Source: Dysgonomonas sp. HDW5A (GTDB lineage: Bacteria > Bacteroidota > Bacteroidia > Bacteroidales > Dysgonomonadaceae). Taken from it: a stretch of DNA of 64,000 nucleotides. The notes beneath the pieces are model-generated. The model was given only the letters and a program-made list of their open reading frames with translations. It did no database searches and was not told the origin of the DNA. Shown here in pieces: positions 1-64,000 of the stretch. The DNA lies in assembly GCF_011299555.1 (NCBI RefSeq), contig NZ_CP049857.1, positions 2,480,001 through 2,544,000 on the forward strand, written 5' to 3'. Position numbers and translations under genes: made by a program. Position 1 is the stretch's first letter; each line of letters opens with the position of its first letter.

Positions 1-231
1 TCACTTTTGTAGATTTTATAAGTGTTTGTAATTCAGATCCCTATTTTCAAAAAGGTTACAAAGGTTACAAAAGTGACACTTTTTTACGAGTTATATTTTC
101 TCTTGCTCATGCTTGTTACTTTACTTATATTATAGATAAACAATTCAACTTAGTTGATGATTCGCATTATTACTGAAATCATAAATAAGGTCTGAGACCT
201 TAACAAAATCAGCATATATTTTGTTTCTGTT
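1..231. other. Non-coding window start with nested dyads
   Basis: No supported gene. An 11-bp inverted repeat (TCACTTTTGTA at 1-11, TACAAAAGTGA at 66-76) flanks a directly repeated AAAGGTTAC (51-68). A second dyad, AAAAGTG-A-CACTTTT, lies at 69-83. The stretch ends in the dispersed palindrome at 186-202. The sequence left of base 1 is not available, so this may be the tail of an upstream intergenic region. Confidence 0.5.
186..202. repeat. Dispersed palindrome, copy 1 (TAAGGTCTGAGACCTTA)
   Basis: This is a perfect 8-bp dyad around a single central G, about 150 nt before the methyltransferase start. The core AAGGTCTGAGACCTT recurs exactly at 29429-29443, and variants occur at 35460, 38037, 45382 and 61520. 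Copies 1 and 5 also share the preceding CATAAATAAGGTCTG. Function unknown. Confidence 0.7.
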
Positions 232-351
232 TTGCACAACGAAGTTATAATCTTTTCTTCAAAGAAACAGGAGTTTATAGAAGGGAAAATGCGTATATTT
301 TGTACCAATCAAGAAAAAGGTTTATTTTTGTTTAAATATCAATCTCAGAAA

Positions 352-1056
352 ATGCAAGCATCACTTATTCTTATCCCTGTTCCATTAGGCGAAACTCCCA
401 TTGAGCAGGTTTTACCTGATTACAATAGAGGACAGATTCTTTCCATAAAGTATTTTATTGTTGAGAACATACGTTCGGCACGTCGTTTCCTGAAAAAGAC
501 AGATGCTTCGATAAATATTGATGATCTTACTTTTTATGAGTTGAACAAGCATACGAATCTGGAGCAGATAGAAGCTTATCTTCAACCCATTGCCAATGGC
601 TATTCAGTAGGTGTCATCTCGGAGGCCGGATGCCCGGCTATTGCAGATCCCGGAGCGGATATTGTTGCCATTGCCCAACGCAAAAACATTAAAGTAGTTC
701 CCTTGGTCGGCCCTTCATCAATCTTGATGTCATTGATGGGCTCAGGCTTCAACGGACAAAGTTTTGCTTTTCATGGATATTTGCCCATTGATGCAGGCGA
801 GCGCCTTAAGAAGATCAAGCAACTTGAGCAACGTATATACAATGAGCAGCAGACCCAGTTGTTTATCGAAACGCCTTACCGAAATCATAAACTGGTTGAA
901 GACCTCATTAAAAATTGTACGCCTTCTACTAAGCTTTGCATTGCCATGAATATTACATGTGAAGACGAATATATCAAGACTCTCTCCATTAAAGAGTGGG
1001 CAAAGCGATTGCCCGATATGAACAAGAAACCATGTATCTTCTTATTATACAAATAA
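352..1056 (+). CDS. RsmI-family SAM-dependent methyltransferase
   Basis: The 234-aa cytosolic protein belongs to the tetrapyrrole-methylase-fold family that includes RsmI, which 2'-O-methylates C1402 of 16S rRNA. Visible motifs are SEAGCPAIADPG near residues 91-102 and GPSS near 120, which fit the SAM-binding loops of this fold. I chose the ATG at 352 (MQASLILIPVPLGETP) because this is where family similarity starts. In-frame codons upstream, such as TTG 232 and ATG 289, give a peptide with no family character. Bacteroidota often carry this short form beside a longer RsmI, so whether this copy is the C1402 enzyme is uncertain. It is transcribed alone and the dispersed palindrome lies in its leader. 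Confidence 0.85.
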   Translation: MQASLILIPVPLGETPIEQVLPDYNRGQILSIKYFIVENIRSARRFLKKTDASINIDDLTFYELNKHTNLEQIEAYLQPIANGYSVGVISEAGCPAIADPGADIVAIAQRKNIKVVPLVGPSSILMSLMGSGFNGQSFAFHGYLPIDAGERLKKIKQLEQRIYNEQQTQLFIETPYRNHKLVEDLIKNCTPSTKLCIAMNITCEDEYIKTLSIKEWAKRLPDMNKKPCIFLLYK

Positions 1057-1138
1057 AGGATTGAAACCTTTTGGCTTTTTTAGCTATACGGTTTCTAATC
1101 ATATTAAATTACTTACAATCTGATAACTTAAAACGAAT

Positions 1139-2248
1139 ATGAAAATCAAAAACATCGGATTAATTTTTCTAATTTCTTTCTTTTGTACAGCATTGTATGC
1201 ACAACAAGAAAAGTCAGCATCTAATAACGAACCGCTACGTTTAGGAGTTGTAGGATTATCTCATGGACATCTGTGGGAGGTAATAAGCAGGCTCGATCGG
1301 AATGATTTTAAAGTCGTAGGAGTTGCCGAAAAAAATACGGCATTGTGGAATAACAAAGCTTTAAAAGAAAAAGTAGCGAGCGATCTGTTTTTTCAGGATC
1401 TGGATGAAATGCTTGTAAAAACCAAACCTCAGGCTGTTATTGTTTACGAGAGTATTTACGATCATCTGAGAGTTGTGGAAGCTTGCGCAAAATACGGAGT
1501 GCATGTGATGGTCGAAAAACCATTGTCAACGAATGTCAAAGACGCTAAGCGAATGCTCGATCTGGCGAAGGAAAATAATATCTTCCTTTTGACTAATTAT
1601 GAAACAACTTGGTATCCAACCATACACAAAGCTTATGATATGATACAGGATGGTTTTGTAGGCAATTTATCCAGAATTAATATTTATGACGGGCATGGAG
1701 GTCCAATTGAAATAGGCTGTGGTCCCGAATTTACAGACTGGCTGACCGATCCTGTATTGAATGGGGGAGGTGCTGTTATCGATTTCGGATGTTACGGAGC
1801 AAATATCAGTACATGGATGATGAAAGGAGAGAAGCCCTTATCGGTCTATGCAGTGTTGAAACAACAGAAACCAAATGTTTACCCCAAAGTTGATGATGAT
1901 GCAACCATTGTAATCGAATACCCCAAAGTAACTGTAGTTGCTATGGCATCCTGGAATTGGCCTATTTCTCGTAAAGATATGCACATATATGGCGATAAAA
2001 GCTACATATATCAGGACAATAAAACTTCGATGCGTGTTTATCAGGATGAAAAAGAGACCCGATTGGATATTCCCGAAATGGTTGCTCCATATAATGATGC
2101 CTTCCTTTATTTGAAGGCTGTTGTAAATGGAGATATTTCCGTTAAACCAGATGATCTTTCGGCTCCCGAAAACAATCTTACAGTGGTCGAGATTCTGGAA
2201 GCTGCCATTGAGAGCAGCAAGACAGGTAAGGCTGTAAAATTGCAATAA
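1139..2248 (+). CDS. Secreted Gfo/Idh/MocA-family oxidoreductase
   Basis: The 369-aa NAD(P)-dependent oxidoreductase has an N-terminal signal peptide (residues 1-22, ending ALYAQ), so it is probably periplasmic. The Rossmann region starts at LRLGVVGLSHGHLWE (about 33-47). The family motif EKPLSTN is near residue 125, where the Lys is normally catalytic. The C-terminal half is the alpha/beta substrate domain. Members act on sugars or cyclitols; this substrate cannot be inferred. It follows the methyltransferase gene by 82 nt on the same strand, with a weak GAAACC/GGTTTC hairpin between them, so co-transcription is possible but not shown. Confidence 0.85.
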   Translation: MKIKNIGLIFLISFFCTALYAQQEKSASNNEPLRLGVVGLSHGHLWEVISRLDRNDFKVVGVAEKNTALWNNKALKEKVASDLFFQDLDEMLVKTKPQAVIVYESIYDHLRVVEACAKYGVHVMVEKPLSTNVKDAKRMLDLAKENNIFLLTNYETTWYPTIHKAYDMIQDGFVGNLSRINIYDGHGGPIEIGCGPEFTDWLTDPVLNGGGAVIDFGCYGANISTWMMKGEKPLSVYAVLKQQKPNVYPKVDDDATIVIEYPKVTVVAMASWNWPISRKDMHIYGDKSYIYQDNKTSMRVYQDEKETRLDIPEMVAPYNDAFLYLKAVVNGDISVKPDDLSAPENNLTVVEILEAAIESSKTGKAVKLQ

Positions 2249-2315
2249 ATATTTGTAAATAATGAGCCGGTTATAAGGCTAAAATATAGCTATAAATTTT
2301 ATTCATTACTAAGAT

Positions 2316-2963
2316 ATGAAATTCGATCCTGAATTTAAGAATGCAATTTTGCAATTACCGTCTAAAGAAAAGGACAAACTCCTTTTGCGATTGCTGAAAC
2401 GAGATGTGATTTTAGCAAACCAATTGCATTTTGAACTGATAAGCGGTGACAGTGTTCAGGATCGAAGAACCAGAATGGAAGCTCATATAAAACAGAAAAT
2501 AGAGTGGGCAACAAATCGTTTCTCTTCTTTAGACTCTCTGCTGGTTGATATTCGTTCACTGAGTGCAGATATTACCGAAAATGTGAAGATAACTAAAGAT
2601 AAATACGGCGATGCAAGTCTTAATTTGTTGATGTTAAATGAACTGTTGAAAAACAATAATGGCAGAATAGCAAAGTCGAATCTTAAAAAGACCTCTGCAA
2701 TAAGCATATATATAATAGCCCGGATTTTTAAAATACTCATATCAATCAAAGCCTTGCATGAAGATTATCTGATTGAGTTTGAAGCGGGATTAAACGAATT
2801 AGCACAAGCAATCGAAAAAAATCCGATACTGCTGAACATGGCTATTAATACCGGAGTGGATATTAATTGGCTTGCAGATGCTGAAATTCCGGATAATATA
2901 GCAGAAATACATAAAGAAATCCGCTCGAAAGGTCTTTTGAAGCGGAATGTCAAAATGTTCTAA
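2316..2963 (+). CDS. Conserved hypothetical protein, cytosolic
   Basis: The 215-aa protein has no signal peptide or membrane segment. It starts MKFDPEFKNAILQLPSKEKDKL and is mostly predicted helical, with many Lys, Leu and Ile residues. I recall similar openings in Bacteroidales hypothetical proteins but know no function. It lies 67 nt after the oxidoreductase gene on the same strand, and the start ATG has no competing upstream Met in frame. It converges on the following minus-strand gene with a 52-nt gap. Confidence 0.65.
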   Translation: MKFDPEFKNAILQLPSKEKDKLLLRLLKRDVILANQLHFELISGDSVQDRRTRMEAHIKQKIEWATNRFSSLDSLLVDIRSLSADITENVKITKDKYGDASLNLLMLNELLKNNNGRIAKSNLKKTSAISIYIIARIFKILISIKALHEDYLIEFEAGLNELAQAIEKNPILLNMAINTGVDINWLADAEIPDNIAEIHKEIRSKGLLKRNVKMF

Positions 2964-3015
2964 TTTGTAGAGACACAGTTGTGTTTAATGATGTATTTTG
3001 CTATTTCTTAAATAT

Positions 3016-4461
3016 TCAATTACTGACAGATTCCTCCAGCTCTTTAAATGATATTTCAGATTTATAGTTGAATTCATGGATAGGCCACGATTGAAAAATG
3101 GTCTCTACATTCAGGTTGAAATTTCTGATAGCTTCATATAACCCTTTTTGTCTGCTGCTCGCTTTTCGGGTGGGTCTGCCATCGTTGGGTATCCATACCA
3201 AATCACCTTCGAAAATTACTTTTTCTGCCGGAAAATAGAATATGAGATAATCTTGGGTGTGGTGTGAATATTTTCCGATATTGATAATTTGCATCGAGTA
3301 ATTATCATCAGTAATAGTTCTGCTTTCCCCCAGTATATTTATTTTCAGAGTTTTTCTATCCAATTGTAAACTGTCGGGGTTCAATGTACGTGGATTCCTT
3401 GCTAAGAAAGATACATAATCAAAGTCGCCCATTGCAGATAGAATGGTTGCCTCGTCGTGAATAAAAGGTCTTACTCCTCCTAAATAATGAGGGTGATGAT
3501 GCCCGAAAGCGAAAAACCGAATGGGTTTATTAGGGAAATTTTCTTTAATAGTACTGATTATCAAGTTTCCATTCTCACTATTGAGAGGTGCTTCGGCTAC
3601 TAATACGAAGTCTTTAAATGCTACAACTAAACTTTTGCTGTCGGTATGTTCCGTGTATAAGAAATAGATATGCTCATTGTATCTCTCCAAACTAATTTTA
3701 CGAGTAACAGGTGTTTCCTCGCTGAGAGAATACCGTGGAGGCATTGTTAGCAATACAGGAAATTTGTCCTCTATCTTAAATGAATGAAGTTGAATAGTAT
3801 CTCGCAGCTTTCCGTCTATTTTTGAGATTAAAATCTCTTGAGGAATAAATACGGATTGCAGGTTTGTATAGTGATATTCGAAGGTTGAGTTTACATCCCC
3901 AAAGAAATCGTCATTTTCCAGAATACTTATTTTATCAACTAAATCAGTCGTTTTATTGATAAAAAGCCGCACTCTCGCTTTGCTGATTGTTTCAAGATAA
4001 ATATTGTATAGTGAATCCCTGCCTGGCTCTAATCTTGTTTTTCTGTTTTTGAAATATTCCAATAAAAGAGTAGGGGTGTATCTTGCTGTTTGGTACAATT
4101 GTCGCTGATGCTGATCTACTGTAACTGTCGATAATGTATCACTTCCATAATCAGAAACCAACATGGTTCGTTGATTGTATTGTAATAAGGAAGATTCAAC
4201 TTTCCCGTTAATGGATCTCGTCTCTTTTTTATATAAACTTTGAGGTGTGATCCAAATCTTGCCTGTAGTCTCGTACAAAGTTTTATCCCAAGGAGCATAA
4301 CTGTGTTCTAATTCATTCCTTTTCTCTGTAAATGAAAACGTTACAACCTTATTCCGAATTGGTCTGTTTTGTTTTTCCCACGATCGGTTTAAGTTCCCTT
4401 GTCCGTATATGTTTAAAAAGGAGCAAAGGAAAATAGTTATTATATATGATGCGTATTTCAT
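3016..4461 (-). CDS. Secreted metallo-beta-lactamase-fold protein, atypical metal motif
   Basis: The 481-aa protein is counted from the ATG at 4461 (MKYASYIITIFLCSFLNIYG), which gives a clean signal peptide; an alternative start 42 nt upstream adds a charged peptide before it. The C-terminal third resembles the metallo-beta-lactamase fold: GHHHPHYLGG at about 320-329, then YSHHTQDYLIFYFPAEKVIFEGD, where the last Asp fits a bridging metal ligand. The usual HxHxDH signature reads HHHPHY here, so the Asp and last His are replaced and activity is doubtful. The N-terminal two thirds match no family I recognise. Single-gene unit. Confidence 0.55.
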   Translation of the reverse strand: MKYASYIITIFLCSFLNIYGQGNLNRSWEKQNRPIRNKVVTFSFTEKRNELEHSYAPWDKTLYETTGKIWITPQSLYKKETRSINGKVESSLLQYNQRTMLVSDYGSDTLSTVTVDQHQRQLYQTARYTPTLLLEYFKNRKTRLEPGRDSLYNIYLETISKARVRLFINKTTDLVDKISILENDDFFGDVNSTFEYHYTNLQSVFIPQEILISKIDGKLRDTIQLHSFKIEDKFPVLLTMPPRYSLSEETPVTRKISLERYNEHIYFLYTEHTDSKSLVVAFKDFVLVAEAPLNSENGNLIISTIKENFPNKPIRFFAFGHHHPHYLGGVRPFIHDEATILSAMGDFDYVSFLARNPRTLNPDSLQLDRKTLKINILGESRTITDDNYSMQIINIGKYSHHTQDYLIFYFPAEKVIFEGDLVWIPNDGRPTRKASSRQKGLYEAIRNFNLNVETIFQSWPIHEFNYKSEISFKELEESVSN

Positions 4462-5008
4462 TCTGTATGTTTTATGAATATCAAAGTGTAGCTGTTCTCG
4501 CAAATATAGATCAATGTGTTTAAAGTTGATGTTTTCTTTGATCTTTGTTTGAATTTCTTCCCTGAATGTTTCTTTTTGATTTTAATTGTGATTTTATTTT
4601 GTCTTTATGTGTTTTGTTTGTATTTTTGTGTGTGCAAATGATTGTTTGTGGTTGGTTATTCTTTCTTTATGTTTGTGTTTTGGGTGAAACCGCATGATAT
4701 TGAGATTCAAATAAACAAAGAAATACGTTATAAGGGTATACGGAGATATGGAAAACTATAAAAACGAAGTGTTTTTAGGAGAGTTCTATTTATGGTATTG
4801 CAAGGTGTGTTTGGCTTCTTTGTAGTTGGATATATTTCCCGTATCCTTTATCTAGGATATGAATTGAGTTTGTAAAATCAGTTTTTTACAGATGTACTGA
4901 GTAAAATAAAAGATTTAATGAAACATTTAAAGAATGTAACTATTTAGCGTTGTTTTACTTACCAAAGCAACCAATAGCTCAGCGAACCTAATACTTATTT
5001 AATGCTAT
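4462..5008. other. Intergenic, AT-rich, no gene seen
   Basis: About 550 nt separate two minus-strand genes. 4504-4690 is very T-rich, with repeated TTTGTTTG-type words. A 6-bp hairpin (TATCCT/AGGATA) lies near 4849-4866. TTACTTACCAAAGCAAC near 4957-4973 resembles the short sequence that precedes the dispersed palindrome at 29429. The region probably contains the promoter of the gene ending at 3016; no RNA gene is recognised. Confidence 0.4.
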
Positions 5009-5050
5009 GAAAAGGAGGCTATTATCAGATGTTTGGTATAGCCTCTTTTA
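5009..5050 (-). terminator. Terminator of folA unit
   Basis: An inverted repeat (AAAAGGAGGCTAT and ATAGCCTCTTTT, one bulged base) lies 13 nt beyond the folA stop on the minus strand. It is A/T-rich on both sides, as expected for an intrinsic terminator. Confidence 0.65.
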
Positions 5051-5062
5051 CTTTTATCTTTG

Positions 5063-5560
5063 TTACTTGTTTTTGTTGTATACCACGAATGTGTGTGCAT
5101 ACTTGTTTTTATCATCAGCTTCGTTATTGAGCCGAGAGCTTTCAATCCACTTATTTACATCTATATTCGGAAAAAAGGCGTCTGTGCCTTCGAATGTGTG
5201 ATGAATGTTGGTAATGTATAGTTTATCAGCAAATTCGATGGCTTTAGCATATACTGTCGCTCCTCCGATAATGAAAACCTCCGACTCCTCTTTGCACAAA
5301 GTAATCGCATCTTCTAATGAATCTGCCATCTCACATCTTTCAAGTTGCAAATTCTCATTTCTGCTTAAAACAATATTTCGGCGGTTGGGTAATGCCCCAT
5401 TGGGTAGAGACTCGTAAGTTTTTCTCCCCATAATCACTGTGTGACCTTGTGTAACGCTTTTGAAATACTTCAGGTCGTTGGGCAAATGGCAAAGCAGCTG
5501 ATTGTCTTTGCCGATAGCGTTCTTTTCGTCAATTGCTACTATAATGGATATGATAGGCAT
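5063..5560 (-). CDS. folA: Dihydrofolate reductase
   Basis: The 165-aa enzyme makes tetrahydrofolate from dihydrofolate with NADPH in the cytosol. It has standard DHFR features: IVAIDEKNAIGKDNQLLCHLPNDLKYF (N-terminal strand, Met20-type loop and the acidic active-site position in LPND), then GHTVIMGRKTYESLP, and the cofactor-binding EVFIIGGATVYA. The length is normal. It is the last gene of a minus-strand series after dsbD and mazG, starting 24 nt beyond the mazG stop, so it is almost surely co-transcribed with mazG. A terminator follows. Confidence 0.96.
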   Translation of the reverse strand: MPIISIIVAIDEKNAIGKDNQLLCHLPNDLKYFKSVTQGHTVIMGRKTYESLPNGALPNRRNIVLSRNENLQLERCEMADSLEDAITLCKEESEVFIIGGATVYAKAIEFADKLYITNIHHTFEGTDAFFPNIDVNKWIESSRLNNEADDKNKYAHTFVVYNKNK

Positions 5561-5584
5561 ATGTTCTTATTTTAATAAAAGACT

Positions 5585-6370
5585 TTATAAAACGATATTC
5601 TTAGCTTCGTTCCAAAGAATATCCATCTCTTTGAGTGTCATCTCTTTCAGATTTCGTCCCTGCTTTTTAGCTTCTTGCTCTATATGGTTGAATCTGTGTA
5701 TAAATTTTTGATTGGTACGTTCTAAAGCATTGTCAGGATTAACTTTGTATAGTCGGGCTGCGTTTATAAGACTAAAAAATAAGTCTCCGAATTCAGCTTC
5801 CATCTTATGGGTATCCATAGAGCTTATTTCAGTTTCCAGCTCGTTTATCTCTTCTTTTACTTTAGACCATACATCTTCTTTCTCGTCCCAATCGAAGCCT
5901 GCATTGCGAGCTTTATCTTGTATGCGATGTGCTTTGGCTATAGATGGCAGAGAAGCGGGTACACCTTCGAGTACAGTTTTGTTTCCTCCCTTTTCTTTTA
6001 GCTTCAATTGTTCCCACGATTGTTCAACCTCGCCTGCTGTTTTTGCAGCGTCATCTCCAAATACATGAGGGTGGCGGTAGATGAGTTTGTCACAAAGCGA
6101 ATTGCATACATCAGCAACATCAAACTCGCCTTTTTCTTCACCTATTTTCGAATAGAAAACAATATGGAGAAGTACGTCTCCCAGTTCTTTTTTTATCTCC
6201 TGATTATCGTCTTTTATAATTGCTTCGCACAATTCGTAAGTCTCTTCAATGGTGTTTGTTCTAAGACTTTCGTTTGTTTGCTTTACATCCCAAGGGCATT
6301 TTACGCGTAACTCATCCATAATGTCGAGCAAGCGTCCAAAAGCCTCCATTTTTTGTTCTCTTGTATTCAT
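5585..6370 (-). CDS. mazG: Nucleoside triphosphate pyrophosphohydrolase MazG
   Basis: The 261-aa protein hydrolyses NTPs to NMP and PPi, a house-cleaning role. Two tandem MazG domains are visible. The first carries CPWDVKQTNESLRTNTIEETYEL with ELGDVLLHIVFY, giving the EExxE...ExxD metal-binding set. The second contains KEEINELETEI and EAEFGDLFFSLINAARL. Length matches the two-domain E. coli type. It sits 24 nt upstream of folA and 62 nt after dsbD, with a hairpin terminator in the dsbD-mazG gap. Confidence 0.95.
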   Translation of the reverse strand: MNTREQKMEAFGRLLDIMDELRVKCPWDVKQTNESLRTNTIEETYELCEAIIKDDNQEIKKELGDVLLHIVFYSKIGEEKGEFDVADVCNSLCDKLIYRHPHVFGDDAAKTAGEVEQSWEQLKLKEKGGNKTVLEGVPASLPSIAKAHRIQDKARNAGFDWDEKEDVWSKVKEEINELETEISSMDTHKMEAEFGDLFFSLINAARLYKVNPDNALERTNQKFIHRFNHIEQEAKKQGRNLKEMTLKEMDILWNEAKNIVL

Positions 6371-6390
6371 CGTGATATTAATGAAAGAAA

Positions 6391-6416
6391 ATAGCAGACT
6401 TATTACAATCTGCTAT
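6391..6416 (-). terminator. Terminator between dsbD and mazG
   Basis: A perfect 8-bp stem (ATAGCAGA 6391-6398, TCTGCTAT 6409-6416) is followed on the minus strand by TTTTCTTTCATT. It lies only 21 nt before the mazG ATG, so dsbD transcripts should mostly end here unless it acts as an attenuator for mazG-folA. Confidence 0.75.
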
Positions 6417-6432
6417 CTTCGAAAAGTGTGAC

Positions 6433-8454
6433 TTATTTTTTATAATTATCGACTCCTGTTTTCAAGAAGTTTAAATATTTATCTACATTTTCATCGTATG
6501 CATAAGATGGACCGATGGGGTTACCTGCATTGTCTAGCAATACATAATAAGGTTGAGAATTAGTTCCGAATTTATGACGTTGCAAATAGCTCCATTTATC
6601 ACCGATTGTTTTTAGCTTGGTGGTTTTGCCATTTTCTTCCACTTCTATCACTTCGGGTAGTTTCTCTTTGTCATCCACCATAAGAGTAATCAGTACATAA
6701 TCGTTTTCCAGCGAATGTTTTACACGAGGATCAGTCCATACCGAAGCCTCCATTTTACGGCAATTTACACAACCGAATCCCGAGAAGTCAATCATAACAG
6801 GTTTGTTGTTTTTCTTGGCATACTCCATGCCTGCCTCGTAATCGTCAAACTTAGCATGCACGCTGCCTTCATATAAATTGAAATCCTGAGTGAAATGAGG
6901 CGGTGCAAACGCACTTACCGATTTCAGTGGAGCACCCCAAAGTCCGGGAACAAGATATACCGCAAAGGCAAGAGATATGATTGCCATAAACAATCGGGGT
7001 ACAGATATGTATTTAAGATCGCTGTCGTGAGCAAATTTCAGTTTCCCCAAAAGATACAATCCTAATAATGTGAAAATTACAATCCATAGAACTAAGAATA
7101 CCTCACGGTCGAGAATTCCCCATTTATAAGCAAGGTCTGCAACCGATAAGAACTTAAGAGCTAATGCAAGTTCTAAGAATCCCAGCACTACTTTTACCGA
7201 ATTGAGCCATCCGCCCGATTTTGGCATACTTTCCAATAACGAAGGGAATATGGCAAATAAGGCAAAAGGAATAGATAATGCAAAGGCAAATGCAAACATA
7301 CCTACCGCCGGAGCTATAATATCACCTGAGCTGGCAGCATCTACAAGTAAAGTTCCGATAATTGGACCGGTACAAGAGAATGATACCAAGGCAAGTGTAA
7401 ATGCCATAAAGAATATGCTGATAATTCCCGTTGTAGAATCGGCTTTGCTATCTATTTTATTAGTCCATGAAGCGGGTAGTACCAACTCAAATGCTCCCAA
7501 GAACGAAATCGCAAAGAATACCAGTAAGCCAAAGAATATCAGATTGAATAAGGCACTGGTAGATAGTTCGTTCAATGCACTTGCTCCGAATATAGCCGTG
7601 ACTAATAATCCTAGCAATACATATATTACGATAATAGACAAACCATATATAATGGCATCTTTAATGGCCTTGCCTCTGTTTTTCTTATTTCTTTTCAAGA
7701 AGAAACTTACAGTCATAGGTATCATAGGCCATACACAAGGAGTCATTAAGGCAATAAGCCCTCCAATAAATCCTGCACCGAAAATATACAGAAGCGATCT
7801 GTTAGATGTATCGCCTGCCGCACCAAAAGCTTTAACCTCTTCTATGACAGGAGTCCAAAGATTAGCATCTTGAATTTCTGTTGTTTGTGCCTGAGATATA
7901 CTATCGTTGTTGGCTACAGTAGCTGTGTCAGCAATAGTTTGCGAATCGCTTGTCTGATCTGCAACAGCAGTGGTGCTTACTGTAACACTTGCAGGAAGGT
8001 TACCCGAAGTAAAGCTGAAATCAACAGGGATAGGAGGGGTACATTCTCTGTCATTACAAGCTTGTGCCCTGACATCACCTTTCAATACAAATTTGCTTTT
8101 GTCGGTTATTTTGAACTTTTGAACAAAAGTGGCTGTTTTTTCATAATACCCTATTTCCATCTCAAAGACTTTATCAAAATCTTTATGGAGTTTCGAGTTC
8201 ACCGCGTGAAATGATCCCACAGCGACAGCACCTTTAATTTCATCAATGGATATGGATGTCGGAAACGGTCCTCCATCAGGTATTTGTGTGTCGTACAAAT
8301 GCCATCCTGCAGCGATAGTTGCGTTGGCTACCAATTCTATTTCGCCATTGCCTTTGTCTGCTATACTCATTTTCCAGGACACAGGTCCATCGGCTAAAAG
8401 CTTTCCCGAAAAGAAAGACAATATAAATAGCAGAACTAATATTCCTTTTTTCAT
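6433..8454 (-). CDS. dsbD: Thiol:disulfide interchange protein DsbD
   Basis: The 673-aa inner-membrane protein passes electrons from cytosolic thioredoxin to periplasmic thiols. In order it has a signal peptide (1-21), a periplasmic N-domain with the Cys pair ACNDRECTPP, a central block of about eight membrane segments carrying the paired cysteines MTPCVWPM and SFSCTGPI, and a C-terminal thioredoxin-like domain with GFGCVNCRKM (CxxC). All three redox pairs are present. A TAACTTTG promoter element lies 33-40 nt upstream. mazG and folA follow downstream beyond a hairpin. Confidence 0.95.
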   Translation of the reverse strand: MKKGILVLLFILSFFSGKLLADGPVSWKMSIADKGNGEIELVANATIAAGWHLYDTQIPDGGPFPTSISIDEIKGAVAVGSFHAVNSKLHKDFDKVFEMEIGYYEKTATFVQKFKITDKSKFVLKGDVRAQACNDRECTPPIPVDFSFTSGNLPASVTVSTTAVADQTSDSQTIADTATVANNDSISQAQTTEIQDANLWTPVIEEVKAFGAAGDTSNRSLLYIFGAGFIGGLIALMTPCVWPMIPMTVSFFLKRNKKNRGKAIKDAIIYGLSIIVIYVLLGLLVTAIFGASALNELSTSALFNLIFFGLLVFFAISFLGAFELVLPASWTNKIDSKADSTTGIISIFFMAFTLALVSFSCTGPIIGTLLVDAASSGDIIAPAVGMFAFAFALSIPFALFAIFPSLLESMPKSGGWLNSVKVVLGFLELALALKFLSVADLAYKWGILDREVFLVLWIVIFTLLGLYLLGKLKFAHDSDLKYISVPRLFMAIISLAFAVYLVPGLWGAPLKSVSAFAPPHFTQDFNLYEGSVHAKFDDYEAGMEYAKKNNKPVMIDFSGFGCVNCRKMEASVWTDPRVKHSLENDYVLITLMVDDKEKLPEVIEVEENGKTTKLKTIGDKWSYLQRHKFGTNSQPYYVLLDNAGNPIGPSYAYDENVDKYLNFLKTGVDNYKK

Positions 8455-8486
8455 ATATTTTATCTATCTGATTTTTGTAAGAAATA

Positions 8487-8494
8487 CAAAGTTA
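8487..8494 (-). promoter_or_regulatory. Promoter -7 element of dsbD
   Basis: On the minus strand this reads TAACTTTG, a match to the Bacteroidota TAnnTTTG element, 33 nt before the dsbD ATG. No convincing -33 TTTG partner was found at the usual distance. Confidence 0.5.
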
Positions 8495-8601
8495 GTAAAA
8501 TGTGTATAGGATGATTCTCTGTTTGTCAATTTTTATATTGATTAAGATATATCTCCCGTTTTTTTAGTTTTTTGAGATAATAGGAAGAATCGGTATGAAA
8601 A

Positions 8602-8632
8602 AAATAGCTGACCGGAACCCGATCAGCTATTT
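8602..8632 (-). terminator. Terminator of htpG
   Basis: The stem AAATAGCTGA/TCAGCTATTT has an 11-nt loop and runs into TTTCATACC on the minus strand, 54 nt beyond the htpG stop. Confidence 0.75.
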
Positions 8633-8685
8633 ATTGTGTATAGGGTATTTTATCCTATATAATATATCGATGTAAGAAAATACCT

Positions 8686-10587
8686 TTATTTACCGACGAT
8701 CAGTTCAGTGCTGCGTTTGATGAAATTACTTAGACTTTCGCCCTTCAGCATATTGTTGGATAACAATGCCAGATCGACCAATTGTTTGATTACAGGATTT
8801 TCCGAAGCATATTTGCTTGCGGCCTCTGCATCTTTACCATCTACATCAGTAATAATTTGTTTTACCAATGGGTGGTTGGTGTTTATAACCATGGTGAAGT
8901 TGTCGGGCATTTCTCCGTAGAACGACATTCCTGTTTGCATGGCAGCCATTTCCTTCATACGACGAGTATACTCGTTTTGCGTAATTTGGATGGGTTGAAT
9001 GTTTTCTTTCAAAGCTTTGTAATCGAATGAAAATTCTACTTTTTCGATTTTTGGCAATTGAGATTTGAAAGTTTCGTTCAATTCCTCTTTTTGCTTATCA
9101 GTCAAATCAGCATCAGCAATATCTTCTTTCTTAATCAGATTATCAACGATGTCACTGTCAACACGAACAAAGCGGCTCTTCTCGAATTTGCTTTCTAACA
9201 TTCCTGCCAAATGCACATCCAATTGCCCGTCGAGTAGGAGAACATCATACCCATGATCTTTAGCGGCATTAATATATGAATACTGTTCGTCTTTGTTGTT
9301 TGTATACAGATATATCACTGTATCTTCTTTGTCGGTTTGGTTACCGGCTATCAAGGTTTTGTATTCTTCGAATGTGAATATTTTACCATCAGTATTCTTT
9401 AGTAAACAGAATTTTTGCGCACGGTCATAGAACTTTTCATCGGTAAGCATACCGTATTCAATGAATATTTTGAGGTTATCCCATTTTTCTTCAAACTGAG
9501 GGCGGTCATTCTTGAAAATATCTTCCAGACGATCTGCGACTTTTTTAGTGATATGCGAAGATATCTTCTTCACATTGTGATCACTTTGGAGATAGGACCT
9601 CGAAACATTCAGAGGGATGTCCGGCGAGTCGATAACGCCATGCATCAAAGTAAGGAATTCGGGAACGATACCTTCCACCGAGTCGGTAATAAATACCTGA
9701 TTAGAATATAATTGTATCTTGTTCTTGTTTGGGTCTACATTACTCTTCAATTTCGGGAAATAAAGAATACCCGTCAATTTAAAAGGATAATCTACATTCA
9801 GGTGTATCCAGAACAAGGGCTCATCCGTAAACGGATATAAATCCTGATAGAATTTTTTATAATCTTCGTCTTTCAGGTCTGCAGGTTTGCGTGTCCATAA
9901 AGGCGTAGTGTCATTAATGACATTATCTTCTTCGGTTTCTACCGATTTTCCATCTTTCCATTCAGTCTTCTTGCCGAATACAATTGGAATAGGTAGGAAG
10001 CGGCAATATTTCTTAAGTAATTTGTCTATTTCGCCTTGTTCAAGGAAATTTTTATTGTCATCATCTATATATAATATAATGTCGGTACCTCTATCGGTTT
10101 TGTCCGATTTGCTTAGCGTAAACTCAGGAGTACCATCGCAGCTCCATTTCACGGCTTCAGCACCTTCCTTGTGAGAAAGGGTTACAATCTCAACTTGTTT
10201 TGAAACCATGAAGGCAGAATAAAAACCTAATCCGAAGTGACCGATAATTGCATTCGCATCGTTTTTGTATTTATCCAAAAACTCATTCGCTGATGAAAGA
10301 GCAATCTGGTTGATGTATTTGTTTATCTCCTCCTCTGTCATACCTATACCGCGATCCGATATAGTTATTGTGCCTTTTTCTTTATCCAGTGACACTCTTA
10401 CCGAGATATCTCCCAGTTCACCTTTAAATTCACCCAGAGATGATAATGTTTTAAGCTTTTGTGTAGCATCTACAGCATTTGAAACTAATTCTCTTAAAAA
10501 AATTTCGTGATCGCTGTATAAGAATTTTTTAATAATGGGGAATATGTTGTCTGTAGTGACCCCAATATGTCCTTTTCTTTCTTCCAT
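8686..10587 (-). CDS. htpG: Molecular chaperone HtpG (Hsp90)
   Basis: The 633-aa cytosolic ATP-dependent chaperone has an N-terminal GHKL ATPase domain: FLRELVSNAVDATQKL holds the Glu and Asn of the nucleotide site, then ISDRGIGMTEEEI and GHFGLGFYSAFMV. The middle domain has the Arg-containing LNVSRSYLQ. A shorter C-terminal dimerisation part follows. It is a single gene with its own terminator. The upstream stretch has a directly repeated TGACA (minus strand TTTGACAAAATGACAG, about 10656-10671), which might be regulatory, but no known heat-shock operator was recognised. Confidence 0.97.
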   Translation of the reverse strand: MEERKGHIGVTTDNIFPIIKKFLYSDHEIFLRELVSNAVDATQKLKTLSSLGEFKGELGDISVRVSLDKEKGTITISDRGIGMTEEEINKYINQIALSSANEFLDKYKNDANAIIGHFGLGFYSAFMVSKQVEIVTLSHKEGAEAVKWSCDGTPEFTLSKSDKTDRGTDIILYIDDDNKNFLEQGEIDKLLKKYCRFLPIPIVFGKKTEWKDGKSVETEEDNVINDTTPLWTRKPADLKDEDYKKFYQDLYPFTDEPLFWIHLNVDYPFKLTGILYFPKLKSNVDPNKNKIQLYSNQVFITDSVEGIVPEFLTLMHGVIDSPDIPLNVSRSYLQSDHNVKKISSHITKKVADRLEDIFKNDRPQFEEKWDNLKIFIEYGMLTDEKFYDRAQKFCLLKNTDGKIFTFEEYKTLIAGNQTDKEDTVIYLYTNNKDEQYSYINAAKDHGYDVLLLDGQLDVHLAGMLESKFEKSRFVRVDSDIVDNLIKKEDIADADLTDKQKEELNETFKSQLPKIEKVEFSFDYKALKENIQPIQITQNEYTRRMKEMAAMQTGMSFYGEMPDNFTMVINTNHPLVKQIITDVDGKDAEAASKYASENPVIKQLVDLALLSNNMLKGESLSNFIKRSTELIVGK

Positions 10588-10836
10588 GATGTTATATTTT
10601 ATATTTTGTTGTAATTCTAAGGAACGTTAAACCAAAAAGGATGCCATCTTGTGAGGGACTGTCATTTTGTCAAATGTTTATGATTAATTTCTATTCGTTA
10701 AGTTTGTTCATAGATGAAGTTTATGTCTTATTTTTTCTGAAATTGGTTTATTGTGTCACTATTTATATGTTTGTAAATTAGATTTTTATGATTTTTTTTA
10801 AAGGTGATTAATTTTTGTTTAATTAAAAAAACATCA

Positions 10837-10872
10837 TTTTGTTTTCTTACGTCCGAAAAGATTGTATATTTG
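10837..10872 (+). promoter_or_regulatory. Promoter of ECF sigma factor gene
   Basis: TTTTG (10837-10841) and TATATTTG (10865-10872) fit the Bacteroidota housekeeping pattern with a 23-nt spacer, slightly long. It would start transcription near 10880 and so supports translation from ATG 10946, not from codons inside the promoter. Confidence 0.65.
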
Positions 10873-10945
10873 TGTTATAGGATTATCCGAATATTTTATG
10901 TATAATATAACGGTTGGTCTTTTTAACACTAGAAAACATACGGTT

Positions 10946-11479
10946 ATGAAAAATGAAGAAAACAACGCAAACGGCTTCGAAGGCAAATTAATTGCACTTC
11001 AAAACAATATGATGAACTTTGCTCTAACCCTTACAACAAATAGAGAAGAGGCTAAAGATTTACTACAAGAAACAACGCTTCGTGCATTAGATAATAAAGA
11101 GAAATATTACGAAAATGTAAATTTCAAAGGATGGGTGTTTACAATAATGCACAATATATTTGTAAATAATTATAGACGTATTGTTCGTACGCAAACAGTT
11201 GTAGATCAAACAGAAAATCTTTATCATCTTAATTTGCCGCAGGATTCTGGTTTTGATACACCCGAAGGAGCCTATACTATTGCTGAGATAACAAAATCTA
11301 TCAACAGTTTCTCGGATGAATATAAAGTTCCTTTCACAATGCATGTTTCGGGTTATAAGTATGAAGAAATAGCTCAAACCCTAACTTTACCTATCGGTAC
11401 TGTTAAGAGTCGTATTTTCTTTGCCCGTAAGAGATTGCAAGAAATGTTGAAGGATTATAAATTCCAAGACAGAGAATAA
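10946..11479 (+). CDS. ECF-type RNA polymerase sigma factor
   Basis: The 177-aa sigma-70 family protein has region 2 at about residues 20-85 (DLLQETTLRALDNKEKY, FKGWVFTIMHNIFVNNYRR) and the region 4 helix-turn-helix at about 120-170 (YKYEEIAQTLTLPIGTVKSRIFFARKRLQ). I chose ATG 10946 (MKNEENN) because the longer frame starts within the promoter. No anti-sigma gene is adjacent, which is common for orphan ECF factors in Bacteroidales. Its own promoter and a perfect terminator make it a single-gene unit. The regulon cannot be predicted from this window. Confidence 0.9.
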   Translation: MKNEENNANGFEGKLIALQNNMMNFALTLTTNREEAKDLLQETTLRALDNKEKYYENVNFKGWVFTIMHNIFVNNYRRIVRTQTVVDQTENLYHLNLPQDSGFDTPEGAYTIAEITKSINSFSDEYKVPFTMHVSGYKYEEIAQTLTLPIGTVKSRIFFARKRLQEMLKDYKFQDRE

Positions 11480-11526
11480 GATTTTACTCTGTTATTATTA
11501 GTATTACCTTTGTAAATAATATAATG

Positions 11527-11561
11527 AGAGTCACACTTGAGTAATCAATGTGACTCTTTTT
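11527..11561 (+). terminator. Terminator of ECF sigma factor gene
   Basis: A perfect 9-bp stem (AGAGTCACA 11527-11535, TGTGACTCT 11549-11557) is followed by TTTTT. Confidence 0.85.
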
Positions 11562-11587
11562 AATCAATAAATATCAGTTTATTTAAA

Positions 11588-11974
11588 ATGAAAAAAAGTA
11601 TTTTTTTAACCGTTTTGCTCTTTTTGTCCGTGGTTATGTTTGCTCAGGATAAAAATGATAATGCAAATAAAATAATTACTCTTACTGCCAAGTCATATGA
11701 GCAGGAAGTGTCAAAAGGGCTGGTTCTTGTCGATTATTGGGCTGTATGGTGTGGTCCGTGTCGCAAAATGGAGCCTGTCTTAAAACAAATTGCTGCCGAA
11801 ACTGATGTAAAGGTAGGGAAGTTAAATGTTGATGATTATAAAGCTTTCGTCAGAACTAAAAATGTGCCGACAATTCCCACGATGATAATTTATAAAGAGG
11901 GAAAAGAGGTGCAACGACTTGTAGGAGTGTATACCAAGGAAGAGATACTGAAAGTTCTCGACAATTATAAATGA
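11588..11974 (+). CDS. Periplasmic thioredoxin
   Basis: The 128-aa protein has a signal peptide (residues 1-19, ending VMFAQ) and a complete thioredoxin domain with WCGPC at 54-58 and the cis-Pro region VPTIPTMIIY. It is a secreted thiol reductant or oxidant. It could receive electrons from DsbD, encoded about 3 kb away, but that is inference. The gene lies just after the sigma-factor terminator and is closed by a very strong terminator. Confidence 0.92.
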   Translation: MKKSIFLTVLLFLSVVMFAQDKNDNANKIITLTAKSYEQEVSKGLVLVDYWAVWCGPCRKMEPVLKQIAAETDVKVGKLNVDDYKAFVRTKNVPTIPTMIIYKEGKEVQRLVGVYTKEEILKVLDNYK

Positions 11975-11981
11975 TATAAAT

Positions 11982-12023
11982 AAAAAGAACCGGGGATAAT
12001 TAATATTATCCCCGGTTCTTTTT
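11982..12023. terminator. Bidirectional terminator
   Basis: A perfect 19-bp stem (11982-12000 with 12005-12023, TAAT loop) begins AAAAAGAAC and ends GTTCTTTTT, so it can stop transcription from both sides: the thioredoxin gene and the convergent marR-like gene. Confidence 0.92.
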
Positions 12024-12101
12024 ATTATTTCTTGATTATTCTCTTACGTAGATCTGTCTTTGGCGTCTTTTTGCTCACTTAATGTCACGAAATGCTCGAT
12101 G

Positions 12102-12566
12102 TTACAAAGTTTCCTGTATATTATTAAATACAATCTTCAGCATTGAGCGTACTTGGTTAAGACCTTCCTGATCTATTCCTGCAAAAGCGTATTGCATGGT
12201 CTCATTGACAGCTTCATTGGCTTTCTCTTTGATGCTAGCTCCTTTTTCTGTCAAATATATTTGATTCGATCTCCGGTCTGCGGGTGTTGATCTGCGTTCT
12301 ACTAGCTCTAATTTAGTGAGATTGTCCACTAAACGAGTCATGCTGGGTTTGTCTTTGAACGTTGCATCACATAGTGTTTGTTGAGAAACACCATCCTGAC
12401 GCCATAAGAATGAAAGAACCGTCCATTGCTCCGGAGTGATATCCAAGCCGTGTTTCCGGAAATTACGGTACATTTTCCGATTAATAGCCATCGAGACCTT
12501 TCCGTTGATGATTGGGAAAATATACTCCAATTCTATTAATTCGCTATTTTCGTTCTCTTGATTCAT
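12102..12566 (-). CDS. MarR-family transcriptional regulator
   Basis: The 154-aa winged-helix protein has a recognition region at about residues 45-95 (ITPEQWTVLSFLWRQDGVSQ, then TFKDKPSMTRLVDNLTKLELVERRSTPADRR), with the typical beta-wing Asp-Arg. It would be a dimeric DNA-binding repressor or activator. It has its own promoter and is divergent from rpsF, so the two promoters share one intergenic region; regulation of the ribosomal operon is not implied. No ligand is known. Confidence 0.9.
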   Translation of the reverse strand: MNQENENSELIELEYIFPIINGKVSMAINRKMYRNFRKHGLDITPEQWTVLSFLWRQDGVSQQTLCDATFKDKPSMTRLVDNLTKLELVERRSTPADRRSNQIYLTEKGASIKEKANEAVNETMQYAFAGIDQEGLNQVRSMLKIVFNNIQETL

Positions 12567-12605
12567 ATCTTTTGTTTTTCCCTTAAATTATGTCCAGATG
12601 ATTCA

Positions 12606-12636
12606 CAAAGGTATAATATCTTTAGATTAGATGAAA
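12606..12636 (-). promoter_or_regulatory. Promoter of marR-like gene
   Basis: The minus strand reads TTTC-N19-TACCTTTG (-7 element at 12613-12606), one base off the Bacteroidota consensus, 40 nt before the start codon. Confidence 0.7.
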
Positions 12637-12651
12637 TATTTAACTCCATAT

Positions 12652-12682
12652 TTTGTTTTTAGAGCATATTATCTTACCTTTG
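12652..12682 (+). promoter_or_regulatory. Promoter of rpsF-rpsR-rplI
   Basis: TTTG (12652-12655), a 19-nt spacer and TACCTTTG (12675-12682) give an exact Bacteroidota promoter. The start codon is 46 nt beyond the -7 element. Confidence 0.85.
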
Positions 12683-12728
12683 CGGCTCGAAAAACTTTAT
12701 TGTTTAACAAGTTTATATTAAATTATTT

Positions 12729-13076
12729 ATGAATCATTACGAAACCGTTTTCATTTTGACTCCCGTTTTGTCTGATGTTCAGATGAAGGAAGCGGTAGAA
12801 AAATTCAAAGGCATTCTGACTGAGGAAGGTGCTACGATTGTTAGTGAGGAGAATTGGGGGCTAAAGAAATTAGCTTATCCTATTCAAAAAAAATCTACAG
12901 GATTTTACGCATTTGTTGAGTTTGATGCAGACCCATCGGTAATTGCTAAGTTGGAACTACAATTTCGTCGTGACGAAAAAGTTATTCGTTTCTTAACTTT
13001 CCGTCAGGACAAGTATGCTCATCAGTATGCTGAAAAAAGAAGAAATCTTAGATCAACAACTAAAAAAGAAAATTAA
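12729..13076 (+). CDS. rpsF: 30S ribosomal protein S6
   Basis: The 115-aa S6 sits in the 30S platform, paired with S18. It opens [18 protein letters not shown] and carries [22 protein letters not shown], both typical. It is first in the operon rpsF-rpsR-rplI, with only two bases between its stop and the rpsR ATG. An exact promoter lies upstream. Confidence 0.97.
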
Positions 13077-13078
13077 TC

Positions 13079-13345
13079 ATGGCACAACAATCAGAAATCA
13101 GATATTTGACTCCCCCTTCAGTGGATGTGAAGAAGAAAAAATATTGCCGTTTCAAAAAGAATGGTATCAAGTATATCGATTACAAAGATCCAGAATTCTT
13201 GAAAAAATTCTTAAATGAACAAGGTAAAATTTTGCCTCGTCGTATTACTGGAACATCGTTGAAGTTTCAACGTCGTATAGCGCAAGCTGTTAAGAGATCT
13301 CGTCACTTAGCATTGCTTCCTTACGTTACTGATATGATGAAATAA
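13079..13345 (+). CDS. rpsR: 30S ribosomal protein S18
   Basis: The 88-aa S18 has the usual [21 protein letters not shown] and [32 protein letters not shown] segments. It binds the 16S central domain with S6. It lies between rpsF and rplI; the 22-nt gap to rplI contains AAAAAAAGGAGGAAAA, an unusually perfect Shine-Dalgarno sequence for this phylum. Confidence 0.97.
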
Positions 13346-13367
13346 TTAAAAAAAGGAGGAAAAAGAT

Positions 13368-13811
13368 ATGCAAGTTATATTAAAAGAAGACGTTGCCAAT
13401 CTTGGTTACAAAGACGATGTAATAACTGTAAAAGATGGTTATGGACGTAACTACCTTTTGCCACAGGGGAAAGCTGTGATCGCTACAGGATCTGCTAAAA
13501 AGATGTTGGCTGAAAACTTGAAACAACGTGCTCATAAATTAGAGAAAATCAAACAAGATGCGCAAGACCTTGCTGCTAAACTTGAAGGCGTTACTCTATC
13601 TATCGGTGCAAAAACAAGTTCTACAGGAACAATCTTCGGATCTGTTACTAATATCCAAATAGCAGAAGCTTTGGAGAAAAAAGGTTATAGTGTTGATCGT
13701 AAGGTAATCATTATTAAGGAAGCTGTAAAAGAAGTTGGTTCTTATAAAGCTCTACTTAAACTTCACAAAGAAGTGTCAGTAGAAATTCCTTTCGAAGTAG
13801 TTTCGGAATAA
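13368..13811 (+). CDS. rplI: 50S ribosomal protein L9
   Basis: The 147-aa L9 binds 23S rRNA domain V. The N-terminal domain [17 protein letters not shown] with [14 protein letters not shown] is canonical, and the C-terminal domain [17 protein letters not shown] follows the connecting helix. It is the last gene of the operon and is closed by a GC-rich hairpin. An AGGAGG motif lies 10 nt before its ATG. Confidence 0.97.
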
Positions 13812-13830
13812 GGACCTTTTATATAAAATA

Positions 13831-13865
13831 AAAATGGGCTGCTCTTTGAAAGGGCAGCCCATTTT
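13831..13865. terminator. Bidirectional terminator after rplI
   Basis: The stem AAAATGGGCTGC (13831-13842) pairs with GCAGCCCATTTT (13854-13865). It serves rplI and the convergent surface-protein operon, whose stop codon is 22 nt away. Confidence 0.88.
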
Positions 13866-13886
13866 GTATTATTAAATAGTGTGTGT

Positions 13887-14663
13887 TTATTGAATAAATT
13901 CGAGAATCAAAGAACATTGATCTACCATATTTGCATTACTGGCACTGGTTTCGTTAGTGCGTACTGTAATATTGTTTCCAGCCGTAAAAGTTAGAATAGA
14001 TACAAACGTGGGGCTTATTCCCCAATTGTTGCTGTATCCCACAATACTTCCGTTCCATACCGAAGTCCCATTTACATATATATGCGGAGCAACCAGGTAA
14101 GGATTGTTACCTACTCTGTTTGTTCCCCAGTGTCCGGTTATAGTAACCCTGTATCTTCCCGAGTACGGAACCTGAATAGTCCCCGTACTGCTATTTGCGC
14201 TTCCTTGTAAAGCATTTGAGATTACACTTGTGGTGAAGTTGGTTAATTGGCGAATTGTGGTCGATGTCTGATATGTTATAGGCCAGCTACCGTTGAGTAT
14301 GGCAAACCATGATCCTATAACCGATCCCCATGTACCTACTCCGTTTGCGTCCGACACGAGCATTTTACCTACTCCCTCTGTAGTGTCTGCTATTCTTATT
14401 GCTCCTCCTGCCGATTGGCTGATAATATCCAGCTTCGTTGTAGGGGCTATGGTTCCTATACCTACATTTCCCTGATGTGTTATAACTATATCGTCTGCAG
14501 CCTGAGCTGTTGAGATATTGCCTGTTGGAGGGTTTGTAGTTGCAGGAGTCGAAGCACCGTCTATGTGAAGTAGTGTTTTAGGATTTTCGGTGTTGATTCC
14601 TATTTGAGCCATGCATATATTGCATATCAATAGTGAAATGTATGTAAGGATTATTTTATTCAT
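13887..14663 (-). CDS. Secreted fibre-like surface protein, paralogue B
   Basis: The 258-aa protein has a signal peptide (1-19, ending ICMAQ). The N-terminal part carries repeats of the Bacteroidota adhesin/tail-fibre type: IGINTENPKTLLHID (about 21-35) and VGIGTIAPTTKLDI (about 67-80), followed by IRIADTTEGVGKMLVSD. The C-terminal 130 residues, rich in Ser, Thr, Asn and aromatics (VPYSGRYRVTITGHW), look like a beta-sandwich of C1q/TNF style. It is a paralogue of the upstream gene, 6 nt away, and must be co-transcribed with it. Function unknown; a surface adhesin is plausible. Confidence 0.7.
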   Translation of the reverse strand: MNKIILTYISLLICNICMAQIGINTENPKTLLHIDGASTPATTNPPTGNISTAQAADDIVITHQGNVGIGTIAPTTKLDIISQSAGGAIRIADTTEGVGKMLVSDANGVGTWGSVIGSWFAILNGSWPITYQTSTTIRQLTNFTTSVISNALQGSANSSTGTIQVPYSGRYRVTITGHWGTNRVGNNPYLVAPHIYVNGTSVWNGSIVGYSNNWGISPTFVSILTFTAGNNITVRTNETSASNANMVDQCSLILEFIQ

Positions 14664-14669
14664 GATTTT

Positions 14670-15413
14670 TTATTTTACAAATTCTACAAAGAGAGTTAGA
14701 TTTGATACCGCATTTGCATAACCTACCGAATTTTCTATACTGTAAACATCTAATACATCGTTTTGAGACAAGTATGCAAATGAGTAGTAGCTGACGTAAG
14801 GCGATGATGATATTTGCGTGTGTCCCAGTGAATGCGGTCCCCAAATGCTGCTGGTGTTTTTTCTGACAGCATAGTATCCGGCTATAAAATATCCGCTGGC
14901 TCTGTTCATTAGTGATGTGCCAAATAGGGTGAGTCTGTAAGCGCCTGTGTAGGGTATTGTTATGCTGCCGTTGGCGATGTTGATACTGCCCACACCGGGT
15001 TTGGATATGGTTCCACCCGTGAAGTTGATTTTTCGTGAGGCTGTTGTTGTCGTGTAAGGTAGATTTCCTCCTGTGAGCGAAGCATTCCAACTGCCTATTA
15101 TATTTACCCAGGTAACTGTACCGGTTGAGCTGCTGGTGAGCACTTTTGTAACGCCTTCACTTGTATCTGCTATTCGGATTGCTCCCGGAGTTGAACTTAT
15201 TATCTCCAGCTTTTTTTGCGGATTTATAGTTCCCACCCCTGTGTTGCCATAATTGTTTACAACAACATCGTCGCTAATATTGAGGCTGCCGTTTGTATCT
15301 CCACGGCTATCAATGTGCAGCAATCCCTGCGGGGATTGTGTGTTTATTCCCACTTGAGCTTGCATTAGCCCAATGAAGAATAATCCCATTATCAGTAAAA
15401 CGATTTTTTTCAT
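14670..15413 (-). CDS. Secreted fibre-like surface protein, paralogue A
   Basis: The 247-aa protein is counted from ATG 15413 (MKKIVLLIMGLFFIGLMQAQ, signal peptide). It has VGINTQSPQGLLHID and VGVGTINPQKKLEI repeats, then IRIADTSEGVTKVLTSSSTG, and a C-terminal domain with IPYTGAYRLTLFG that matches paralogue B in layout. The reading frame stays open without stops upstream of the ATG to about position 15745. A terminator hairpin ends about 40 nt before the ATG, and a (TC)8 tract sits about 300 nt before it. These suggest control at the leader. Function unknown. Confidence 0.7.
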   Translation of the reverse strand: MKKIVLLIMGLFFIGLMQAQVGINTQSPQGLLHIDSRGDTNGSLNISDDVVVNNYGNTGVGTINPQKKLEIISSTPGAIRIADTSEGVTKVLTSSSTGTVTWVNIIGSWNASLTGGNLPYTTTTASRKINFTGGTISKPGVGSINIANGSITIPYTGAYRLTLFGTSLMNRASGYFIAGYYAVRKNTSSIWGPHSLGHTQISSSPYVSYYSFAYLSQNDVLDVYSIENSVGYANAVSNLTLFVEFVK

Positions 15414-15451
15414 TGTTATTATTATATATTTAGTGTGATTTAAAAACAAAA

Positions 15452-15484
15452 GGCAGTAGCATGTAATCGCTACATACCACTGCC
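15452..15484 (-). terminator. Terminator/attenuator before surface-protein gene A
   Basis: On the minus strand GGCAGTGGTATG pairs with CATGCTACTGCC (12 bp, two G-U pairs, 9-nt loop) and is followed by TTTTGTTTTTAAA. It ends 39 nt before the ATG at 15413. Its place inside a leader points to attenuation. Confidence 0.7.
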
Positions 15485-15709
15485 GGACATAGTTGTACCC
15501 TGGGTAAACATCATCATCTTCTTCTTGCTGATTTTGAACGACAACAAAAAACAAATCAGTTACATGAAGGTGTGTACCGAAACAACTATTGATATATTTA
15601 TTGGGGAAATATTCGTAATGCGGTAAGCTTGTGTGCTTATGACGCGCAAACAAAAAAAGACGGAAGAGTCCGCCTAAAATACTTTCATTACTAACCTGCT
15701 TGTTGTTAG

Positions 15710-15817
15710 TTAGTCTCTCTCTCTCTCTCTTTCTAATATTTCAACGCATATATCCAAACCTAAATAGTTAAAATTTAGATCCTTGTAGACTGGTATGTTT
15801 GTTAAATTAGATGCCAT
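15710..15817 (-). CDS. Small leader ORF, 35 aa, ends in repeat tract
   Basis: ATG 15817 opens a 35-codon frame (MASNLTNIPVYKDLN..., ending EILERERERD) that stops at TAA 15712-15710, just after the dinucleotide tract. The alternating Glu-Arg tail is simply the translation of AG repeats. With one repeat unit fewer (or two more) the frame would run without a stop into the downstream secreted-protein gene. It lies about 30 nt after the predicted promoter, so it is the first ORF on the transcript. It may be a leader peptide, the N-terminus of a phase-variable fusion, or not translated. Confidence 0.35.
   Translation of the reverse strand: MASNLTNIPVYKDLNFNYLGLDICVEILERERERD
15714..15730. repeat. 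(TC)8 dinucleotide microsatellite
   Basis: Eight TC units plus a final T occur on the plus strand, read as AG on the transcribed strand. It is the longest simple dinucleotide run noticed in the window and a typical substrate for replication slippage. Confidence 0.9.
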
Positions 15818-15846
15818 TGTTTTTGTAAACAGTTATTTTACAGATG

Positions 15847-15875
15847 CAAATATAGAAAATATTTTTAGAATCAAA
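15847..15875 (-). promoter_or_regulatory. Promoter of surface-protein operon leader
   Basis: The minus strand reads TTTG (15875-15872), a 17-nt spacer, then TATATTTG (15854-15847), matching TAnnTTTG. It is divergent from the tyrS promoter about 100 bp away. Confidence 0.65.
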
Positions 15876-15956
15876 ATCCTTTTATAAACATTGTAGCTGT
15901 ATGTGGGTTGTTTTTGTTTTATCAGCACATACTTTTTTAGAATCAAAAAGAAGTCG

Positions 15957-15964
15957 TACTTTTG
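15957..15964 (+). promoter_or_regulatory. Promoter -7 element of tyrS
   Basis: TACTTTTG matches TAnnTTTG, 23 nt before the tyrS ATG. The -33 partner is not clear. Confidence 0.6.
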
Positions 15965-15987
15965 TGAAAAACAATAAATATATATAG

Positions 15988-17280
15988 ATGAACTTTGTTG
16001 AAGAATTAAGATGGCGTGGTATGATTCAAGAAATTATGCCGGGTACAGAAGAACAGCTACAAAAAGAATTGACCTCGGGATACCTAGGCATCGATCCTAC
16101 TGCCGATTCATTGCATATTGGTCACCTTGTAGGAGTGATGATTTTGAAACACTTTCAGCGTGCCGGGCACCGTCCTATCGCTTTGATAGGGGGAGCGACA
16201 GGTATGATTGGTGATCCATCTATGAAATCGCAAGAGAGAAATTTACTTGACGAGGAAACTTTACGTCACAATCAGGAGAGCATCAAAAAGCAGTTGGCTA
16301 AATTTCTGGATTTTGAATCAGATAAACCCAATAAAGCTTTGTTGGTAAACAATTATGATTGGATGAAAGATTTCACTTTTCTTGATTTTATTCGCGATAT
16401 AGGTAAGCATATTACTGTAAACTATATGATGGCGAAGGATTCGGTAAAGAAAAGATTAAGTGGAGAATCATCCGAAGGAATGTCATTTACCGAATTTTCA
16501 TATCAATTGTTGCAAGGGTATGATTATTTACATTTATATAGTGAATTAGGCTGCCGTATCCAGATGGGAGGATCGGATCAGTGGGGAAATATAACTACCG
16601 GTACCGAGCTGATTCGTCGCAAAACAGGAGGTGAAGCTTTTGCTTTGGTATGCCCTTTGATTACAAAAGCGGATGGAACCAAGTTCGGGAAGACCGAATC
16701 TGGTAATGTTTGGCTAGACCGTCGCTATACCTCTCCATACAAGTTCTATCAATTTTGGATGAATGTCAGCGATGAAGATGCTGCACGATATATAAAGATA
16801 TTTACGTCCTTATCTAAGGATGAGATTGATGCTTTGGTTCTTGCACAGCAAGAAGCGGCTCACCTACGTCCCTTGCAAAAGAGACTAGCTCAGGAATTAA
16901 CCGTAATGGTTCACTCTCAGCAAGATTATGAGGCTGCAGTAGATGCTTCGGGTATATTGTTTGGAAGTTCTACAGCAGATGCCTTGAAAACATTGGACGA
17001 AGAAACTTTGTTGCAGGTCTTTGAAGGTGTTCCTCAATTTGAAGTAAGCAAGGTAGAATTGGAGGATGGAATTTCTGCAATTGATCTATTGACACAGGTA
17101 ACAACGGTTTTTCCTTCCAAAGGAGAGATGCGTAAGATGGTACAAGCAGGAGGTGTTATGATGAATAAAAATAAATTAGAAAATTCTGATGAAATTATTG
17201 ATCATTCGTATCTGATTGACGGTAAATATATTTTGGCTCAAAAAGGCAAGAAAAACTACTATTTACTGATTGCAAAATAA
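15988..17280 (+). CDS. tyrS: Tyrosyl-tRNA synthetase
   Basis: The 430-aa class I synthetase charges tRNA-Tyr. The HIGH motif is LHIGHL in [13 protein letters not shown] (about residue 40), the tyrosine pocket includes GGSDQWGNI, and the KMSKS loop is [10 protein letters not shown]-terminal S4-like RNA-binding domain starts near [16 protein letters not shown]. Length is normal and the start follows a TACTTTTG promoter closely. tRNA-Gln lies 74 nt downstream. Confidence 0.97.
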
Positions 17281-17354
17281 AAAAAGTATAGCTTAGGTAT
17301 TGCATATATCAAATGGATTATATACTTTTGTATCGCTTTAGAAAAGCAAATGTT

Positions 17355-17425
17355 TGTCTCATGGTGTAATGGTAGCACTGCAGTTTTTGGTACTGCCTGT
17401 CTAGGTTCGAATCCTGGTGAGACAA
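17355..17425 (+). tRNA. tRNA-Gln (anticodon UUG)
   Basis: The acceptor stem is TGTCTCA/TGAGACA, with a D-arm containing GTGTAATGGTAGCAC. The anticodon stem GCAGT/ACTGC has loop TTTTGGT (anticodon TTG), and the T-arm contains GGTTCGAATCC. The discriminator base is A and CCA is not encoded. A terminator follows 14 nt later. Confidence 0.96.
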
Positions 17426-17439
17426 CTGATTAAGAAAAT

Positions 17440-17475
17440 AAACGATTGGATATCAATAAAGATATTCAGTCGTTT
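17440..17475 (+). terminator. Terminator after tRNA-Gln
   Basis: AAACGATTGGATATC (17440-17454) pairs with GATATTCAGTCGTTT (17461-17475), with two wobble pairs, followed by TTCTTTTT. Confidence 0.8.
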
Positions 17476-18096
17476 TTCTTTTTGGGGGAGTTGTTTTGTT
17501 CTTTCATAAAACTTAGATCATGCCTAATTGGTTTATCCTCATAGATAGATGAATTTTATTACTCTCAGAACTTTTTTTTATATGTATCGGAGATTTCAAT
17601 ACCTGTATTTTCTAATATTATTATACATTCTGGTTTTTAAGTAACCCAAAAAATAGAGGTATATTGCATTGATATGTGGATTATTTGAGAGTCATGGATA
17701 ATATTGTGTTCTACGCACTTCTTCTAAATCAAAATTCAATACCTGATAACTCCATGAATACTTTCCCAATCTTCCCAATCTTTGCGTTTTAATTCTGTGG
17801 AGTATATAGCCACCCACAACACTTAGTGAAGGATGTTTATGCCAAACTTTTTCTATTGAATTATATTTTTTGCTTGATATGGTTTCAATTGCCATTATGT
17901 AGCATTATTTGCATAACAATAGGTTTATTCCATGAAAAAGGTTACAATCTTATATTTTCAAATATCTATATAAGTGTTTGAAAAATAGTATATTCATTAT
18001 TGAATGCTCTTTTTTAAAACATAATGAAAGTTAGTTTGTTTATAAGAGAAAGTCATAACTAAACTTATATAATTTTCATTAAATACTTATTCATAT
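17476..18096. other. AT-rich spacer between tRNA-Gln and gadC
   Basis: About 620 nt of low-GC sequence contain only one doubtful 67-codon minus-strand ORF (17692-17895). No integrase, attachment-site duplication of the tRNA 3' end, or IS end was found. The gadC promoter must lie in the last 150 nt, but no good TAnnTTTG element was identified. Confidence 0.4.
17692..17895 (-). CDS. Doubtful small ORF, 67 aa
   Basis: It reads MAIETISSKKYNSIEKVWHK..., is basic, and contains a duplicated RLGRLG from a direct repeat (TTCCCAATC) in the DNA. There is no signal peptide or recognised domain. Codon use is plausible for a gene, but no promoter was found and it stands alone beside a tRNA. It may be a remnant of a longer gene or not expressed. 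Confidence 0.3.
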   Translation of the reverse strand: MAIETISSKKYNSIEKVWHKHPSLSVVGGYILHRIKTQRLGRLGKYSWSYQVLNFDLEEVRRTQYYP

Positions 18097-19581
18097 ATGG
18101 CAAATATTAAGCAAACAGTAAAATTGGGAGTGTTTACGCTGGCGATAATGAATGTCACAGCGGTTGTGTCTTTAAGAGGTCTCCCTGCTGAAGCTACTTA
18201 TGGATTAAGCTCAGCATTTTATTATTTATTTGCAGCGTTGGTATTTCTAATACCTACTTCTTTGGTTGCGGCTGAATTAGCTGCGATGTTCAAAAATAAG
18301 CAAGGAGGAGTATTCCGTTGGGTCGGCGAGGCTTACGGTAAAAAATGGGGGTTTTTGGCTATTTGGTTACAATGGATAGAAAGTACAATCTGGTTTCCAA
18401 CAGTATTAACATTCGGAGCAGTGTCTTTAGCATTTATTGGAATGGATTCAGCTCATGATGAAGTTATGGCAAGTAACAAATTTTACACATTAATAGCAGT
18501 GCTTGTTATTTATTGGGCAGCTACATTCATTTCGTTGAAAGGAATGGGTTGGGTTGGAAAAGTTGCTAAAGTAGGCGGTTTGGTTGGTACTATTATACCA
18601 GCAGGATTGCTCATTGTCTTAGGTATCTATTATTTAGCAACAGGCGGACATTCTAATTTAGACTTTAGCGGAAGCTTTGTTCCCGAATTTAATGGCTTAG
18701 GAAGTATCGTGTTGGCATCTAGTATATTTCTTTTTTATGCAGGTATGGAGATGAGTGGTGTCCATGTCTCAGACATGCAAAATCCAGGGAGAGATTATCC
18801 TAAAGCTATATTTGTTGGAGCACTAATAACAGTGCTTATTTTTGTGTTAGGAACATTTGCTTTAGGTATTATTATTCCTGAAAAAGATATTAACCTAACT
18901 CAGAGCTTACTAGTAGGATTCGATAACTATTTTACCTACATCAGAGCTTCGTGGTTATCTCCGATAATTGCAGTAGCATTGGCATTTGGTGTATTAGCAG
19001 GTGTATTGACCTGGGTTTCTGGTCCTTCTAAAGGAGTATTTGCAGTAGGTAAAGCAGGATATTTACCTCCATTTTTTCAAAAAACAAATAATAACGGTGT
19101 ACAAAAGAACATTTTATTTGTACAAGGCGGTATTGTATCCATACTCGGATTGCTATTTGTGGTAATGCCATCAGTACAAAGCTTTTATCAGATATTATCG
19201 CAATTGACGATCTTATTATATCTGATTATGTATATGTTGATGTTTACGGCTGCTATTGTATTAAGGTATAAAATGAAAGATACTGACCGTCCTTTCAAAA
19301 TCGGTAAAAAAAGTAATGTCTTGATTTGGATAGTAGGGGGAGGAGGTTTCTTAAGTTCATTAATCGCATTTCTCTTAAGCTTTATCAAACCTAGCCAAAT
19401 GACGAATATAGAACTATCAACGTGGTTAGCTGTTCTTATTGGCGGTGCTTTAGTTGTTGTGATAGTACCATTCTTTATTTATGCATCGCGAAAGGCATCG
19501 TGGAAAGATCCGAATACCGATATTGAACCGTTCCACTGGGAAGAGGGAAAATCTACAACCACAGATAATCAATCGAAGTAA
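18097..19581 (+). CDS. gadC: Glutamate/GABA antiporter-like amino acid permease
   Basis: The 494-aa inner-membrane protein has about 12 hydrophobic segments of the APC superfamily, starting LGVFTLAIMNVTAVVSLRGLP, which is close to the GadC opening. KNKQGGVFRWVGEAYGKKWGFLA is also GadC-like, and the C-terminal cytosolic tail (YASRKASWKDPNTDIEPFHW) resembles the pH-sensing C-plug region of that family. It would exchange extracellular glutamate or glutamine for GABA or glutamate, consuming protons. The glutaminase gene follows after 77 nt. No glutamate decarboxylase is in the window. Confidence 0.85.
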   Translation: MANIKQTVKLGVFTLAIMNVTAVVSLRGLPAEATYGLSSAFYYLFAALVFLIPTSLVAAELAAMFKNKQGGVFRWVGEAYGKKWGFLAIWLQWIESTIWFPTVLTFGAVSLAFIGMDSAHDEVMASNKFYTLIAVLVIYWAATFISLKGMGWVGKVAKVGGLVGTIIPAGLLIVLGIYYLATGGHSNLDFSGSFVPEFNGLGSIVLASSIFLFYAGMEMSGVHVSDMQNPGRDYPKAIFVGALITVLIFVLGTFALGIIIPEKDINLTQSLLVGFDNYFTYIRASWLSPIIAVALAFGVLAGVLTWVSGPSKGVFAVGKAGYLPPFFQKTNNNGVQKNILFVQGGIVSILGLLFVVMPSVQSFYQILSQLTILLYLIMYMLMFTAAIVLRYKMKDTDRPFKIGKKSNVLIWIVGGGGFLSSLIAFLLSFIKPSQMTNIELSTWLAVLIGGALVVVIVPFFIYASRKASWKDPNTDIEPFHWEEGKSTTTDNQSK

Positions 19582-19658
19582 AATAGGTTTTGTCAAATTT
19601 CAATATTTCGGTAAAGCCTATTTTGTCTCAAATATTTATCTTTTAATGCAATTAAGAT

Positions 19659-20624
19659 ATGACAAGAAAAATAACGATAAGTCAAATAAAGGATACCGTT
19701 CAAAAAGCTTATGAGCAGGTAAAAAGTAATACTGATGGCAAAAATGCTGATTATATCCCTTATCTGGCAAACGTCGATAAAAACTTATTCGGTATAACTG
19801 TCTGTTTACTCGATGGGCAAATAATAGAAGTGGGTGATACTGCATTCCGATTCGGGATAGAATCTGTTTCTAAAGTTCATACTGCCATACTAGCTATGCG
19901 CCAATATGGAGCCGATAAAGTGTTGGATATGATTGGTGCTGATGCTACCGGGCTTCCTTTCAACTCTATAGTAGCTATTTTGCTGGAGGCTGATCACCCG
20001 TCGACCCCTTTGGTAAATGCAGGCGCAATATCAGCATGTAGTATGGTTAAACCTTTGGGTGATAGTGTCGGAAAATGGAAAGCAATATTAGATAATGTTA
20101 CCGATTTGTGTGGCGGTGCTCCTGAATTGCTTGAGGAACTTTATAAATCAGAATCAGATACTAATTACAATAACCGATCCATTGCATGGCTACTGAAAAA
20201 TTACAACAGGATATATGATGATCCGGATATTTCGCTCGACTTATATACTCGTCAATGCTCGCTAGGTATAACAGCTACACAACTGGCAGTGGCAGCAGGA
20301 ACCATTGCTAATGGCGGAGTTAATCCGGTTACAAAGGAGCAAGTATTCGAGGCTGAACTTTCTCCTAAAATTACATCCATGATTTCTACTGTAGGATTTT
20401 ACGAACATACCGGCGATTGGCTATATAGTTCCGGAATTCCTGCAAAAACAGGTGTCGGAGGCGGTGTTATGGGGGTATTGCCTGGACAATTCGGTATTTC
20501 AGCATTTGCTCCACCTCTCGATGGTTCAGGAAATTCAGTTAAAGCACAATTAGCGATTAAATATATTATGAATGAGTTAAGTCTTAATATATTTAGTGGC
20601 GAAAATATAGTGATTTCAGAATAA
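19659..20624 (+). CDS. glsA: Glutaminase A
   Basis: The 321-aa serine-dependent beta-lactamase-fold enzyme hydrolyses glutamine to glutamate and ammonia. The Ser-x-x-Lys pair is S69-V-S-K72 in GIESVSKVHT. Other family segments are NAGAISACSMV and GGVNPVTKEQVFEAEL, and KTGVGGGVMGVLPGQFGISAFAPPLD near the C-terminus. Length is normal. With gadC just upstream this forms a glutamine-driven acid-resistance module: ammonia takes up protons and GadC exchanges the product. A terminator follows. Confidence 0.95.
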   Translation: MTRKITISQIKDTVQKAYEQVKSNTDGKNADYIPYLANVDKNLFGITVCLLDGQIIEVGDTAFRFGIESVSKVHTAILAMRQYGADKVLDMIGADATGLPFNSIVAILLEADHPSTPLVNAGAISACSMVKPLGDSVGKWKAILDNVTDLCGGAPELLEELYKSESDTNYNNRSIAWLLKNYNRIYDDPDISLDLYTRQCSLGITATQLAVAAGTIANGGVNPVTKEQVFEAELSPKITSMISTVGFYEHTGDWLYSSGIPAKTGVGGGVMGVLPGQFGISAFAPPLDGSGNSVKAQLAIKYIMNELSLNIFSGENIVISE

Positions 20625-20661
20625 CAAATAAATATAAGGTTGATCTTGTGAAACAATAATA

Positions 20662-20696
20662 AAAAGCACTGTTTATCTATGATAGACGGTGCTTTT
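20662..20696 (+). terminator. Terminator of gadC-glsA
   Basis: AAAAGCACTGTTTATC (20662-20677) pairs with GATAGACGGTGCTTTT (20681-20696), followed by CTTTTTG. Confidence 0.85.
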
Positions 20697-20848
20697 CTTT
20701 TTGAGGTTATTCTCCTATATGAATTCTTATTAAGATGTTTGGCTTGGTATTCACATCCTAAATTCAATAGAGTGCTTTCTTTTTTTTCTGTTGTTTGTTT
20801 TATCTAAAGTCGTATAAAGTTTTTTACAACACGATATTTCTTTTATAG

Positions 20849-20856
20849 TATCTTTG
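20849..20856 (+). promoter_or_regulatory. Promoter -7 element of truncated haemoglobin gene
   Basis: TATCTTTG matches TAnnTTTG, 40 nt before the start codon. No clear -33 partner. Confidence 0.55.
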
Positions 20857-20896
20857 AAAAAGGTTATACCAATTTTGTAAATAGATTTATTAAAAG

Positions 20897-21301
20897 ATGA
20901 GACAGATAAAAGATATTGAGAATATAGATGATATAAAGAAAATGGTCAATACGTTTTATGCCAAGGTGCAAAAAGACGATCTGATAGGGCCTATATTTAA
21001 TGATAAGATACAAAACCACTGGCCTGAACATTTAGAAAAATTGTACTCTTTCTGGCAAAGTATCCTGTTGAACGAGAGAACCTATAATGGGCATCCGTTT
21101 CCTCCACATGCTCAACTACCAATAGGAAAGGAACATTTCGAACGTTGGCTATCTCTTTTCGTAGAAACCGTAGATAATCTTTTTATCGGAGAAATTGCTA
21201 ATGAGGCAAAGTCAAGAGCCTATAAAATAGCCGATGTGTTTCAGGGGAAGTTAGCCTATATTCATCGGCGATCAGAAGATCAGTCTTTTGATATAGACTG
21301 A
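20897..21301 (+). CDS. Group III truncated haemoglobin
   Basis: The 134-aa haem protein of the 2-on-2 globin fold has family signs in order: VNTFYAKVQKDDLIGPIFND, WPEHLEKLYSFWQSILL, the conserved YNGHPFPPHAQL (the His is the candidate proximal ligand region), and HFERWLSLFVETVDNLF with the FxRW motif. Group III proteins are linked with oxygen or nitrogen-oxide chemistry under low oxygen, which would suit an anaerobe or microaerobe. It has its own promoter. A lipoprotein gene starts 79 nt later and may be co-transcribed. Confidence 0.9.
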   Translation: MRQIKDIENIDDIKKMVNTFYAKVQKDDLIGPIFNDKIQNHWPEHLEKLYSFWQSILLNERTYNGHPFPPHAQLPIGKEHFERWLSLFVETVDNLFIGEIANEAKSRAYKIADVFQGKLAYIHRRSEDQSFDID

Positions 21302-21380
21302 TTTATATGTGGTTACCATTCACCCGATGATAAACTTTTTATTCGGTTTTTTGTTACATTTACAAACAAAACTAATTGAA

Positions 21381-21884
21381 ATGAGAAATCTGCTTTATAT
21401 ATTATTGACAACATGCTTGTTAGTGTCTTGTTCCAGTAATAACGATTCAACAGTCAATACAAGTATTATTGGAAGGTGGAATTTTGGATATTCGACCCCC
21501 TATCAGGTTGAATCTAATAATGTTTATGCAAATCAAACTATAGATTCACATATAAGGAATCGTGCCCCCGAATATATCAGCTTTATTTTCACCGTAGGTG
21601 GTAAAATTAGGGTTATAAGAGATATTGACCGAGAAGAAATAGATGGGACGTATACTATTGAAGGAAATAAACTCACCATAAATTACACCGATTTAGATAA
21701 CGTATCTAAGACTTTGGTGTATGAGTTTGTAGTACATGACAATATTTTTGTCCTAAAGCATGATGATACTGACTTTTATGCCCGTGAAATACCCTATTTA
21801 CTTCCCGAGATAAGAGATGTGTTGGTCTCGAAGGTATTGGTTGAAGTAACTTATATAAGGGACTTGGGTGCGAATGTAAATTGA
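21381..21884 (+). CDS. Small lipoprotein, lipocalin-like
   Basis: The 167-aa protein is counted from ATG 21381, which gives a lipoprotein signal (MRNLLYILLTTCLLVSCSS, lipobox Cys17). An in-frame start 72 nt earlier would bury it. The pattern IGRWNF..., then IDGTYTIEGNKLTINY and a late KTLVYEFVVHDNIFVLK, is that of short lipocalin-like beta barrels of Bacteroidota. Likely anchored in an outer or inner membrane leaflet; ligand unknown. Convergent with the GH92 gene across a shared terminator. Confidence 0.7.
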   Translation: MRNLLYILLTTCLLVSCSSNNDSTVNTSIIGRWNFGYSTPYQVESNNVYANQTIDSHIRNRAPEYISFIFTVGGKIRVIRDIDREEIDGTYTIEGNKLTINYTDLDNVSKTLVYEFVVHDNIFVLKHDDTDFYAREIPYLLPEIRDVLVSKVLVEVTYIRDLGANVN

Positions 21885-21925
21885 TTTATCAGGCTGCAGA
21901 ACTATTGATGGTAGTTTAAAGTAAT

Positions 21926-21967
21926 AAAAAACTCCCTCTAAGACTTTAAATCTAGAGGGAGTTTTTT
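21926..21967. terminator. Bidirectional terminator
   Basis: AAAAAACTCCCTCTA (21926-21940) pairs with TAGAGGGAGTTTTTT (21953-21967), between the convergent lipoprotein and GH92 genes. Confidence 0.9.
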
Positions 21968-21984
21968 ATTTATACTCTTATAAT

Positions 21985-24273
21985 TTAGAATTTTTCATCT
22001 TTAGAAAAAGAGTAGGGGAAGTCATTGACCTCAGTTCCTCTTTCTTTATTAGGTGTCGAAGACATTTTATAATCTATTACAGCCCCGTTTAATAACTGTT
22101 CGTGTGTCAAATAGTTTTTACTATAAGGCTGCCCGTTTACAGTCATACTTGAAATATATATATTGTCTTTGTTGTTATTGGGTGCATTTATGATAACCTG
22201 TTTTCCGTTTTCCAGATGTAATGTCACCTTTTTAAATAAAGGAGAACCTAAAACATATTCATCTGTTCCCGGACATACGGTATAGAATCCTAAAGCAGAG
22301 AATACGTACCATGCGGACGTTTGACCATTGTCTTCATCTCCACAATACCCGTCGGGTGTTGCAGAGTAAAGCTTATCCATAATTTCACGCGTCCAATACT
22401 GAGCTTTCCATGGTTCCCCCGAATAATTATAAAGGTATACCATGTGCTGTATAGGTTGATTGCCATGAGCATATTGTCCCATATTCATTATTTGCATTTC
22501 ACGTATTTCGTGAATTACTGTACCATAATAACTGTCATCAAAAAGAGGAGGCATAATAAATACCGAATCCATCATTGTATTGAATTCCTTTTTTCCTCCC
22601 ATTAAATTGATTAGCCCCTGAGGATCATGAAATACTGACCAAGTGTAATGCCAGCTATTTCCTTCGGTAAAAGCATCTCCCCATTTCAATGGATTAAAGG
22701 GCGATTGAAAAGTTCCGTCTTCATTTCGGCCTCTCATCAGTTTAGTTTCATGGTCGAAAAGATTCTTGTAATTCATTGCTCTTTTGGCAAAAACCTGAAT
22801 TTCTTTTTCGGGACGATTCAGTTCTTTTCCCAGTTTGTAAATAGTCCAGTCGTTATAAGCATATTCGAGAGTACGTGCAGCACTTTCGTTGATCCCCACA
22901 TTGTAAGGGACATATCCAAGTTTATTATAAAATTCATGACCTAATCTTCCGGTCGAACCTACTTTCGGATGCACATTTTCGGCACCATGCAAAAGAGCCT
23001 TATACAACGTTTCGATATCGTAACCTCTTAAGCCTTTCAGATAAGCATCAGCTACTACAGAAGCCGAGTTATTTCCGACCATACAATCTCTGTGCCCGGG
23101 ACTTGCCCATTCGGGAAGGAAACCGCTTTCTTTATAAGTATTAACTAATCCTTCTTGCATTTGTGTGTTGATAGAAGGATACATTAAATTTAAAAAAGGA
23201 AATAAACTACGGAATGTATCCCAAAATCCTGTATCGGTAAACATATACCCCGGAAGAATTTGTCCGTTATAAGGACTATAATGTATGATTTTTCCATTAG
23301 CATCTACTTCATGAAATTTACGAGGGAAAAGAAGAGAACGGTATAAACAAGAATAAAAAGTACGTAGATTATCTATGTTGTTGTCTTCCACATCTATTTT
23401 ACCCAATACCTCATTCCATGTCTTTTTTCCGTTTGCTTTTACAGTCTCAAAATCATTATTTCCAAGTTCTTTAAGATTCAGTTCTGCTTGTTCTGGGCTA
23501 ATAAATGATGATGCAATTCTTGCGTGTACTTTCTCGCCTTTTTTAGTCGAGAATCCGATAATTGCTCCCGAATGGTCGGCTTTAGCTTCAGTCTGTTTTT
23601 CTAGAATTTTGTTATCGGCTACTGCTGATACATACGTAAATGGCTTGTCGAATATTATAACGAAATAATTTTTGAAATTATCGGGAACCCCACCACTGTT
23701 TTTGGTTGTGTATCCTATGATTTTATTTTCTTCCGGAATTACTTTTACGTAAGACCCTTTATCGAAGGCATCTATTGTTACAAATGAATTGTTGCTTTCA
23801 GGAAATGTGAATCGGAACATTACAGCCCTTTCGCTAGGTGCAAATTCTGTAACCACATCATAGTCGGCAAGATAAACCCTGTAATAGTAAGGGTTGGCAA
23901 CCTCAGCTTTGTGAGAGAACCAGCTTGCTCTTTCGTTTTCATTAAATATTGGTTTGCCCGTAGTCGGCATTATTGAAAACTGCCCGTAATCGTTGATCCA
24001 AGGACTTGGCTGATGGGTTTGTTTAAATCCCCTTATTTTGTCTGCATCATAGCTGTATGACCAGCCATCACCCATTTTTCCTGTTTGAGGCATCCAGAAA
24101 TTCATACCCCAAGGCATAGCTATTGCCGGATAGGTATTACCGTTGGATAGTGAATGTTTTGATTGTGTTCCCACCAAAGGGTTGACATAATCAACAGGGC
24201 TTTTCGAGTCATTGGCTTTTATCCCAAAGACACAAAGAAATGTAAGAAACAAGTAAATGCTTATTCTCTTCAT
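21985..24273 (-). CDS. GH92 alpha-mannosidase
   Basis: The 762-aa secreted enzyme has a signal peptide (1-20). GH92 members are calcium-dependent inverting exo-alpha-mannosidases. Family motifs are VDYVNPLVGTQS near the N-terminus, MPWGMNFWMPQTG, TDTGFWDTFRSLFPFLN, HEIREM near residue 586 (general acid Glu) and GDEDNGQTSAWYVFSALGFY near 643 (general base Asp pair). All are intact. It is divergent from susC, and the shared spacer contains a LacI-type operator, so it may belong to the glucan regulon although mannosidase activity does not fit starch. The fine linkage specificity cannot be read from sequence. Confidence 0.93.
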   Translation of the reverse strand: MKRISIYLFLTFLCVFGIKANDSKSPVDYVNPLVGTQSKHSLSNGNTYPAIAMPWGMNFWMPQTGKMGDGWSYSYDADKIRGFKQTHQPSPWINDYGQFSIMPTTGKPIFNENERASWFSHKAEVANPYYYRVYLADYDVVTEFAPSERAVMFRFTFPESNNSFVTIDAFDKGSYVKVIPEENKIIGYTTKNSGGVPDNFKNYFVIIFDKPFTYVSAVADNKILEKQTEAKADHSGAIIGFSTKKGEKVHARIASSFISPEQAELNLKELGNNDFETVKANGKKTWNEVLGKIDVEDNNIDNLRTFYSCLYRSLLFPRKFHEVDANGKIIHYSPYNGQILPGYMFTDTGFWDTFRSLFPFLNLMYPSINTQMQEGLVNTYKESGFLPEWASPGHRDCMVGNNSASVVADAYLKGLRGYDIETLYKALLHGAENVHPKVGSTGRLGHEFYNKLGYVPYNVGINESAARTLEYAYNDWTIYKLGKELNRPEKEIQVFAKRAMNYKNLFDHETKLMRGRNEDGTFQSPFNPLKWGDAFTEGNSWHYTWSVFHDPQGLINLMGGKKEFNTMMDSVFIMPPLFDDSYYGTVIHEIREMQIMNMGQYAHGNQPIQHMVYLYNYSGEPWKAQYWTREIMDKLYSATPDGYCGDEDNGQTSAWYVFSALGFYTVCPGTDEYVLGSPLFKKVTLHLENGKQVIINAPNNNKDNIYISSMTVNGQPYSKNYLTHEQLLNGAVIDYKMSSTPNKERGTEVNDFPYSFSKDEKF

Positions 24274-24731
24274 GATTTATTATTTAGATTGATTTTGCTT
24301 TGTATCAATTATTCGCTGCATTAAAAATATCCTTATAGCAGTACGATCTATCCGCTAAAAGTAGAGTTATTTTGATAACAAATCTAGCCATAATTCTGCG
24401 AAAAATAAAAGGAAGAGTCTTTATATCTGTTAAATCCTGTCGGATTTGCGACTATTTAATAAATGTACAATATTTATAATTTTGCCAAATTATTAAAAAA
24501 AAGTAAAATAAAATTATACACTTTATCTTCTCAAAATTAGATGGTTATCGATTTTGGTTAGTTGTTTGTGCAAACGTTTGCATAACAAAAAGCTTGTTTT
24601 ATTGTTATCTAATGATAAAATACAAACTCGACATGTCATATTTGTAGTATGATTTAGGCTTGTTAAAAAAGTGAAACAAGTTTTATCCATGAAATTAATA
24701 ACATATTAATGTTAATCTTAATAATTTGCAC
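24274..24731. other. Divergent regulatory region, GH92 / susC
   Basis: This 458-nt AT-rich spacer holds one LacI-type palindrome (24569-24582). CATATTTG (24637-24644), one base off the -7 consensus for susC, lies 55 nt downstream of the operator. The minus-strand promoter of GH92 was not identified. Confidence 0.5.
24569..24582. promoter_or_regulatory. LacI-type operator 1
   Basis: TGCAAACGTTTGCA is a perfect 14-bp palindrome with the central CG typical of LacI/GalR-family sites. It is identical to the core of the sites at 35367 and 37812. It lies upstream of the likely susC promoter, a position that permits activation as well as repression. Confidence 0.75.
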
Positions 24732-27700
24732 ATGAAAGAAAAGGTAAGAAAAAGTTGTATGTCAATATTCCTCTTTTGCTTGATGGGAATATTGTCTCTA
24801 GCAACATCGTATGCCCAAAGTGGTTCCGTGGGAACTATCAGCGGAAATGTAAAAGACTCACAGGGCGAAGCTATTATTGGAGCTAGTGTTGTTGTAAAAG
24901 GAACAACAACTGGTACAGTAACAGATTTTGATGGTAACTTTCAAATTAATGCTTCGGCAGGCAGTACACTTGTTATTTCCTATATTGGATATAAACCACA
25001 AGATGTTACAGTCGGTAATCAAAAAAGAATCAACATCGTCATGCAGGACGATACCGAATTACTCGGTGAAGTAGTGGTAATCGGTTATGGTAGCGTAAAA
25101 AAGAACGATGCTACAGGATCGGTTGTTGCTGTTAAAATCGATGAAAAAGAGCACGGATTTGCTACGACAGCTCAAGACCTGTTGGCTGGTAAAATTGCCG
25201 GGGTAGGAGTTACAACCAGTGGAGGCCGTCCGGGAGATGGAGCTACTATCCGTATTCGTGGAGGTTCTTCTTTAACTGCTACTAACGATCCATTGATTAT
25301 TATCGATGGTGTTTTTATGAGTAACGACCTTGCAGGATCTTCGAATCCTTTAAGCTTGTTAAATCCGAATGATATTGAAACCTTTACAGTATTAAAGGAT
25401 GCATCAGCCACAGCTATTTATGGTTCGAGAGCTTCTAATGGAGTTATTTTGATAACAACCAAGAAAGGTACCGGAGGTAAGTTAAAAGTTACGTATGACG
25501 GAAACTTCTCATTAAGCACAAGAAGAAACAGCGTTGATGTTTTGAGTGCCGATCAATATCGTAATTTTGTTGATACCCGTTTTACCGGTGATGACAGACA
25601 TAGCGTAGTAATGTCTAAACTTGGTGAAGCAAATACTAATTGGCAAGATGAGATATTTCAAACTGTTTTTAATACCGATCAAAATGTAAGTGTATATGGA
25701 TCAATAGGAAAAGCTGTTCCATTCCGCACCTCAGTAGGTTATACAAATGAAGAAGGAATTCTTCGTACTTCAGGTATGGAACGTGTAACGGCCAGTGTTT
25801 CTTTAACTCCAACTTTATTTGACGATCATTTAAAATTAAATATTAACGGTAAAGGTATGTATTCTCATACCCGTTTTGCTGATACCGGAGCTATCGGTTC
25901 GGCTATAAGTTTCGACCCTACACAACCTGTAATGAATGGCAGTCCATGGGGTGGTTATTTTACTTGGACAAACGATGAAGGCAAACTTGCTTCTATCGCA
26001 GGTAAAAACCCTGTGGCTATACTTGAAATGCAAAATAACAGAGCAAATGTTCGAAATTTTGTAGGAAACGTTCAGGCTGATTATAAACTACACTTCTTCC
26101 CTGATTTAAGATTAAACTTAAATTTGGGTATGGATATTGCTACAACAGGCGGTACAGATTTTAAAGACCCATTCAATCCTACAGCTTATAGCGAAAACGA
26201 TCAGCAAAGTGGTCAAAGAAAAAACTTCACTAATTTCAGAAATAATCAGTTAATGGAGTTCTACGGCCAATACATTAAAGATGTAACATCTTTGAAGAGT
26301 AAGTTCGATGTAATGGGTGGTTACTCATGGCAACATAATAAGAAAACGAGCGACCAAGGCTTATGGTATGTTTCAAAAGAAGATAACTCAAGTTTAGCTG
26401 AGATGAATCCCGGTATAAACTACTATAATTTTAAAGAATATTATTTAATCTCTTTCTTTGGACGTTTCAACTATACATTTAATGATAAATATTTGTTGAC
26501 AGCTACAGTTCGTCGAGACGGATCATCACGCTTTAGCCCAGATAACCGCTGGAGTGTATTTCCTTCAGTTGCTTTAGCTTGGAAAATGAAAGAAGAATCA
26601 TTCTTAAGAGATGTATCGGTATTAAGTGATCTCAAACTACGTGTGGGATGGGGTAAAACAGGTCAACAGGATTTAGGTGATGATTATTATTATCCATCTA
26701 CTCCTTCTTATCAAATTGGACAAGGACAAGCTTATTATCCAATGGGATTAAACCCTGATGGATCGACTAATTGGGTGAAACTAATGAGACCAAATGGGTA
26801 TAATCCTGATTTGAAATGGGAAACTACCACTACATGGAACTTTGGTGTCGATTATGGATTCTTAAATAACCGTATCAATGGTGCTGTAGATGTATATTTC
26901 CGTAAGACAACAGACCTACTAAACAGAGAAGCCCCTGTTATTGCAGGAACAAGTCCGGCTGAAAGATTACCTCAAAATATTGGAGAAATGGACAACAAAG
27001 GTATTGAGTTTGCTATTAATGCCCGTCCAATTGTTTCAAAGGAATTTGAGTGGCAATTAGGATTCAATATTGCTTATAATAAAAGTGAAATCACGAAGTT
27101 GACAGCTACTCAAGATCCAGGGTTTACAGGTATTGGAACAGGATCTACAGGTGGTGATGGAGGTCAAAATGCTCAGGTATATATGACCGGGTATGCTCCT
27201 AAAACATATTATGTATACGAGCAAGTGTATGATAATAACGGAAAACCACTCGAAGGTGTATATGTCGATAGAAATGGAGATGGTGTAATAAATGAAGATG
27301 ATTTATATTACCATAAGAAACCGGCAGCAGATGTGCTTATGGGATTCAATTCGAAATGGACATATAAAAATTGGGATTTAGGGTTTAACGGACGTGTTTC
27401 TTTAGGTAATTATGTTTATAATGCTACAGAGGCAAATAATGCAGATATTAGTTTAGCGTCTATCTATGCTAATAATATCTTCCTTACAAATAGACCAACA
27501 TCAGCATTAGAAACTAATTTTATGTCGAAACAGGCTTTGTCGGATCACTATATACAAAATGCATCATTCCTTAAAATAGATAATATTACTCTAGGTTATA
27601 CATTTAGTGACCTGTTTAAAGGTAAAACATCGGCTCGTGTTTATGGAATAGTTCAGAACCCGATTGTAATAACTAAGTACAGAGGCTTGGACCCTGAAGT

Positions 27701-27773
27701 ATATGACGGAATCGATTATAACTTTTATCCAAGACCATTGATATTTATGTTAGGTTTGAATTTGAACTTTTAA
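24732..27773 (+). CDS. susC: SusC/RagA-family TonB-dependent outer-membrane transporter
   Basis: The 1013-aa protein is counted from ATG 24732; a TTG two codons earlier is not needed. A signal peptide ends near TSYAQS. Then come a carboxypeptidase-regulatory-like domain (GTISGNVKDSQGEAIIGASV, about 35-115), the TonB-box region LGEVVVIGYG, a plug domain with IRIRGGSSLTATNDPLIIIDG and SRASNGVILITTKKG, and a long beta-barrel ending in LGLNLNF with terminal Phe. It imports oligosaccharides across the outer membrane together with the SusD protein 13 nt downstream. It starts the susCDE operon of an alpha-glucan locus. Confidence 0.96.
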   Translation: MKEKVRKSCMSIFLFCLMGILSLATSYAQSGSVGTISGNVKDSQGEAIIGASVVVKGTTTGTVTDFDGNFQINASAGSTLVISYIGYKPQDVTVGNQKRINIVMQDDTELLGEVVVIGYGSVKKNDATGSVVAVKIDEKEHGFATTAQDLLAGKIAGVGVTTSGGRPGDGATIRIRGGSSLTATNDPLIIIDGVFMSNDLAGSSNPLSLLNPNDIETFTVLKDASATAIYGSRASNGVILITTKKGTGGKLKVTYDGNFSLSTRRNSVDVLSADQYRNFVDTRFTGDDRHSVVMSKLGEANTNWQDEIFQTVFNTDQNVSVYGSIGKAVPFRTSVGYTNEEGILRTSGMERVTASVSLTPTLFDDHLKLNINGKGMYSHTRFADTGAIGSAISFDPTQPVMNGSPWGGYFTWTNDEGKLASIAGKNPVAILEMQNNRANVRNFVGNVQADYKLHFFPDLRLNLNLGMDIATTGGTDFKDPFNPTAYSENDQQSGQRKNFTNFRNNQLMEFYGQYIKDVTSLKSKFDVMGGYSWQHNKKTSDQGLWYVSKEDNSSLAEMNPGINYYNFKEYYLISFFGRFNYTFNDKYLLTATVRRDGSSRFSPDNRWSVFPSVALAWKMKEESFLRDVSVLSDLKLRVGWGKTGQQDLGDDYYYPSTPSYQIGQGQAYYPMGLNPDGSTNWVKLMRPNGYNPDLKWETTTTWNFGVDYGFLNNRINGAVDVYFRKTTDLLNREAPVIAGTSPAERLPQNIGEMDNKGIEFAINARPIVSKEFEWQLGFNIAYNKSEITKLTATQDPGFTGIGTGSTGGDGGQNAQVYMTGYAPKTYYVYEQVYDNNGKPLEGVYVDRNGDGVINEDDLYYHKKPAADVLMGFNSKWTYKNWDLGFNGRVSLGNYVYNATEANNADISLASIYANNIFLTNRPTSALETNFMSKQALSDHYIQNASFLKIDNITLGYTFSDLFKGKTSARVYGIVQNPIVITKYRGLDPEVYDGIDYNFYPRPLIFMLGLNLNF

Positions 27774-27786
27774 TAATTGAAGACTT

Positions 27787-29343
27787 ATGAAAGATAGAAT
27801 AATAAAAAGTAAGAAATTACTATATATAATGTTGTCATTCGCTTTGGCAATACCATTTGCTTCGTGTACTGACGATTTGAATACAGTACCTAAAGGTCCT
27901 AATATCGAATTAGATCCTTATGCTGATGCTGATAATTATCCGCTGTTGATAGCAAAAGTATATTCAGGTTTTAGTAAATTGGGAATAACAGGACCCGATA
28001 AAGACGGAGATATTCCTTCTTCTGCAGACCAGGGAAAAACCACGTTTCTAAGAACATATTTCAATATACAGGAACTTACCTCTGACGAAGCAAAATGTGC
28101 TTGGAGTGATCTAGATGAGAAAAATTATTCTCAAACATTGCTTACTCCGGATAATTATATCGGATATATGCTTTATCAACGCTGTATGTTGAATATTGTA
28201 TTTGCAAATGAATTTTTGAAGAATACTCAAGTTCCACAGGTCGAAGTTCCTAATCTGGATCGTTCAAGAGCTGAAGTTCGTGTCCTAAGAGCAATGAACT
28301 ATTACTTCCTTCTTGATGTTTACGGAAATCCGGGTTGGGTTACCGAAGAACAGCCGGTGACATACATACCTCAACAATTGGGACGCGAAGGCATGTTCAA
28401 TTGGGTGGAAAGCGAATTATTGGATGTTGAAAAAAGCGGTTTATTACTAGATCATTCTGCTTCAACTTATGGATTGATAACTAATCAGGTTGTAGAAACT
28501 GTTTTAGCTAAAATGTATATTAATGCAGAAGTTTATACAGGAAAAGCTCGCTGGAACGATGCTTTGACATATGCTAAGAAAGTAACCTCTTATTCAGGAT
28601 TACAACTTGAAGGCAATTATCAAAATCTTTTCTGTGCAGACAATAACCGATCAAAAGAGATCATATTTACACTTCCTTATGACAATAAACTGGCTACAGA
28701 TTGGGGCGGAATCGTCTTTGTAATTGCATCTTCGACAAGTGGCGATATGCTTAGCTTATTAGATTTCACTGCATCATGGAGTGGAAACAGAGCGACTCAA
28801 CAATTGTCGAGCCTATTCGCTAACAATGATAAACGAGCATTATTCTTTAAAACAGACCGTGATCAGAATATGACCGAGCTTGGTAACTTTAACAAAGGTT
28901 GGTCAGTAATGAAATTTACAAATAAAGGATGGGATGGTGCTGCAAATGTGAATGGTGCCGGACAATGGGCTGATACCGATTTCCCTCTATTCCGTTTAGC
29001 AGATGTAATACTTATACAAGCAGAGGCTGAACTTCGATTGGGTGATGCCAATGCAGTGAATACATATAACAAAGTACATGCTCATCCAAGAACAGGTTTA
29101 AGTGCAGCAACATCTGTTACTCTACAAGATATACTTGACGAAAGAGGTCGTGAATTATATTGGGAAGGTCAAAGAAGAACTGACTTGATTCGTTTTGGTA
29201 AGTTTACCAAAGGTTACAATTGGGCATGGAAAGGTGGATCGCAACTTGGAACTGATATAGACGATAAATATAATCTTTTCCCGATCAGTACAAAACATCT
29301 TACAGGTAACCCTGCTTTGGTACAAAATCCATTATACAAGTAA
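27787..29343 (+). CDS. susD: SusD/RagB-family glycan-binding lipoprotein
   Basis: The 518-aa surface lipoprotein has lipobox Cys27 (FASC), an N-terminal segment LNTVPKGPN, helical TPR-like parts including SRAEVRVLRAMNYYFLLDVYGNPGW, and the C-terminal motif LDERGRELYWEGQRRTDLIRFGKF, characteristic of SusD. It forms the lid on SusC and binds the incoming glucan. The gap to susC is 13 nt. A 14-bp hairpin lies just after its stop and separates it from susE. Confidence 0.96.
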   Translation: MKDRIIKSKKLLYIMLSFALAIPFASCTDDLNTVPKGPNIELDPYADADNYPLLIAKVYSGFSKLGITGPDKDGDIPSSADQGKTTFLRTYFNIQELTSDEAKCAWSDLDEKNYSQTLLTPDNYIGYMLYQRCMLNIVFANEFLKNTQVPQVEVPNLDRSRAEVRVLRAMNYYFLLDVYGNPGWVTEEQPVTYIPQQLGREGMFNWVESELLDVEKSGLLLDHSASTYGLITNQVVETVLAKMYINAEVYTGKARWNDALTYAKKVTSYSGLQLEGNYQNLFCADNNRSKEIIFTLPYDNKLATDWGGIVFVIASSTSGDMLSLLDFTASWSGNRATQQLSSLFANNDKRALFFKTDRDQNMTELGNFNKGWSVMKFTNKGWDGAANVNGAGQWADTDFPLFRLADVILIQAEAELRLGDANAVNTYNKVHAHPRTGLSAATSVTLQDILDERGRELYWEGQRRTDLIRFGKFTKGYNWAWKGGSQLGTDIDDKYNLFPISTKHLTGNPALVQNPLYK

Positions 29344-29360
29344 GATTAATTAATAGTAAG

Positions 29361-29412
29361 GTATAAGTACAGTACTTCAACAAGTAAATATGATTATCTA
29401 CTGTACTTATAC
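29361..29412 (+). other. Intercistronic hairpin between susD and susE
   Basis: GTATAAGTACAGTA (29361-29374) is perfectly complementary to TACTGTACTTATAC (29399-29412), with a 24-nt loop. There is no U-tract, so a classical terminator is unlikely. Such a stem could stabilise the susCD mRNA or be a processing site. Confidence 0.7.
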
Positions 29413-29428
29413 TTGCCAAAGTAACAAA

Positions 29429-29443
29429 AAGGTCTGAGACCTT
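29429..29443. repeat. Dispersed palindrome, copy 2 (AAGGTCTGAGACCTT)
   Basis: An exact copy of the core at 187-201, 17 nt before the susE ATG. It is preceded by TACTTGCCAAAGTAACAAA, which recurs in altered form before the palindrome region at about 37968 and at 61540. Confidence 0.75.
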
Positions 29444-29460
29444 AATAAAGAAAAAGCATT

Positions 29461-30540
29461 ATGAAAATAAAAAATATATTATTCTTAATGGCCGTTATAT
29501 TTGCTTTTGTCTCATGTAACGACGATACAGATCCTGTTCTTCCTCAATATAAGGCTTCGGAGTTAACTCATCCGGATAATAATACCCTTTATGAATTAAA
29601 ACAGGCAAATGCAGCAGAAACCATGTTGACATTAGATTGGAAAGCTTATAGACAAAACGATCTGATGGTAGGTGCTGTAACATACTGGATACAAGTTGAT
29701 ACGGTAGGAAATAATTTTGCCAATGCGCAAACATTACAGCAAGTCGCTGCAGTAAATGAGGACGCTGAGTTTACTAATTATACGGCTTCTCTGAATGTTG
29801 AAGAGGTAAATAAAATTCTAGTTAATAGCTTAGGCTTTCCTGTAGGAAGTGTATCTAGTCTGGAAATCCGTGTAATAACTCATATTGGTAATATTCTGGT
29901 TCCATCATCGGCATCTAATGTCTTTCAGGCAAGAGTTATACCATACAAAGCAGTTGATACATCTTCATTATATATGATTGGTGCAGATTTTGGAAACTGG
30001 GACTGGGCATCACCCGGTATTGTTTCAATGGTTCCTGTAAATGGTGTTGATGGAGCATTCTGGTGCATAAACTATTTTACTGCTAAGAATGGATTTAAAT
30101 GGGCTCCGAAAAAAGCTTGGGGTGATGATTTTGCCGAATTAGCAAGTAAGTCTGGTTATACAGTTGCCGATGGAAATGCCTTTGTACCGGCTGACGGGTT
30201 ATATATGGTTTATGTTGATTATACAGCAGGAAAGATAACCATTGCACCGGCAAAAGTATATGGCATGGGAGATTGTTTCGGTGGTTGGGATGCAGATAAA
30301 TTCCTATTTACCAATGATGGAAAAACTACATCTATATTAACTACCGGTGCAGGAGAACTAAGAATGTATGCTGGATTGCCTGAAGGAGTTAAAGGATCTG
30401 ATTGGTGGACAAGAGAATTCATCATTCTAGATGGTAAAATTTCTTATCGTGGAAGAGGTGGTGACCAAGATCGCGTAAAAGTAGAAGCCGGTAAAACAGT
30501 AACTCTTGATTTCAAAGCAGGTAACGGAACTATCAAATAA
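29461..30540 (+). CDS. susE: SusE/SusF-like starch-binding lipoprotein
   Basis: The 359-aa surface lipoprotein (lipobox Cys19, FVSCND) has an N-terminal SusE-type Ig-like domain at about 30-160 (ETMLTLDWKAYRQ, LEIRVITHIG). Two carbohydrate-binding modules follow, the first starting LYMIGADFGNWDW at about 178 and the second around YGMGDCFGGWDADKF. Trp-rich faces like these bind alpha-glucan helices. SusF normally has three such modules, so this is the SusE-sized version. It follows susD by 117 nt, a spacer containing a strong hairpin and the dispersed palindrome. Confidence 0.88.
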   Translation: MKIKNILFLMAVIFAFVSCNDDTDPVLPQYKASELTHPDNNTLYELKQANAAETMLTLDWKAYRQNDLMVGAVTYWIQVDTVGNNFANAQTLQQVAAVNEDAEFTNYTASLNVEEVNKILVNSLGFPVGSVSSLEIRVITHIGNILVPSSASNVFQARVIPYKAVDTSSLYMIGADFGNWDWASPGIVSMVPVNGVDGAFWCINYFTAKNGFKWAPKKAWGDDFAELASKSGYTVADGNAFVPADGLYMVYVDYTAGKITIAPAKVYGMGDCFGGWDADKFLFTNDGKTTSILTTGAGELRMYAGLPEGVKGSDWWTREFIILDGKISYRGRGGDQDRVKVEAGKTVTLDFKAGNGTIK

Positions 30541-30636
30541 TGATACTTACTATAATCAATTATGTAGTTGAGATAACATATCCTGCTTAAGGGGATAAAT
30601 TAAATATATTGATTGATGTAGTAATATTGTCAAAAT

Positions 30637-30670
30637 AAAAGAAGGAGTGAGTTAATTTGCTCCTTCTTTT
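30637..30670 (+). terminator. Terminator after susE
   Basis: AAAAGAAGGAG (30637-30647) pairs with CTCCTTCTTTT (30660-30670). It separates susCDE from the amylase gene 40 nt downstream, implying partial read-through or a separate amylase promoter that was not found. Confidence 0.8.
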
Positions 30671-30709
30671 GTTAAAGATGCCTCACAAACTCATTTAATA
30701 ACGAATACC

Positions 30710-33439
30710 ATGAAGAAAATTATTTATTTTATCCTGCTGCTATTTGTTCCACTGTGGATACAGGCACAGATTATAACAACAAACCCTACTTTTCTTACAG
30801 ACGATGTTGCAGCAGAAGTCATATTCGATGCATCATCGACTGCACTTAATAATTATACAGGTGATGTATATGCACATACAGGAGTTATTACCGATAAGAG
30901 TGCCTCCAGTTCCGATTGGAAATATGCACCCAATTGGTTAGATAACAGTGAAAAATACAAATTAACCTCTATCGGAGGGAATAAGTGGAAATTAGTAATG
31001 CCCTCAGGTGCTCGCCTATATTATGGTGTTCCTGCAGGTGAAAAAATAGTGAAGCTAGCCTTTGTATTCCGTAATGCCGACGGATCAAAAGAAGGAAAGG
31101 ATAATGGCAAAGACATATTAGTAGATGTACACGAAAAAGGTCTATTGGTAACTTTTGAGACACCTCAAACAGAACAATTGCTGGATAAGAATACTTCTTT
31201 AGCTATAAAAACTACAAGTTCGGAAATAACTACATTAAAACTTTATTTGAACGATACTCAATTAACAAAAGTAGATAATTCGACATCTTTATCATATACT
31301 TATAAATTTTCAACCGAAGGGGCTTTTTGGCTGATAGCAGAAGCAGGAACAAGCCCGTCTACAGTTAGAGACAGTATTTATGTAAATGTGAAGAAAGACC
31401 AAGTAAGCCTGCCTTTACCTTCGAATGTAAGAGCAGGGGTTAATTATATAAACGATAATACAGTTACTGTTGTGCTATATGCACCTAAAAAGAGTAACGT
31501 ATATCTGGTTGGAGACTTTAATGACTGGAAAATCAATAATACCTACATGTTCAATAAAGCAGGCGACTTTTGGTGGTTAACTGTTTCAAACTTAGAAAAA
31601 GGAAAAGAATACGGTTTTCAATATTTAATAGACGGAACGTTGAAAGTGGCAGATCCTTATACCGATAAAGTACTCGATCCTTGGAATGATTCTTATATTC
31701 CTGCCGCAGTATATCCTAACTTGAAACCTTATCCAAAAGGTAAGACCGAGGGTATCGTTTCAGTTCTTCAAACAGGGCAAACACCATATGCTTGGAAAAC
31801 AAAGAATTTTACCCCTGCCGAAAAGGAAAAGTTAGTTATCTATGAACTATTGATTCGTGATTTCACTACAGAGCATAGTTTCGAGTCTACTATGCAAAAA
31901 CTGGACTACCTTCAATCTTTGGGTATAAATGCAATAGAACTGTTACCGGTTAATGAATTTGAAGGAAATAGCAGTTGGGGGTATAACCCTTCATTCTATT
32001 TTGCAGTAGATAAATACTATGGAACCAAAGATGCTTTCAAAGCTTTTGTTGACGAATGTCACAATAGAGGAATAGCCGTTATAATCGATATGGTACTGAA
32101 TCATTCTTACGGACAATCTCCGTTCGTGAAAATGTACTGGGATAATGCTAACAATCGTCCTTCAGCAGATAATCCGTGGTATAATGTAGAGTCTCCAAAC
32201 AGTTCTTACAGTTGGGGATATGACTTTAACCACGAATCGGATCAAACCAAAGCCTTAGTTGATAGCATCAATAGCTATTGGATGAAAGAATATCAGGTAG
32301 ACGGTTTCCGCTTCGACTTTACAAAAGGTTTTACCAATAAAGCAGGAGATGGTTGGGCATATGATCAATCACGCATTGATATTCTGAAACGAATGAGTAG
32401 CGAAATTTATAAACGCAACCCAAAGGCGATCGTCATAATGGAACATCTGGCTGATAATTCAGAAGAAAAAGTGCTTTCTGATTCCGATATTATGCTTTGG
32501 GGAAATATCAATAATAACTATTGTGAAGCAGTAATGGGATATACCGAGAGTAATAAATCGGATTTATCGTGGGCTATATATTCAAAACGAGGCTGGACAA
32601 AACCAAATCTGGTAGCTTACATGGAGAGCCATGACGAAGAACGAGCTGTATTTAAAGCCAAAGCATATGGAAATGCTTCGGGAACATACAATATTAAAAA
32701 TGAGGCAACAGCATTGAAGCGAGCCGAACTTGCTGCAGCATTCTATCTGACTTTACCCGGACCTAAAATGATATGGCAATTTGGAGAATTAGGCTACGAC
32801 TACTCGATAAACACCTGTAGCGATGGTACTACTATTTCGAACGATTGCCGTGTTGCCGAAAAACCAATCAGGTGGGACTATTATGACAATAAAGAGCGTA
32901 AAGACCTTTACTCTGTTTATTCGAAACTGATCAATCTGAAAACCGAAAATAAAGTATTCGAGTCAACAGATATAAACTATTCATTAGAAGGAAAACAAAA
33001 ATATATCGTTTGGAAAGGCACGGATATCAATGCTTTTGTTGTGGGTAATTTTGATGTGGTAAGTGCGACTGCTTCCGTAACCTTACCTCGCAGTGGCGAA
33101 TGGTATGATGCTTTGACAGGTGCCGCTGTAACTATCCCTTCAACAAGTTATTCGGTGACATTAGCTCCGGGAGAATATAAATTTTACGTAGATAAAGGGA
33201 GTGTTGCCTCTATCGAAGATATGTATGCAGATAATCAAACTGTAACAATTCTTGACGATCGTATTGAGTATACCGATGGCATAGCAAAATCGATAACTAT
33301 TTATGATTTATCGGGAGTTGCTCTTTTGAACAAATCAAATACCCAGTCTATCGAAACAACATCGTTATCGAAAGGTATCTATATCGTAAAACTGAAATTA
33401 GACGGGAAAGCCGTTTCTCAAAAGTTTATAAAAAAATAA
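30710..33439 (+). CDS. Secreted GH13 alpha-amylase with T9SS sorting domain
   Basis: The 909-aa enzyme hydrolyses internal alpha-1,4 links. It has a signal peptide (1-19) and an N-terminal beta-sandwich region of unknown ligand (about 25-140). A CBM48-like domain (TVVLYAPKKSNVYLVGDFNDW, about 255-330) precedes the GH13 barrel. Catalytic residues are D536 in DGFRFD, E578 in VIMEH and D642 in MESHDEE, with DMVLNHS as region I. The last 80 residues (YDLSGVALLNKSN..., ending FIKK) form a type IX secretion type A C-terminal domain, so the enzyme is exported to the surface by T9SS rather than lipid-anchored like classical SusG. Terminators flank the gene. Confidence 0.93.
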   Translation: MKKIIYFILLLFVPLWIQAQIITTNPTFLTDDVAAEVIFDASSTALNNYTGDVYAHTGVITDKSASSSDWKYAPNWLDNSEKYKLTSIGGNKWKLVMPSGARLYYGVPAGEKIVKLAFVFRNADGSKEGKDNGKDILVDVHEKGLLVTFETPQTEQLLDKNTSLAIKTTSSEITTLKLYLNDTQLTKVDNSTSLSYTYKFSTEGAFWLIAEAGTSPSTVRDSIYVNVKKDQVSLPLPSNVRAGVNYINDNTVTVVLYAPKKSNVYLVGDFNDWKINNTYMFNKAGDFWWLTVSNLEKGKEYGFQYLIDGTLKVADPYTDKVLDPWNDSYIPAAVYPNLKPYPKGKTEGIVSVLQTGQTPYAWKTKNFTPAEKEKLVIYELLIRDFTTEHSFESTMQKLDYLQSLGINAIELLPVNEFEGNSSWGYNPSFYFAVDKYYGTKDAFKAFVDECHNRGIAVIIDMVLNHSYGQSPFVKMYWDNANNRPSADNPWYNVESPNSSYSWGYDFNHESDQTKALVDSINSYWMKEYQVDGFRFDFTKGFTNKAGDGWAYDQSRIDILKRMSSEIYKRNPKAIVIMEHLADNSEEKVLSDSDIMLWGNINNNYCEAVMGYTESNKSDLSWAIYSKRGWTKPNLVAYMESHDEERAVFKAKAYGNASGTYNIKNEATALKRAELAAAFYLTLPGPKMIWQFGELGYDYSINTCSDGTTISNDCRVAEKPIRWDYYDNKERKDLYSVYSKLINLKTENKVFESTDINYSLEGKQKYIVWKGTDINAFVVGNFDVVSATASVTLPRSGEWYDALTGAAVTIPSTSYSVTLAPGEYKFYVDKGSVASIEDMYADNQTVTILDDRIEYTDGIAKSITIYDLSGVALLNKSNTQSIETTSLSKGIYIVKLKLDGKAVSQKFIKK

Positions 33440-33459
33440 GGATGATTAATTTCTAAAAT

Positions 33460-33493
33460 AAATAACCCCGAACAATATAGCTCGGGGTTATTT
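33460..33493. terminator. Bidirectional terminator
   Basis: AAATAACCCCGA (33460-33471) pairs with TCGGGGTTATTT (33482-33493), between the convergent amylase and GH5 genes. Confidence 0.88.
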
Positions 33494-33528
33494 TATCTTA
33501 AGAACAATCTTTAAGCAAAATCTTTCCT

Positions 33529-35211
33529 CTAAATACCGGTAATGACAATATTTTCTATTGCGATTTTTGCTCCACTAGCATATTCATTGCCTTCGGTAGA
33601 AAATTCGAGTTTGTTTATTTGTGTCCAATTAAACAACCCCGCTGGAGTATGCCAGGTATTACCATCCATGGTTCCTATTTCCTTGAATGAGGAGAGTGGT
33701 ATTGTTATTTCAAACCATTCATTATCTGTTCGGATATTATCTTTTTTAGTCAAAATATATGTAGTTCGCCAAGGTATGGAATTGGTTTGATATTGAATAA
33801 GTCGGATATGCAAGTTGTCAATACCTACATTGGTTTTCATATCAAATTGAAGATGATAACCTGCATTAAGATGCTTAGATAAATCAATCACCGGCCATAT
33901 TTCAACCGCCATTGATGACCATTTCTTTTCAATTGTCCATCCGATAGAATTTTTCCCTTTGTATGGATAAGTGGTGTCATGGAAGTTTATATTTGTTTTA
34001 TTCTCAGAACTAACACCGTGCATTCCCCAATAGAAATCATCCGAGTAAAAAGGAATGTCAGGAATGAAATCTTCGCTATAAGAACGAGGAGCTGTAAAAC
34101 CCAAAGCTTTAATTAAGCCGAAGTTAAGGTCGGTTTCAAACCTTTCATCACTACCTTTTGTAAATAAGCCAAAGGAGTTGTGATAGTCCCACATTGTCCA
34201 AGCAATGTTATTTTCTTCGAGATATTCCCGAACCATTTTATACCAGGAGCATCTCTGGTCGTTGTTTGCGTAAGTCATTAAGACACCAAACTCGCCACAA
34301 AACAGTTTTATATTCTTGTCCTTGGCAAAAGCTAACCAATTGTTCAGATTATTCTTTATATATTCTTCTGTACTTGTTTTACTGTAGTTGGTGTATAAGC
34401 TTGGGTCGGTTATCGATTCGGGACATTCGGGCATACTTTTACTATCGTATGGAAACGGAATATTTCTTGCATTCAAAATAGACGTCTTGGCAGCACCTTG
34501 GTGGGTAAATAAAAATGGATCATACATATGAAATGTATAAATGAGCTTATCATCGTTATAATCGGGGAGGTCTTTCAATGCCGGCGTGCTGGTTGCCGAT
34601 ACTATAATATAATGTTTTGAATCGATGGCACGTATTGCCTTAATCATCCGACCTTGCATCTCTGGCCAGTTTTCTTTTAGATATTGTCCATCGGGTTCAT
34701 TCATCAGTTCATAATAAACATTCAACCGTCGATCTTTACAATGTTTGGCAACTTGCTCCCATACCTTTGTCATTTGAGCCTCTCCATATGCTTTTGGAAA
34801 CGTATTATAGCCAAAATAAGAATGATTATCAATGATAATATTGACTCCTACTTCTTCAGCTAAATTCAGTGCATAATCAAGCTTTTCCCAAAAATCATTT
34901 TTGATTTTATATTCGGGGGCATCTCCCGTCATTTTATAAAATCGAATAGGTAGTCTTATAATATCTACACCTAAGCTTTTTGCCTGTTCGAAATCGGGCT
35001 TTTTGTATAATGTTTTCAATATTCCATCTATGGAATCAGCTAAAAACCAACCGGAGAAATTTACTCCTTTGGTAAATTTAATTTCATCAATATCAATTGT
35101 TTTTGCCGGAGCCTCCTCTTCGTTTATTATAGGGTCGTCATTGCATGATATATTAGTCAGTGACAATGAAATGAATATCAAATAGGGTAGTAGTTTGCAT
35201 AAGTTTTTCAT
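33529..35211 (-). CDS. GH5-family glycoside hydrolase lipoprotein
   Basis: The 560-aa protein has a lipoprotein signal (lipobox Cys23, ISCNDD). The (beta/alpha)8 catalytic domain runs from about 45 to 370: GVNFSGWF, DIIRLPIRFYK, NIIIDNH, general acid E172 in LMNEP, and nucleophile E307 in LFCGEFGVL. The C-terminal 170 residues resemble a carbohydrate-binding beta-sandwich (WSSMAVEIWPVIDLS...). GH5 enzymes usually cut beta-glucans or mannans, so its place in a starch-type locus is unexpected. It is divergent from the first GH97 gene, and a 22-bp LacI-type operator lies between them. Confidence 0.9.
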   Translation of the reverse strand: MKNLCKLLPYLIFISLSLTNISCNDDPIINEEEAPAKTIDIDEIKFTKGVNFSGWFLADSIDGILKTLYKKPDFEQAKSLGVDIIRLPIRFYKMTGDAPEYKIKNDFWEKLDYALNLAEEVGVNIIIDNHSYFGYNTFPKAYGEAQMTKVWEQVAKHCKDRRLNVYYELMNEPDGQYLKENWPEMQGRMIKAIRAIDSKHYIIVSATSTPALKDLPDYNDDKLIYTFHMYDPFLFTHQGAAKTSILNARNIPFPYDSKSMPECPESITDPSLYTNYSKTSTEEYIKNNLNNWLAFAKDKNIKLFCGEFGVLMTYANNDQRCSWYKMVREYLEENNIAWTMWDYHNSFGLFTKGSDERFETDLNFGLIKALGFTAPRSYSEDFIPDIPFYSDDFYWGMHGVSSENKTNINFHDTTYPYKGKNSIGWTIEKKWSSMAVEIWPVIDLSKHLNAGYHLQFDMKTNVGIDNLHIRLIQYQTNSIPWRTTYILTKKDNIRTDNEWFEITIPLSSFKEIGTMDGNTWHTPAGLFNWTQINKLEFSTEGNEYASGAKIAIENIVITGI

Positions 35212-35366
35212 AATTTAATGTGTCTGTTTCTTTCTGAGAAATTAAAAATCGCATCAAAATTAGTAACAATTACCTCGCTAAAAAGGCTCTGATCAGAATT
35301 CAGAATAAATCGACTTTTTTGTAGGGAGTTATACACAAAATCATTTACTCTCTTGTCTTAGTTCGC

Positions 35367-35388
35367 AGGTTGCAAACGTTTGCAACCT
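35367..35388. promoter_or_regulatory. LacI-type operator 2
   Basis: This is a perfect 22-bp palindrome: the core TTGCAAACGTTTGCAA is extended by AGG on the left and CCT on the right. It lies between the divergent GH5 and GH97 genes, 121 nt before the GH97 start. Confidence 0.8.
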
Positions 35389-35459
35389 TTTATTGTCAGT
35401 TAGGCACTATCGCTCAGTGTAAATCAGACTTAAATAAGCTTTTTTTGTATCACCGAAAA

Positions 35460-35474
35460 TAGGTCTGTTACCTA
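35460..35474. repeat. Dispersed palindrome variant, copy 3 (TAGGTCTGTTACCTA)
   Basis: It shares the TAGGT/ACCTA arms and central CTG with the 187-201 element. It lies in the leader of the first GH97 gene, 36 nt before the ATG. Confidence 0.5.
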
Positions 35475-35485
35475 ATATATCATGA

Positions 35486-37606
<2,121 letters not shown>

Positions 37607-37811
37607 TGAATAGAGAGTAGTTCTTTTTTTTCATGGCGAGAAGGGGGAGTATATGGTTTCATATGCTTTCCCTTCTTTCGTATATAAGGTAATTTAATTC
37701 TATAATTGCTCTTGTTGCACATTCTATATTTTAGAGGTTATCTGTGCGATGAGTCCAAATAAGTCTATTTAAAAGCGAATCTAACTACGAGTTTATGCAA
37801 ACTATGCCTAT

Positions 37812-37827
37812 TTGCAAACGTTTGCAA
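37812..37827. promoter_or_regulatory. LacI-type operator 3
   Basis: TTGCAAACGTTTGCAA is a perfect 16-bp palindrome identical to the core of operator 2, 250 nt before the second GH97 gene. TTACCTTTTTG just after it (about 37836-37846) could be a loose -7 element. Confidence 0.78.
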
Positions 37828-38036
37828 CCGAGTATTACCTTTTTGTATTTGTTTTATCCTAATTATGAAATGCTAATATCTTTTCTTTGTATATAAGAAA
37901 GTGTAAATCTTAATTAACAGTAAGTATTCGATTTAAAATGATTGAATAATAATTGTTGGTTAGCTTATACTTTTCGAAGTAACAAAAGGATTTAAAAACA
38001 GAATCCGATAAAGAAATTACTAGTAAAACTAACAAA

Positions 38037-38051
38037 AAGGTCTATGGCCTT
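38037..38051. repeat. Dispersed palindrome variant, copy 4 (AAGGTCTATGGCCTT)
   Basis: AAGGTC pairs with GGCCTT (one G-U) around TAT. It is preceded by AACAAA as in copy 2 and lies 26 nt before the second GH97 ATG. Confidence 0.6.
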
Positions 38052-38074
38052 AATCTTAAAATGAAAAGATATAA

Positions 38075-40267
<2,193 letters not shown>

Positions 40268-40286
40268 GTAAGTAGATTCTGATTCT

Positions 40287-40332
40287 AAAAATTATCCCCG
40301 AATAAGTAAAAGTCTTATTCGGGGATAATTTT
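40287..40332 (+). terminator. Terminator of second GH97 gene
   Basis: AAAATTATCCCCGAATAAG (40287-40305 and one further base) pairs with the arm at 40314-40332, ending GGGGATAATTTT, then TTG. A stem of about 19 bp. Confidence 0.9.
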
Positions 40333-40383
40333 TGTGAGGTTTAGCAGAAGAATGGGTGATCGCAACGCTGGAAAGAAAAGTTA

Positions 40384-40391
40384 TATCTTTG
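40384..40391 (+). promoter_or_regulatory. Promoter -7 element of orphan gene
   Basis: TATCTTTG matches TAnnTTTG, 75 nt before the ATG at 40467. No good -33 box. Confidence 0.5.
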
Positions 40392-40466
40392 TTTTATGTA
40401 GAGGGCTGTTTTTTTATGAAATATTAATCTTACTATAAATTGTAAAAGCCAAAGATATAATTAATT

Positions 40467-41174
40467 ATGAAAGACTTAAATAAAGAGTTTGTTAACAGAA
40501 AGCACCACTATTTAGAAACCGATAATTATAAAAGTAATTTAGAATTTCTAATTGAGGGTATTGAATATTCAATAAATCGAATAGTTCAATATAATAAAGA
40601 AGCTCCCGATGGACTTCTGGATTTGGAGATAGAACTAGAAGGTGCATATGGTTTAGCATTAATTGCAATGCAGAATTACATCAATCTAACTCTTGTTGAT
40701 TGTTTTATTGCTAGTAATATTAAATGGGATACTCCTAAGGAAGAATTGGAAAAGCTTACCGACAAAAAATTACTCACTTTTTCGCAAGGAGCTTACAAAA
40801 ATGATTATATGTATGAGTCTGGAAAAACTAAAGTTCAATTAATTGTTTCATTGGCAAATTCATATAAACACCGCAATGATTTGGAATTATATATCGACAA
40901 GATTTACTTAAATAAAGAATTAACTCTTAGTGAAAGTGAAAAGGATAAAAAGGGATATAACCCAAATACATCAGATGTTTTGAATTCTTTTAATCTTTTA
41001 GAATCAGATGATTGGGGAATATATCCAGTAATAAAGGGGATGAAAATATTGGATAAAGATTTTAATTTACAGAATATTATAAATCACCTTTTTAATTCGT
41101 GGAGACCGAGAATGTGGGAGCAAGTATATGAATCATTAAAAAATAATCCTACTTCTTTACCGGATCATTTATAA
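40467..41174 (+). CDS. Hypothetical helical protein, cytosolic
   Basis: The 235-aa protein has no signal or membrane segment and is rich in Lys, Asn, Asp and Glu. It is predicted mostly helical, with a central NSYKHRNDLELYID resembling the helical R/N-x-H-like surfaces of some HEPN proteins, but this is too weak for assignment. It interrupts the glucan locus between GH97 and the transporter. Its last 26 nt overlap the 3' end of the convergent transporter gene. It has its own promoter after a strong terminator, so it is independent of the locus. Its lower GC suggests a late insertion. Confidence 0.6.
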   Translation: MKDLNKEFVNRKHHYLETDNYKSNLEFLIEGIEYSINRIVQYNKEAPDGLLDLEIELEGAYGLALIAMQNYINLTLVDCFIASNIKWDTPKEELEKLTDKKLLTFSQGAYKNDYMYESGKTKVQLIVSLANSYKHRNDLELYIDKIYLNKELTLSESEKDKKGYNPNTSDVLNSFNLLESDDWGIYPVIKGMKILDKDFNLQNIINHLFNSWRPRMWEQVYESLKNNPTSLPDHL

Positions 41175-42465
41175 ACACAACAGAAACAGCACCGATAAGA
41201 AGCGAAACACCCGATACAAGGAACATGGCGAAAGGCTTACCTTCTGCAACATTTGTAAAGAGGAAATTTCCGAATAAACCACCTGCTATCTGAGGAATTA
41301 CTATCGTGATATTAAGAAGACCCATGTACAACCCCATTTTGTTGGGAGGCACTACATTAGCAAGTATCGAAAAAGGCATGGTGAGTATCATAGCCCAAGC
41401 AATACCAATGAAAAGCATAGGCAATAAGATGAGGTATTGATCGTGAATAAAAAACATCGACAGCATACCAATCCCTCCTAATACAAGAGAAAATGCATAG
41501 AAGTTTTTTCTTCCGAATTTATCAGTAACCTTAGCTAAGAAAATCGAAAATATAGCAGCAATAATACTATATACTCCCGTTAATATTCCAAACCAATTAC
41601 CCGCATCATTGTATTCTTTACTCAGAGGATCACTCGTATTCCATATTGTGCTGGCGATACCATCTGTAGCATATACCCAAATATAATAAAATGCAAACCA
41701 CGAAAATAGTTGTACAATAGATAATTGAAGTATCGTGATTATAGTTTTTTTATTGTCCGTAGAAGCAGTATCAGTTATGCTTTTATGAGCAGTTTCGCTT
41801 TTGTTGTATTCTGCAAACTGTTGGGGGGGATATTCTTTAACCGTGAAGCAAGTCCATAAAGTTGTGACTATCAGAAATCCGATGCCGATATAAAACGCCC
41901 ATGATACGGATGGAGCTATTCCTCCTTCCGAAGCCTGATTGCTGAAACCGATATAAGCAAGTAAAAAGGGTAGGCACGAACCTACAATAGCTCCCAGATT
42001 GGAAACTATCGTTTGTACCGAATATCCAAGATTACTCTGCTCACTATTTACCATATCTCCAACGAGCGAGCGATAAGGCTGCATACTAACATTGAAGGCA
42101 CTTTGCATAAGAAACAATATACATACTCCTGCCAGTACGGGAGGCATAATACGCGATACGATGTACGAATTGGGCATCAGGAACATCATAATTGCCGAAA
42201 CTACAAGTCCAATAAGTATATACGGTATTCTTCGCCCCAGCTTCGTCCATGTTCTGTCACTGAAATAGCCAATCAAAGGCTGCATAAAAAGTCCGGCTAA
42301 AGGAGCAGCAAGCCAAAGAAAAGCCAATTCGTTAGTATCTGCACCCAATGCCGATAGTATTCGGCTGGTATTAGTCATAACAAGAGTAAAACAAATCTGT
42401 GTACCCAAAAAACCGAAGTTTATATTCCAGATTTGTCGATAGGCGAGAGTGGGTTTATTCAGCAT
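41149..42465 (-). CDS. MFS sugar transporter, SLC45/maltose type
   Basis: The 438-aa inner-membrane protein has about 12 transmembrane segments. It shows the SLC45-like N-terminus (WNINFGFLGTQICFTLVMTNTSRIL), LAAPLAGLFMQPLIGYFSDRTWTKLGRRIPYI with the MFS loop GxxSDRxxxxxGRR, and a second-half LAKVTDKFGRKNFYAF. It probably takes up glucose or maltose released by GH97 into the cytosol. It is divergent in sense from the hydrolases and lies 104 nt downstream of the lacI-like gene, so these two may be one transcript. The 3' end overlaps the orphan gene by 26 nt. Confidence 0.9.
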   Translation of the reverse strand: MLNKPTLAYRQIWNINFGFLGTQICFTLVMTNTSRILSALGADTNELAFLWLAAPLAGLFMQPLIGYFSDRTWTKLGRRIPYILIGLVVSAIMMFLMPNSYIVSRIMPPVLAGVCILFLMQSAFNVSMQPYRSLVGDMVNSEQSNLGYSVQTIVSNLGAIVGSCLPFLLAYIGFSNQASEGGIAPSVSWAFYIGIGFLIVTTLWTCFTVKEYPPQQFAEYNKSETAHKSITDTASTDNKKTIITILQLSIVQLFSWFAFYYIWVYATDGIASTIWNTSDPLSKEYNDAGNWFGILTGVYSIIAAIFSIFLAKVTDKFGRKNFYAFSLVLGGIGMLSMFFIHDQYLILLPMLFIGIAWAMILTMPFSILANVVPPNKMGLYMGLLNITIVIPQIAGGLFGNFLFTNVAEGKPFAMFLVSGVSLLIGAVSVVFINDPVKK

Positions 42466-42569
42466 AAAGTATCAATTTCGGTATTTTTTTGGTACAGTTA
42501 ACAATTTATTACTCCAACTTAAATTACAGGCGTTTATTTTGTATCTTGAGTAATAAACGAATGAAGGAC

Positions 42570-43607
42570 TTAAGCTTGCTTTAAATGATCGGGTAGAGGC
42601 CGTGTGGTTTCTCTTATTACCAAGCTGGTTTTTACTATTTTGTTTTTTTTCTCGTTACTTTCCGGGTTTTTGACTTTCTCCAAAATCAGATTCATAGCCT
42701 CTTCACCTACTTTTTGGGGATGTTGGTCTACTGTTGTAAGCATAGGATCAGTATCCTGAGAAATATTGGAATTAGAGAATCCGCAGATCGAAACATCTTC
42801 GGGTACTCTTAATTTTAGTGTTTTAGCTGCAAGTAAAATACCTGAAGCTGTATAATCGTTCATTGCCATGAAAGCATCCGGGCGTTTTTCAGTCTGAAGA
42901 AGTTCCATAGCTCTTTCATATCCAAGTTGCTTGTTATCTGCTATCCGGATAAGATCTTCATCAATAGCGAAATGATGCTTTCTTAAAGCATCCAGATAGC
43001 CGTTTTTTCTGTTTTTAGATATCTCAAGATGAGGAGGTGCACCAAAGAATGCAATATGTTCGCATCCGGTTTGAATCATATAATCTACAGCATGAAGAGT
43101 TCCCGAATAATCGTCAACCACTACTTTGCCGGAATCGATGCCGGTGCAAATGCGGTCGAAAAAAACTACAGGTATATTGTTATCTATTAACTCTTTAAAG
43201 TGGTCGTATTTGATAGTTGTCTTCGATTGGGAAATAAGCATCCCGCATACACGTGCCTCTATCAATGTCTGCACATTGCGTATTTCTTTTGTATATTCTT
43301 CTGACGATTGACACACAATTACATGATAATCATGATCCTCTGCGATAGTCTCCATTCCCGATAATACGGATGAGAAGAAATGATTGGCAAGCTCAGGAAC
43401 GATTACCCCTATAATATTTGAATGATTATTACGAAGGCTTAAAGCAAGAGAATTCGGTTTGTACTTGTGTTCATTTGCATAGTCTTGTACCAGTTTTCTG
43501 GTTTCCGGGCTGATATCAGGATTGTTGTTAAGAGCTCTGGAAACAGTCGATGCGGAAATATTCAGATTCTTGGCAATGTCTTTTATCGTTATACGTCCTT
43601 TTTTCAT
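42570..43607 (-). CDS. LacI/GalR-family transcriptional regulator
   Basis: The 345-aa protein has an N-terminal helix-turn-helix at about 6-30 (ITIKDIAKNLNISASTVSRALNNNP) with the hinge helix region KPNSLALSLRN. The periplasmic-binding-like effector domain runs from IIGVIVPELANHFFSSVLSGME to the C-terminus. LacI-type proteins bind palindromes with a central CG; three such sites (TGCAAACGTTTGCA core) lie in the nearby glucan genes, making this the likely cognate regulator. The effector is presumably a sugar. No copy of the palindrome was found before its own gene or the transporter, so autoregulation is not apparent. Confidence 0.92.
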   Translation of the reverse strand: MKKGRITIKDIAKNLNISASTVSRALNNNPDISPETRKLVQDYANEHKYKPNSLALSLRNNHSNIIGVIVPELANHFFSSVLSGMETIAEDHDYHVIVCQSSEEYTKEIRNVQTLIEARVCGMLISQSKTTIKYDHFKELIDNNIPVVFFDRICTGIDSGKVVVDDYSGTLHAVDYMIQTGCEHIAFFGAPPHLEISKNRKNGYLDALRKHHFAIDEDLIRIADNKQLGYERAMELLQTEKRPDAFMAMNDYTASGILLAAKTLKLRVPEDVSICGFSNSNISQDTDPMLTTVDQHPQKVGEEAMNLILEKVKNPESNEKKNKIVKTSLVIRETTRPLPDHLKQA

Positions 43608-43927
43608 TGTATGGAAAATAATTAACTATTGTAACGTTTTTATTACCATATTGTTTGGTCTTATATGTTTTGTTTATGAGCTCTCCAAAACTATAAAACG
43701 GGCTTATGATATTCAGGGATTACTGTCCGAAATGTAAAAATAGCTAAAAAAGAGATTCCCGTCAATTTTTCTTTCAGATAATATTTCTTAGAATCTCTTA
43801 GATAAGATCTCAAGCCGACTCTTTTCAATGTGAAAAGTAGGGGTAAAAGATGGTTATAATTGAATTGTACTATACAAAATTCTTATATCACCTAAGGTTT
43901 GAGGGTGATATAATATGAACTTCTTGT
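43608..43927. other. Spacer between lacI-like gene and rluF
   Basis: The 320-nt spacer contains the hairpin TATATCACC/GGTGATATA (43884-43912), a probable terminator for the pseudouridine synthase gene on the minus strand, though its U-tract is weak. GTAACGTTTTTATTAC near 43632-43647 is a loose dyad before the lacI-like gene but differs from the operator core. Confidence 0.45.
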
Positions 43928-44944
43928 TTATCTCGCAGCTCTGCCTTTTCCTCTTTCTTTGCCTTTAGTATCCGTTTTTGGCTTAGGTTTAGGTTTGTTG
44001 GCTGCCATTTTTTGTTTTCCAACCCTTAAACCGCTCGAAGGTTTTCCTTTTGTTTTGGGTTTAGGCTTCTCCTCCGTATTCTCATATGGTGCCGAGCTTT
44101 TTTTCGGCTTTTCGGAATTTACCCTGTCTGCCTTCTTTGCATTTAAGCTGGCTTTACGGTAATTTGTTTTTATGTCATGCTCCTCAAGAGCTCTGTTAAA
44201 TGACTTGTTACTGTTTGAGGGAGCTTTTCCTCCACTTGTTTTCTCCGAATCTTCAAGCATATCAAATAAGCCTTCCATTTCCGAAGCAGTAAGGTTGCGC
44301 CAGTTTCCTTGTCCTAATTTATCAAGCTTGATATTCATTATCTGAATACGTTCGAGCTTAAGCACATCATAATTAAAATATTCGCACATGCGTCTTATCT
44401 GTCTGTTAAGACCTTGTATCAGCGATATTTTGAATGTATAAGGATTAATTTTCTCAATCTCACATCTGCGTGTAACTCTATCTAAAATAGGTACACCTTG
44501 CGACATGCGAGTCAGAAAATCGGATGTTATCGGTCTGTTTACAGTTACAATATAATCTTTTTTGTGATTATTGCCTGCACGTAATATTTTATTGACGATA
44601 TCTCCGTCATTGGTCAGTAGTATTAATCCCTGAGAATCCTTATCCAACCTGCCGATGGGAAATATACGTTGTTCATGTCTGATAAATTCGATGATATTAT
44701 CACGTTCCAATGGATTGGTCGAACTTACAACACCTACAGGTTTATTGAAAGCAATGTATACAGGCTCTATTTTATTCTCAATCAATTCACCGTTTACCTT
44801 TACCTTTTGTCCGGGCAAAACACGTGAACCTATCGTGGCCTTCTTACCATTTACGGTAACATTTCCACTTTCTATATATTTATCAGCCTCTCTTCGAGAA
44901 CAATATCCTGATGCACTGATGTATTTATTTAAACGATATTCCAT
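43928..44944 (-). CDS. rluF: 23S rRNA pseudouridine synthase, RluF type
   Basis: The 338-aa protein has an N-terminal S4 domain ([34 protein letters not shown]), then a catalytic domain with [20 protein letters not shown] (the conserved catalytic Asp), and [20 protein letters not shown], typical of the RluB/E/F branch that modifies 23S rRNA near 2604. The last 100 residues are a low-complexity tail rich in Lys, Pro, Ser and Gly ([12 protein letters not shown]..., [13 protein letters not shown]), probably disordered and RNA-binding. The tail is about 80-100 residues longer than the E. coli protein. Confidence 0.9.
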
Positions 44945-45200
44945 TTTATATACGTAAATGAAGCTATTTAATAATCTGTTTCAGAATTATAATTGCTTGT
45001 CGTATGTTTACTACAGCAATAAAAACTCCGTGAGCTTAAGTATAAAGAACTAATCTAATAATGCGTTTTGCTATTTATTTAGATTTTTCATACCCTCCTG
45101 TTTTCTTCAAAAAATCAATCATTCAATTGATTTATTGTCAAGCTAATAGGTGTATAGCAAAAAAAGACACTTCATTATCTGTAAGTGTCTGGTCTTTAAG

Positions 45201-45287
45201 CGGAGAAGAAGGGATTCGAACCCCCGATACAGTTACCCGTATACTTGCTTTCCAAGCAAGCGCCATCGTCCACTCGGCCACCTCTCC
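45201..45287 (-). tRNA. tRNA-Ser (anticodon GGA)
   Basis: Class II tRNA on the minus strand. The acceptor is GGAGAGG/CTTCTCC, and the D-arm is TGGCCGAGTGGACGATGGC. The anticodon stem CTTGC/GCAAG has loop TTGGAAA (GGA), followed by a long variable arm (TATACGGGTAACTGTATC) and the T-arm GGGGGTTCGAATCCC. Discriminator G; CCA not encoded. Confidence 0.97.
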
Positions 45288-45381
45288 ATAGAATATATTC
45301 CTTATAATGGCGACAAAGATAAAATATATTTCTCGTATAACAATAAACTAAGTGAAAGTTAGAGTTATATTTACCATAAAT

Positions 45382-45395
45382 AAGGTCTGCGACTT
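45382..45395. repeat. Dispersed palindrome variant, copy 5 (AAGGTCTGCGACTT)
   Basis: A degenerate copy preceded by CATAAAT as in copy 1, located just beyond the tatD stop codon on the minus strand. Confidence 0.45.
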
Positions 45396-45398
45396 TTA

Positions 45399-46172
45399 TC
45401 AGTCTATCGAAAATAGTTTTTTTGCATTGTTGGTTGTTATTTCTCCTACTTTCTGGGGAGTAACACCATATATCTCAGATAGCTTGTTTGCAATATGAAT
45501 GGTATAAGAAGGCTCATTTCTTTTCCCTCTGTAAGGCACAGGCGGTAGATAAGGTGCGTCTGTCTCTATAATGAGCCGAGAGAGGTCAGTTGCCGTTAAA
45601 ACCTGTGGAAGTGTAGAGTTTTTGTAAGTTACTGTTCCGTTTATACCCAGATAAAAGTTTTGAAGAGCTAATACACTTTGCAATTCTTCAGCATTTCCGC
45701 CGAAACTATGAAATGCTCCTCTCAACTTCGATGCTCCTACATTTTTTATGCATTCAACAGATTCACTTATTGCGTTTCTGCAATGTATGGATACAGGCAA
45801 ATTAAATTCGATACTCCATCTTAGCTGTTCTTCAAAAGCAGCTTTCTGTTCCTTCTCTAGGGACTTGTCCCAATAAAGATCTATCCCTATCTCACCGACA
45901 GCAATGTATTTATGTAGAAAAAATTGTTCTTTGATTTTGTTCAAATCCGATTGCCAGTTTGCAGTTACACTTGTCGGATGTAGTCCCATCATAGGTAAAC
46001 AATATTGTGGATAGCTTTCAGCAAGCCGATTAACCTGCTCTATAGACTCTATGTCTACATTTGGAAGCAGAATATGGCTTATCCCCGCTTGTTTAGCTCT
46101 GGATATAACATCTTGTATGTCGTTTTCGAAGCTTTCGTCGTATGTGTGCGAATGCGTATCTATGATGGTCAT
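45399..46172 (-). CDS. tatD: TatD-family metal-dependent deoxyribonuclease
   Basis: The 257-aa TIM-barrel hydrolase has metal ligands H7 and H9 in IIDTHSHTYD, then GLHPTSV, AVGEIGIDLYWD, LPVSIHCRNA, and LIIETDAPYLPPVPYRGKRNEP, which is the canonical C-terminal TatD motif. It acts as a Mg-dependent DNase or repair exonuclease. Length is normal. It follows the polyprenyl synthetase gene on the minus strand with a 94-nt gap. A second, shorter TatD paralogue lies at the right edge of the window. Confidence 0.93.
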   Translation of the reverse strand: MTIIDTHSHTYDESFENDIQDVISRAKQAGISHILLPNVDIESIEQVNRLAESYPQYCLPMMGLHPTSVTANWQSDLNKIKEQFFLHKYIAVGEIGIDLYWDKSLEKEQKAAFEEQLRWSIEFNLPVSIHCRNAISESVECIKNVGASKLRGAFHSFGGNAEELQSVLALQNFYLGINGTVTYKNSTLPQVLTATDLSRLIIETDAPYLPPVPYRGKRNEPSYTIHIANKLSEIYGVTPQKVGEITTNNAKKLFSID

Positions 46173-46266
46173 TGAAATTCTATATTATCCAACAGCTAAG
46201 CATTTGATTCACTATTGGATATAAATGCTTACTTGTATTTTTTTTAGTGACAGGCAGACCTGCTTC

Positions 46267-47238
46267 TTATGAATTACGAGTCAATAAACTTTCAGCTAAT
46301 TCTCTTAGCTCTTTTTTCTTAGCATAATCAACACTTACTAAATCGAGGAAGGAGATTCCTTTTTCATAATAAGCGTGAATGATGTCTGCCGATGTTTGTT
46401 TTAAGTTCAGTTCATTGTATATGGTTGTTACCGCTTTAATTTTCTCCGTTTCCTCAAAGTCAGTTTTATTTATCCAGTCCAGTAATTTAGCTTTACTGCC
46501 TTCGTGTTGAAGAGCTGTAATTTGTAAAAAGGTTTTTTTGTTACAAAGAATATCTCCTCCTATTCGTTTGCCGAAGGTAGCCGGATCTCCATAAACATCA
46601 AGTAGATCATCCATTAATTGAAATGCTAAACCTATATTGATCCCGAAATTATATAGAGCTTCTGCATCTTCTTGTCCGGCTCCGGCAGCAATAGCCCCGC
46701 ATTTTAGAGCACAGCCTAATAGTACAGCTGTTTTTAAACGTATCATTTCGAGGTATTCAGCAATGGATACATCCAGGCGTTTCTCGAATTCCATATCCAA
46801 TTGCTGTCCACAGCATATTTCGGTTGCAGTAGTTGAAAATAGAGACAAGACTTCCGGCAAATGTGCTTTATCAGTCTTTGCAATTTCTTTATAAGACTCA
46901 ATCAACATTGCATCACCTGATAAAACGGCTGTGTTATCATCCCACTTTATATGTACGGTAGGTTTACCCCGGCGTTTATCGGCTCGATCCATTAAGTCGT
47001 CATGTAGCAAGGTGAAATTGTGAAAAATCTCAATACCCAATGCAATAGGAATTGACTTCTCTATATCGTCTTTGTATAAGTTATAAGCCATTACAGCAAG
47101 TACGGGGCGAACACGCTTACCTCCAAGTTCGAGGATGTAATCTATCGGTGCAAATAACGATTCGGGTTTACCTTCAAACTTAAGGGTGCTTACTTCGTTA
47201 TTAATCTTGTTGAGTATGTCGGAAAATGTATACAGCAT
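46267..47238 (-). CDS. Polyprenyl diphosphate synthase
   Basis: The 323-aa prenyltransferase (counted from ATG 47238, MLYTFSDILNKI; a start 21 nt upstream is less likely) extends allylic diphosphates with IPP. The first Asp-rich motif is D80-D84 (HDDLMDRADKRRG) and the second FQLMDDLLDVYGD near 205. GGKRVRPVL is the IPP-binding Arg region. The residues before the first motif are HNFTLLH, without bulky Phe/Tyr stops, which suggests a long-chain product for menaquinone. Chain length is inference. Confidence 0.92.
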   Translation of the reverse strand: MLYTFSDILNKINNEVSTLKFEGKPESLFAPIDYILELGGKRVRPVLAVMAYNLYKDDIEKSIPIALGIEIFHNFTLLHDDLMDRADKRRGKPTVHIKWDDNTAVLSGDAMLIESYKEIAKTDKAHLPEVLSLFSTTATEICCGQQLDMEFEKRLDVSIAEYLEMIRLKTAVLLGCALKCGAIAAGAGQEDAEALYNFGINIGLAFQLMDDLLDVYGDPATFGKRIGGDILCNKKTFLQITALQHEGSKAKLLDWINKTDFEETEKIKAVTTIYNELNLKQTSADIIHAYYEKGISFLDLVSVDYAKKKELRELAESLLTRNS

Positions 47239-47316
47239 AATTCTATATTTGATACCCAAAAGTACATATTTTATGCTGAAATTAAAAGCTGAAGATATTT
47301 AATTAGAGTAAATCAA

Positions 47317-47727
47317 CTATAGCCAGATAGCTATAACGGTTAATATTGCTGCAACTACAAGTACTAATATGGCTCCGAGTATTATTTTTTTTATAGTTAG
47401 CTTAGGCGGTAAATTAGGATCGTTTTCTTCAAATGCTATTATATCATCATTTAATTCACCGGCTTTTATCCCTCGGATTAAATCTCCAACGGTTAAATCT
47501 GTGCGTGTATTGCTAAGGAGGTCTTGGCTATCTGCGGATGGGAAATATTTAGCGAAATCAAACGAGGAAATGTCAATGTTGAATTGTTCCGAGTAGGCTT
47601 GGATGAAGTCAAAAGCAGCTTCGCTCTTAATATTCAAGTCTCTAGAAATAGAAGTGTTGTCATATATAGTATTGCTATATCCCGAGTATTGCAGGATGAA
47701 TTGATCCAAATCTTTATTTTCTATCAT
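47317..47727 (-). CDS. DUF1493-like membrane-anchored protein
   Basis: The 136-aa protein has an N-terminal domain of about 90 residues with the DUF1493 pattern (NTSISRDLNIKSEAAFDFIQAYSEQFNIDISSFDFAKYF), which resembles acyl-carrier-like folds. One C-terminal transmembrane helix (IILGAILVLVVAAILTVIAIWL) faces the cytosolic domain inward. Role unknown; in other bacteria DUF1493 proteins are putative acyl carriers. It lies 78 nt upstream of the polyprenyl synthase gene on the same strand. Confidence 0.65.
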   Translation of the reverse strand: MIENKDLDQFILQYSGYSNTIYDNTSISRDLNIKSEAAFDFIQAYSEQFNIDISSFDFAKYFPSADSQDLLSNTRTDLTVGDLIRGIKAGELNDDIIAFEENDPNLPPKLTIKKIILGAILVLVVAAILTVIAIWL

Positions 47728-48529
47728 CGTTTTGCTTCCTTATTTATTTCTAGATATTGCAAATATATAAAGAAAAAAATACTATTTAGTAATGGTCGTA
47801 TTAATCTTTAGGTGTATGTTAACACTCCTTTGTTTCGAATTGATAAGTGATTTGTGAGAAAAATGGTTTTATGTTTTTGTATTAGATTGTCAGTAGGGTA
47901 TCTATTGATATATTATAAATGTAGGTGAGGTTTATGTATTATGAAATAAATGGAAGTGGTTGTGTTTTGATGTTCTCATTTTTAATGATATACTTTCGGG
48001 AGTTCATCATTGTATTGTGTGAAGATTGATCGGTTTAAATATTGTAAATATTCTTTTCGATATTTAAGGAGGCTTTAGTAAGCCGAAGAATAGTCTGTTT
48101 AACAGTCTTCATGATAGGGTTGTATTTAGCTTTATCTTGTTTGGTTAATTAGTTTTTCTCTTTCTTTTATAACAAAGTACTCTTTTTTCTCACTTTTTTT
48201 GGATTTAACATTTTTATTTTCCTCTGTTTTTTTAGTCAAAAAATAGGCTTTGTTTTTCTAGTCTAATCGTGTCTATCTATCGCATAATTAGAGCGTTTTA
48301 TGATTTTTGTTTTTTGTTAAATTAGGTTAAAATGCGGGATGGGGATAAGCAAAGGTGTTCTAAAACTGAACTAAATGATTATCTTTGGCGTTTAAATACG
48401 GAACTCTCTAGGATATTGTTTTTAAATGTTATAATCTCCGAGCCGCCAAATGTTATTCGTTTTTGGTTTTTGTTGGTTGGTAATGAGATAGTTGAGACTA
48501 AAAAGGATTAAATAGAACAAAAATAAGAT
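47728..48529. other. Long AT-rich divergent spacer
   Basis: Eight hundred nucleotides without a plausible gene on either strand. Two small hairpins lie at about 48072-48085 (GGCTT-TAGT-AAGCC) and 48089-48110 (GAAGA/TCTTC with CTG/CAG inside). TATCTTTG at 48380-48387 is the likely -7 element for the T9SS protein gene, leaving a leader of about 135 nt. 48130-48330 is very T-rich on the plus strand. Confidence 0.45.
48380..48387 (+). promoter_or_regulatory. Promoter -7 element of T9SS surface protein gene
   Basis: TATCTTTG matches TAnnTTTG. No exact -33 TTTG was found at 19-23 nt. Confidence 0.45.
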
Positions 48530-50944
48530 ATGAAAATAAAACTACTCTTGCTTGTAGGAATTGGATTTGCGCCGTTTGTATTAGTGGCTCAGACTGCTTT
48601 TTTATATAATAAAGGAGTTATGTCAGTTAAATCAACGAATGTTAATAATACAACCTTGTATATTAATGGCGATTTCATAGCCGGTCATGATGCAACTGCA
48701 GCGTGTAATATTACGTTGGATAACTCAAGAACGGTTCTTACCGGAGATTTTATTCACGACTTAAATGGTGGCGCTTCAGCCTTTAGTAATGTTTTTAATT
48801 ATGCTACAGGTGATAATTCTCGTTTTGTCTTTAATGGTACAACTGCACAAACTATTAAATTAGCTTCAGGGTTGACTTATAACCATTATCTGAAGGGAGA
48901 GAATTATATTAAATTCCCTACTCTAGTTATTCAAAATAGTAATCACGTAACGCTTGTTCCCGAATTGGCAGCACAAGCCTCTGGTTTGTCATTAAATACA
49001 GGACGATTGATTCTGGATTCAAGAAGAGCTATTGATACAGATTTTATAGGACCTATTTTTAATACTTTTCAAAATGCTTCAACTTCTAGCATGTTGGCAC
49101 ATTTTATGGTTGCCTCAAGCAGTCCGACAGCAATTTCTACACCGAATAATAATCCGACTTTTGCAGCTACTGCTACTAGTAATAACCAATTTGGAGCAGT
49201 ACAGGTAAATCTTCAATTAGATAATCCTCTTGACTATAATGTAGGAGGTACCGGCGGCAAAATAGATGAAAGATACGGTCGTAGTCTTATTGGTATGGGG
49301 ATTCCTTATAAAGAAATGAAATCTGATTACTTCTTTTGGAATTTCTTGATGATACCTAAAAATGAAAGTATAATCGGAGGAACTCCGGGTAATACAATGA
49401 CAGATCCTCAACGTACATTAAAAGCGGGCGAAGGTTTTGTTATTGGTATAGATTTAAGAGGAACTAATCCTGCTAATTATGAATATGATTTGCATCCCTT
49501 ATATCAAATTAATCCCAATAGACCTCAATTCGATCAGCGTGTAACAGAGAAATATCAATTTAGCCGTTTCGGTCCATTTTTTAATAACTCCAATAATGTT
49601 AGGCAAGCTAATGGTTGGGGGGGACATGCAACTGTGCCAAATGCTCCAGTAATGGCTGCACCGGGAGCAGGAGCAAATGGTATAAACGATGTTTCTTATG
49701 CAAATGAAGTGCTTAATTATCAGGATATAACAGGTCTTACTATTTCTCAAGGATATAATTATTATGCAAACCCTTATACTGTGCCTCTTGATCTTTCACC
49801 TCTAGTGAATGGGACAGGAACTGCTGATTGGAATAATGTTATTTTTGCTGGCCCTGGCGTAACTCCACGTGACTTTACAAATAAAGTATGGGTTTTAGAT
49901 CCTTCGTCAGTCGGATCTGGTTCTTACGATATTTTAAATCCGGGTGGCATTGGTCCGGGTAATAAGTGGGTCATGGTTAATGCGAAGTATCGGGTTATGA
50001 AGGACGTTGCTGCAACAGTTAATCCTTATGATCCGGCAACTGATAGTCCTCGAGAGATACTTGCTCCTCTGCAGATGTTTGTTTTATATTCTCCTAGTGG
50101 AAGTGCTAAGACTTTGACAATACCTGCATCAGCCAGAGCTATTACATATAATGCTCTTTTTTTAAGGTCAACCTCTAAACCGAATAAATTAGTTGATGAC
50201 TTTTTATTTGAGATTAAAGACGAGAAGATTAAATCTTCCGATAGAACGGCAATTGCTATCAGAACGCCTCAGGATATTATGACTAATCCCGACTATGAAG
50301 GGACTAAGAAATTAGTTACTCTAATTACTTCCGACAAGACAACAACACGCTCTACTACAGAAGAAGGTGCTGTTACTCAAACCAATATGAGTACAGTTTA
50401 TACTAAGAGTGATGGCGGAATTGCTTTAGAATCTAATATATTGGGTGTGCCTCAGTCTGCCCAAAGCGAAACAGTTACATTATATGTGACTCCAAGTCTT
50501 ACAGCTCAGAATATAAGTATAAGAGCAGGGCGTTTGGAAACAGCTTACAGAGTAAAAGGTATAATGCTAAAAGATAAAGTAACAAATAAAGAATTTGATT
50601 TATTTGGCGGTAAAACTTATACAACTGCTTCTAAAGCAACCGATGCTGTTGACAGATTTTCTCTAAGGTTTATATTTGATACCTCGGGTATTGAAGATGG
50701 TGATAATGGTTCGGAATCTAAATCTATAACATCTTATTATCTAAACGGAACATTAACTGTTACAGGATTTGATGATGCAGATTTTGGAAGTGTAATTTCT
50801 GTATATGATATACAAGGAAGAATGGCTGCTCAGGCTAAGGTGAATGATACGACTGTAGAAATTACTCAACCATTCTCTCCGGGAGCTTATATCGTGAAAG
50901 TTGTAGGTAATAAATCATATGCTGCTAAATTTTTGGTAAAATGA
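48530..50944 (+). CDS. Large secreted protein with T9SS sorting domain
   Basis: The 804-aa protein has a signal peptide (1-20, FVLVAQ). The central region is a long beta-rich sequence with many Asn, Thr and Gly (NTTLYINGDFIAGHD, LSLNTGRLILDS, YNYYANPYTVPLDL), similar to large Bacteroidota surface proteins of unknown function. The last 75 residues (LTVTGFDDADFGSVISVYDIQGR ..., ending YAAKFLVK) are a type IX type A C-terminal domain, so the protein is exported and attached or released at the surface. It overlaps the next gene by ATGA, so the two are translationally coupled. Confidence 0.82.
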   Translation: MKIKLLLLVGIGFAPFVLVAQTAFLYNKGVMSVKSTNVNNTTLYINGDFIAGHDATAACNITLDNSRTVLTGDFIHDLNGGASAFSNVFNYATGDNSRFVFNGTTAQTIKLASGLTYNHYLKGENYIKFPTLVIQNSNHVTLVPELAAQASGLSLNTGRLILDSRRAIDTDFIGPIFNTFQNASTSSMLAHFMVASSSPTAISTPNNNPTFAATATSNNQFGAVQVNLQLDNPLDYNVGGTGGKIDERYGRSLIGMGIPYKEMKSDYFFWNFLMIPKNESIIGGTPGNTMTDPQRTLKAGEGFVIGIDLRGTNPANYEYDLHPLYQINPNRPQFDQRVTEKYQFSRFGPFFNNSNNVRQANGWGGHATVPNAPVMAAPGAGANGINDVSYANEVLNYQDITGLTISQGYNYYANPYTVPLDLSPLVNGTGTADWNNVIFAGPGVTPRDFTNKVWVLDPSSVGSGSYDILNPGGIGPGNKWVMVNAKYRVMKDVAATVNPYDPATDSPREILAPLQMFVLYSPSGSAKTLTIPASARAITYNALFLRSTSKPNKLVDDFLFEIKDEKIKSSDRTAIAIRTPQDIMTNPDYEGTKKLVTLITSDKTTTRSTTEEGAVTQTNMSTVYTKSDGGIALESNILGVPQSAQSETVTLYVTPSLTAQNISIRAGRLETAYRVKGIMLKDKVTNKEFDLFGGKTYTTASKATDAVDRFSLRFIFDTSGIEDGDNGSESKSITSYYLNGTLTVTGFDDADFGSVISVYDIQGRMAAQAKVNDTTVEITQPFSPGAYIVKVVGNKSYAAKFLVK

Positions 50945-51252
50945 GAAAGTTTTTAGGTTTTATAATATTGGGAACACTATTTTGTGTAAGTGGCATTGTG
51001 CAAGCTCAGGATTTATTGCCCTCTGATTCTTACTATAAAGATAATATTGCAGTAAATGAAGTGCAAGCAGAAGCACCTTCACTACGGGTTCCGGGTGACG
51101 ATGGTGATTTGGGACCTGGAGATGGTAATCCTGAATGGGGAGGCGGAGGTTTCGTCGGTTCTCCCGTAGGAGATGCTGTATTGCCTATCGTAATAGCAGG
51201 ATTGATCTATGGATCAGTTTTGTTCCTAAGAAGACGTAAAAGTTCTATTTAA
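50941..51252 (+). CDS. Small secreted protein with C-terminal sorting-like tail
   Basis: The 103-aa protein has a signal peptide (1-23, GIVQAQ), then about 45 polar residues, a Gly/Asp/Pro-rich linker (DDGDLGPGDGNPEWGGGGF), the motif SPVGDAVLP, a hydrophobic helix (IVIAGLIYGSVLFL) and a basic end RRRKSSI. This order (motif, membrane helix, Arg cluster) is that of C-terminal processing signals such as PEP-CTERM or GlyGly-CTERM. The matching protease is not in the window. It is coupled by a 4-nt overlap to the large T9SS protein and is closed by a terminator. It may also be a simple membrane anchor. Confidence 0.7.
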   Translation: MRKFLGFIILGTLFCVSGIVQAQDLLPSDSYYKDNIAVNEVQAEAPSLRVPGDDGDLGPGDGNPEWGGGGFVGSPVGDAVLPIVIAGLIYGSVLFLRRRKSSI

Positions 51253-51273
51253 GAACAGTAATTTATAACTAAT

Positions 51274-51309
51274 AAAAAAGAGCAGATATTTTAATATCTG
51301 CTCTTTTTT
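51274..51309 (+). terminator. Terminator of T9SS protein operon
   Basis: AAAAAAGAGCAGATATT (51274-51290) pairs with AATATCTGCTCTTTTTT (51293-51309). Confidence 0.9.
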
Positions 51310-51396
51310 ATTTATATCTGTTATTTGTGGTAGTGTTAGAGAAGTGTATAGCCTAAGGTGGCAATTTATCTTTTGTAGTAATCAAATAAAAAGAAA

Positions 51397-51423
51397 AAAG
51401 TGTGAAGTAAGACTTCACACTTT
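51397..51423 (-). terminator. Terminator of DUF285-repeat lipoprotein gene
   Basis: AAAGTGTGAAGT (51397-51408) pairs with ACTTCACACTTT (51412-51423), with TTTTTCTTTTT next on the minus strand. Confidence 0.88.
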
Positions 51424-51447
51424 AAATTTGCTATTAGTAATAACTAT

Positions 51448-53106
51448 TTATTCCCATGGAGTTCCTTTGAATATATCTTGAGTATCTGTTGCGTTTGATA
51501 AATCGAGTTGAGGTTTGCTAGTAAGTGATGAACAGTCTCGAAACATACGATTAAAATTTTTCCCTTTTGATGTATTTAAAAGTGGAATATTGATTAGGGA
51601 TTTGCAATTGCTAAACATCTGCCCAAAATCTTCTCCCATAGATGTGTCTAATAGGGGAATGCTAGTTAAAGATATACAGCTACTAAACATACTTTCAAAA
51701 TTAGTTCCCTTAGATGTGTCTAAAAGAGGAATTGATTCTAAAGAGCTACAATAGTCAAACATCCTTGAGAAATTAATTCCTTCAGAAGTATTTAAAAGAG
51801 GAATTGTCTTTAAAGAGCCACATTCAGAAAACATGTATTTAAAACTAGTTCCTTTAGAGGTATCTAGGGGAGGAATCGAATTTAGAGAGATACAGTTTCT
51901 AAACATATTTTCAAAATTAGTTCCTTCAGAGGTATTTAAAAGAGGGATCGTGTTTAAAGAGCTACATCCAGAAAACATTAAACCAAACTCAGTTCCTTTA
52001 GAAGTATCTAAAAGAGGAATCGTGTTTAGAGAGTTACATCCAAAAAACATTGCGCCAAAGTTTGTAATATTGGAGGAATTAAATTTAGGAGCTTTTTTTA
52101 TTTTAGATGCATTCCATGAAAAGTTTGCAAACATTGCAAGAGCACTCGTCAATTGCTCACCATCTGAAACATCCGGTAAATATTCTTGCTTTGCTCCGAG
52201 TTCAGTAATTCTCAATGCAGTTTTAGTAGCGTCAGTCCAAGTGAAATAACCTGCATCAACCCAAGCTTCTTGGATAGTAGGCAATGTAACAGCCGTTTTA
52301 GGGTATAAGCGTGCAATAAAGGCCTTGTCTCCTTCCGATAGTTCATAGTTCGCCAGTAGCTTAGTTGTTTGCTTACGGTTGTAATAAGGCCATGCCATTA
52401 CCGAAAGTTCATCAATTTCCTTTGTTTCTAATAATTGATTGGCAGTTGCTTCTGTTAGAGGTTCAAATACGTATTGGCGTATCTGGCTCCAATCCATACT
52501 GTAACCTTCGAACTGATCTTCCCAATAAGCTTGTAATTGAGAAGCATCCTTCCAGTAGCCGTTTTTACTCCATTCTTGGTGACGTTGTTCATATTCCAGA
52601 CCTAGTATTTGCCCGAATAAGCGAAGTACATCTCCCTTAAACTCTGTGTCATCCAAGTACTCTATGCCTCCAAAAACAGCCGTAGGCTGGCTTTGGTCAA
52701 TCACCAATTTGGCATCGTTCCCGGTGTAAGACCAAGTCAGCCAATCGTTGTTGTTCCAGTCGAAAGCGATACGTACATCCGCTTTTTTGTCTTGTTCGAC
52801 GAAATGGAGTTTAATACCCGCATACTCTTCCCATTCAGCAGCTGTTTGTTTTACCCTGTCGATGATTGTCTGGTCAGCAGGAGTATTGATAAACTTAATG
52901 TAAATCCCCGCATCCTGATTCCAGCGTTTCGAGCCATCGGCAACACCTCTGGTTTGTACTCCTTTGGATAACTTGGTCCCGTACCAGCGAATTTTGTTTG
53001 ATTGTGCATTTTTCCCTCCGGATGCATAGTCCTGATCAAGTTCGTTTTGACTGCAACCTGCTAATAAGAGAAGCAGGCAACTTAAAAATAATAATGTTTT
53101 CTTCAT
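51448..53106 (-). CDS. Lipoprotein: inactivated zinc-protease domain plus DUF285-like repeats
   Basis: The 552-aa lipoprotein has lipobox Cys18 (LLAGCSQ). Residues 60-270 look like the matrixin/astacin-type domain of Bacteroidota lipoproteins (WNQDAGIYIKFIN, ADVRIAFDW, later LSVMAWPY as the Met-turn). The usual HExxHxxxxxH is RLFGQILGLEY at 162-172, so all zinc ligands and the catalytic Glu are lost. Residues 338-545 are eight 24-residue units of the form PLLDTSKGTxFxxMFxxCxSLxxI, the DUF285/BspA-like surface repeat, with an incomplete ninth. It probably binds a partner instead of cutting it. Confidence 0.78.
   Translation of the reverse strand: MKKTLLFLSCLLLLLAGCSQNELDQDYASGGKNAQSNKIRWYGTKLSKGVQTRGVADGSKRWNQDAGIYIKFINTPADQTIIDRVKQTAAEWEEYAGIKLHFVEQDKKADVRIAFDWNNNDWLTWSYTGNDAKLVIDQSQPTAVFGGIEYLDDTEFKGDVLRLFGQILGLEYEQRHQEWSKNGYWKDASQLQAYWEDQFEGYSMDWSQIRQYVFEPLTEATANQLLETKEIDELSVMAWPYYNRKQTTKLLANYELSEGDKAFIARLYPKTAVTLPTIQEAWVDAGYFTWTDATKTALRITELGAKQEYLPDVSDGEQLTSALAMFANFSWNASKIKKAPKFNSSNITNFGAMFFGCNSLNTIPLLDTSKGTEFGLMFSGCSSLNTIPLLNTSEGTNFENMFRNCISLNSIPPLDTSKGTSFKYMFSECGSLKTIPLLNTSEGINFSRMFDYCSSLESIPLLDTSKGTNFESMFSSCISLTSIPLLDTSMGEDFGQMFSNCKSLINIPLLNTSKGKNFNRMFRDCSSLTSKPQLDLSNATDTQDIFKGTPWE
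51471..52095. repeat. Tandem 72-bp repeats (DUF285-like units)
   Basis: Eight to nine direct repeats of 72 nt encode the 24-residue units. DNA similarity between units is high (for example the recurring TTCCTTTAGAtGTaTCTA on the plus strand), so copy number could change by recombination. Confidence 0.8.
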
Positions 53107-53329
53107 TTTGTTGTTTTAAATTTGTGAATAATTAATGTGTAGAAATACGATTTTGCGTAAATCTCGAATTGTATTTGTTTGCTATTATGATGGATCGGTA
53201 ATTATTAACATTTTGAGATTGTGTTTGTAATAAATAGTTTCTAGTAGTGCTATACAAATATACATTAAATCAGATGACTAAAAAAGTATGTTAAAAAGAT
53301 TTTTCTTATTTTTTCGGACTACAAAAAAC

Positions 53330-53363
53330 AAAGAAGGATATCCGTAATGGATATCCTTCTTTT
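53330..53363 (-). terminator. Terminator of nifJ
   Basis: AAAGAAGGATATCC (53330-53343) pairs with GGATATCCTTCTTT (53349-53362), and the minus strand continues TGTTTTTTG. Confidence 0.85.
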
Positions 53364-53406
53364 CTATATTAGAGAATAATGTATGTTTATATTTAATCTC
53401 TTTTTG

Positions 53407-56400
53407 TTATTCAGGAAGATTTTTAGTTTCATTGAAACTATCGAAAGTTCCCGCAGCCAGACGTTTGTAGCTTTTCCAACGCCAAGTAGCATTGTTTTGA
53501 GCTGCTTCATATAGACTGGTTGCCTCTGTCGGATTCGATTTTTGAAGCGAAGTATAACGTACTTCATCCCCAAGGAATGCTTGGAACTTACTCCAGTCCG
53601 GATCTTTACTATCCATAATGAATGGGTTCTTGCCTTCTTCTTCCAACATTGGGTTGTAACGCCACAAGTGCCAGTATCCGCATTCTACAGCTGCTTTTTC
53701 TTCATCCTGAGCTTGTCCCATACCTTTACGTAATCCGTGGCTGATACATGGAGAATAAGCGATAATTAAAGATGGTCCTTTGTATTCTTCAGCTTCTTTG
53801 AATGCTTTCAAACATTGCATTTGATTTGCTCCCATTGCTACCTGAGCAACGTATACATAACCATAAGTTGTCGCAATCATACCAAGGTCTTTCTTACGAA
53901 TCTTTTTACCTGCAGCAGCAAATTTAGCAACAGCAGCAACCGGTGTCGATTTCGAAGATTGTCCTCCTGTGTTTGAATAAACTTCAGTATCCAGAACCAA
54001 AATATTTACGTCTTCACCCGAAGCAAGTACGTGGTCAAGTCCACCAAAACCTATATCATAAGCCCATCCGTCACCACCAAAGATCCAGATCGAACGTTTG
54101 ATAATATATTGTTTCAGAGATAGTAGTTCTTTGCAAATCTCACATTTGTCAGCACCAGCTTCTATGATAGCTAAGATTTGAGGATGTAACTCCTTAGTTC
54201 TCTCAGCCTCTTGTTTATTATCAATCCATGCTTGGAATACAGTCTTAGTATTTTCTGAAGTATCAGCCATCGAAATAGCTTGCTTCATCAATCTTTCGAT
54301 TCTGTCACGCATAGTGATATTAGCCAAAGCATATCCTAAACCGAACTCAGCATTATCTTCGAATAAAGAGTTAGCCCAAGCCGGACCTTTGCCCTCTTCG
54401 TTTTTACGATATGGAGTAGAGGGAGCCGATCCACCATAGATAGATGTACAACCGGTGGCATTTGCGATCAACATTCTGTCACCATACAATTGAGTTACAA
54501 GTTTGATATATGGAGTTTCTCCACAACCCGAGCATGCACCTGAGAACTCAAACAATGGAGTTGCAAACTGTGAGTTTTTAACGTTTTGTTTGATGTCTAC
54601 CAAGTGAGCTTTGCTGGTTACGTTTTTCACCATAAAGTCCCAATTGTTTTGCTCTGGGTATTGAGTACCAATCTCAACCATTTCAAGAGCACTTTGTCCC
54701 TTTTTACCAGGACATACATCAACACAGTTACCACAACCAAGGCAGTCTAAAACGTCTACCTGGATACGGAATCCCATGCCATCGAATTGTTTACCTTGAG
54801 CCTTAAGCAAAGATGCACTTTCTGGAGAATGTGCTTGCTCGTTAGCGTCCAATACGAAAGGACGTATTGTTGCGTGAGGACATACGTAAGCACATTGGTT
54901 ACATTGTATACAATTATCCATGTGCCATACCGGAACGAATGCAGCTACACCACGTTTTTCGTATTCGGTAGTACCATTATCCCAAGTACCGTCTTCACGA
55001 CCTTTAAATGCTGATACCGGTAGATCATATCCACGTTGAGCATTTACCGGACGAACTACATTCTTGATGAAATCAGGAGCATCGTCTTCTGCTACTGGAG
55101 CACCAATCGTAATGTTGGCCCATTCAGCAGGAACATCAACTTTTTCTATTTCAATACCACGATCAACAGCAGCATAATTCTTATTAATTACATCTTCTCC
55201 CTTACGCCCGTAAGATTTAACGATGAATTTCTTCATTTGCTCTACAGCCAAATCGTAAGGTACTACACCTGAGATTTTGAAGAATGCAGATTGAAGAATC
55301 GTATTTGTACGTCCACCAAGACCTATTTCAGTTGCAATTTTTGTTGCATTGATGATATAGAAATTGATGTTATTAACAGCCAGATATTTCTTTACGTTAT
55401 CAGGAAGATAATTACCTACTTCGTTTTTATCCCATACTGAGTTAAGAAGGAAGGTACCATTCTTTTTCAATCCTTTAGTTACATCATAAAGATGAAGGTA
55501 AGCAGGTACATGGCACGCTACAAAGTTTGGAGTATTTACCAAATAAGTAGAACGGATAGGTTTGTCTCCGAAACGAAGGTGAGATGCCGTGAAACCTCCC
55601 GATTTTTTAGAGTCATAAGCAAAATATGCCTGACAATATTTATTTGTGTTTTCACCAATAATCTTCACTGAGTTTTTGTTTGCTCCTACAGTACCGTCAG
55701 AACCTAATCCGTAAAATTTAGCTTCGTAGTTGTTATCATCAACCGAAACTTCTTCTTTCATTGGAAGAGATTTGAAAGTTACATCATCTACGATACCGAT
55801 AGTGAAATCGTTTTTAGGCAATTTCATGGCAAGGTTCTCATAAACCGACATAATTTGAGAAGGAGTAGTATCTTTTGACGAAAGACCATAAATACCACCA
55901 ACGATAGTTGGAGCATCTTCAGCTCCATAGAAACAATCTTTAACATCAAGATAAAGAGGTTGTCCCGGAGCACCAGGTTCTTTAGTACGGTCAAGAACTG
56001 CAATTCTTTTCGCTGTTTTAGGTATCAAAGCCATGAAAGCTTCAGCTTTAAACGGACGATATAAGTGTACAGATACAAGACCTACTTTTTCACCTTTAGC
56101 ATTCAAGAAATCGATAGTTTCTTTAATCGCTTCGGTTACAGATCCCATAGCAATGATTACTCTGTCTGCATCTTCTGCTCCATAATAATCGAATAAGCCA
56201 TATTTACGACCTGTTATTTTATAAATTTCTTCCAGATATTTTTCAACGATACCGGGTACTTTATCGTAGAATGGATTAGATGCTTCACGAGATTGGAAGT
56301 AGATATCATCATTCTGAGCAGTACCACGTGTTACAGGGCTTTCAGGATTTAGAGCTCTGTTACGGAATGCTTTAAGACCTTCTTGATCGATAAGAGGAAT

Positions 56401-56979
56401 AAGGTCTTCTTGGTTCATTAATTCTACTTTTTGAATTTCGTGAGATGTACGGAATCCATCAAATATATTCATGAAAGGTATGCGAGATTCTATTGTAGCC
56501 AAATGAGGTACAGCAGAAAGATCCATTACTTCTTGAACCGATCCCGAGAAGAACATTGCAAAACCTGTTTGGCGAGCAGCCATTACGTCTTGGTGGTCTC
56601 CGAAGATAGATAAAGCCTGTGCAGCTAATGCACGAGCCGAAACATGAAATACACAAGGAAGAAGCTCCCCTGCAATTTTATACATGTTAGGTACCATCAA
56701 TAAAAGACCTTGCGATGCAGTGTATGTCGTAGTCATTGCACCAGCCTGAAGCGATCCGTGAAGAGCTCCTGCAGCACCGGCCTCAGATTGCATTTCCTGT
56801 ACTTTAAGTATTTCGCCGAAAATGTTTTTTCGTCCGGCAGCAGCCCATTCATCAACATACTCTGCCATTGTTGATGATGGTGTGATTGGATAGATCGATG
56901 CTACTTCGCTGAACATATATGATATGTGAGCTGCAGCTTGATTACCATCACAGGTTAAAAATTTTTTCTCTTTTGCCAT
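53407..56979 (-). CDS. nifJ: Pyruvate:ferredoxin (flavodoxin) oxidoreductase
   Basis: The 1190-aa enzyme is counted from ATG 56979 (MAKEKKFLTCDGN); 17 extra upstream codons are not family-like. It oxidises pyruvate to acetyl-CoA and CO2, reducing ferredoxin, the central anaerobic step. Domains in order: domain I with YPITPSSTMAEYVDEWAA, a domain II/III part with KNDFTIGIVDDVT and the gamma-like segment, two 4Fe-4S motifs CIQCNQCAYVCP (about 688) and CLGCGNCVDVCP (about 745), GACSGCGETPYIK, and the TPP site GGDGWAYDIGFGGLDH with DTEVYSNTGGQ. Complete single-chain form. Confidence 0.97.
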   Translation of the reverse strand: MAKEKKFLTCDGNQAAAHISYMFSEVASIYPITPSSTMAEYVDEWAAAGRKNIFGEILKVQEMQSEAGAAGALHGSLQAGAMTTTYTASQGLLLMVPNMYKIAGELLPCVFHVSARALAAQALSIFGDHQDVMAARQTGFAMFFSGSVQEVMDLSAVPHLATIESRIPFMNIFDGFRTSHEIQKVELMNQEDLIPLIDQEGLKAFRNRALNPESPVTRGTAQNDDIYFQSREASNPFYDKVPGIVEKYLEEIYKITGRKYGLFDYYGAEDADRVIIAMGSVTEAIKETIDFLNAKGEKVGLVSVHLYRPFKAEAFMALIPKTAKRIAVLDRTKEPGAPGQPLYLDVKDCFYGAEDAPTIVGGIYGLSSKDTTPSQIMSVYENLAMKLPKNDFTIGIVDDVTFKSLPMKEEVSVDDNNYEAKFYGLGSDGTVGANKNSVKIIGENTNKYCQAYFAYDSKKSGGFTASHLRFGDKPIRSTYLVNTPNFVACHVPAYLHLYDVTKGLKKNGTFLLNSVWDKNEVGNYLPDNVKKYLAVNNINFYIINATKIATEIGLGGRTNTILQSAFFKISGVVPYDLAVEQMKKFIVKSYGRKGEDVINKNYAAVDRGIEIEKVDVPAEWANITIGAPVAEDDAPDFIKNVVRPVNAQRGYDLPVSAFKGREDGTWDNGTTEYEKRGVAAFVPVWHMDNCIQCNQCAYVCPHATIRPFVLDANEQAHSPESASLLKAQGKQFDGMGFRIQVDVLDCLGCGNCVDVCPGKKGQSALEMVEIGTQYPEQNNWDFMVKNVTSKAHLVDIKQNVKNSQFATPLFEFSGACSGCGETPYIKLVTQLYGDRMLIANATGCTSIYGGSAPSTPYRKNEEGKGPAWANSLFEDNAEFGLGYALANITMRDRIERLMKQAISMADTSENTKTVFQAWIDNKQEAERTKELHPQILAIIEAGADKCEICKELLSLKQYIIKRSIWIFGGDGWAYDIGFGGLDHVLASGEDVNILVLDTEVYSNTGGQSSKSTPVAAVAKFAAAGKKIRKKDLGMIATTYGYVYVAQVAMGANQMQCLKAFKEAEEYKGPSLIIAYSPCISHGLRKGMGQAQDEEKAAVECGYWHLWRYNPMLEEEGKNPFIMDSKDPDWSKFQAFLGDEVRYTSLQKSNPTEATSLYEAAQNNATWRWKSYKRLAAGTFDSFNETKNLPE

Positions 56980-57180
56980 ACTCTGTAATAGTTGATTATT
57001 TAGTTGTTTATCGAACCGTTTTAAATACAAGGATTAAGCTTGAAAGAGAATAGATTATTTTTATTAATCAGTGGTCTTATGCTTAAATCCTTAATTTGAT
57101 TTGACTGATATTATTTATTTAAAATTTATATTACACTGAATATACTGTTATCTCTTAAAACTGTAACCGTTCTTAAGAGC

Positions 57181-58434
57181 TCAATATAGAAATCCAAAAA
57201 GCCATAGCGGAATTGTATTACCTTCGCCTACTTCCATCATTTCGGCCGTATTATAGATATCCGACTTTTTGTTCCCTTTGGTTTTTAAATTATCTACTTT
57301 GAATATATAATTTTCGTTTTCGTCTTCTACAAGGAAAATACCTGCCTTGCTTCCCTTTTTTAATTTCGAGTTATTGTGATGTAATTGATTATAGAAAAAA
57401 GTTTCTCTCAATGTCTGATCATTCGCGACCCCCGGTTTCATGGCGAATATAAGATTGGTATTATGCATGTATACCAAATCGGGTTTCTTGGGAAATTCTT
57501 CTCCTTCGCGATATAATAGATTTATTAAACGGGCACTTTTAAGATAATCCAAGTAATTAGTTACGGTAGCTCGTGATATTTCGCAATCAACGCTAAGTTG
57601 ACTAATATTAGGTTTTCCGGGTGCTGTTATCGAAAGCAAATAAAGTAATTTTCTTAATTTCGACAGATAAGATTGCTCTATTTGTTTTATGGATAGAACA
57701 TCTATTTCGAGCATCATATTGATGGTCTTTAGCAAATTCTCCGAAAAGTTGCGTTTTTCTAAAAAGAAAGGATAATAGCCATGATGGATATAATCTCTGA
57801 AATAGGCTAGGGGTTTTACTTTCGAGCAAATTTCCGCAGCTATTTCTGTATGGTTATTAATGATATCCGGCAATGAAACCGGCTCAAGTTTACTATCAGT
57901 TATGATATTTAAAAACTCTCGAAATGAGAATCCTCTCAGATTGTAATGACGAACAATTGATGCAATTTCAGGATTTTCATCCAATTGCATGACAGTTGAG
58001 CAGGTGAAGATTATTTTAAGTTCAGGAAATTTATCATAACACGATCTGAGCTCGCTGGCCCAATCCGGATATTTAAATACTTGATCAATCAAGAGGGTTT
58101 TTCCTCCTTTGAAACAAAATTCTTCGGCAAAGTCGTATATTGTACGACAAGTAAACGAGAAATTGTTCATATTGATATACAGACAATCTCGTCCATCCAA
58201 ATCACTGAATTTTGCTGCGTATTGCAACAAAAAAGTGGTTTTACCGACACCTCGTGTTCCCTTAACAGCAATAAGACGATCGTTCCAATTAACTTCGTCC
58301 ATAAGACGCCTTTCGACGGTGCTGCCTAAGTGCTCTACTAAATATTTATGCGTTCTGAAAAAGGATTCCACAATCTTACGATTAAGTTTACGAAGGTAAT
58401 TTTTTTTTGTCTTATTGCAAAGTCTAGTTTGCAT
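57181..58434 (-). CDS. AAA-family ATPase with DUF4143-like C-terminus
   Basis: The 417-aa cytosolic P-loop protein has Walker A at 59-66 (GTRGVGKT) and Walker B TLLIDQV at 113-119, where the catalytic Glu after Asp117 is Gln118. A sensor-like IIFTCSTVMQL and the segment GFSFREFLN, typical of the AAA_14 family, follow. The C-terminal half has a winged helix (PNISQLSVDCEISRATVTNYLDYLKSARLINLLY) and a DUF4143-like end. Such ATPases are frequent in Bacteroidota; many are solitary and their role is unclear. The Gln may slow hydrolysis. It lies upstream of nifJ with a 201-nt gap. Confidence 0.85.
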   Translation of the reverse strand: MQTRLCNKTKKNYLRKLNRKIVESFFRTHKYLVEHLGSTVERRLMDEVNWNDRLIAVKGTRGVGKTTFLLQYAAKFSDLDGRDCLYINMNNFSFTCRTIYDFAEEFCFKGGKTLLIDQVFKYPDWASELRSCYDKFPELKIIFTCSTVMQLDENPEIASIVRHYNLRGFSFREFLNIITDSKLEPVSLPDIINNHTEIAAEICSKVKPLAYFRDYIHHGYYPFFLEKRNFSENLLKTINMMLEIDVLSIKQIEQSYLSKLRKLLYLLSITAPGKPNISQLSVDCEISRATVTNYLDYLKSARLINLLYREGEEFPKKPDLVYMHNTNLIFAMKPGVANDQTLRETFFYNQLHHNNSKLKKGSKAGIFLVEDENENYIFKVDNLKTKGNKKSDIYNTAEMMEVGEGNTIPLWLFGFLY

Positions 58435-58555
58435 TTTTAATCAATTTTCATCATAATTACACTCAGATAATTAACGTTCCTGTTTTTCTTATTCAAAAAA
58501 CACTCATTATTGGGTTAGATTATACTGGAGTGGAGTTCATGAATGAAAATTATCC

Positions 58556-59374
58556 TTATTTATAATACCTTTTTAATATATTCTGATACTCTTGTGTTGT
58601 TTTTATTTTTTTTATCCATGTATTTAAAGAATCTAATAGAATAGGTGAGTTGGCTCTTACCGCCCAACCTTCGAAGTGTGTAAAGCCAATATCTGTTTTA
58701 ATATCCAATTCGGGAATCTTTGCAGACAGGCTTTCCGCTGTTTTTACATCGCATACGGTATAATCAATTTCTCCAGCAGCCACCATATAGGCGAGTTGAT
58801 TTGCCTGATAAGTTTCATTTTCAACAATAAATATCGAATCGCCTATCTCATGGGATAAATTTTGTAACCGCAATATGCTTGGAGAGTCTTTAGGTACATA
58901 CAATGTCTTGTGAGACAGATCGAGGTGGTTTCTGATAGGCTCAATGCCATTATTAAATTCAGCTTTGCGTTGAACTAATACCAAACGGTTGTTGAGTATA
59001 GCTTCAGTGAAACTATATTCATTGCGGAGATTAGAATTTATGGGGATATTGCGAGCTATAAGATCGTATTTTCCTGTTTTAAGACCTTCGAAGCTTTTCT
59101 CAAGGCTGTTTTCTACAGATATTTGAAAAGAGATATTAGTATAAGTTTGCAATGCCTGAAGAAGTTCGTAATTAGATCCGGCAATAGTATCAGAAGATAC
59201 GAAATATCCGATTGGATTTAAATCGGTTACAATATGTAGTATTCCCTTCTTTTCTATTTCAGGAAAGTCACGATTGACAGGAGCTTTGTTATACTGTACT
59301 ATTATATAGACAATAATAACTATTGCGGCTATTATGGTTCCTGAAATTATTCCGAATCGTTTTTTACTTTTCAT
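58556..59374 (-). CDS. Membrane-anchored family 3 solute-binding protein
   Basis: The 272-aa protein has an uncleaved-looking N-terminal membrane segment (IISGTIIAAIVIIVYIIV, about 9-26), then a periplasmic amino-acid-binding fold: KGILHIVTDLNPIGYFV, GSNYELLQALQTYTN, LKTGKYDLIARNIPI and the late LDSLNTWIKKIKTTQEYQNILKRYYK. No ABC permease gene is adjacent. MltF-type lytic transglycosylases have this domain first, but there is no catalytic lysozyme-like domain here. Ligand unknown. Confidence 0.8.
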   Translation of the reverse strand: MKSKKRFGIISGTIIAAIVIIVYIIVQYNKAPVNRDFPEIEKKGILHIVTDLNPIGYFVSSDTIAGSNYELLQALQTYTNISFQISVENSLEKSFEGLKTGKYDLIARNIPINSNLRNEYSFTEAILNNRLVLVQRKAEFNNGIEPIRNHLDLSHKTLYVPKDSPSILRLQNLSHEIGDSIFIVENETYQANQLAYMVAAGEIDYTVCDVKTAESLSAKIPELDIKTDIGFTHFEGWAVRANSPILLDSLNTWIKKIKTTQEYQNILKRYYK

Positions 59375-59455
59375 AGCTTCGGGTTATAAGCACATTGTAT
59401 TACGTAATTTCAACTGTTTAATGACCGCCTCAGAAATAAAAGCTCCGCGAGCCGA

Positions 59456-61459
59456 TCAATTTGTGAAGTTCCATGAAAGTCCGAATTTGAAAATCATCGG
59501 ATTTACAGGGTAATTAGGAACTGTGTAATAGTTCGAATCGCCATAGTTTTGAGCAATATTGTACATCATAAGAAAGAATCGTGTCTTTTTTAGATGAAGA
59601 TTGATGTATGCTGTGGAAAAAGGAAAATTACCTACCTGAACATCAGTTTGATTGACAAATTGCCCTAAAGCCGGGTCATAGCCTTGTGCATGATATTTTG
59701 TTTGATAAAGAGCATCTACACCCAATTGCATGGTTAAGACCTTGGCTAATGAGGTCTTAATATAAAGATTGGTATATATACTGAATCTGGGAACAGGAAT
59801 AACTTCGTCTTTTGTACTTTTCTGAAAAGCTACTTGATTGTCCCAGTGTAGAATTCCGTAATGTAACTTCTGATCGAGACGTAGAGAGAATACTTGAGAT
59901 TCGCCTTGTTTCGGTTTTATTCCTAAAGACGATTCGCCTTGATTGCGTTGTATATAAATATAGTCTGTGAGATTTTCTACACCTCCGCTTATTCGGGTTT
60001 GTGTATGAGGTATGTAAATTTCTCCTCCGGCATATATACGAACTGTATTGTTTAAAGAATCTTTTTCGCTCCAGTTATAATATTTGGATGTAAAATACCT
60101 TTGAAAATATTGAGGTACTAAATGTTTAATATATCCATTTGCTTTTACTATGGCTTTTTGACCTTTTATGTTGATAGTTGTGCTTATATCTGCGTTGAGT
60201 TTAAATGCGCCTTGATCGTATCCTAAGACTCCAAATTCTGCACCAAGATTGTATTTTAAAACTTCTCCTTTTTCTTTGGCTAAGATCCCCCCGATGAATG
60301 TAGATGACTCTTTTTGATCAGTCGTAGCCAACCACATCAATTGCTCCATTGGTTTACGGTACAATCTATTGTCTTGCTGTATGTAAGCAGTTAATCCAAA
60401 TTTGACCCAGTCTCGAAATCCTTCATTAAGAGATATTCCCAATGTGTTTTTGAACGAGTAGTAAGCCATTTGGTCATTAACGGGTTGTCCCTTGCTGTCT
60501 GTGAAATTATAGAAATCATTTAAGCCTTCTATATCCTTACTGTAAAACCGACGGCGTTGATCAGTATAACTGTTGGTCAGAATGACACTGGCAACGGGTA
60601 TGAATTTTTGAGTACCTTCTTTTTCGTAACCGAGATTATACTTATTTGTTATATAAAGGTGTTTGCCTCTTAAATAGTTCCAGGTATCTGAAAGGTTTGT
60701 AGCATAATTAAGTGAATTTCCTTTTCCGAGCGGATCAGAATCAGGGTTATTGAAATTTACACCTCCGTCTTCGGAATGTGTGTAATTATTATTAGCTACA
60801 AACGCATGCATCTGATACTTGTCGCTCACATAGGCAGCATAGAAATCGTAGCTTATTTGTTTATCAGCATTATATTGGTAAAAACCGCGTGAATAAACAT
60901 AATCGATATCGAAGCCAACAGTTAAATTTTTATTGAAGCTTATTGACATCTCTCCTGTAAACCTTTCTTCCTTGCTTTGACGGCTTCCTCCCGATTGGTA
61001 CATAATATTGGAGTAAGGCTGCTTGGTGCTTAAAAATCGCTGGTTCCCCGGAGTTTTATAATAGAATTTATAAGGTTCCAAAAACTGGAATAACGAAGCT
61101 TCTTCTTTTTCGAAGAAAATTTTAGAGTGGGCGGGCGAACCCCAATTGCCCAGATAGCCAATTGCCAGGCCTTGCCCTTCAACAAGGCTTTCCCTATGAA
61201 AGTCATATAGCATGGTATCCATTGGTACGGGAATACGTTCGCCCAGAAGAGGATTAATTTTCCATGCAGGAACTGCCGGTGGTATCTTATTTAAAGAATC
61301 GAGCTTTAGTGTGGCTTTATTAATTATGGGTTGATCTGCTTTAGGGGTAGTCGCAGCAGCAAAAGTACTGTCGTTATCGAAAATGAAACGAGGTTCTTGT
61401 GCCTGAATTGCAAGCACAAATGTACATATATATATAAGGGTAAAAGCGATTCTTTTCAT
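59456..61459 (-). CDS. Putative porin (Porin_10 family)
   Basis: The 667-aa outer-membrane protein is counted from ATG 61459 (MKRIAFTLIYICTFVLAIQAQ, signal peptide). A GTG two codons earlier is possible. The rest is an alternating beta-strand pattern with many Tyr and Asn (GEMSISFNKNLTVGFDIDYVYSRGFYQYNAD, YINLHLKKTRFFLMMYNI, MIFKFGLSWNFTN with C-terminal aromatic), as in the Bacteroidota putative porin family. LGNWGSPAHSKIFFEK is the conserved N-terminal block. Substrate unknown. Confidence 0.85.
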   Translation of the reverse strand: MKRIAFTLIYICTFVLAIQAQEPRFIFDNDSTFAAATTPKADQPIINKATLKLDSLNKIPPAVPAWKINPLLGERIPVPMDTMLYDFHRESLVEGQGLAIGYLGNWGSPAHSKIFFEKEEASLFQFLEPYKFYYKTPGNQRFLSTKQPYSNIMYQSGGSRQSKEERFTGEMSISFNKNLTVGFDIDYVYSRGFYQYNADKQISYDFYAAYVSDKYQMHAFVANNNYTHSEDGGVNFNNPDSDPLGKGNSLNYATNLSDTWNYLRGKHLYITNKYNLGYEKEGTQKFIPVASVILTNSYTDQRRRFYSKDIEGLNDFYNFTDSKGQPVNDQMAYYSFKNTLGISLNEGFRDWVKFGLTAYIQQDNRLYRKPMEQLMWLATTDQKESSTFIGGILAKEKGEVLKYNLGAEFGVLGYDQGAFKLNADISTTINIKGQKAIVKANGYIKHLVPQYFQRYFTSKYYNWSEKDSLNNTVRIYAGGEIYIPHTQTRISGGVENLTDYIYIQRNQGESSLGIKPKQGESQVFSLRLDQKLHYGILHWDNQVAFQKSTKDEVIPVPRFSIYTNLYIKTSLAKVLTMQLGVDALYQTKYHAQGYDPALGQFVNQTDVQVGNFPFSTAYINLHLKKTRFFLMMYNIAQNYGDSNYYTVPNYPVNPMIFKFGLSWNFTN

Positions 61460-61518
61460 CGCCACAAACTTACATAAAAAAACAGAAATAGGCGAAGCGT
61501 TTATTTCTAAATTATAGT

Positions 61519-61580
61519 TAAGGTCACAGACCTTTTATATACTTATGTTTACCTAAGCAACAAAAGAAGCTGTGACCTTA
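61519..61580. repeat. Dispersed palindrome, copy 6, inside a larger inverted repeat
   Basis: AAGGTCACAGACCTT (61520-61534, AAGGTC-ACA-GACCTT) is the palindrome variant. TAAGGTCACAG (61519-61529) is also perfectly repeated in reverse as CTGTGACCTTA (61570-61580), enclosing ATACTTATGTTTACCTAAGC and AACAAAAG, which resemble the sequence before copies 2 and 4. It lies between the porin and DUF2147 genes. Confidence 0.7.
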
Positions 61581-61586
61581 TGTGCC

Positions 61587-62018
61587 TTATTTTACTCTTG
61601 TCCATATTTGATTTCGACCAAAAGCCGAAATGCCGACATAGCCTCTCACTTTTAATTTGTCGTTATCATCAAGTGAAACAGTACATTTATATAGTTTCCC
61701 TGAGCTTGGATCTAGAATTTTTCCGTTCGAGTATTCTTTACCATCTTTAGATAATCCTTTGATGACATACAATCCTAAGACCGGTTTATCTTTATCTGAA
61801 TCAGGGCAATTGTTGCATTTTGCATTTTTCTTTTCAGGATTAAGTATTTCTATTACTTTTCCGTAAATTTTACCGTCTTTTTCGGTTATTTCTACAATCG
61901 ATTTAGCATCCCCTGTCGCATCATCAAAGGTTTTCCATTTTCCAATAACACTTTGAGCGTTTAATGAAAATACGCTTACCAGAAATACCAATAAAATTGA
62001 AATTTTTATTTTTTTCAT
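61587..62018 (-). CDS. DUF2147 secreted protein
   Basis: The 143-aa protein has a signal peptide (1-21, FSLNAQ). It has the DUF2147 pattern: IGKWKTFDDATGDAKSIVEI, GKIYGKVIEIL, CNNCPDSDKDKPVLGLYVIKGL, YSNGKILDPSSGKLYKC and KVRGYVGISAFGRNQIWTR. The family is a small periplasmic or outer-membrane-associated beta barrel of unknown role; two conserved cysteines may pair. It lies 127 nt upstream of the porin gene on the same strand, with the inverted repeat between. Confidence 0.9.
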   Translation of the reverse strand: MKKIKISILLVFLVSVFSLNAQSVIGKWKTFDDATGDAKSIVEITEKDGKIYGKVIEILNPEKKNAKCNNCPDSDKDKPVLGLYVIKGLSKDGKEYSNGKILDPSSGKLYKCTVSLDDNDKLKVRGYVGISAFGRNQIWTRVK

Positions 62019-62116
62019 TTGTTTGAGCTTGTTGCCTTTTTTAATTAATATAATTGTTTAATACTTTATGTTGAATAGTTAGCAAATTTGTGTATTCTAG
62101 CTAACTGTTTATTCTC

Positions 62117-63559
62117 CTAGTTACGTTTAGTCAATACCAGTCGTTGGGTTACTACTTCGGGTATCTCATCTTCATAATGTGTTACATATATCAATGCCTT
62201 ATCATTGGTACAAAAATCCTCTATAATCTTTTTTATGCGATATTTATTTGCTGCATCCAGTCCATGTAAAGGCTCATCGAGAATGAGTAAATCAGGATTC
62301 TTTACAAAAACACGTGCTAATAATACCAAGCGTTGCTCTCCTGTTGATATATTGAGAAATGATATGTCTTTAATGTTTTCAATTCCAAATGTTTTCATCC
62401 ATTCTAATGCCACAATTTCCTGCTCTTCACTGCACTTCTTGTAAAGACCGATGGTGTCGAAGAACCCTGATCCGACAACGTCAAGGCAGCGTACATTTTT
62501 TAGGTAATAGAGGTGCATTTCGGGTGAAATATATCCGATATGTTTTTTTATATCCCAAATACTTTCGCCCGAACCTCTTTTGCGGTCGAACAAAGTTATA
62601 TCGTTAGCATATGCTTGAGGGTTATCTCCCGAAACTAAACTGAGTAGTGTAGATTTACCCGATCCATTTTCTCCTAATAAAGCCCATTTTTCTCCTCGCT
62701 TTACCTGCCAATTAAGCTCCTTTAATATCGTACGTGTTCCGTATCGTATATTTATATTCTTAAATAAGAGAGCATTTTCGAATGAAAATTGATCCGTAGA
62801 GTTATCAAGAAGAGTTGAAATATCAGCTTTATTTTCTGTATTAAACAGATTCTTCTGTAGGCTTGCATCTTTTAAAAACTCTTCGCGGCTTATAGCAGGC
62901 AGTAAAGATTTGTTCTTTATGGGTAGAATATGTGTAATAATTGCAGGTAAGTCCTTTGGGTGCGAAAGGATTAATACGATTTGAAGATTTTCCAGTCGGG
63001 ATAATTTCGCCAAAACTTCATTAAGCATCTCTCTTGATTTGGCATCTAATCCAATAAAGGGATTGTCTAAAATCAAAATACGAGGCTTTGTTAGCAGCGA
63101 TCTTACAATCAAGGTTTTCCTGAGTTCTCCACTTGATAGTAGATTAATCGGTTTTTCAACAAGATCTTCAATTTTAAATGCAGTGATAAGCATCTTTACC
63201 CATTCTTCTTCTCCTTTCGAAAATAAGTCTCTTACAATGGGTACCTCATGCTCGTCACCAGCATTCCAACGTTGTTGATAGTAGCTGTTTTGTATATCGG
63301 CAAGGCTATAAATATCACGAAAGGCAACACACTTTACAATGGAGTTGATACTGATATTATTCTTACTGATTATTTCTCCTGATCTTAAGGCGTGCTTTCC
63401 TAATAGAATATCTATCAGTAAAGTCTTGCCTCCTCCATTAGGTCCGATAATAGCCCAATGTTGATTGTCTTTTACAGCCCAGTTGATAGGTTGTGAGAAT
63501 GCTAATGTATTGATGCGGGGAACCGCATTTTTTATTTCTACAAGATTATCTGTTTCCAT
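62117..63559 (-). CDS. ModF-like protein with two ABC ATPase domains
   Basis: The 480-aa cytosolic protein has two nucleotide-binding domains and no membrane part. Domain 1 has Walker A GPNGGGKT (39-46), signature LSSGELRKT and Walker B LILDNP, where Asn replaces the catalytic Glu. Domain 2 has Walker A GENGSGKST (near 295), signature ISTGEQRLV and an intact LILDEPLHGLD. This asymmetric pair matches ModF/PhrA-type proteins linked to molybdate in E. coli, but no molybdate genes are nearby, so a role in substrate transport is not supported. Soluble double ATPases may also act on ribosomes. Confidence 0.85.
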   Translation of the reverse strand: METDNLVEIKNAVPRINTLAFSQPINWAVKDNQHWAIIGPNGGGKTLLIDILLGKHALRSGEIISKNNISINSIVKCVAFRDIYSLADIQNSYYQQRWNAGDEHEVPIVRDLFSKGEEEWVKMLITAFKIEDLVEKPINLLSSGELRKTLIVRSLLTKPRILILDNPFIGLDAKSREMLNEVLAKLSRLENLQIVLILSHPKDLPAIITHILPIKNKSLLPAISREEFLKDASLQKNLFNTENKADISTLLDNSTDQFSFENALLFKNINIRYGTRTILKELNWQVKRGEKWALLGENGSGKSTLLSLVSGDNPQAYANDITLFDRKRGSGESIWDIKKHIGYISPEMHLYYLKNVRCLDVVGSGFFDTIGLYKKCSEEQEIVALEWMKTFGIENIKDISFLNISTGEQRLVLLARVFVKNPDLLILDEPLHGLDAANKYRIKKIIEDFCTNDKALIYVTHYEDEIPEVVTQRLVLTKRN

Positions 63560-63614
63560 CTATTTTAATTTCCGATTGTAAAAGTAGTTATTTTGTTGGT
63601 CGCAATAAATAAAA

Positions 63615-63641
63615 AAGTATCACCCATTTTGTGGTAATACT
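63615..63641 (-). terminator. Terminator of right-edge TatD gene
   Basis: AAGTATCACC (63615-63624) pairs with GGTAATACTT (63632-63641) with one mismatch, and the minus strand continues TTTTATTTATT. Confidence 0.65.
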
Positions 63642-63670
63642 TCTTTATTATAATCGAATTACAACTATCT

Positions 63671-64000
63671 TTAATTTGTCGATAATGTGAGTAGCGGAAA
63701 TATCTTTTTTATATTTTCCTCAATTTGTGAAGCCAATACATCTATTGGTATCTCCAATGTATTTGCCACTTCGTTGTATATATCTTCAATAGATATTTCC
63801 GAAATATCTGTTTCACAAAATAGCCTGTCTAAAGGTATTGCTCGGATAGCATCGTCATTAAAACGATCATTGACCGAGAAGTAGAATCCGTGAGACAATA
63901 ATTGTTTCGCTAGTTCTATTTTTCCTTTGTAGCCATGAATAATCCAAGGTTGGCGTGGCTTATACGTTTTTTTGATATGCAGTAATTCGTCCCATGCCTT
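63671..64000 (-). CDS. TatD-family hydrolase, second paralogue, 5' end outside the window
   Basis: The last 109 residues of the protein lie in the window; the frame is open to base 64000. It reads KAWDELLHIKKTYKPRQPWI..., then HGYKGKIELAKQLLSHGFYF, and the metal-site region LDRLFCETDISEISIEDIYN followed by a C-terminal helix. This matches the C-terminal half of short TatD paralogues in Bacteroidales, where IHGFRGK and ETD are conserved. It is distinct from the TatD at 45399. Gene truncated only by the window edge. Confidence 0.82.
   Translation of the reverse strand, partial: KAWDELLHIKKTYKPRQPWIIHGYKGKIELAKQLLSHGFYFSVNDRFNDDAIRAIPLDRLFCETDISEISIEDIYNEVANTLEIPIDVLASQIEENIKKIFPLLTLSTN

Follow-up and report, generated by a model that had tools for sequence, protein, structure and literature searches.

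A recurrent leader with a variable AG tract is a probable phase-variable transcription attenuator of surface-protein operons in Dysgonomonas

An operon for secreted proteins in a 64,000-nucleotide stretch of the Dysgonomonas sp. HDW5A genome (the window, at its full length) is preceded by a leader that recurs in many copies in this and related genomes, on one plan: a promoter, a start codon, about 28 open codons, an AG tract, near stops and a terminator-like hairpin. Comparison of the copies reveals multicopy conservation, tract variation, a distinctive frame architecture, hairpin covariation and avoidance of one of the three phases of the tract, and on these grounds we regard the leader as probably a phase-variable transcription attenuator that would be ON in this third phase. 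The promoter would yield an RNA in which the short leader ORF runs into the (AG)n tract, and slipped-strand gain or loss of AG units would set the frame in which ribosomes exit the tract. In two of the three phases the ribosome would halt at once, the RNA beyond it would be left untranslated, and the hairpin or hairpins in this RNA would terminate transcription short of the surface-protein operon (OFF). In the third phase translation would continue through the hairpin to the start of the gene, thereby blocking the folding and allowing the operon to be transcribed (ON). We infer from the comparison four elements of this model, namely slippage inside a culture, the activity of the terminator, translation, and the identity of the third phase with the ON state.

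In the window the leader stands before a two-gene operon on the minus strand, which encodes secreted paralogues and is flanked by the divergent tyrS and the convergent rplI. The features of the locus are:

15988, plus strand: tyrS, the divergent neighbour
15847-15876, minus strand: Bacteroidota-type promoter 5' of the leader, recognized by sequence (TTTTG 15876-15872, TATATTTG 15854-15847)
15710-15817, minus strand: leader ORF of 35 codons, ATG 15817; in its present phase, the putative OFF phase, it ends just past the tract
15714-15730, minus strand: (AG)8A tract, the shortest among all copies, with an interrupting GAA before it
15706-15712, minus strand: staggered stops TAA 15712-15710 and TAA 15708-15706, which shut two of the three frames
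15414-15740, minus strand: third (read-through) frame, open from 5' of the tract, across both hairpins, to the gene
15658-15675, minus strand: hairpin 1 with a T7 tail, terminator-like (-8.8 kcal/mol, z -4.0)
15442-15484, minus strand: hairpin 2 (15484-15452) with a T-rich tail (15451-15442), terminator-like (-21.2 kcal/mol, z -6.2; covariation)
14670-15413, minus strand: first controlled gene, a secreted 247-aa protein with its signal-peptide ATG at 15413
13887-14663, minus strand: second gene of the operon, a paralogue of the first (44% identity)
13831-13865: hairpin terminator common to the end of the operon and the convergent rplI
13368-13811: rplI, the convergent neighbour

The original prediction had described the 35-codon ORF from ATG 15817 to the TAA at 15712-15710, right after (AG)8A, and a second frame open through the tract, past the ATG at 15413, to the stop at 14670. 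These coordinates are correct, with the openness of the second frame starting at 15740 in our analysis, and this third frame does enter the gene in frame in the window copy and end at the stop at 14670. Its arithmetic is likewise right: the two ATGs are 404 nt apart, and a change of -2 nt or +4 nt would bring both into one frame of 381 codons. That the arrangement is more than chance is borne out by the 18 copies of the leader in this genome, with 8-34 AG units. It had missed the multicopy nature of the leader, the two terminator-like hairpins, and the fact that the tract of the window copy is both the shortest and interrupted (8 units; GAAAGAG; ATTAGAAAGAG), the other copies having 14-39 units. 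We also noted, between the tract and hairpin 2 (15560-15530 in the window), a stretch like TTGTTTTGTTGTCGTTC that recurs in copies of all five species that we sampled.

A DNA search with the leader recovered, from this genome, about ten strong copies, with further ones in genomes of the same genus; the 35-aa leader used as a protein query recovered 18 here and between 23 and 45 in each of the four better-covered relatives. In all, 103 copies from five Dysgonomonas species, sampled with one genome per species, were analysed, 18 of them from this genome. When 84,980 species genomes were scanned with an exact pattern, 75 stretches were detected, in Dysgonomonas only (D. capnocytophagoides, D. macrotermitis, D. 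alginatilytica and sp. HGC4). A similar exact pattern, applied to 101 genomes of the family, had hits in only one of the fifteen genera, where each positive genome had 14-33 copies, and had none in the other 14. There were no copies in a sixth genome of the genus, which is only 62% complete, nor was a leader copy present in the viral contigs searched. A search of the Dysgonomonas literature for phase variation or simple repeats found no papers. Pattern searches of this genome for dinucleotide tracts placed 18 of the 19 AG tracts of at least 8 units inside such leaders, and other dinucleotide tracts amounted to one (AC) tract of at least 8 units and no (AT)8.

Several divergent or paired loci were encountered alongside these copies. 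In another genus of the family, contig C49 of genome G017 carries two related leaders (L211, at 112839 and 120318; MLFS.LTEKSVTGLIFNKLDLDIYAEKLERERE) with (AG)29 and (AG)8 tracts, followed by a strong hairpin with a T run; the stop of the long frame falls inside the hairpin, and neither leader is in phase with this frame. At G000:C1:2931802 (L210), an (AC)15 tract lies in a short ORF (MGKAKHIAF...ANTHTHTHT) 208 nt 5' of a SusC-like gene, and this is possibly a switch of the same type built on another repeat. Two copies of HGC4, L110 and L126, have identical leader starts and different sequence 3' of the AG tract, which can reflect either leaders exchanged at the tract or a join made at the repeat during assembly.

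The start of the leader is under evident constraint. The position of the start codon, mostly ATG with a few GTG, is constant in 102 of the 103 copies, and the 28 pre-tract codons, summed over all copies, contain 4 stops in the start frame versus 353 and 381 in the others. The length of the tract, in turn, ranges from 8 to 39 AG units, with at least 14 in 102 of 103 copies, and in a close pair of orthologues with 92% identical flanks it differs (24 and 20 units). Of 99 copies, 91 have the motif TAnnTTTG in the 75 nt before the leader, and just 3 of 81 have it between hairpin 2 and the gene, so that the leader promoter is probably the promoter of the operon. No clear signal of selection emerged from a codon test of the leader, dN/dS being 0.68 where the other frames gave 0.86 and 0.58; we do not claim a functional leader peptide. 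Across all copies, the pre-tract region is conserved mainly at the nucleotide level (AATTTTAAC...TTTAG.TTTG, GAAATATTAGAG), and several of its codons have fixed third positions while the first and second positions vary. This hints at an additional role of the leader as RNA or DNA, for which the better conservation of nucleotides than of peptide leaves room.

The frames beyond the tract were studied in the 81 copies with a resolved gene and hairpin. In 79 of these, two frames are shut within 40 nt of the tract. The third frame is open to the end of hairpin 2, also in 79 of 81 copies, and both exceptions stop within the hairpin. Given the tree of the region, whose branches sum to 14.5 substitutions per site, the third frame would be expected without selection to have received about 203 stop-creating substitutions, as against 2 copies that have a stop; the figure of 203 is a rough estimate, since the region is only partly alignable and carries structure. 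Constraint on the amino acids of this frame is weak (dN/dS 0.60 versus 0.85 and 0.83 in the other frames), and a one-base indel in a minority of copies alters the peptide (VVVQN versus CCRSK) while the frame stays open. The conservation of codons between tract and gene in relatives, to which the original prediction had pointed, is accordingly divided, being strong for openness and weak for the peptide. What is conserved would thus be the passage of ribosomes rather than a protein. The third frame meets the gene in different ways: the two are in frame in 23 of the 81 copies, in 37 the third frame stops 5' of the gene, usually 3-45 nt from the ATG, and in the remaining 21 it runs past the gene start in another frame. 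The joining of the third frame to the gene in the window copy is what chance gives, and is a coincidence.

Hairpin 2, which is conserved in all species, lies mostly 200-240 nt past the tract, with a median of -20.4 kcal/mol and a T-rich tail. Across 30 distinct copies, 98.2% of cells are paired, 9 of 13 pairs show two-sided changes, and 65 cells are changed on both sides against 21.8 in shuffles; none of 500 shuffles reached the observed number of cells paired, of pairs with two-sided changes, or the covariation score. When all 81 copies are considered, most pairs are kept in 79-81 of them. Hairpin 2 is maintained as a structure. Hairpin 1 is terminator-like in the group of the window copy, and its counterpart in the D. 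macrotermitis/D. capnocytophagoides group is without a T tail. Rfam searches at gathering and permissive thresholds returned tRNAs only; matches to PhrS (E 0.078) and the S15 leader (E 1.3) were far below cut-off and were rejected as indications of a known RNA family.

The phase of the leader relative to the third frame is strongly biased. Of the 103 copies, 101 have their leader outside the third frame, 53 in one and 48 in the other of the two remaining phases, whereas random phase would give about 34 copies in the third frame (probability of 2 or fewer, 1e-15), and among the 99 copies before surface-fibre genes none is in the third phase (chance 3.7e-18); both probabilities assume that the phase of the tract changes faster than the copies diverge, as comparisons of orthologues support, and gene conversion may have given copies within a genome a shared history. 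The set of 99 is the 103 minus three copies linked to susCD and the degenerate L095, which is without any frame open to the gene. Of the 103, the only copies in their own longest frame are L095 and L123. Random slippage alone would put about a third of the fibre-linked copies in phase, so the complete lack of copies in the putative ON state would call for a cost of expression in culture, or for another reason.

The three orthologous leaders linked to susCD precede a 1016-aa SusC-like gene followed by a SusD-like gene. Those at 3071697 in this genome (34 units) and L121 in HGC4 (26 units) are out of phase, and L123 in D. alginatilytica (39 units) is in phase, its leader ending inside the terminator-like hairpin. 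A divergent leader (MLNLSQQISNISLNFIAENLEVRIIFKRERER...) with (AG)29 was also noted on the minus strand in the region of G000:C1:191260 (L197), before a SusC/TonB-dependent receptor-like gene; this leader is in its longest frame, with its stop inside a 16-bp hairpin, and would therefore be ON.

Selection can act against the third phase only if ribosomes that begin at the start codon of the leader translate across the tract, and it can keep the third frame open only if the third phase is sometimes used. Together with the conserved hairpin lying in that frame, these two observations make an attenuator the simplest model. The original prediction had suggested that the tract could be a repeat-unit phase switch that fuses the leader to the surface protein, and the two parts of this proposal fared differently. 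Comparison gives strong support to the switch itself: tract length differs from copy to copy and among orthologues, the leader stands in a non-random relation to the read-through frame, and this frame has stayed open. Fusion as its purpose, which would give the protein a longer N-terminus or a different targeting, appears highly improbable. It is true that the window copy has one frame open from the tract through the whole gene and that 23 of 81 copies are joined in frame, but this is the level of about one-third given by random frames, with the other 37 copies stopping early and 21 overlapping out of frame; the gene retains its own ATG and signal peptide, and the intervening peptide is weakly conserved. 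It is the conserved terminator-like hairpin that favors attenuation over fusion as a reading of the locus.

Slippage might alternatively be non-genetic, with the ribosome or RNA polymerase slipping on the long AG tract, so that a fraction would arrive in the third frame and give low, steady expression; the tract length would then be no switch, and phase 0 in the genome would mean harmful over-expression and be purged. The lack of any in-phase copy among the 99 fibre-linked ones would fit such a scheme, as would the perfect re-pairing of long AG tracts after a 2-nt slip and the retention of at least 14 units in 102 of 103 copies. We nevertheless consider it unlikely, since the two out-of-phase states are equally represented (53 and 48) where programmed frameshifting expects one direction, the susCD orthologue is in phase in one species, and close orthologues differ in tract length. 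An ordinary regulatory uORF that has to end early, with a third phase that is simply deleterious and an AG tract that is either a by-product of mutation or an RNA-binding site, would agree with the mainly nucleotide-level conservation of the leader and with the near absence of the third phase. Yet it leaves unexplained why the third frame is stop-free through the hairpin in 79 of 81 copies, when one point mutation would shut it, and why all copies have long tracts while other dinucleotide tracts are almost absent, and we hold it to be very improbable. There is, finally, hardly any likelihood that the leader is a dispersed DNA element through which surface-protein operons recombine or undergo gene conversion, its frame features being incidental. 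The many similar copies per genome speak for it, and so does the shared leader start with different downstream sequence in L110 and L126 of HGC4, which can be an assembly effect; but the copies are placed in the 5' leader in the orientation of the gene, and their promoter, start codon, frame and covarying hairpin are all constrained.

The attenuator model, when applied to the window copy, suggests that this copy is currently OFF and, with its 8 interrupted units, looks nearly locked, switching rarely if at all. Of its orthologues beside tyrS, that of D. alginatilytica has 24 units and a GTG start, and that of HGC4 (L192) has 14 units, a GTG start and a TGA immediately 5' of the tract, owing to which it should be unable to switch. 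The genes downstream of the tyrS-side orthologues are intact, both of them at L192. Judged by these sequences, the tyrS locus resembles a switch on its way to being fixed OFF, and the window locus is for this reason not the best copy for testing the switch idea.

The leader is closely tied to one family of proteins. In this genome, 17 of the 18 leaders precede a gene for a secreted protein of what we call the 'QVGINT' family, and of its 42 members 30 are encoded no more than 6 kb downstream of a leader, often in tandem triplets. In these proteins about 100 N-terminal residues are conserved and the C-terminus varies; in the first gene product of the window, the conserved 'QVGINT' region is followed by a variable C1q/TNF-like C-terminal domain. 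Searches of Pfam, NCBIfam and PHROGs placed neither the leader nor the surface proteins in a family above cut-off, and gave weak tail-fibre matches for the second gene only. A structure model of the first gene product (pLDDT 78, pTM 0.57) matched, at modest TM-scores throughout, a fibre domain of Bdellovibrio, C1q/TNF-like heads of trimers and receptor-binding proteins of phages, and the product may reasonably be guessed to be a trimeric surface fibre whose tip varies.

Phase variation of surface proteins takes several forms in bacteria. In Helicobacter pylori, outer-membrane protein genes are contingency genes whose dinucleotide repeat lies inside the coding sequence of the gene. There too, dinucleotide slippage sets the frame ahead of a surface protein; in Dysgonomonas, by contrast, a separate leader carries the repeat, and fusion with the gene is no more frequent than chance would make it. 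In Bacteroides, surface loci are switched by invertible DNA, and phase variation in gut Bacteroidota is mostly attributed to DNA inversion. The Dysgonomonas leader would share with this system, in the same phylum, the stochastic control of many surface loci, but would act through repeat slippage, needing neither inverted sites nor an invertase.

The combination of a leader ORF and a terminator whose folding depends on the ribosome is that of the attenuators of amino-acid biosynthesis, such as E. coli trp (cited in PMC3894217), whose input is tRNA charging, whereas that of the Dysgonomonas leader would be repeat number. An amino-acid attenuator was rejected for the present leader, which has no conserved codon run besides the tract and has secreted fibre-like proteins or susCD downstream. 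The closest parallel is the pil1 locus of Streptococcus gallolyticus, where a change in GCAGA repeats extends a leader peptide into a stem-loop terminator and transcription rises (Danne et al. 2014, PMC3894217), as supported by hairpin-deletion, start-codon and chloramphenicol tests (PMC3894217). Both pil1/pil3 and the Dysgonomonas loci have a leader ORF with a tandem repeat whose number decides between a stop before the terminator and a run into it, and, as predicted in the case of Dysgonomonas, a majority state that is OFF and control over surface fibres. The Dysgonomonas leader has several features of the pil1/pil3 type, namely a leader ORF with its own promoter, a variable repeat, a repeat-dependent stop and a structured hairpin. 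It differs in having a 2-nt unit (AG) rather than a 5-nt one (GCAGA), a promoter of the Bacteroidota type, in another phylum than S. gallolyticus, and 14-33 copies per genome (by one exact pattern) against two loci. Read-through is predicted in one phase of three, as opposed to two of three for pil1; unlike in pil1/pil3, the read-through ORF extends to the gene start, the distance from the OFF stop to the main hairpin is about 200 nt instead of 39-49 nt, and some copies precede susCD. By analogy, the Dysgonomonas leader would work like pil1, with no claim of common descent and no expectation of sequence kinship. The kind of mechanism is thus already known from S. gallolyticus pil1/pil3, and what would be new is an AG variant of it expanded across a genus.

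The prospects are evenly balanced for the broader proposal that each genome carries about 20-45 independent attenuators, with those of fibre genes OFF by default and singly turned ON by slippage, and with others placed before operons for nutrient uptake (susCD), which together would constitute a portable, recombinase-free switch of Bacteroidota. If this is true, tens of copies of a translation-coupled switch that needs no recombinase would control, in each genome, some receptors for nutrients and a large family of surface fibres whose tips vary. This raises the question of why all 99 fibre-linked copies in sequenced isolates would be OFF. Repeat number alone would predict the state of expression, such that assembled genomes could be read directly as ON or OFF, and a mechanism described from two pilus loci of one streptococcus would become a recurring design.
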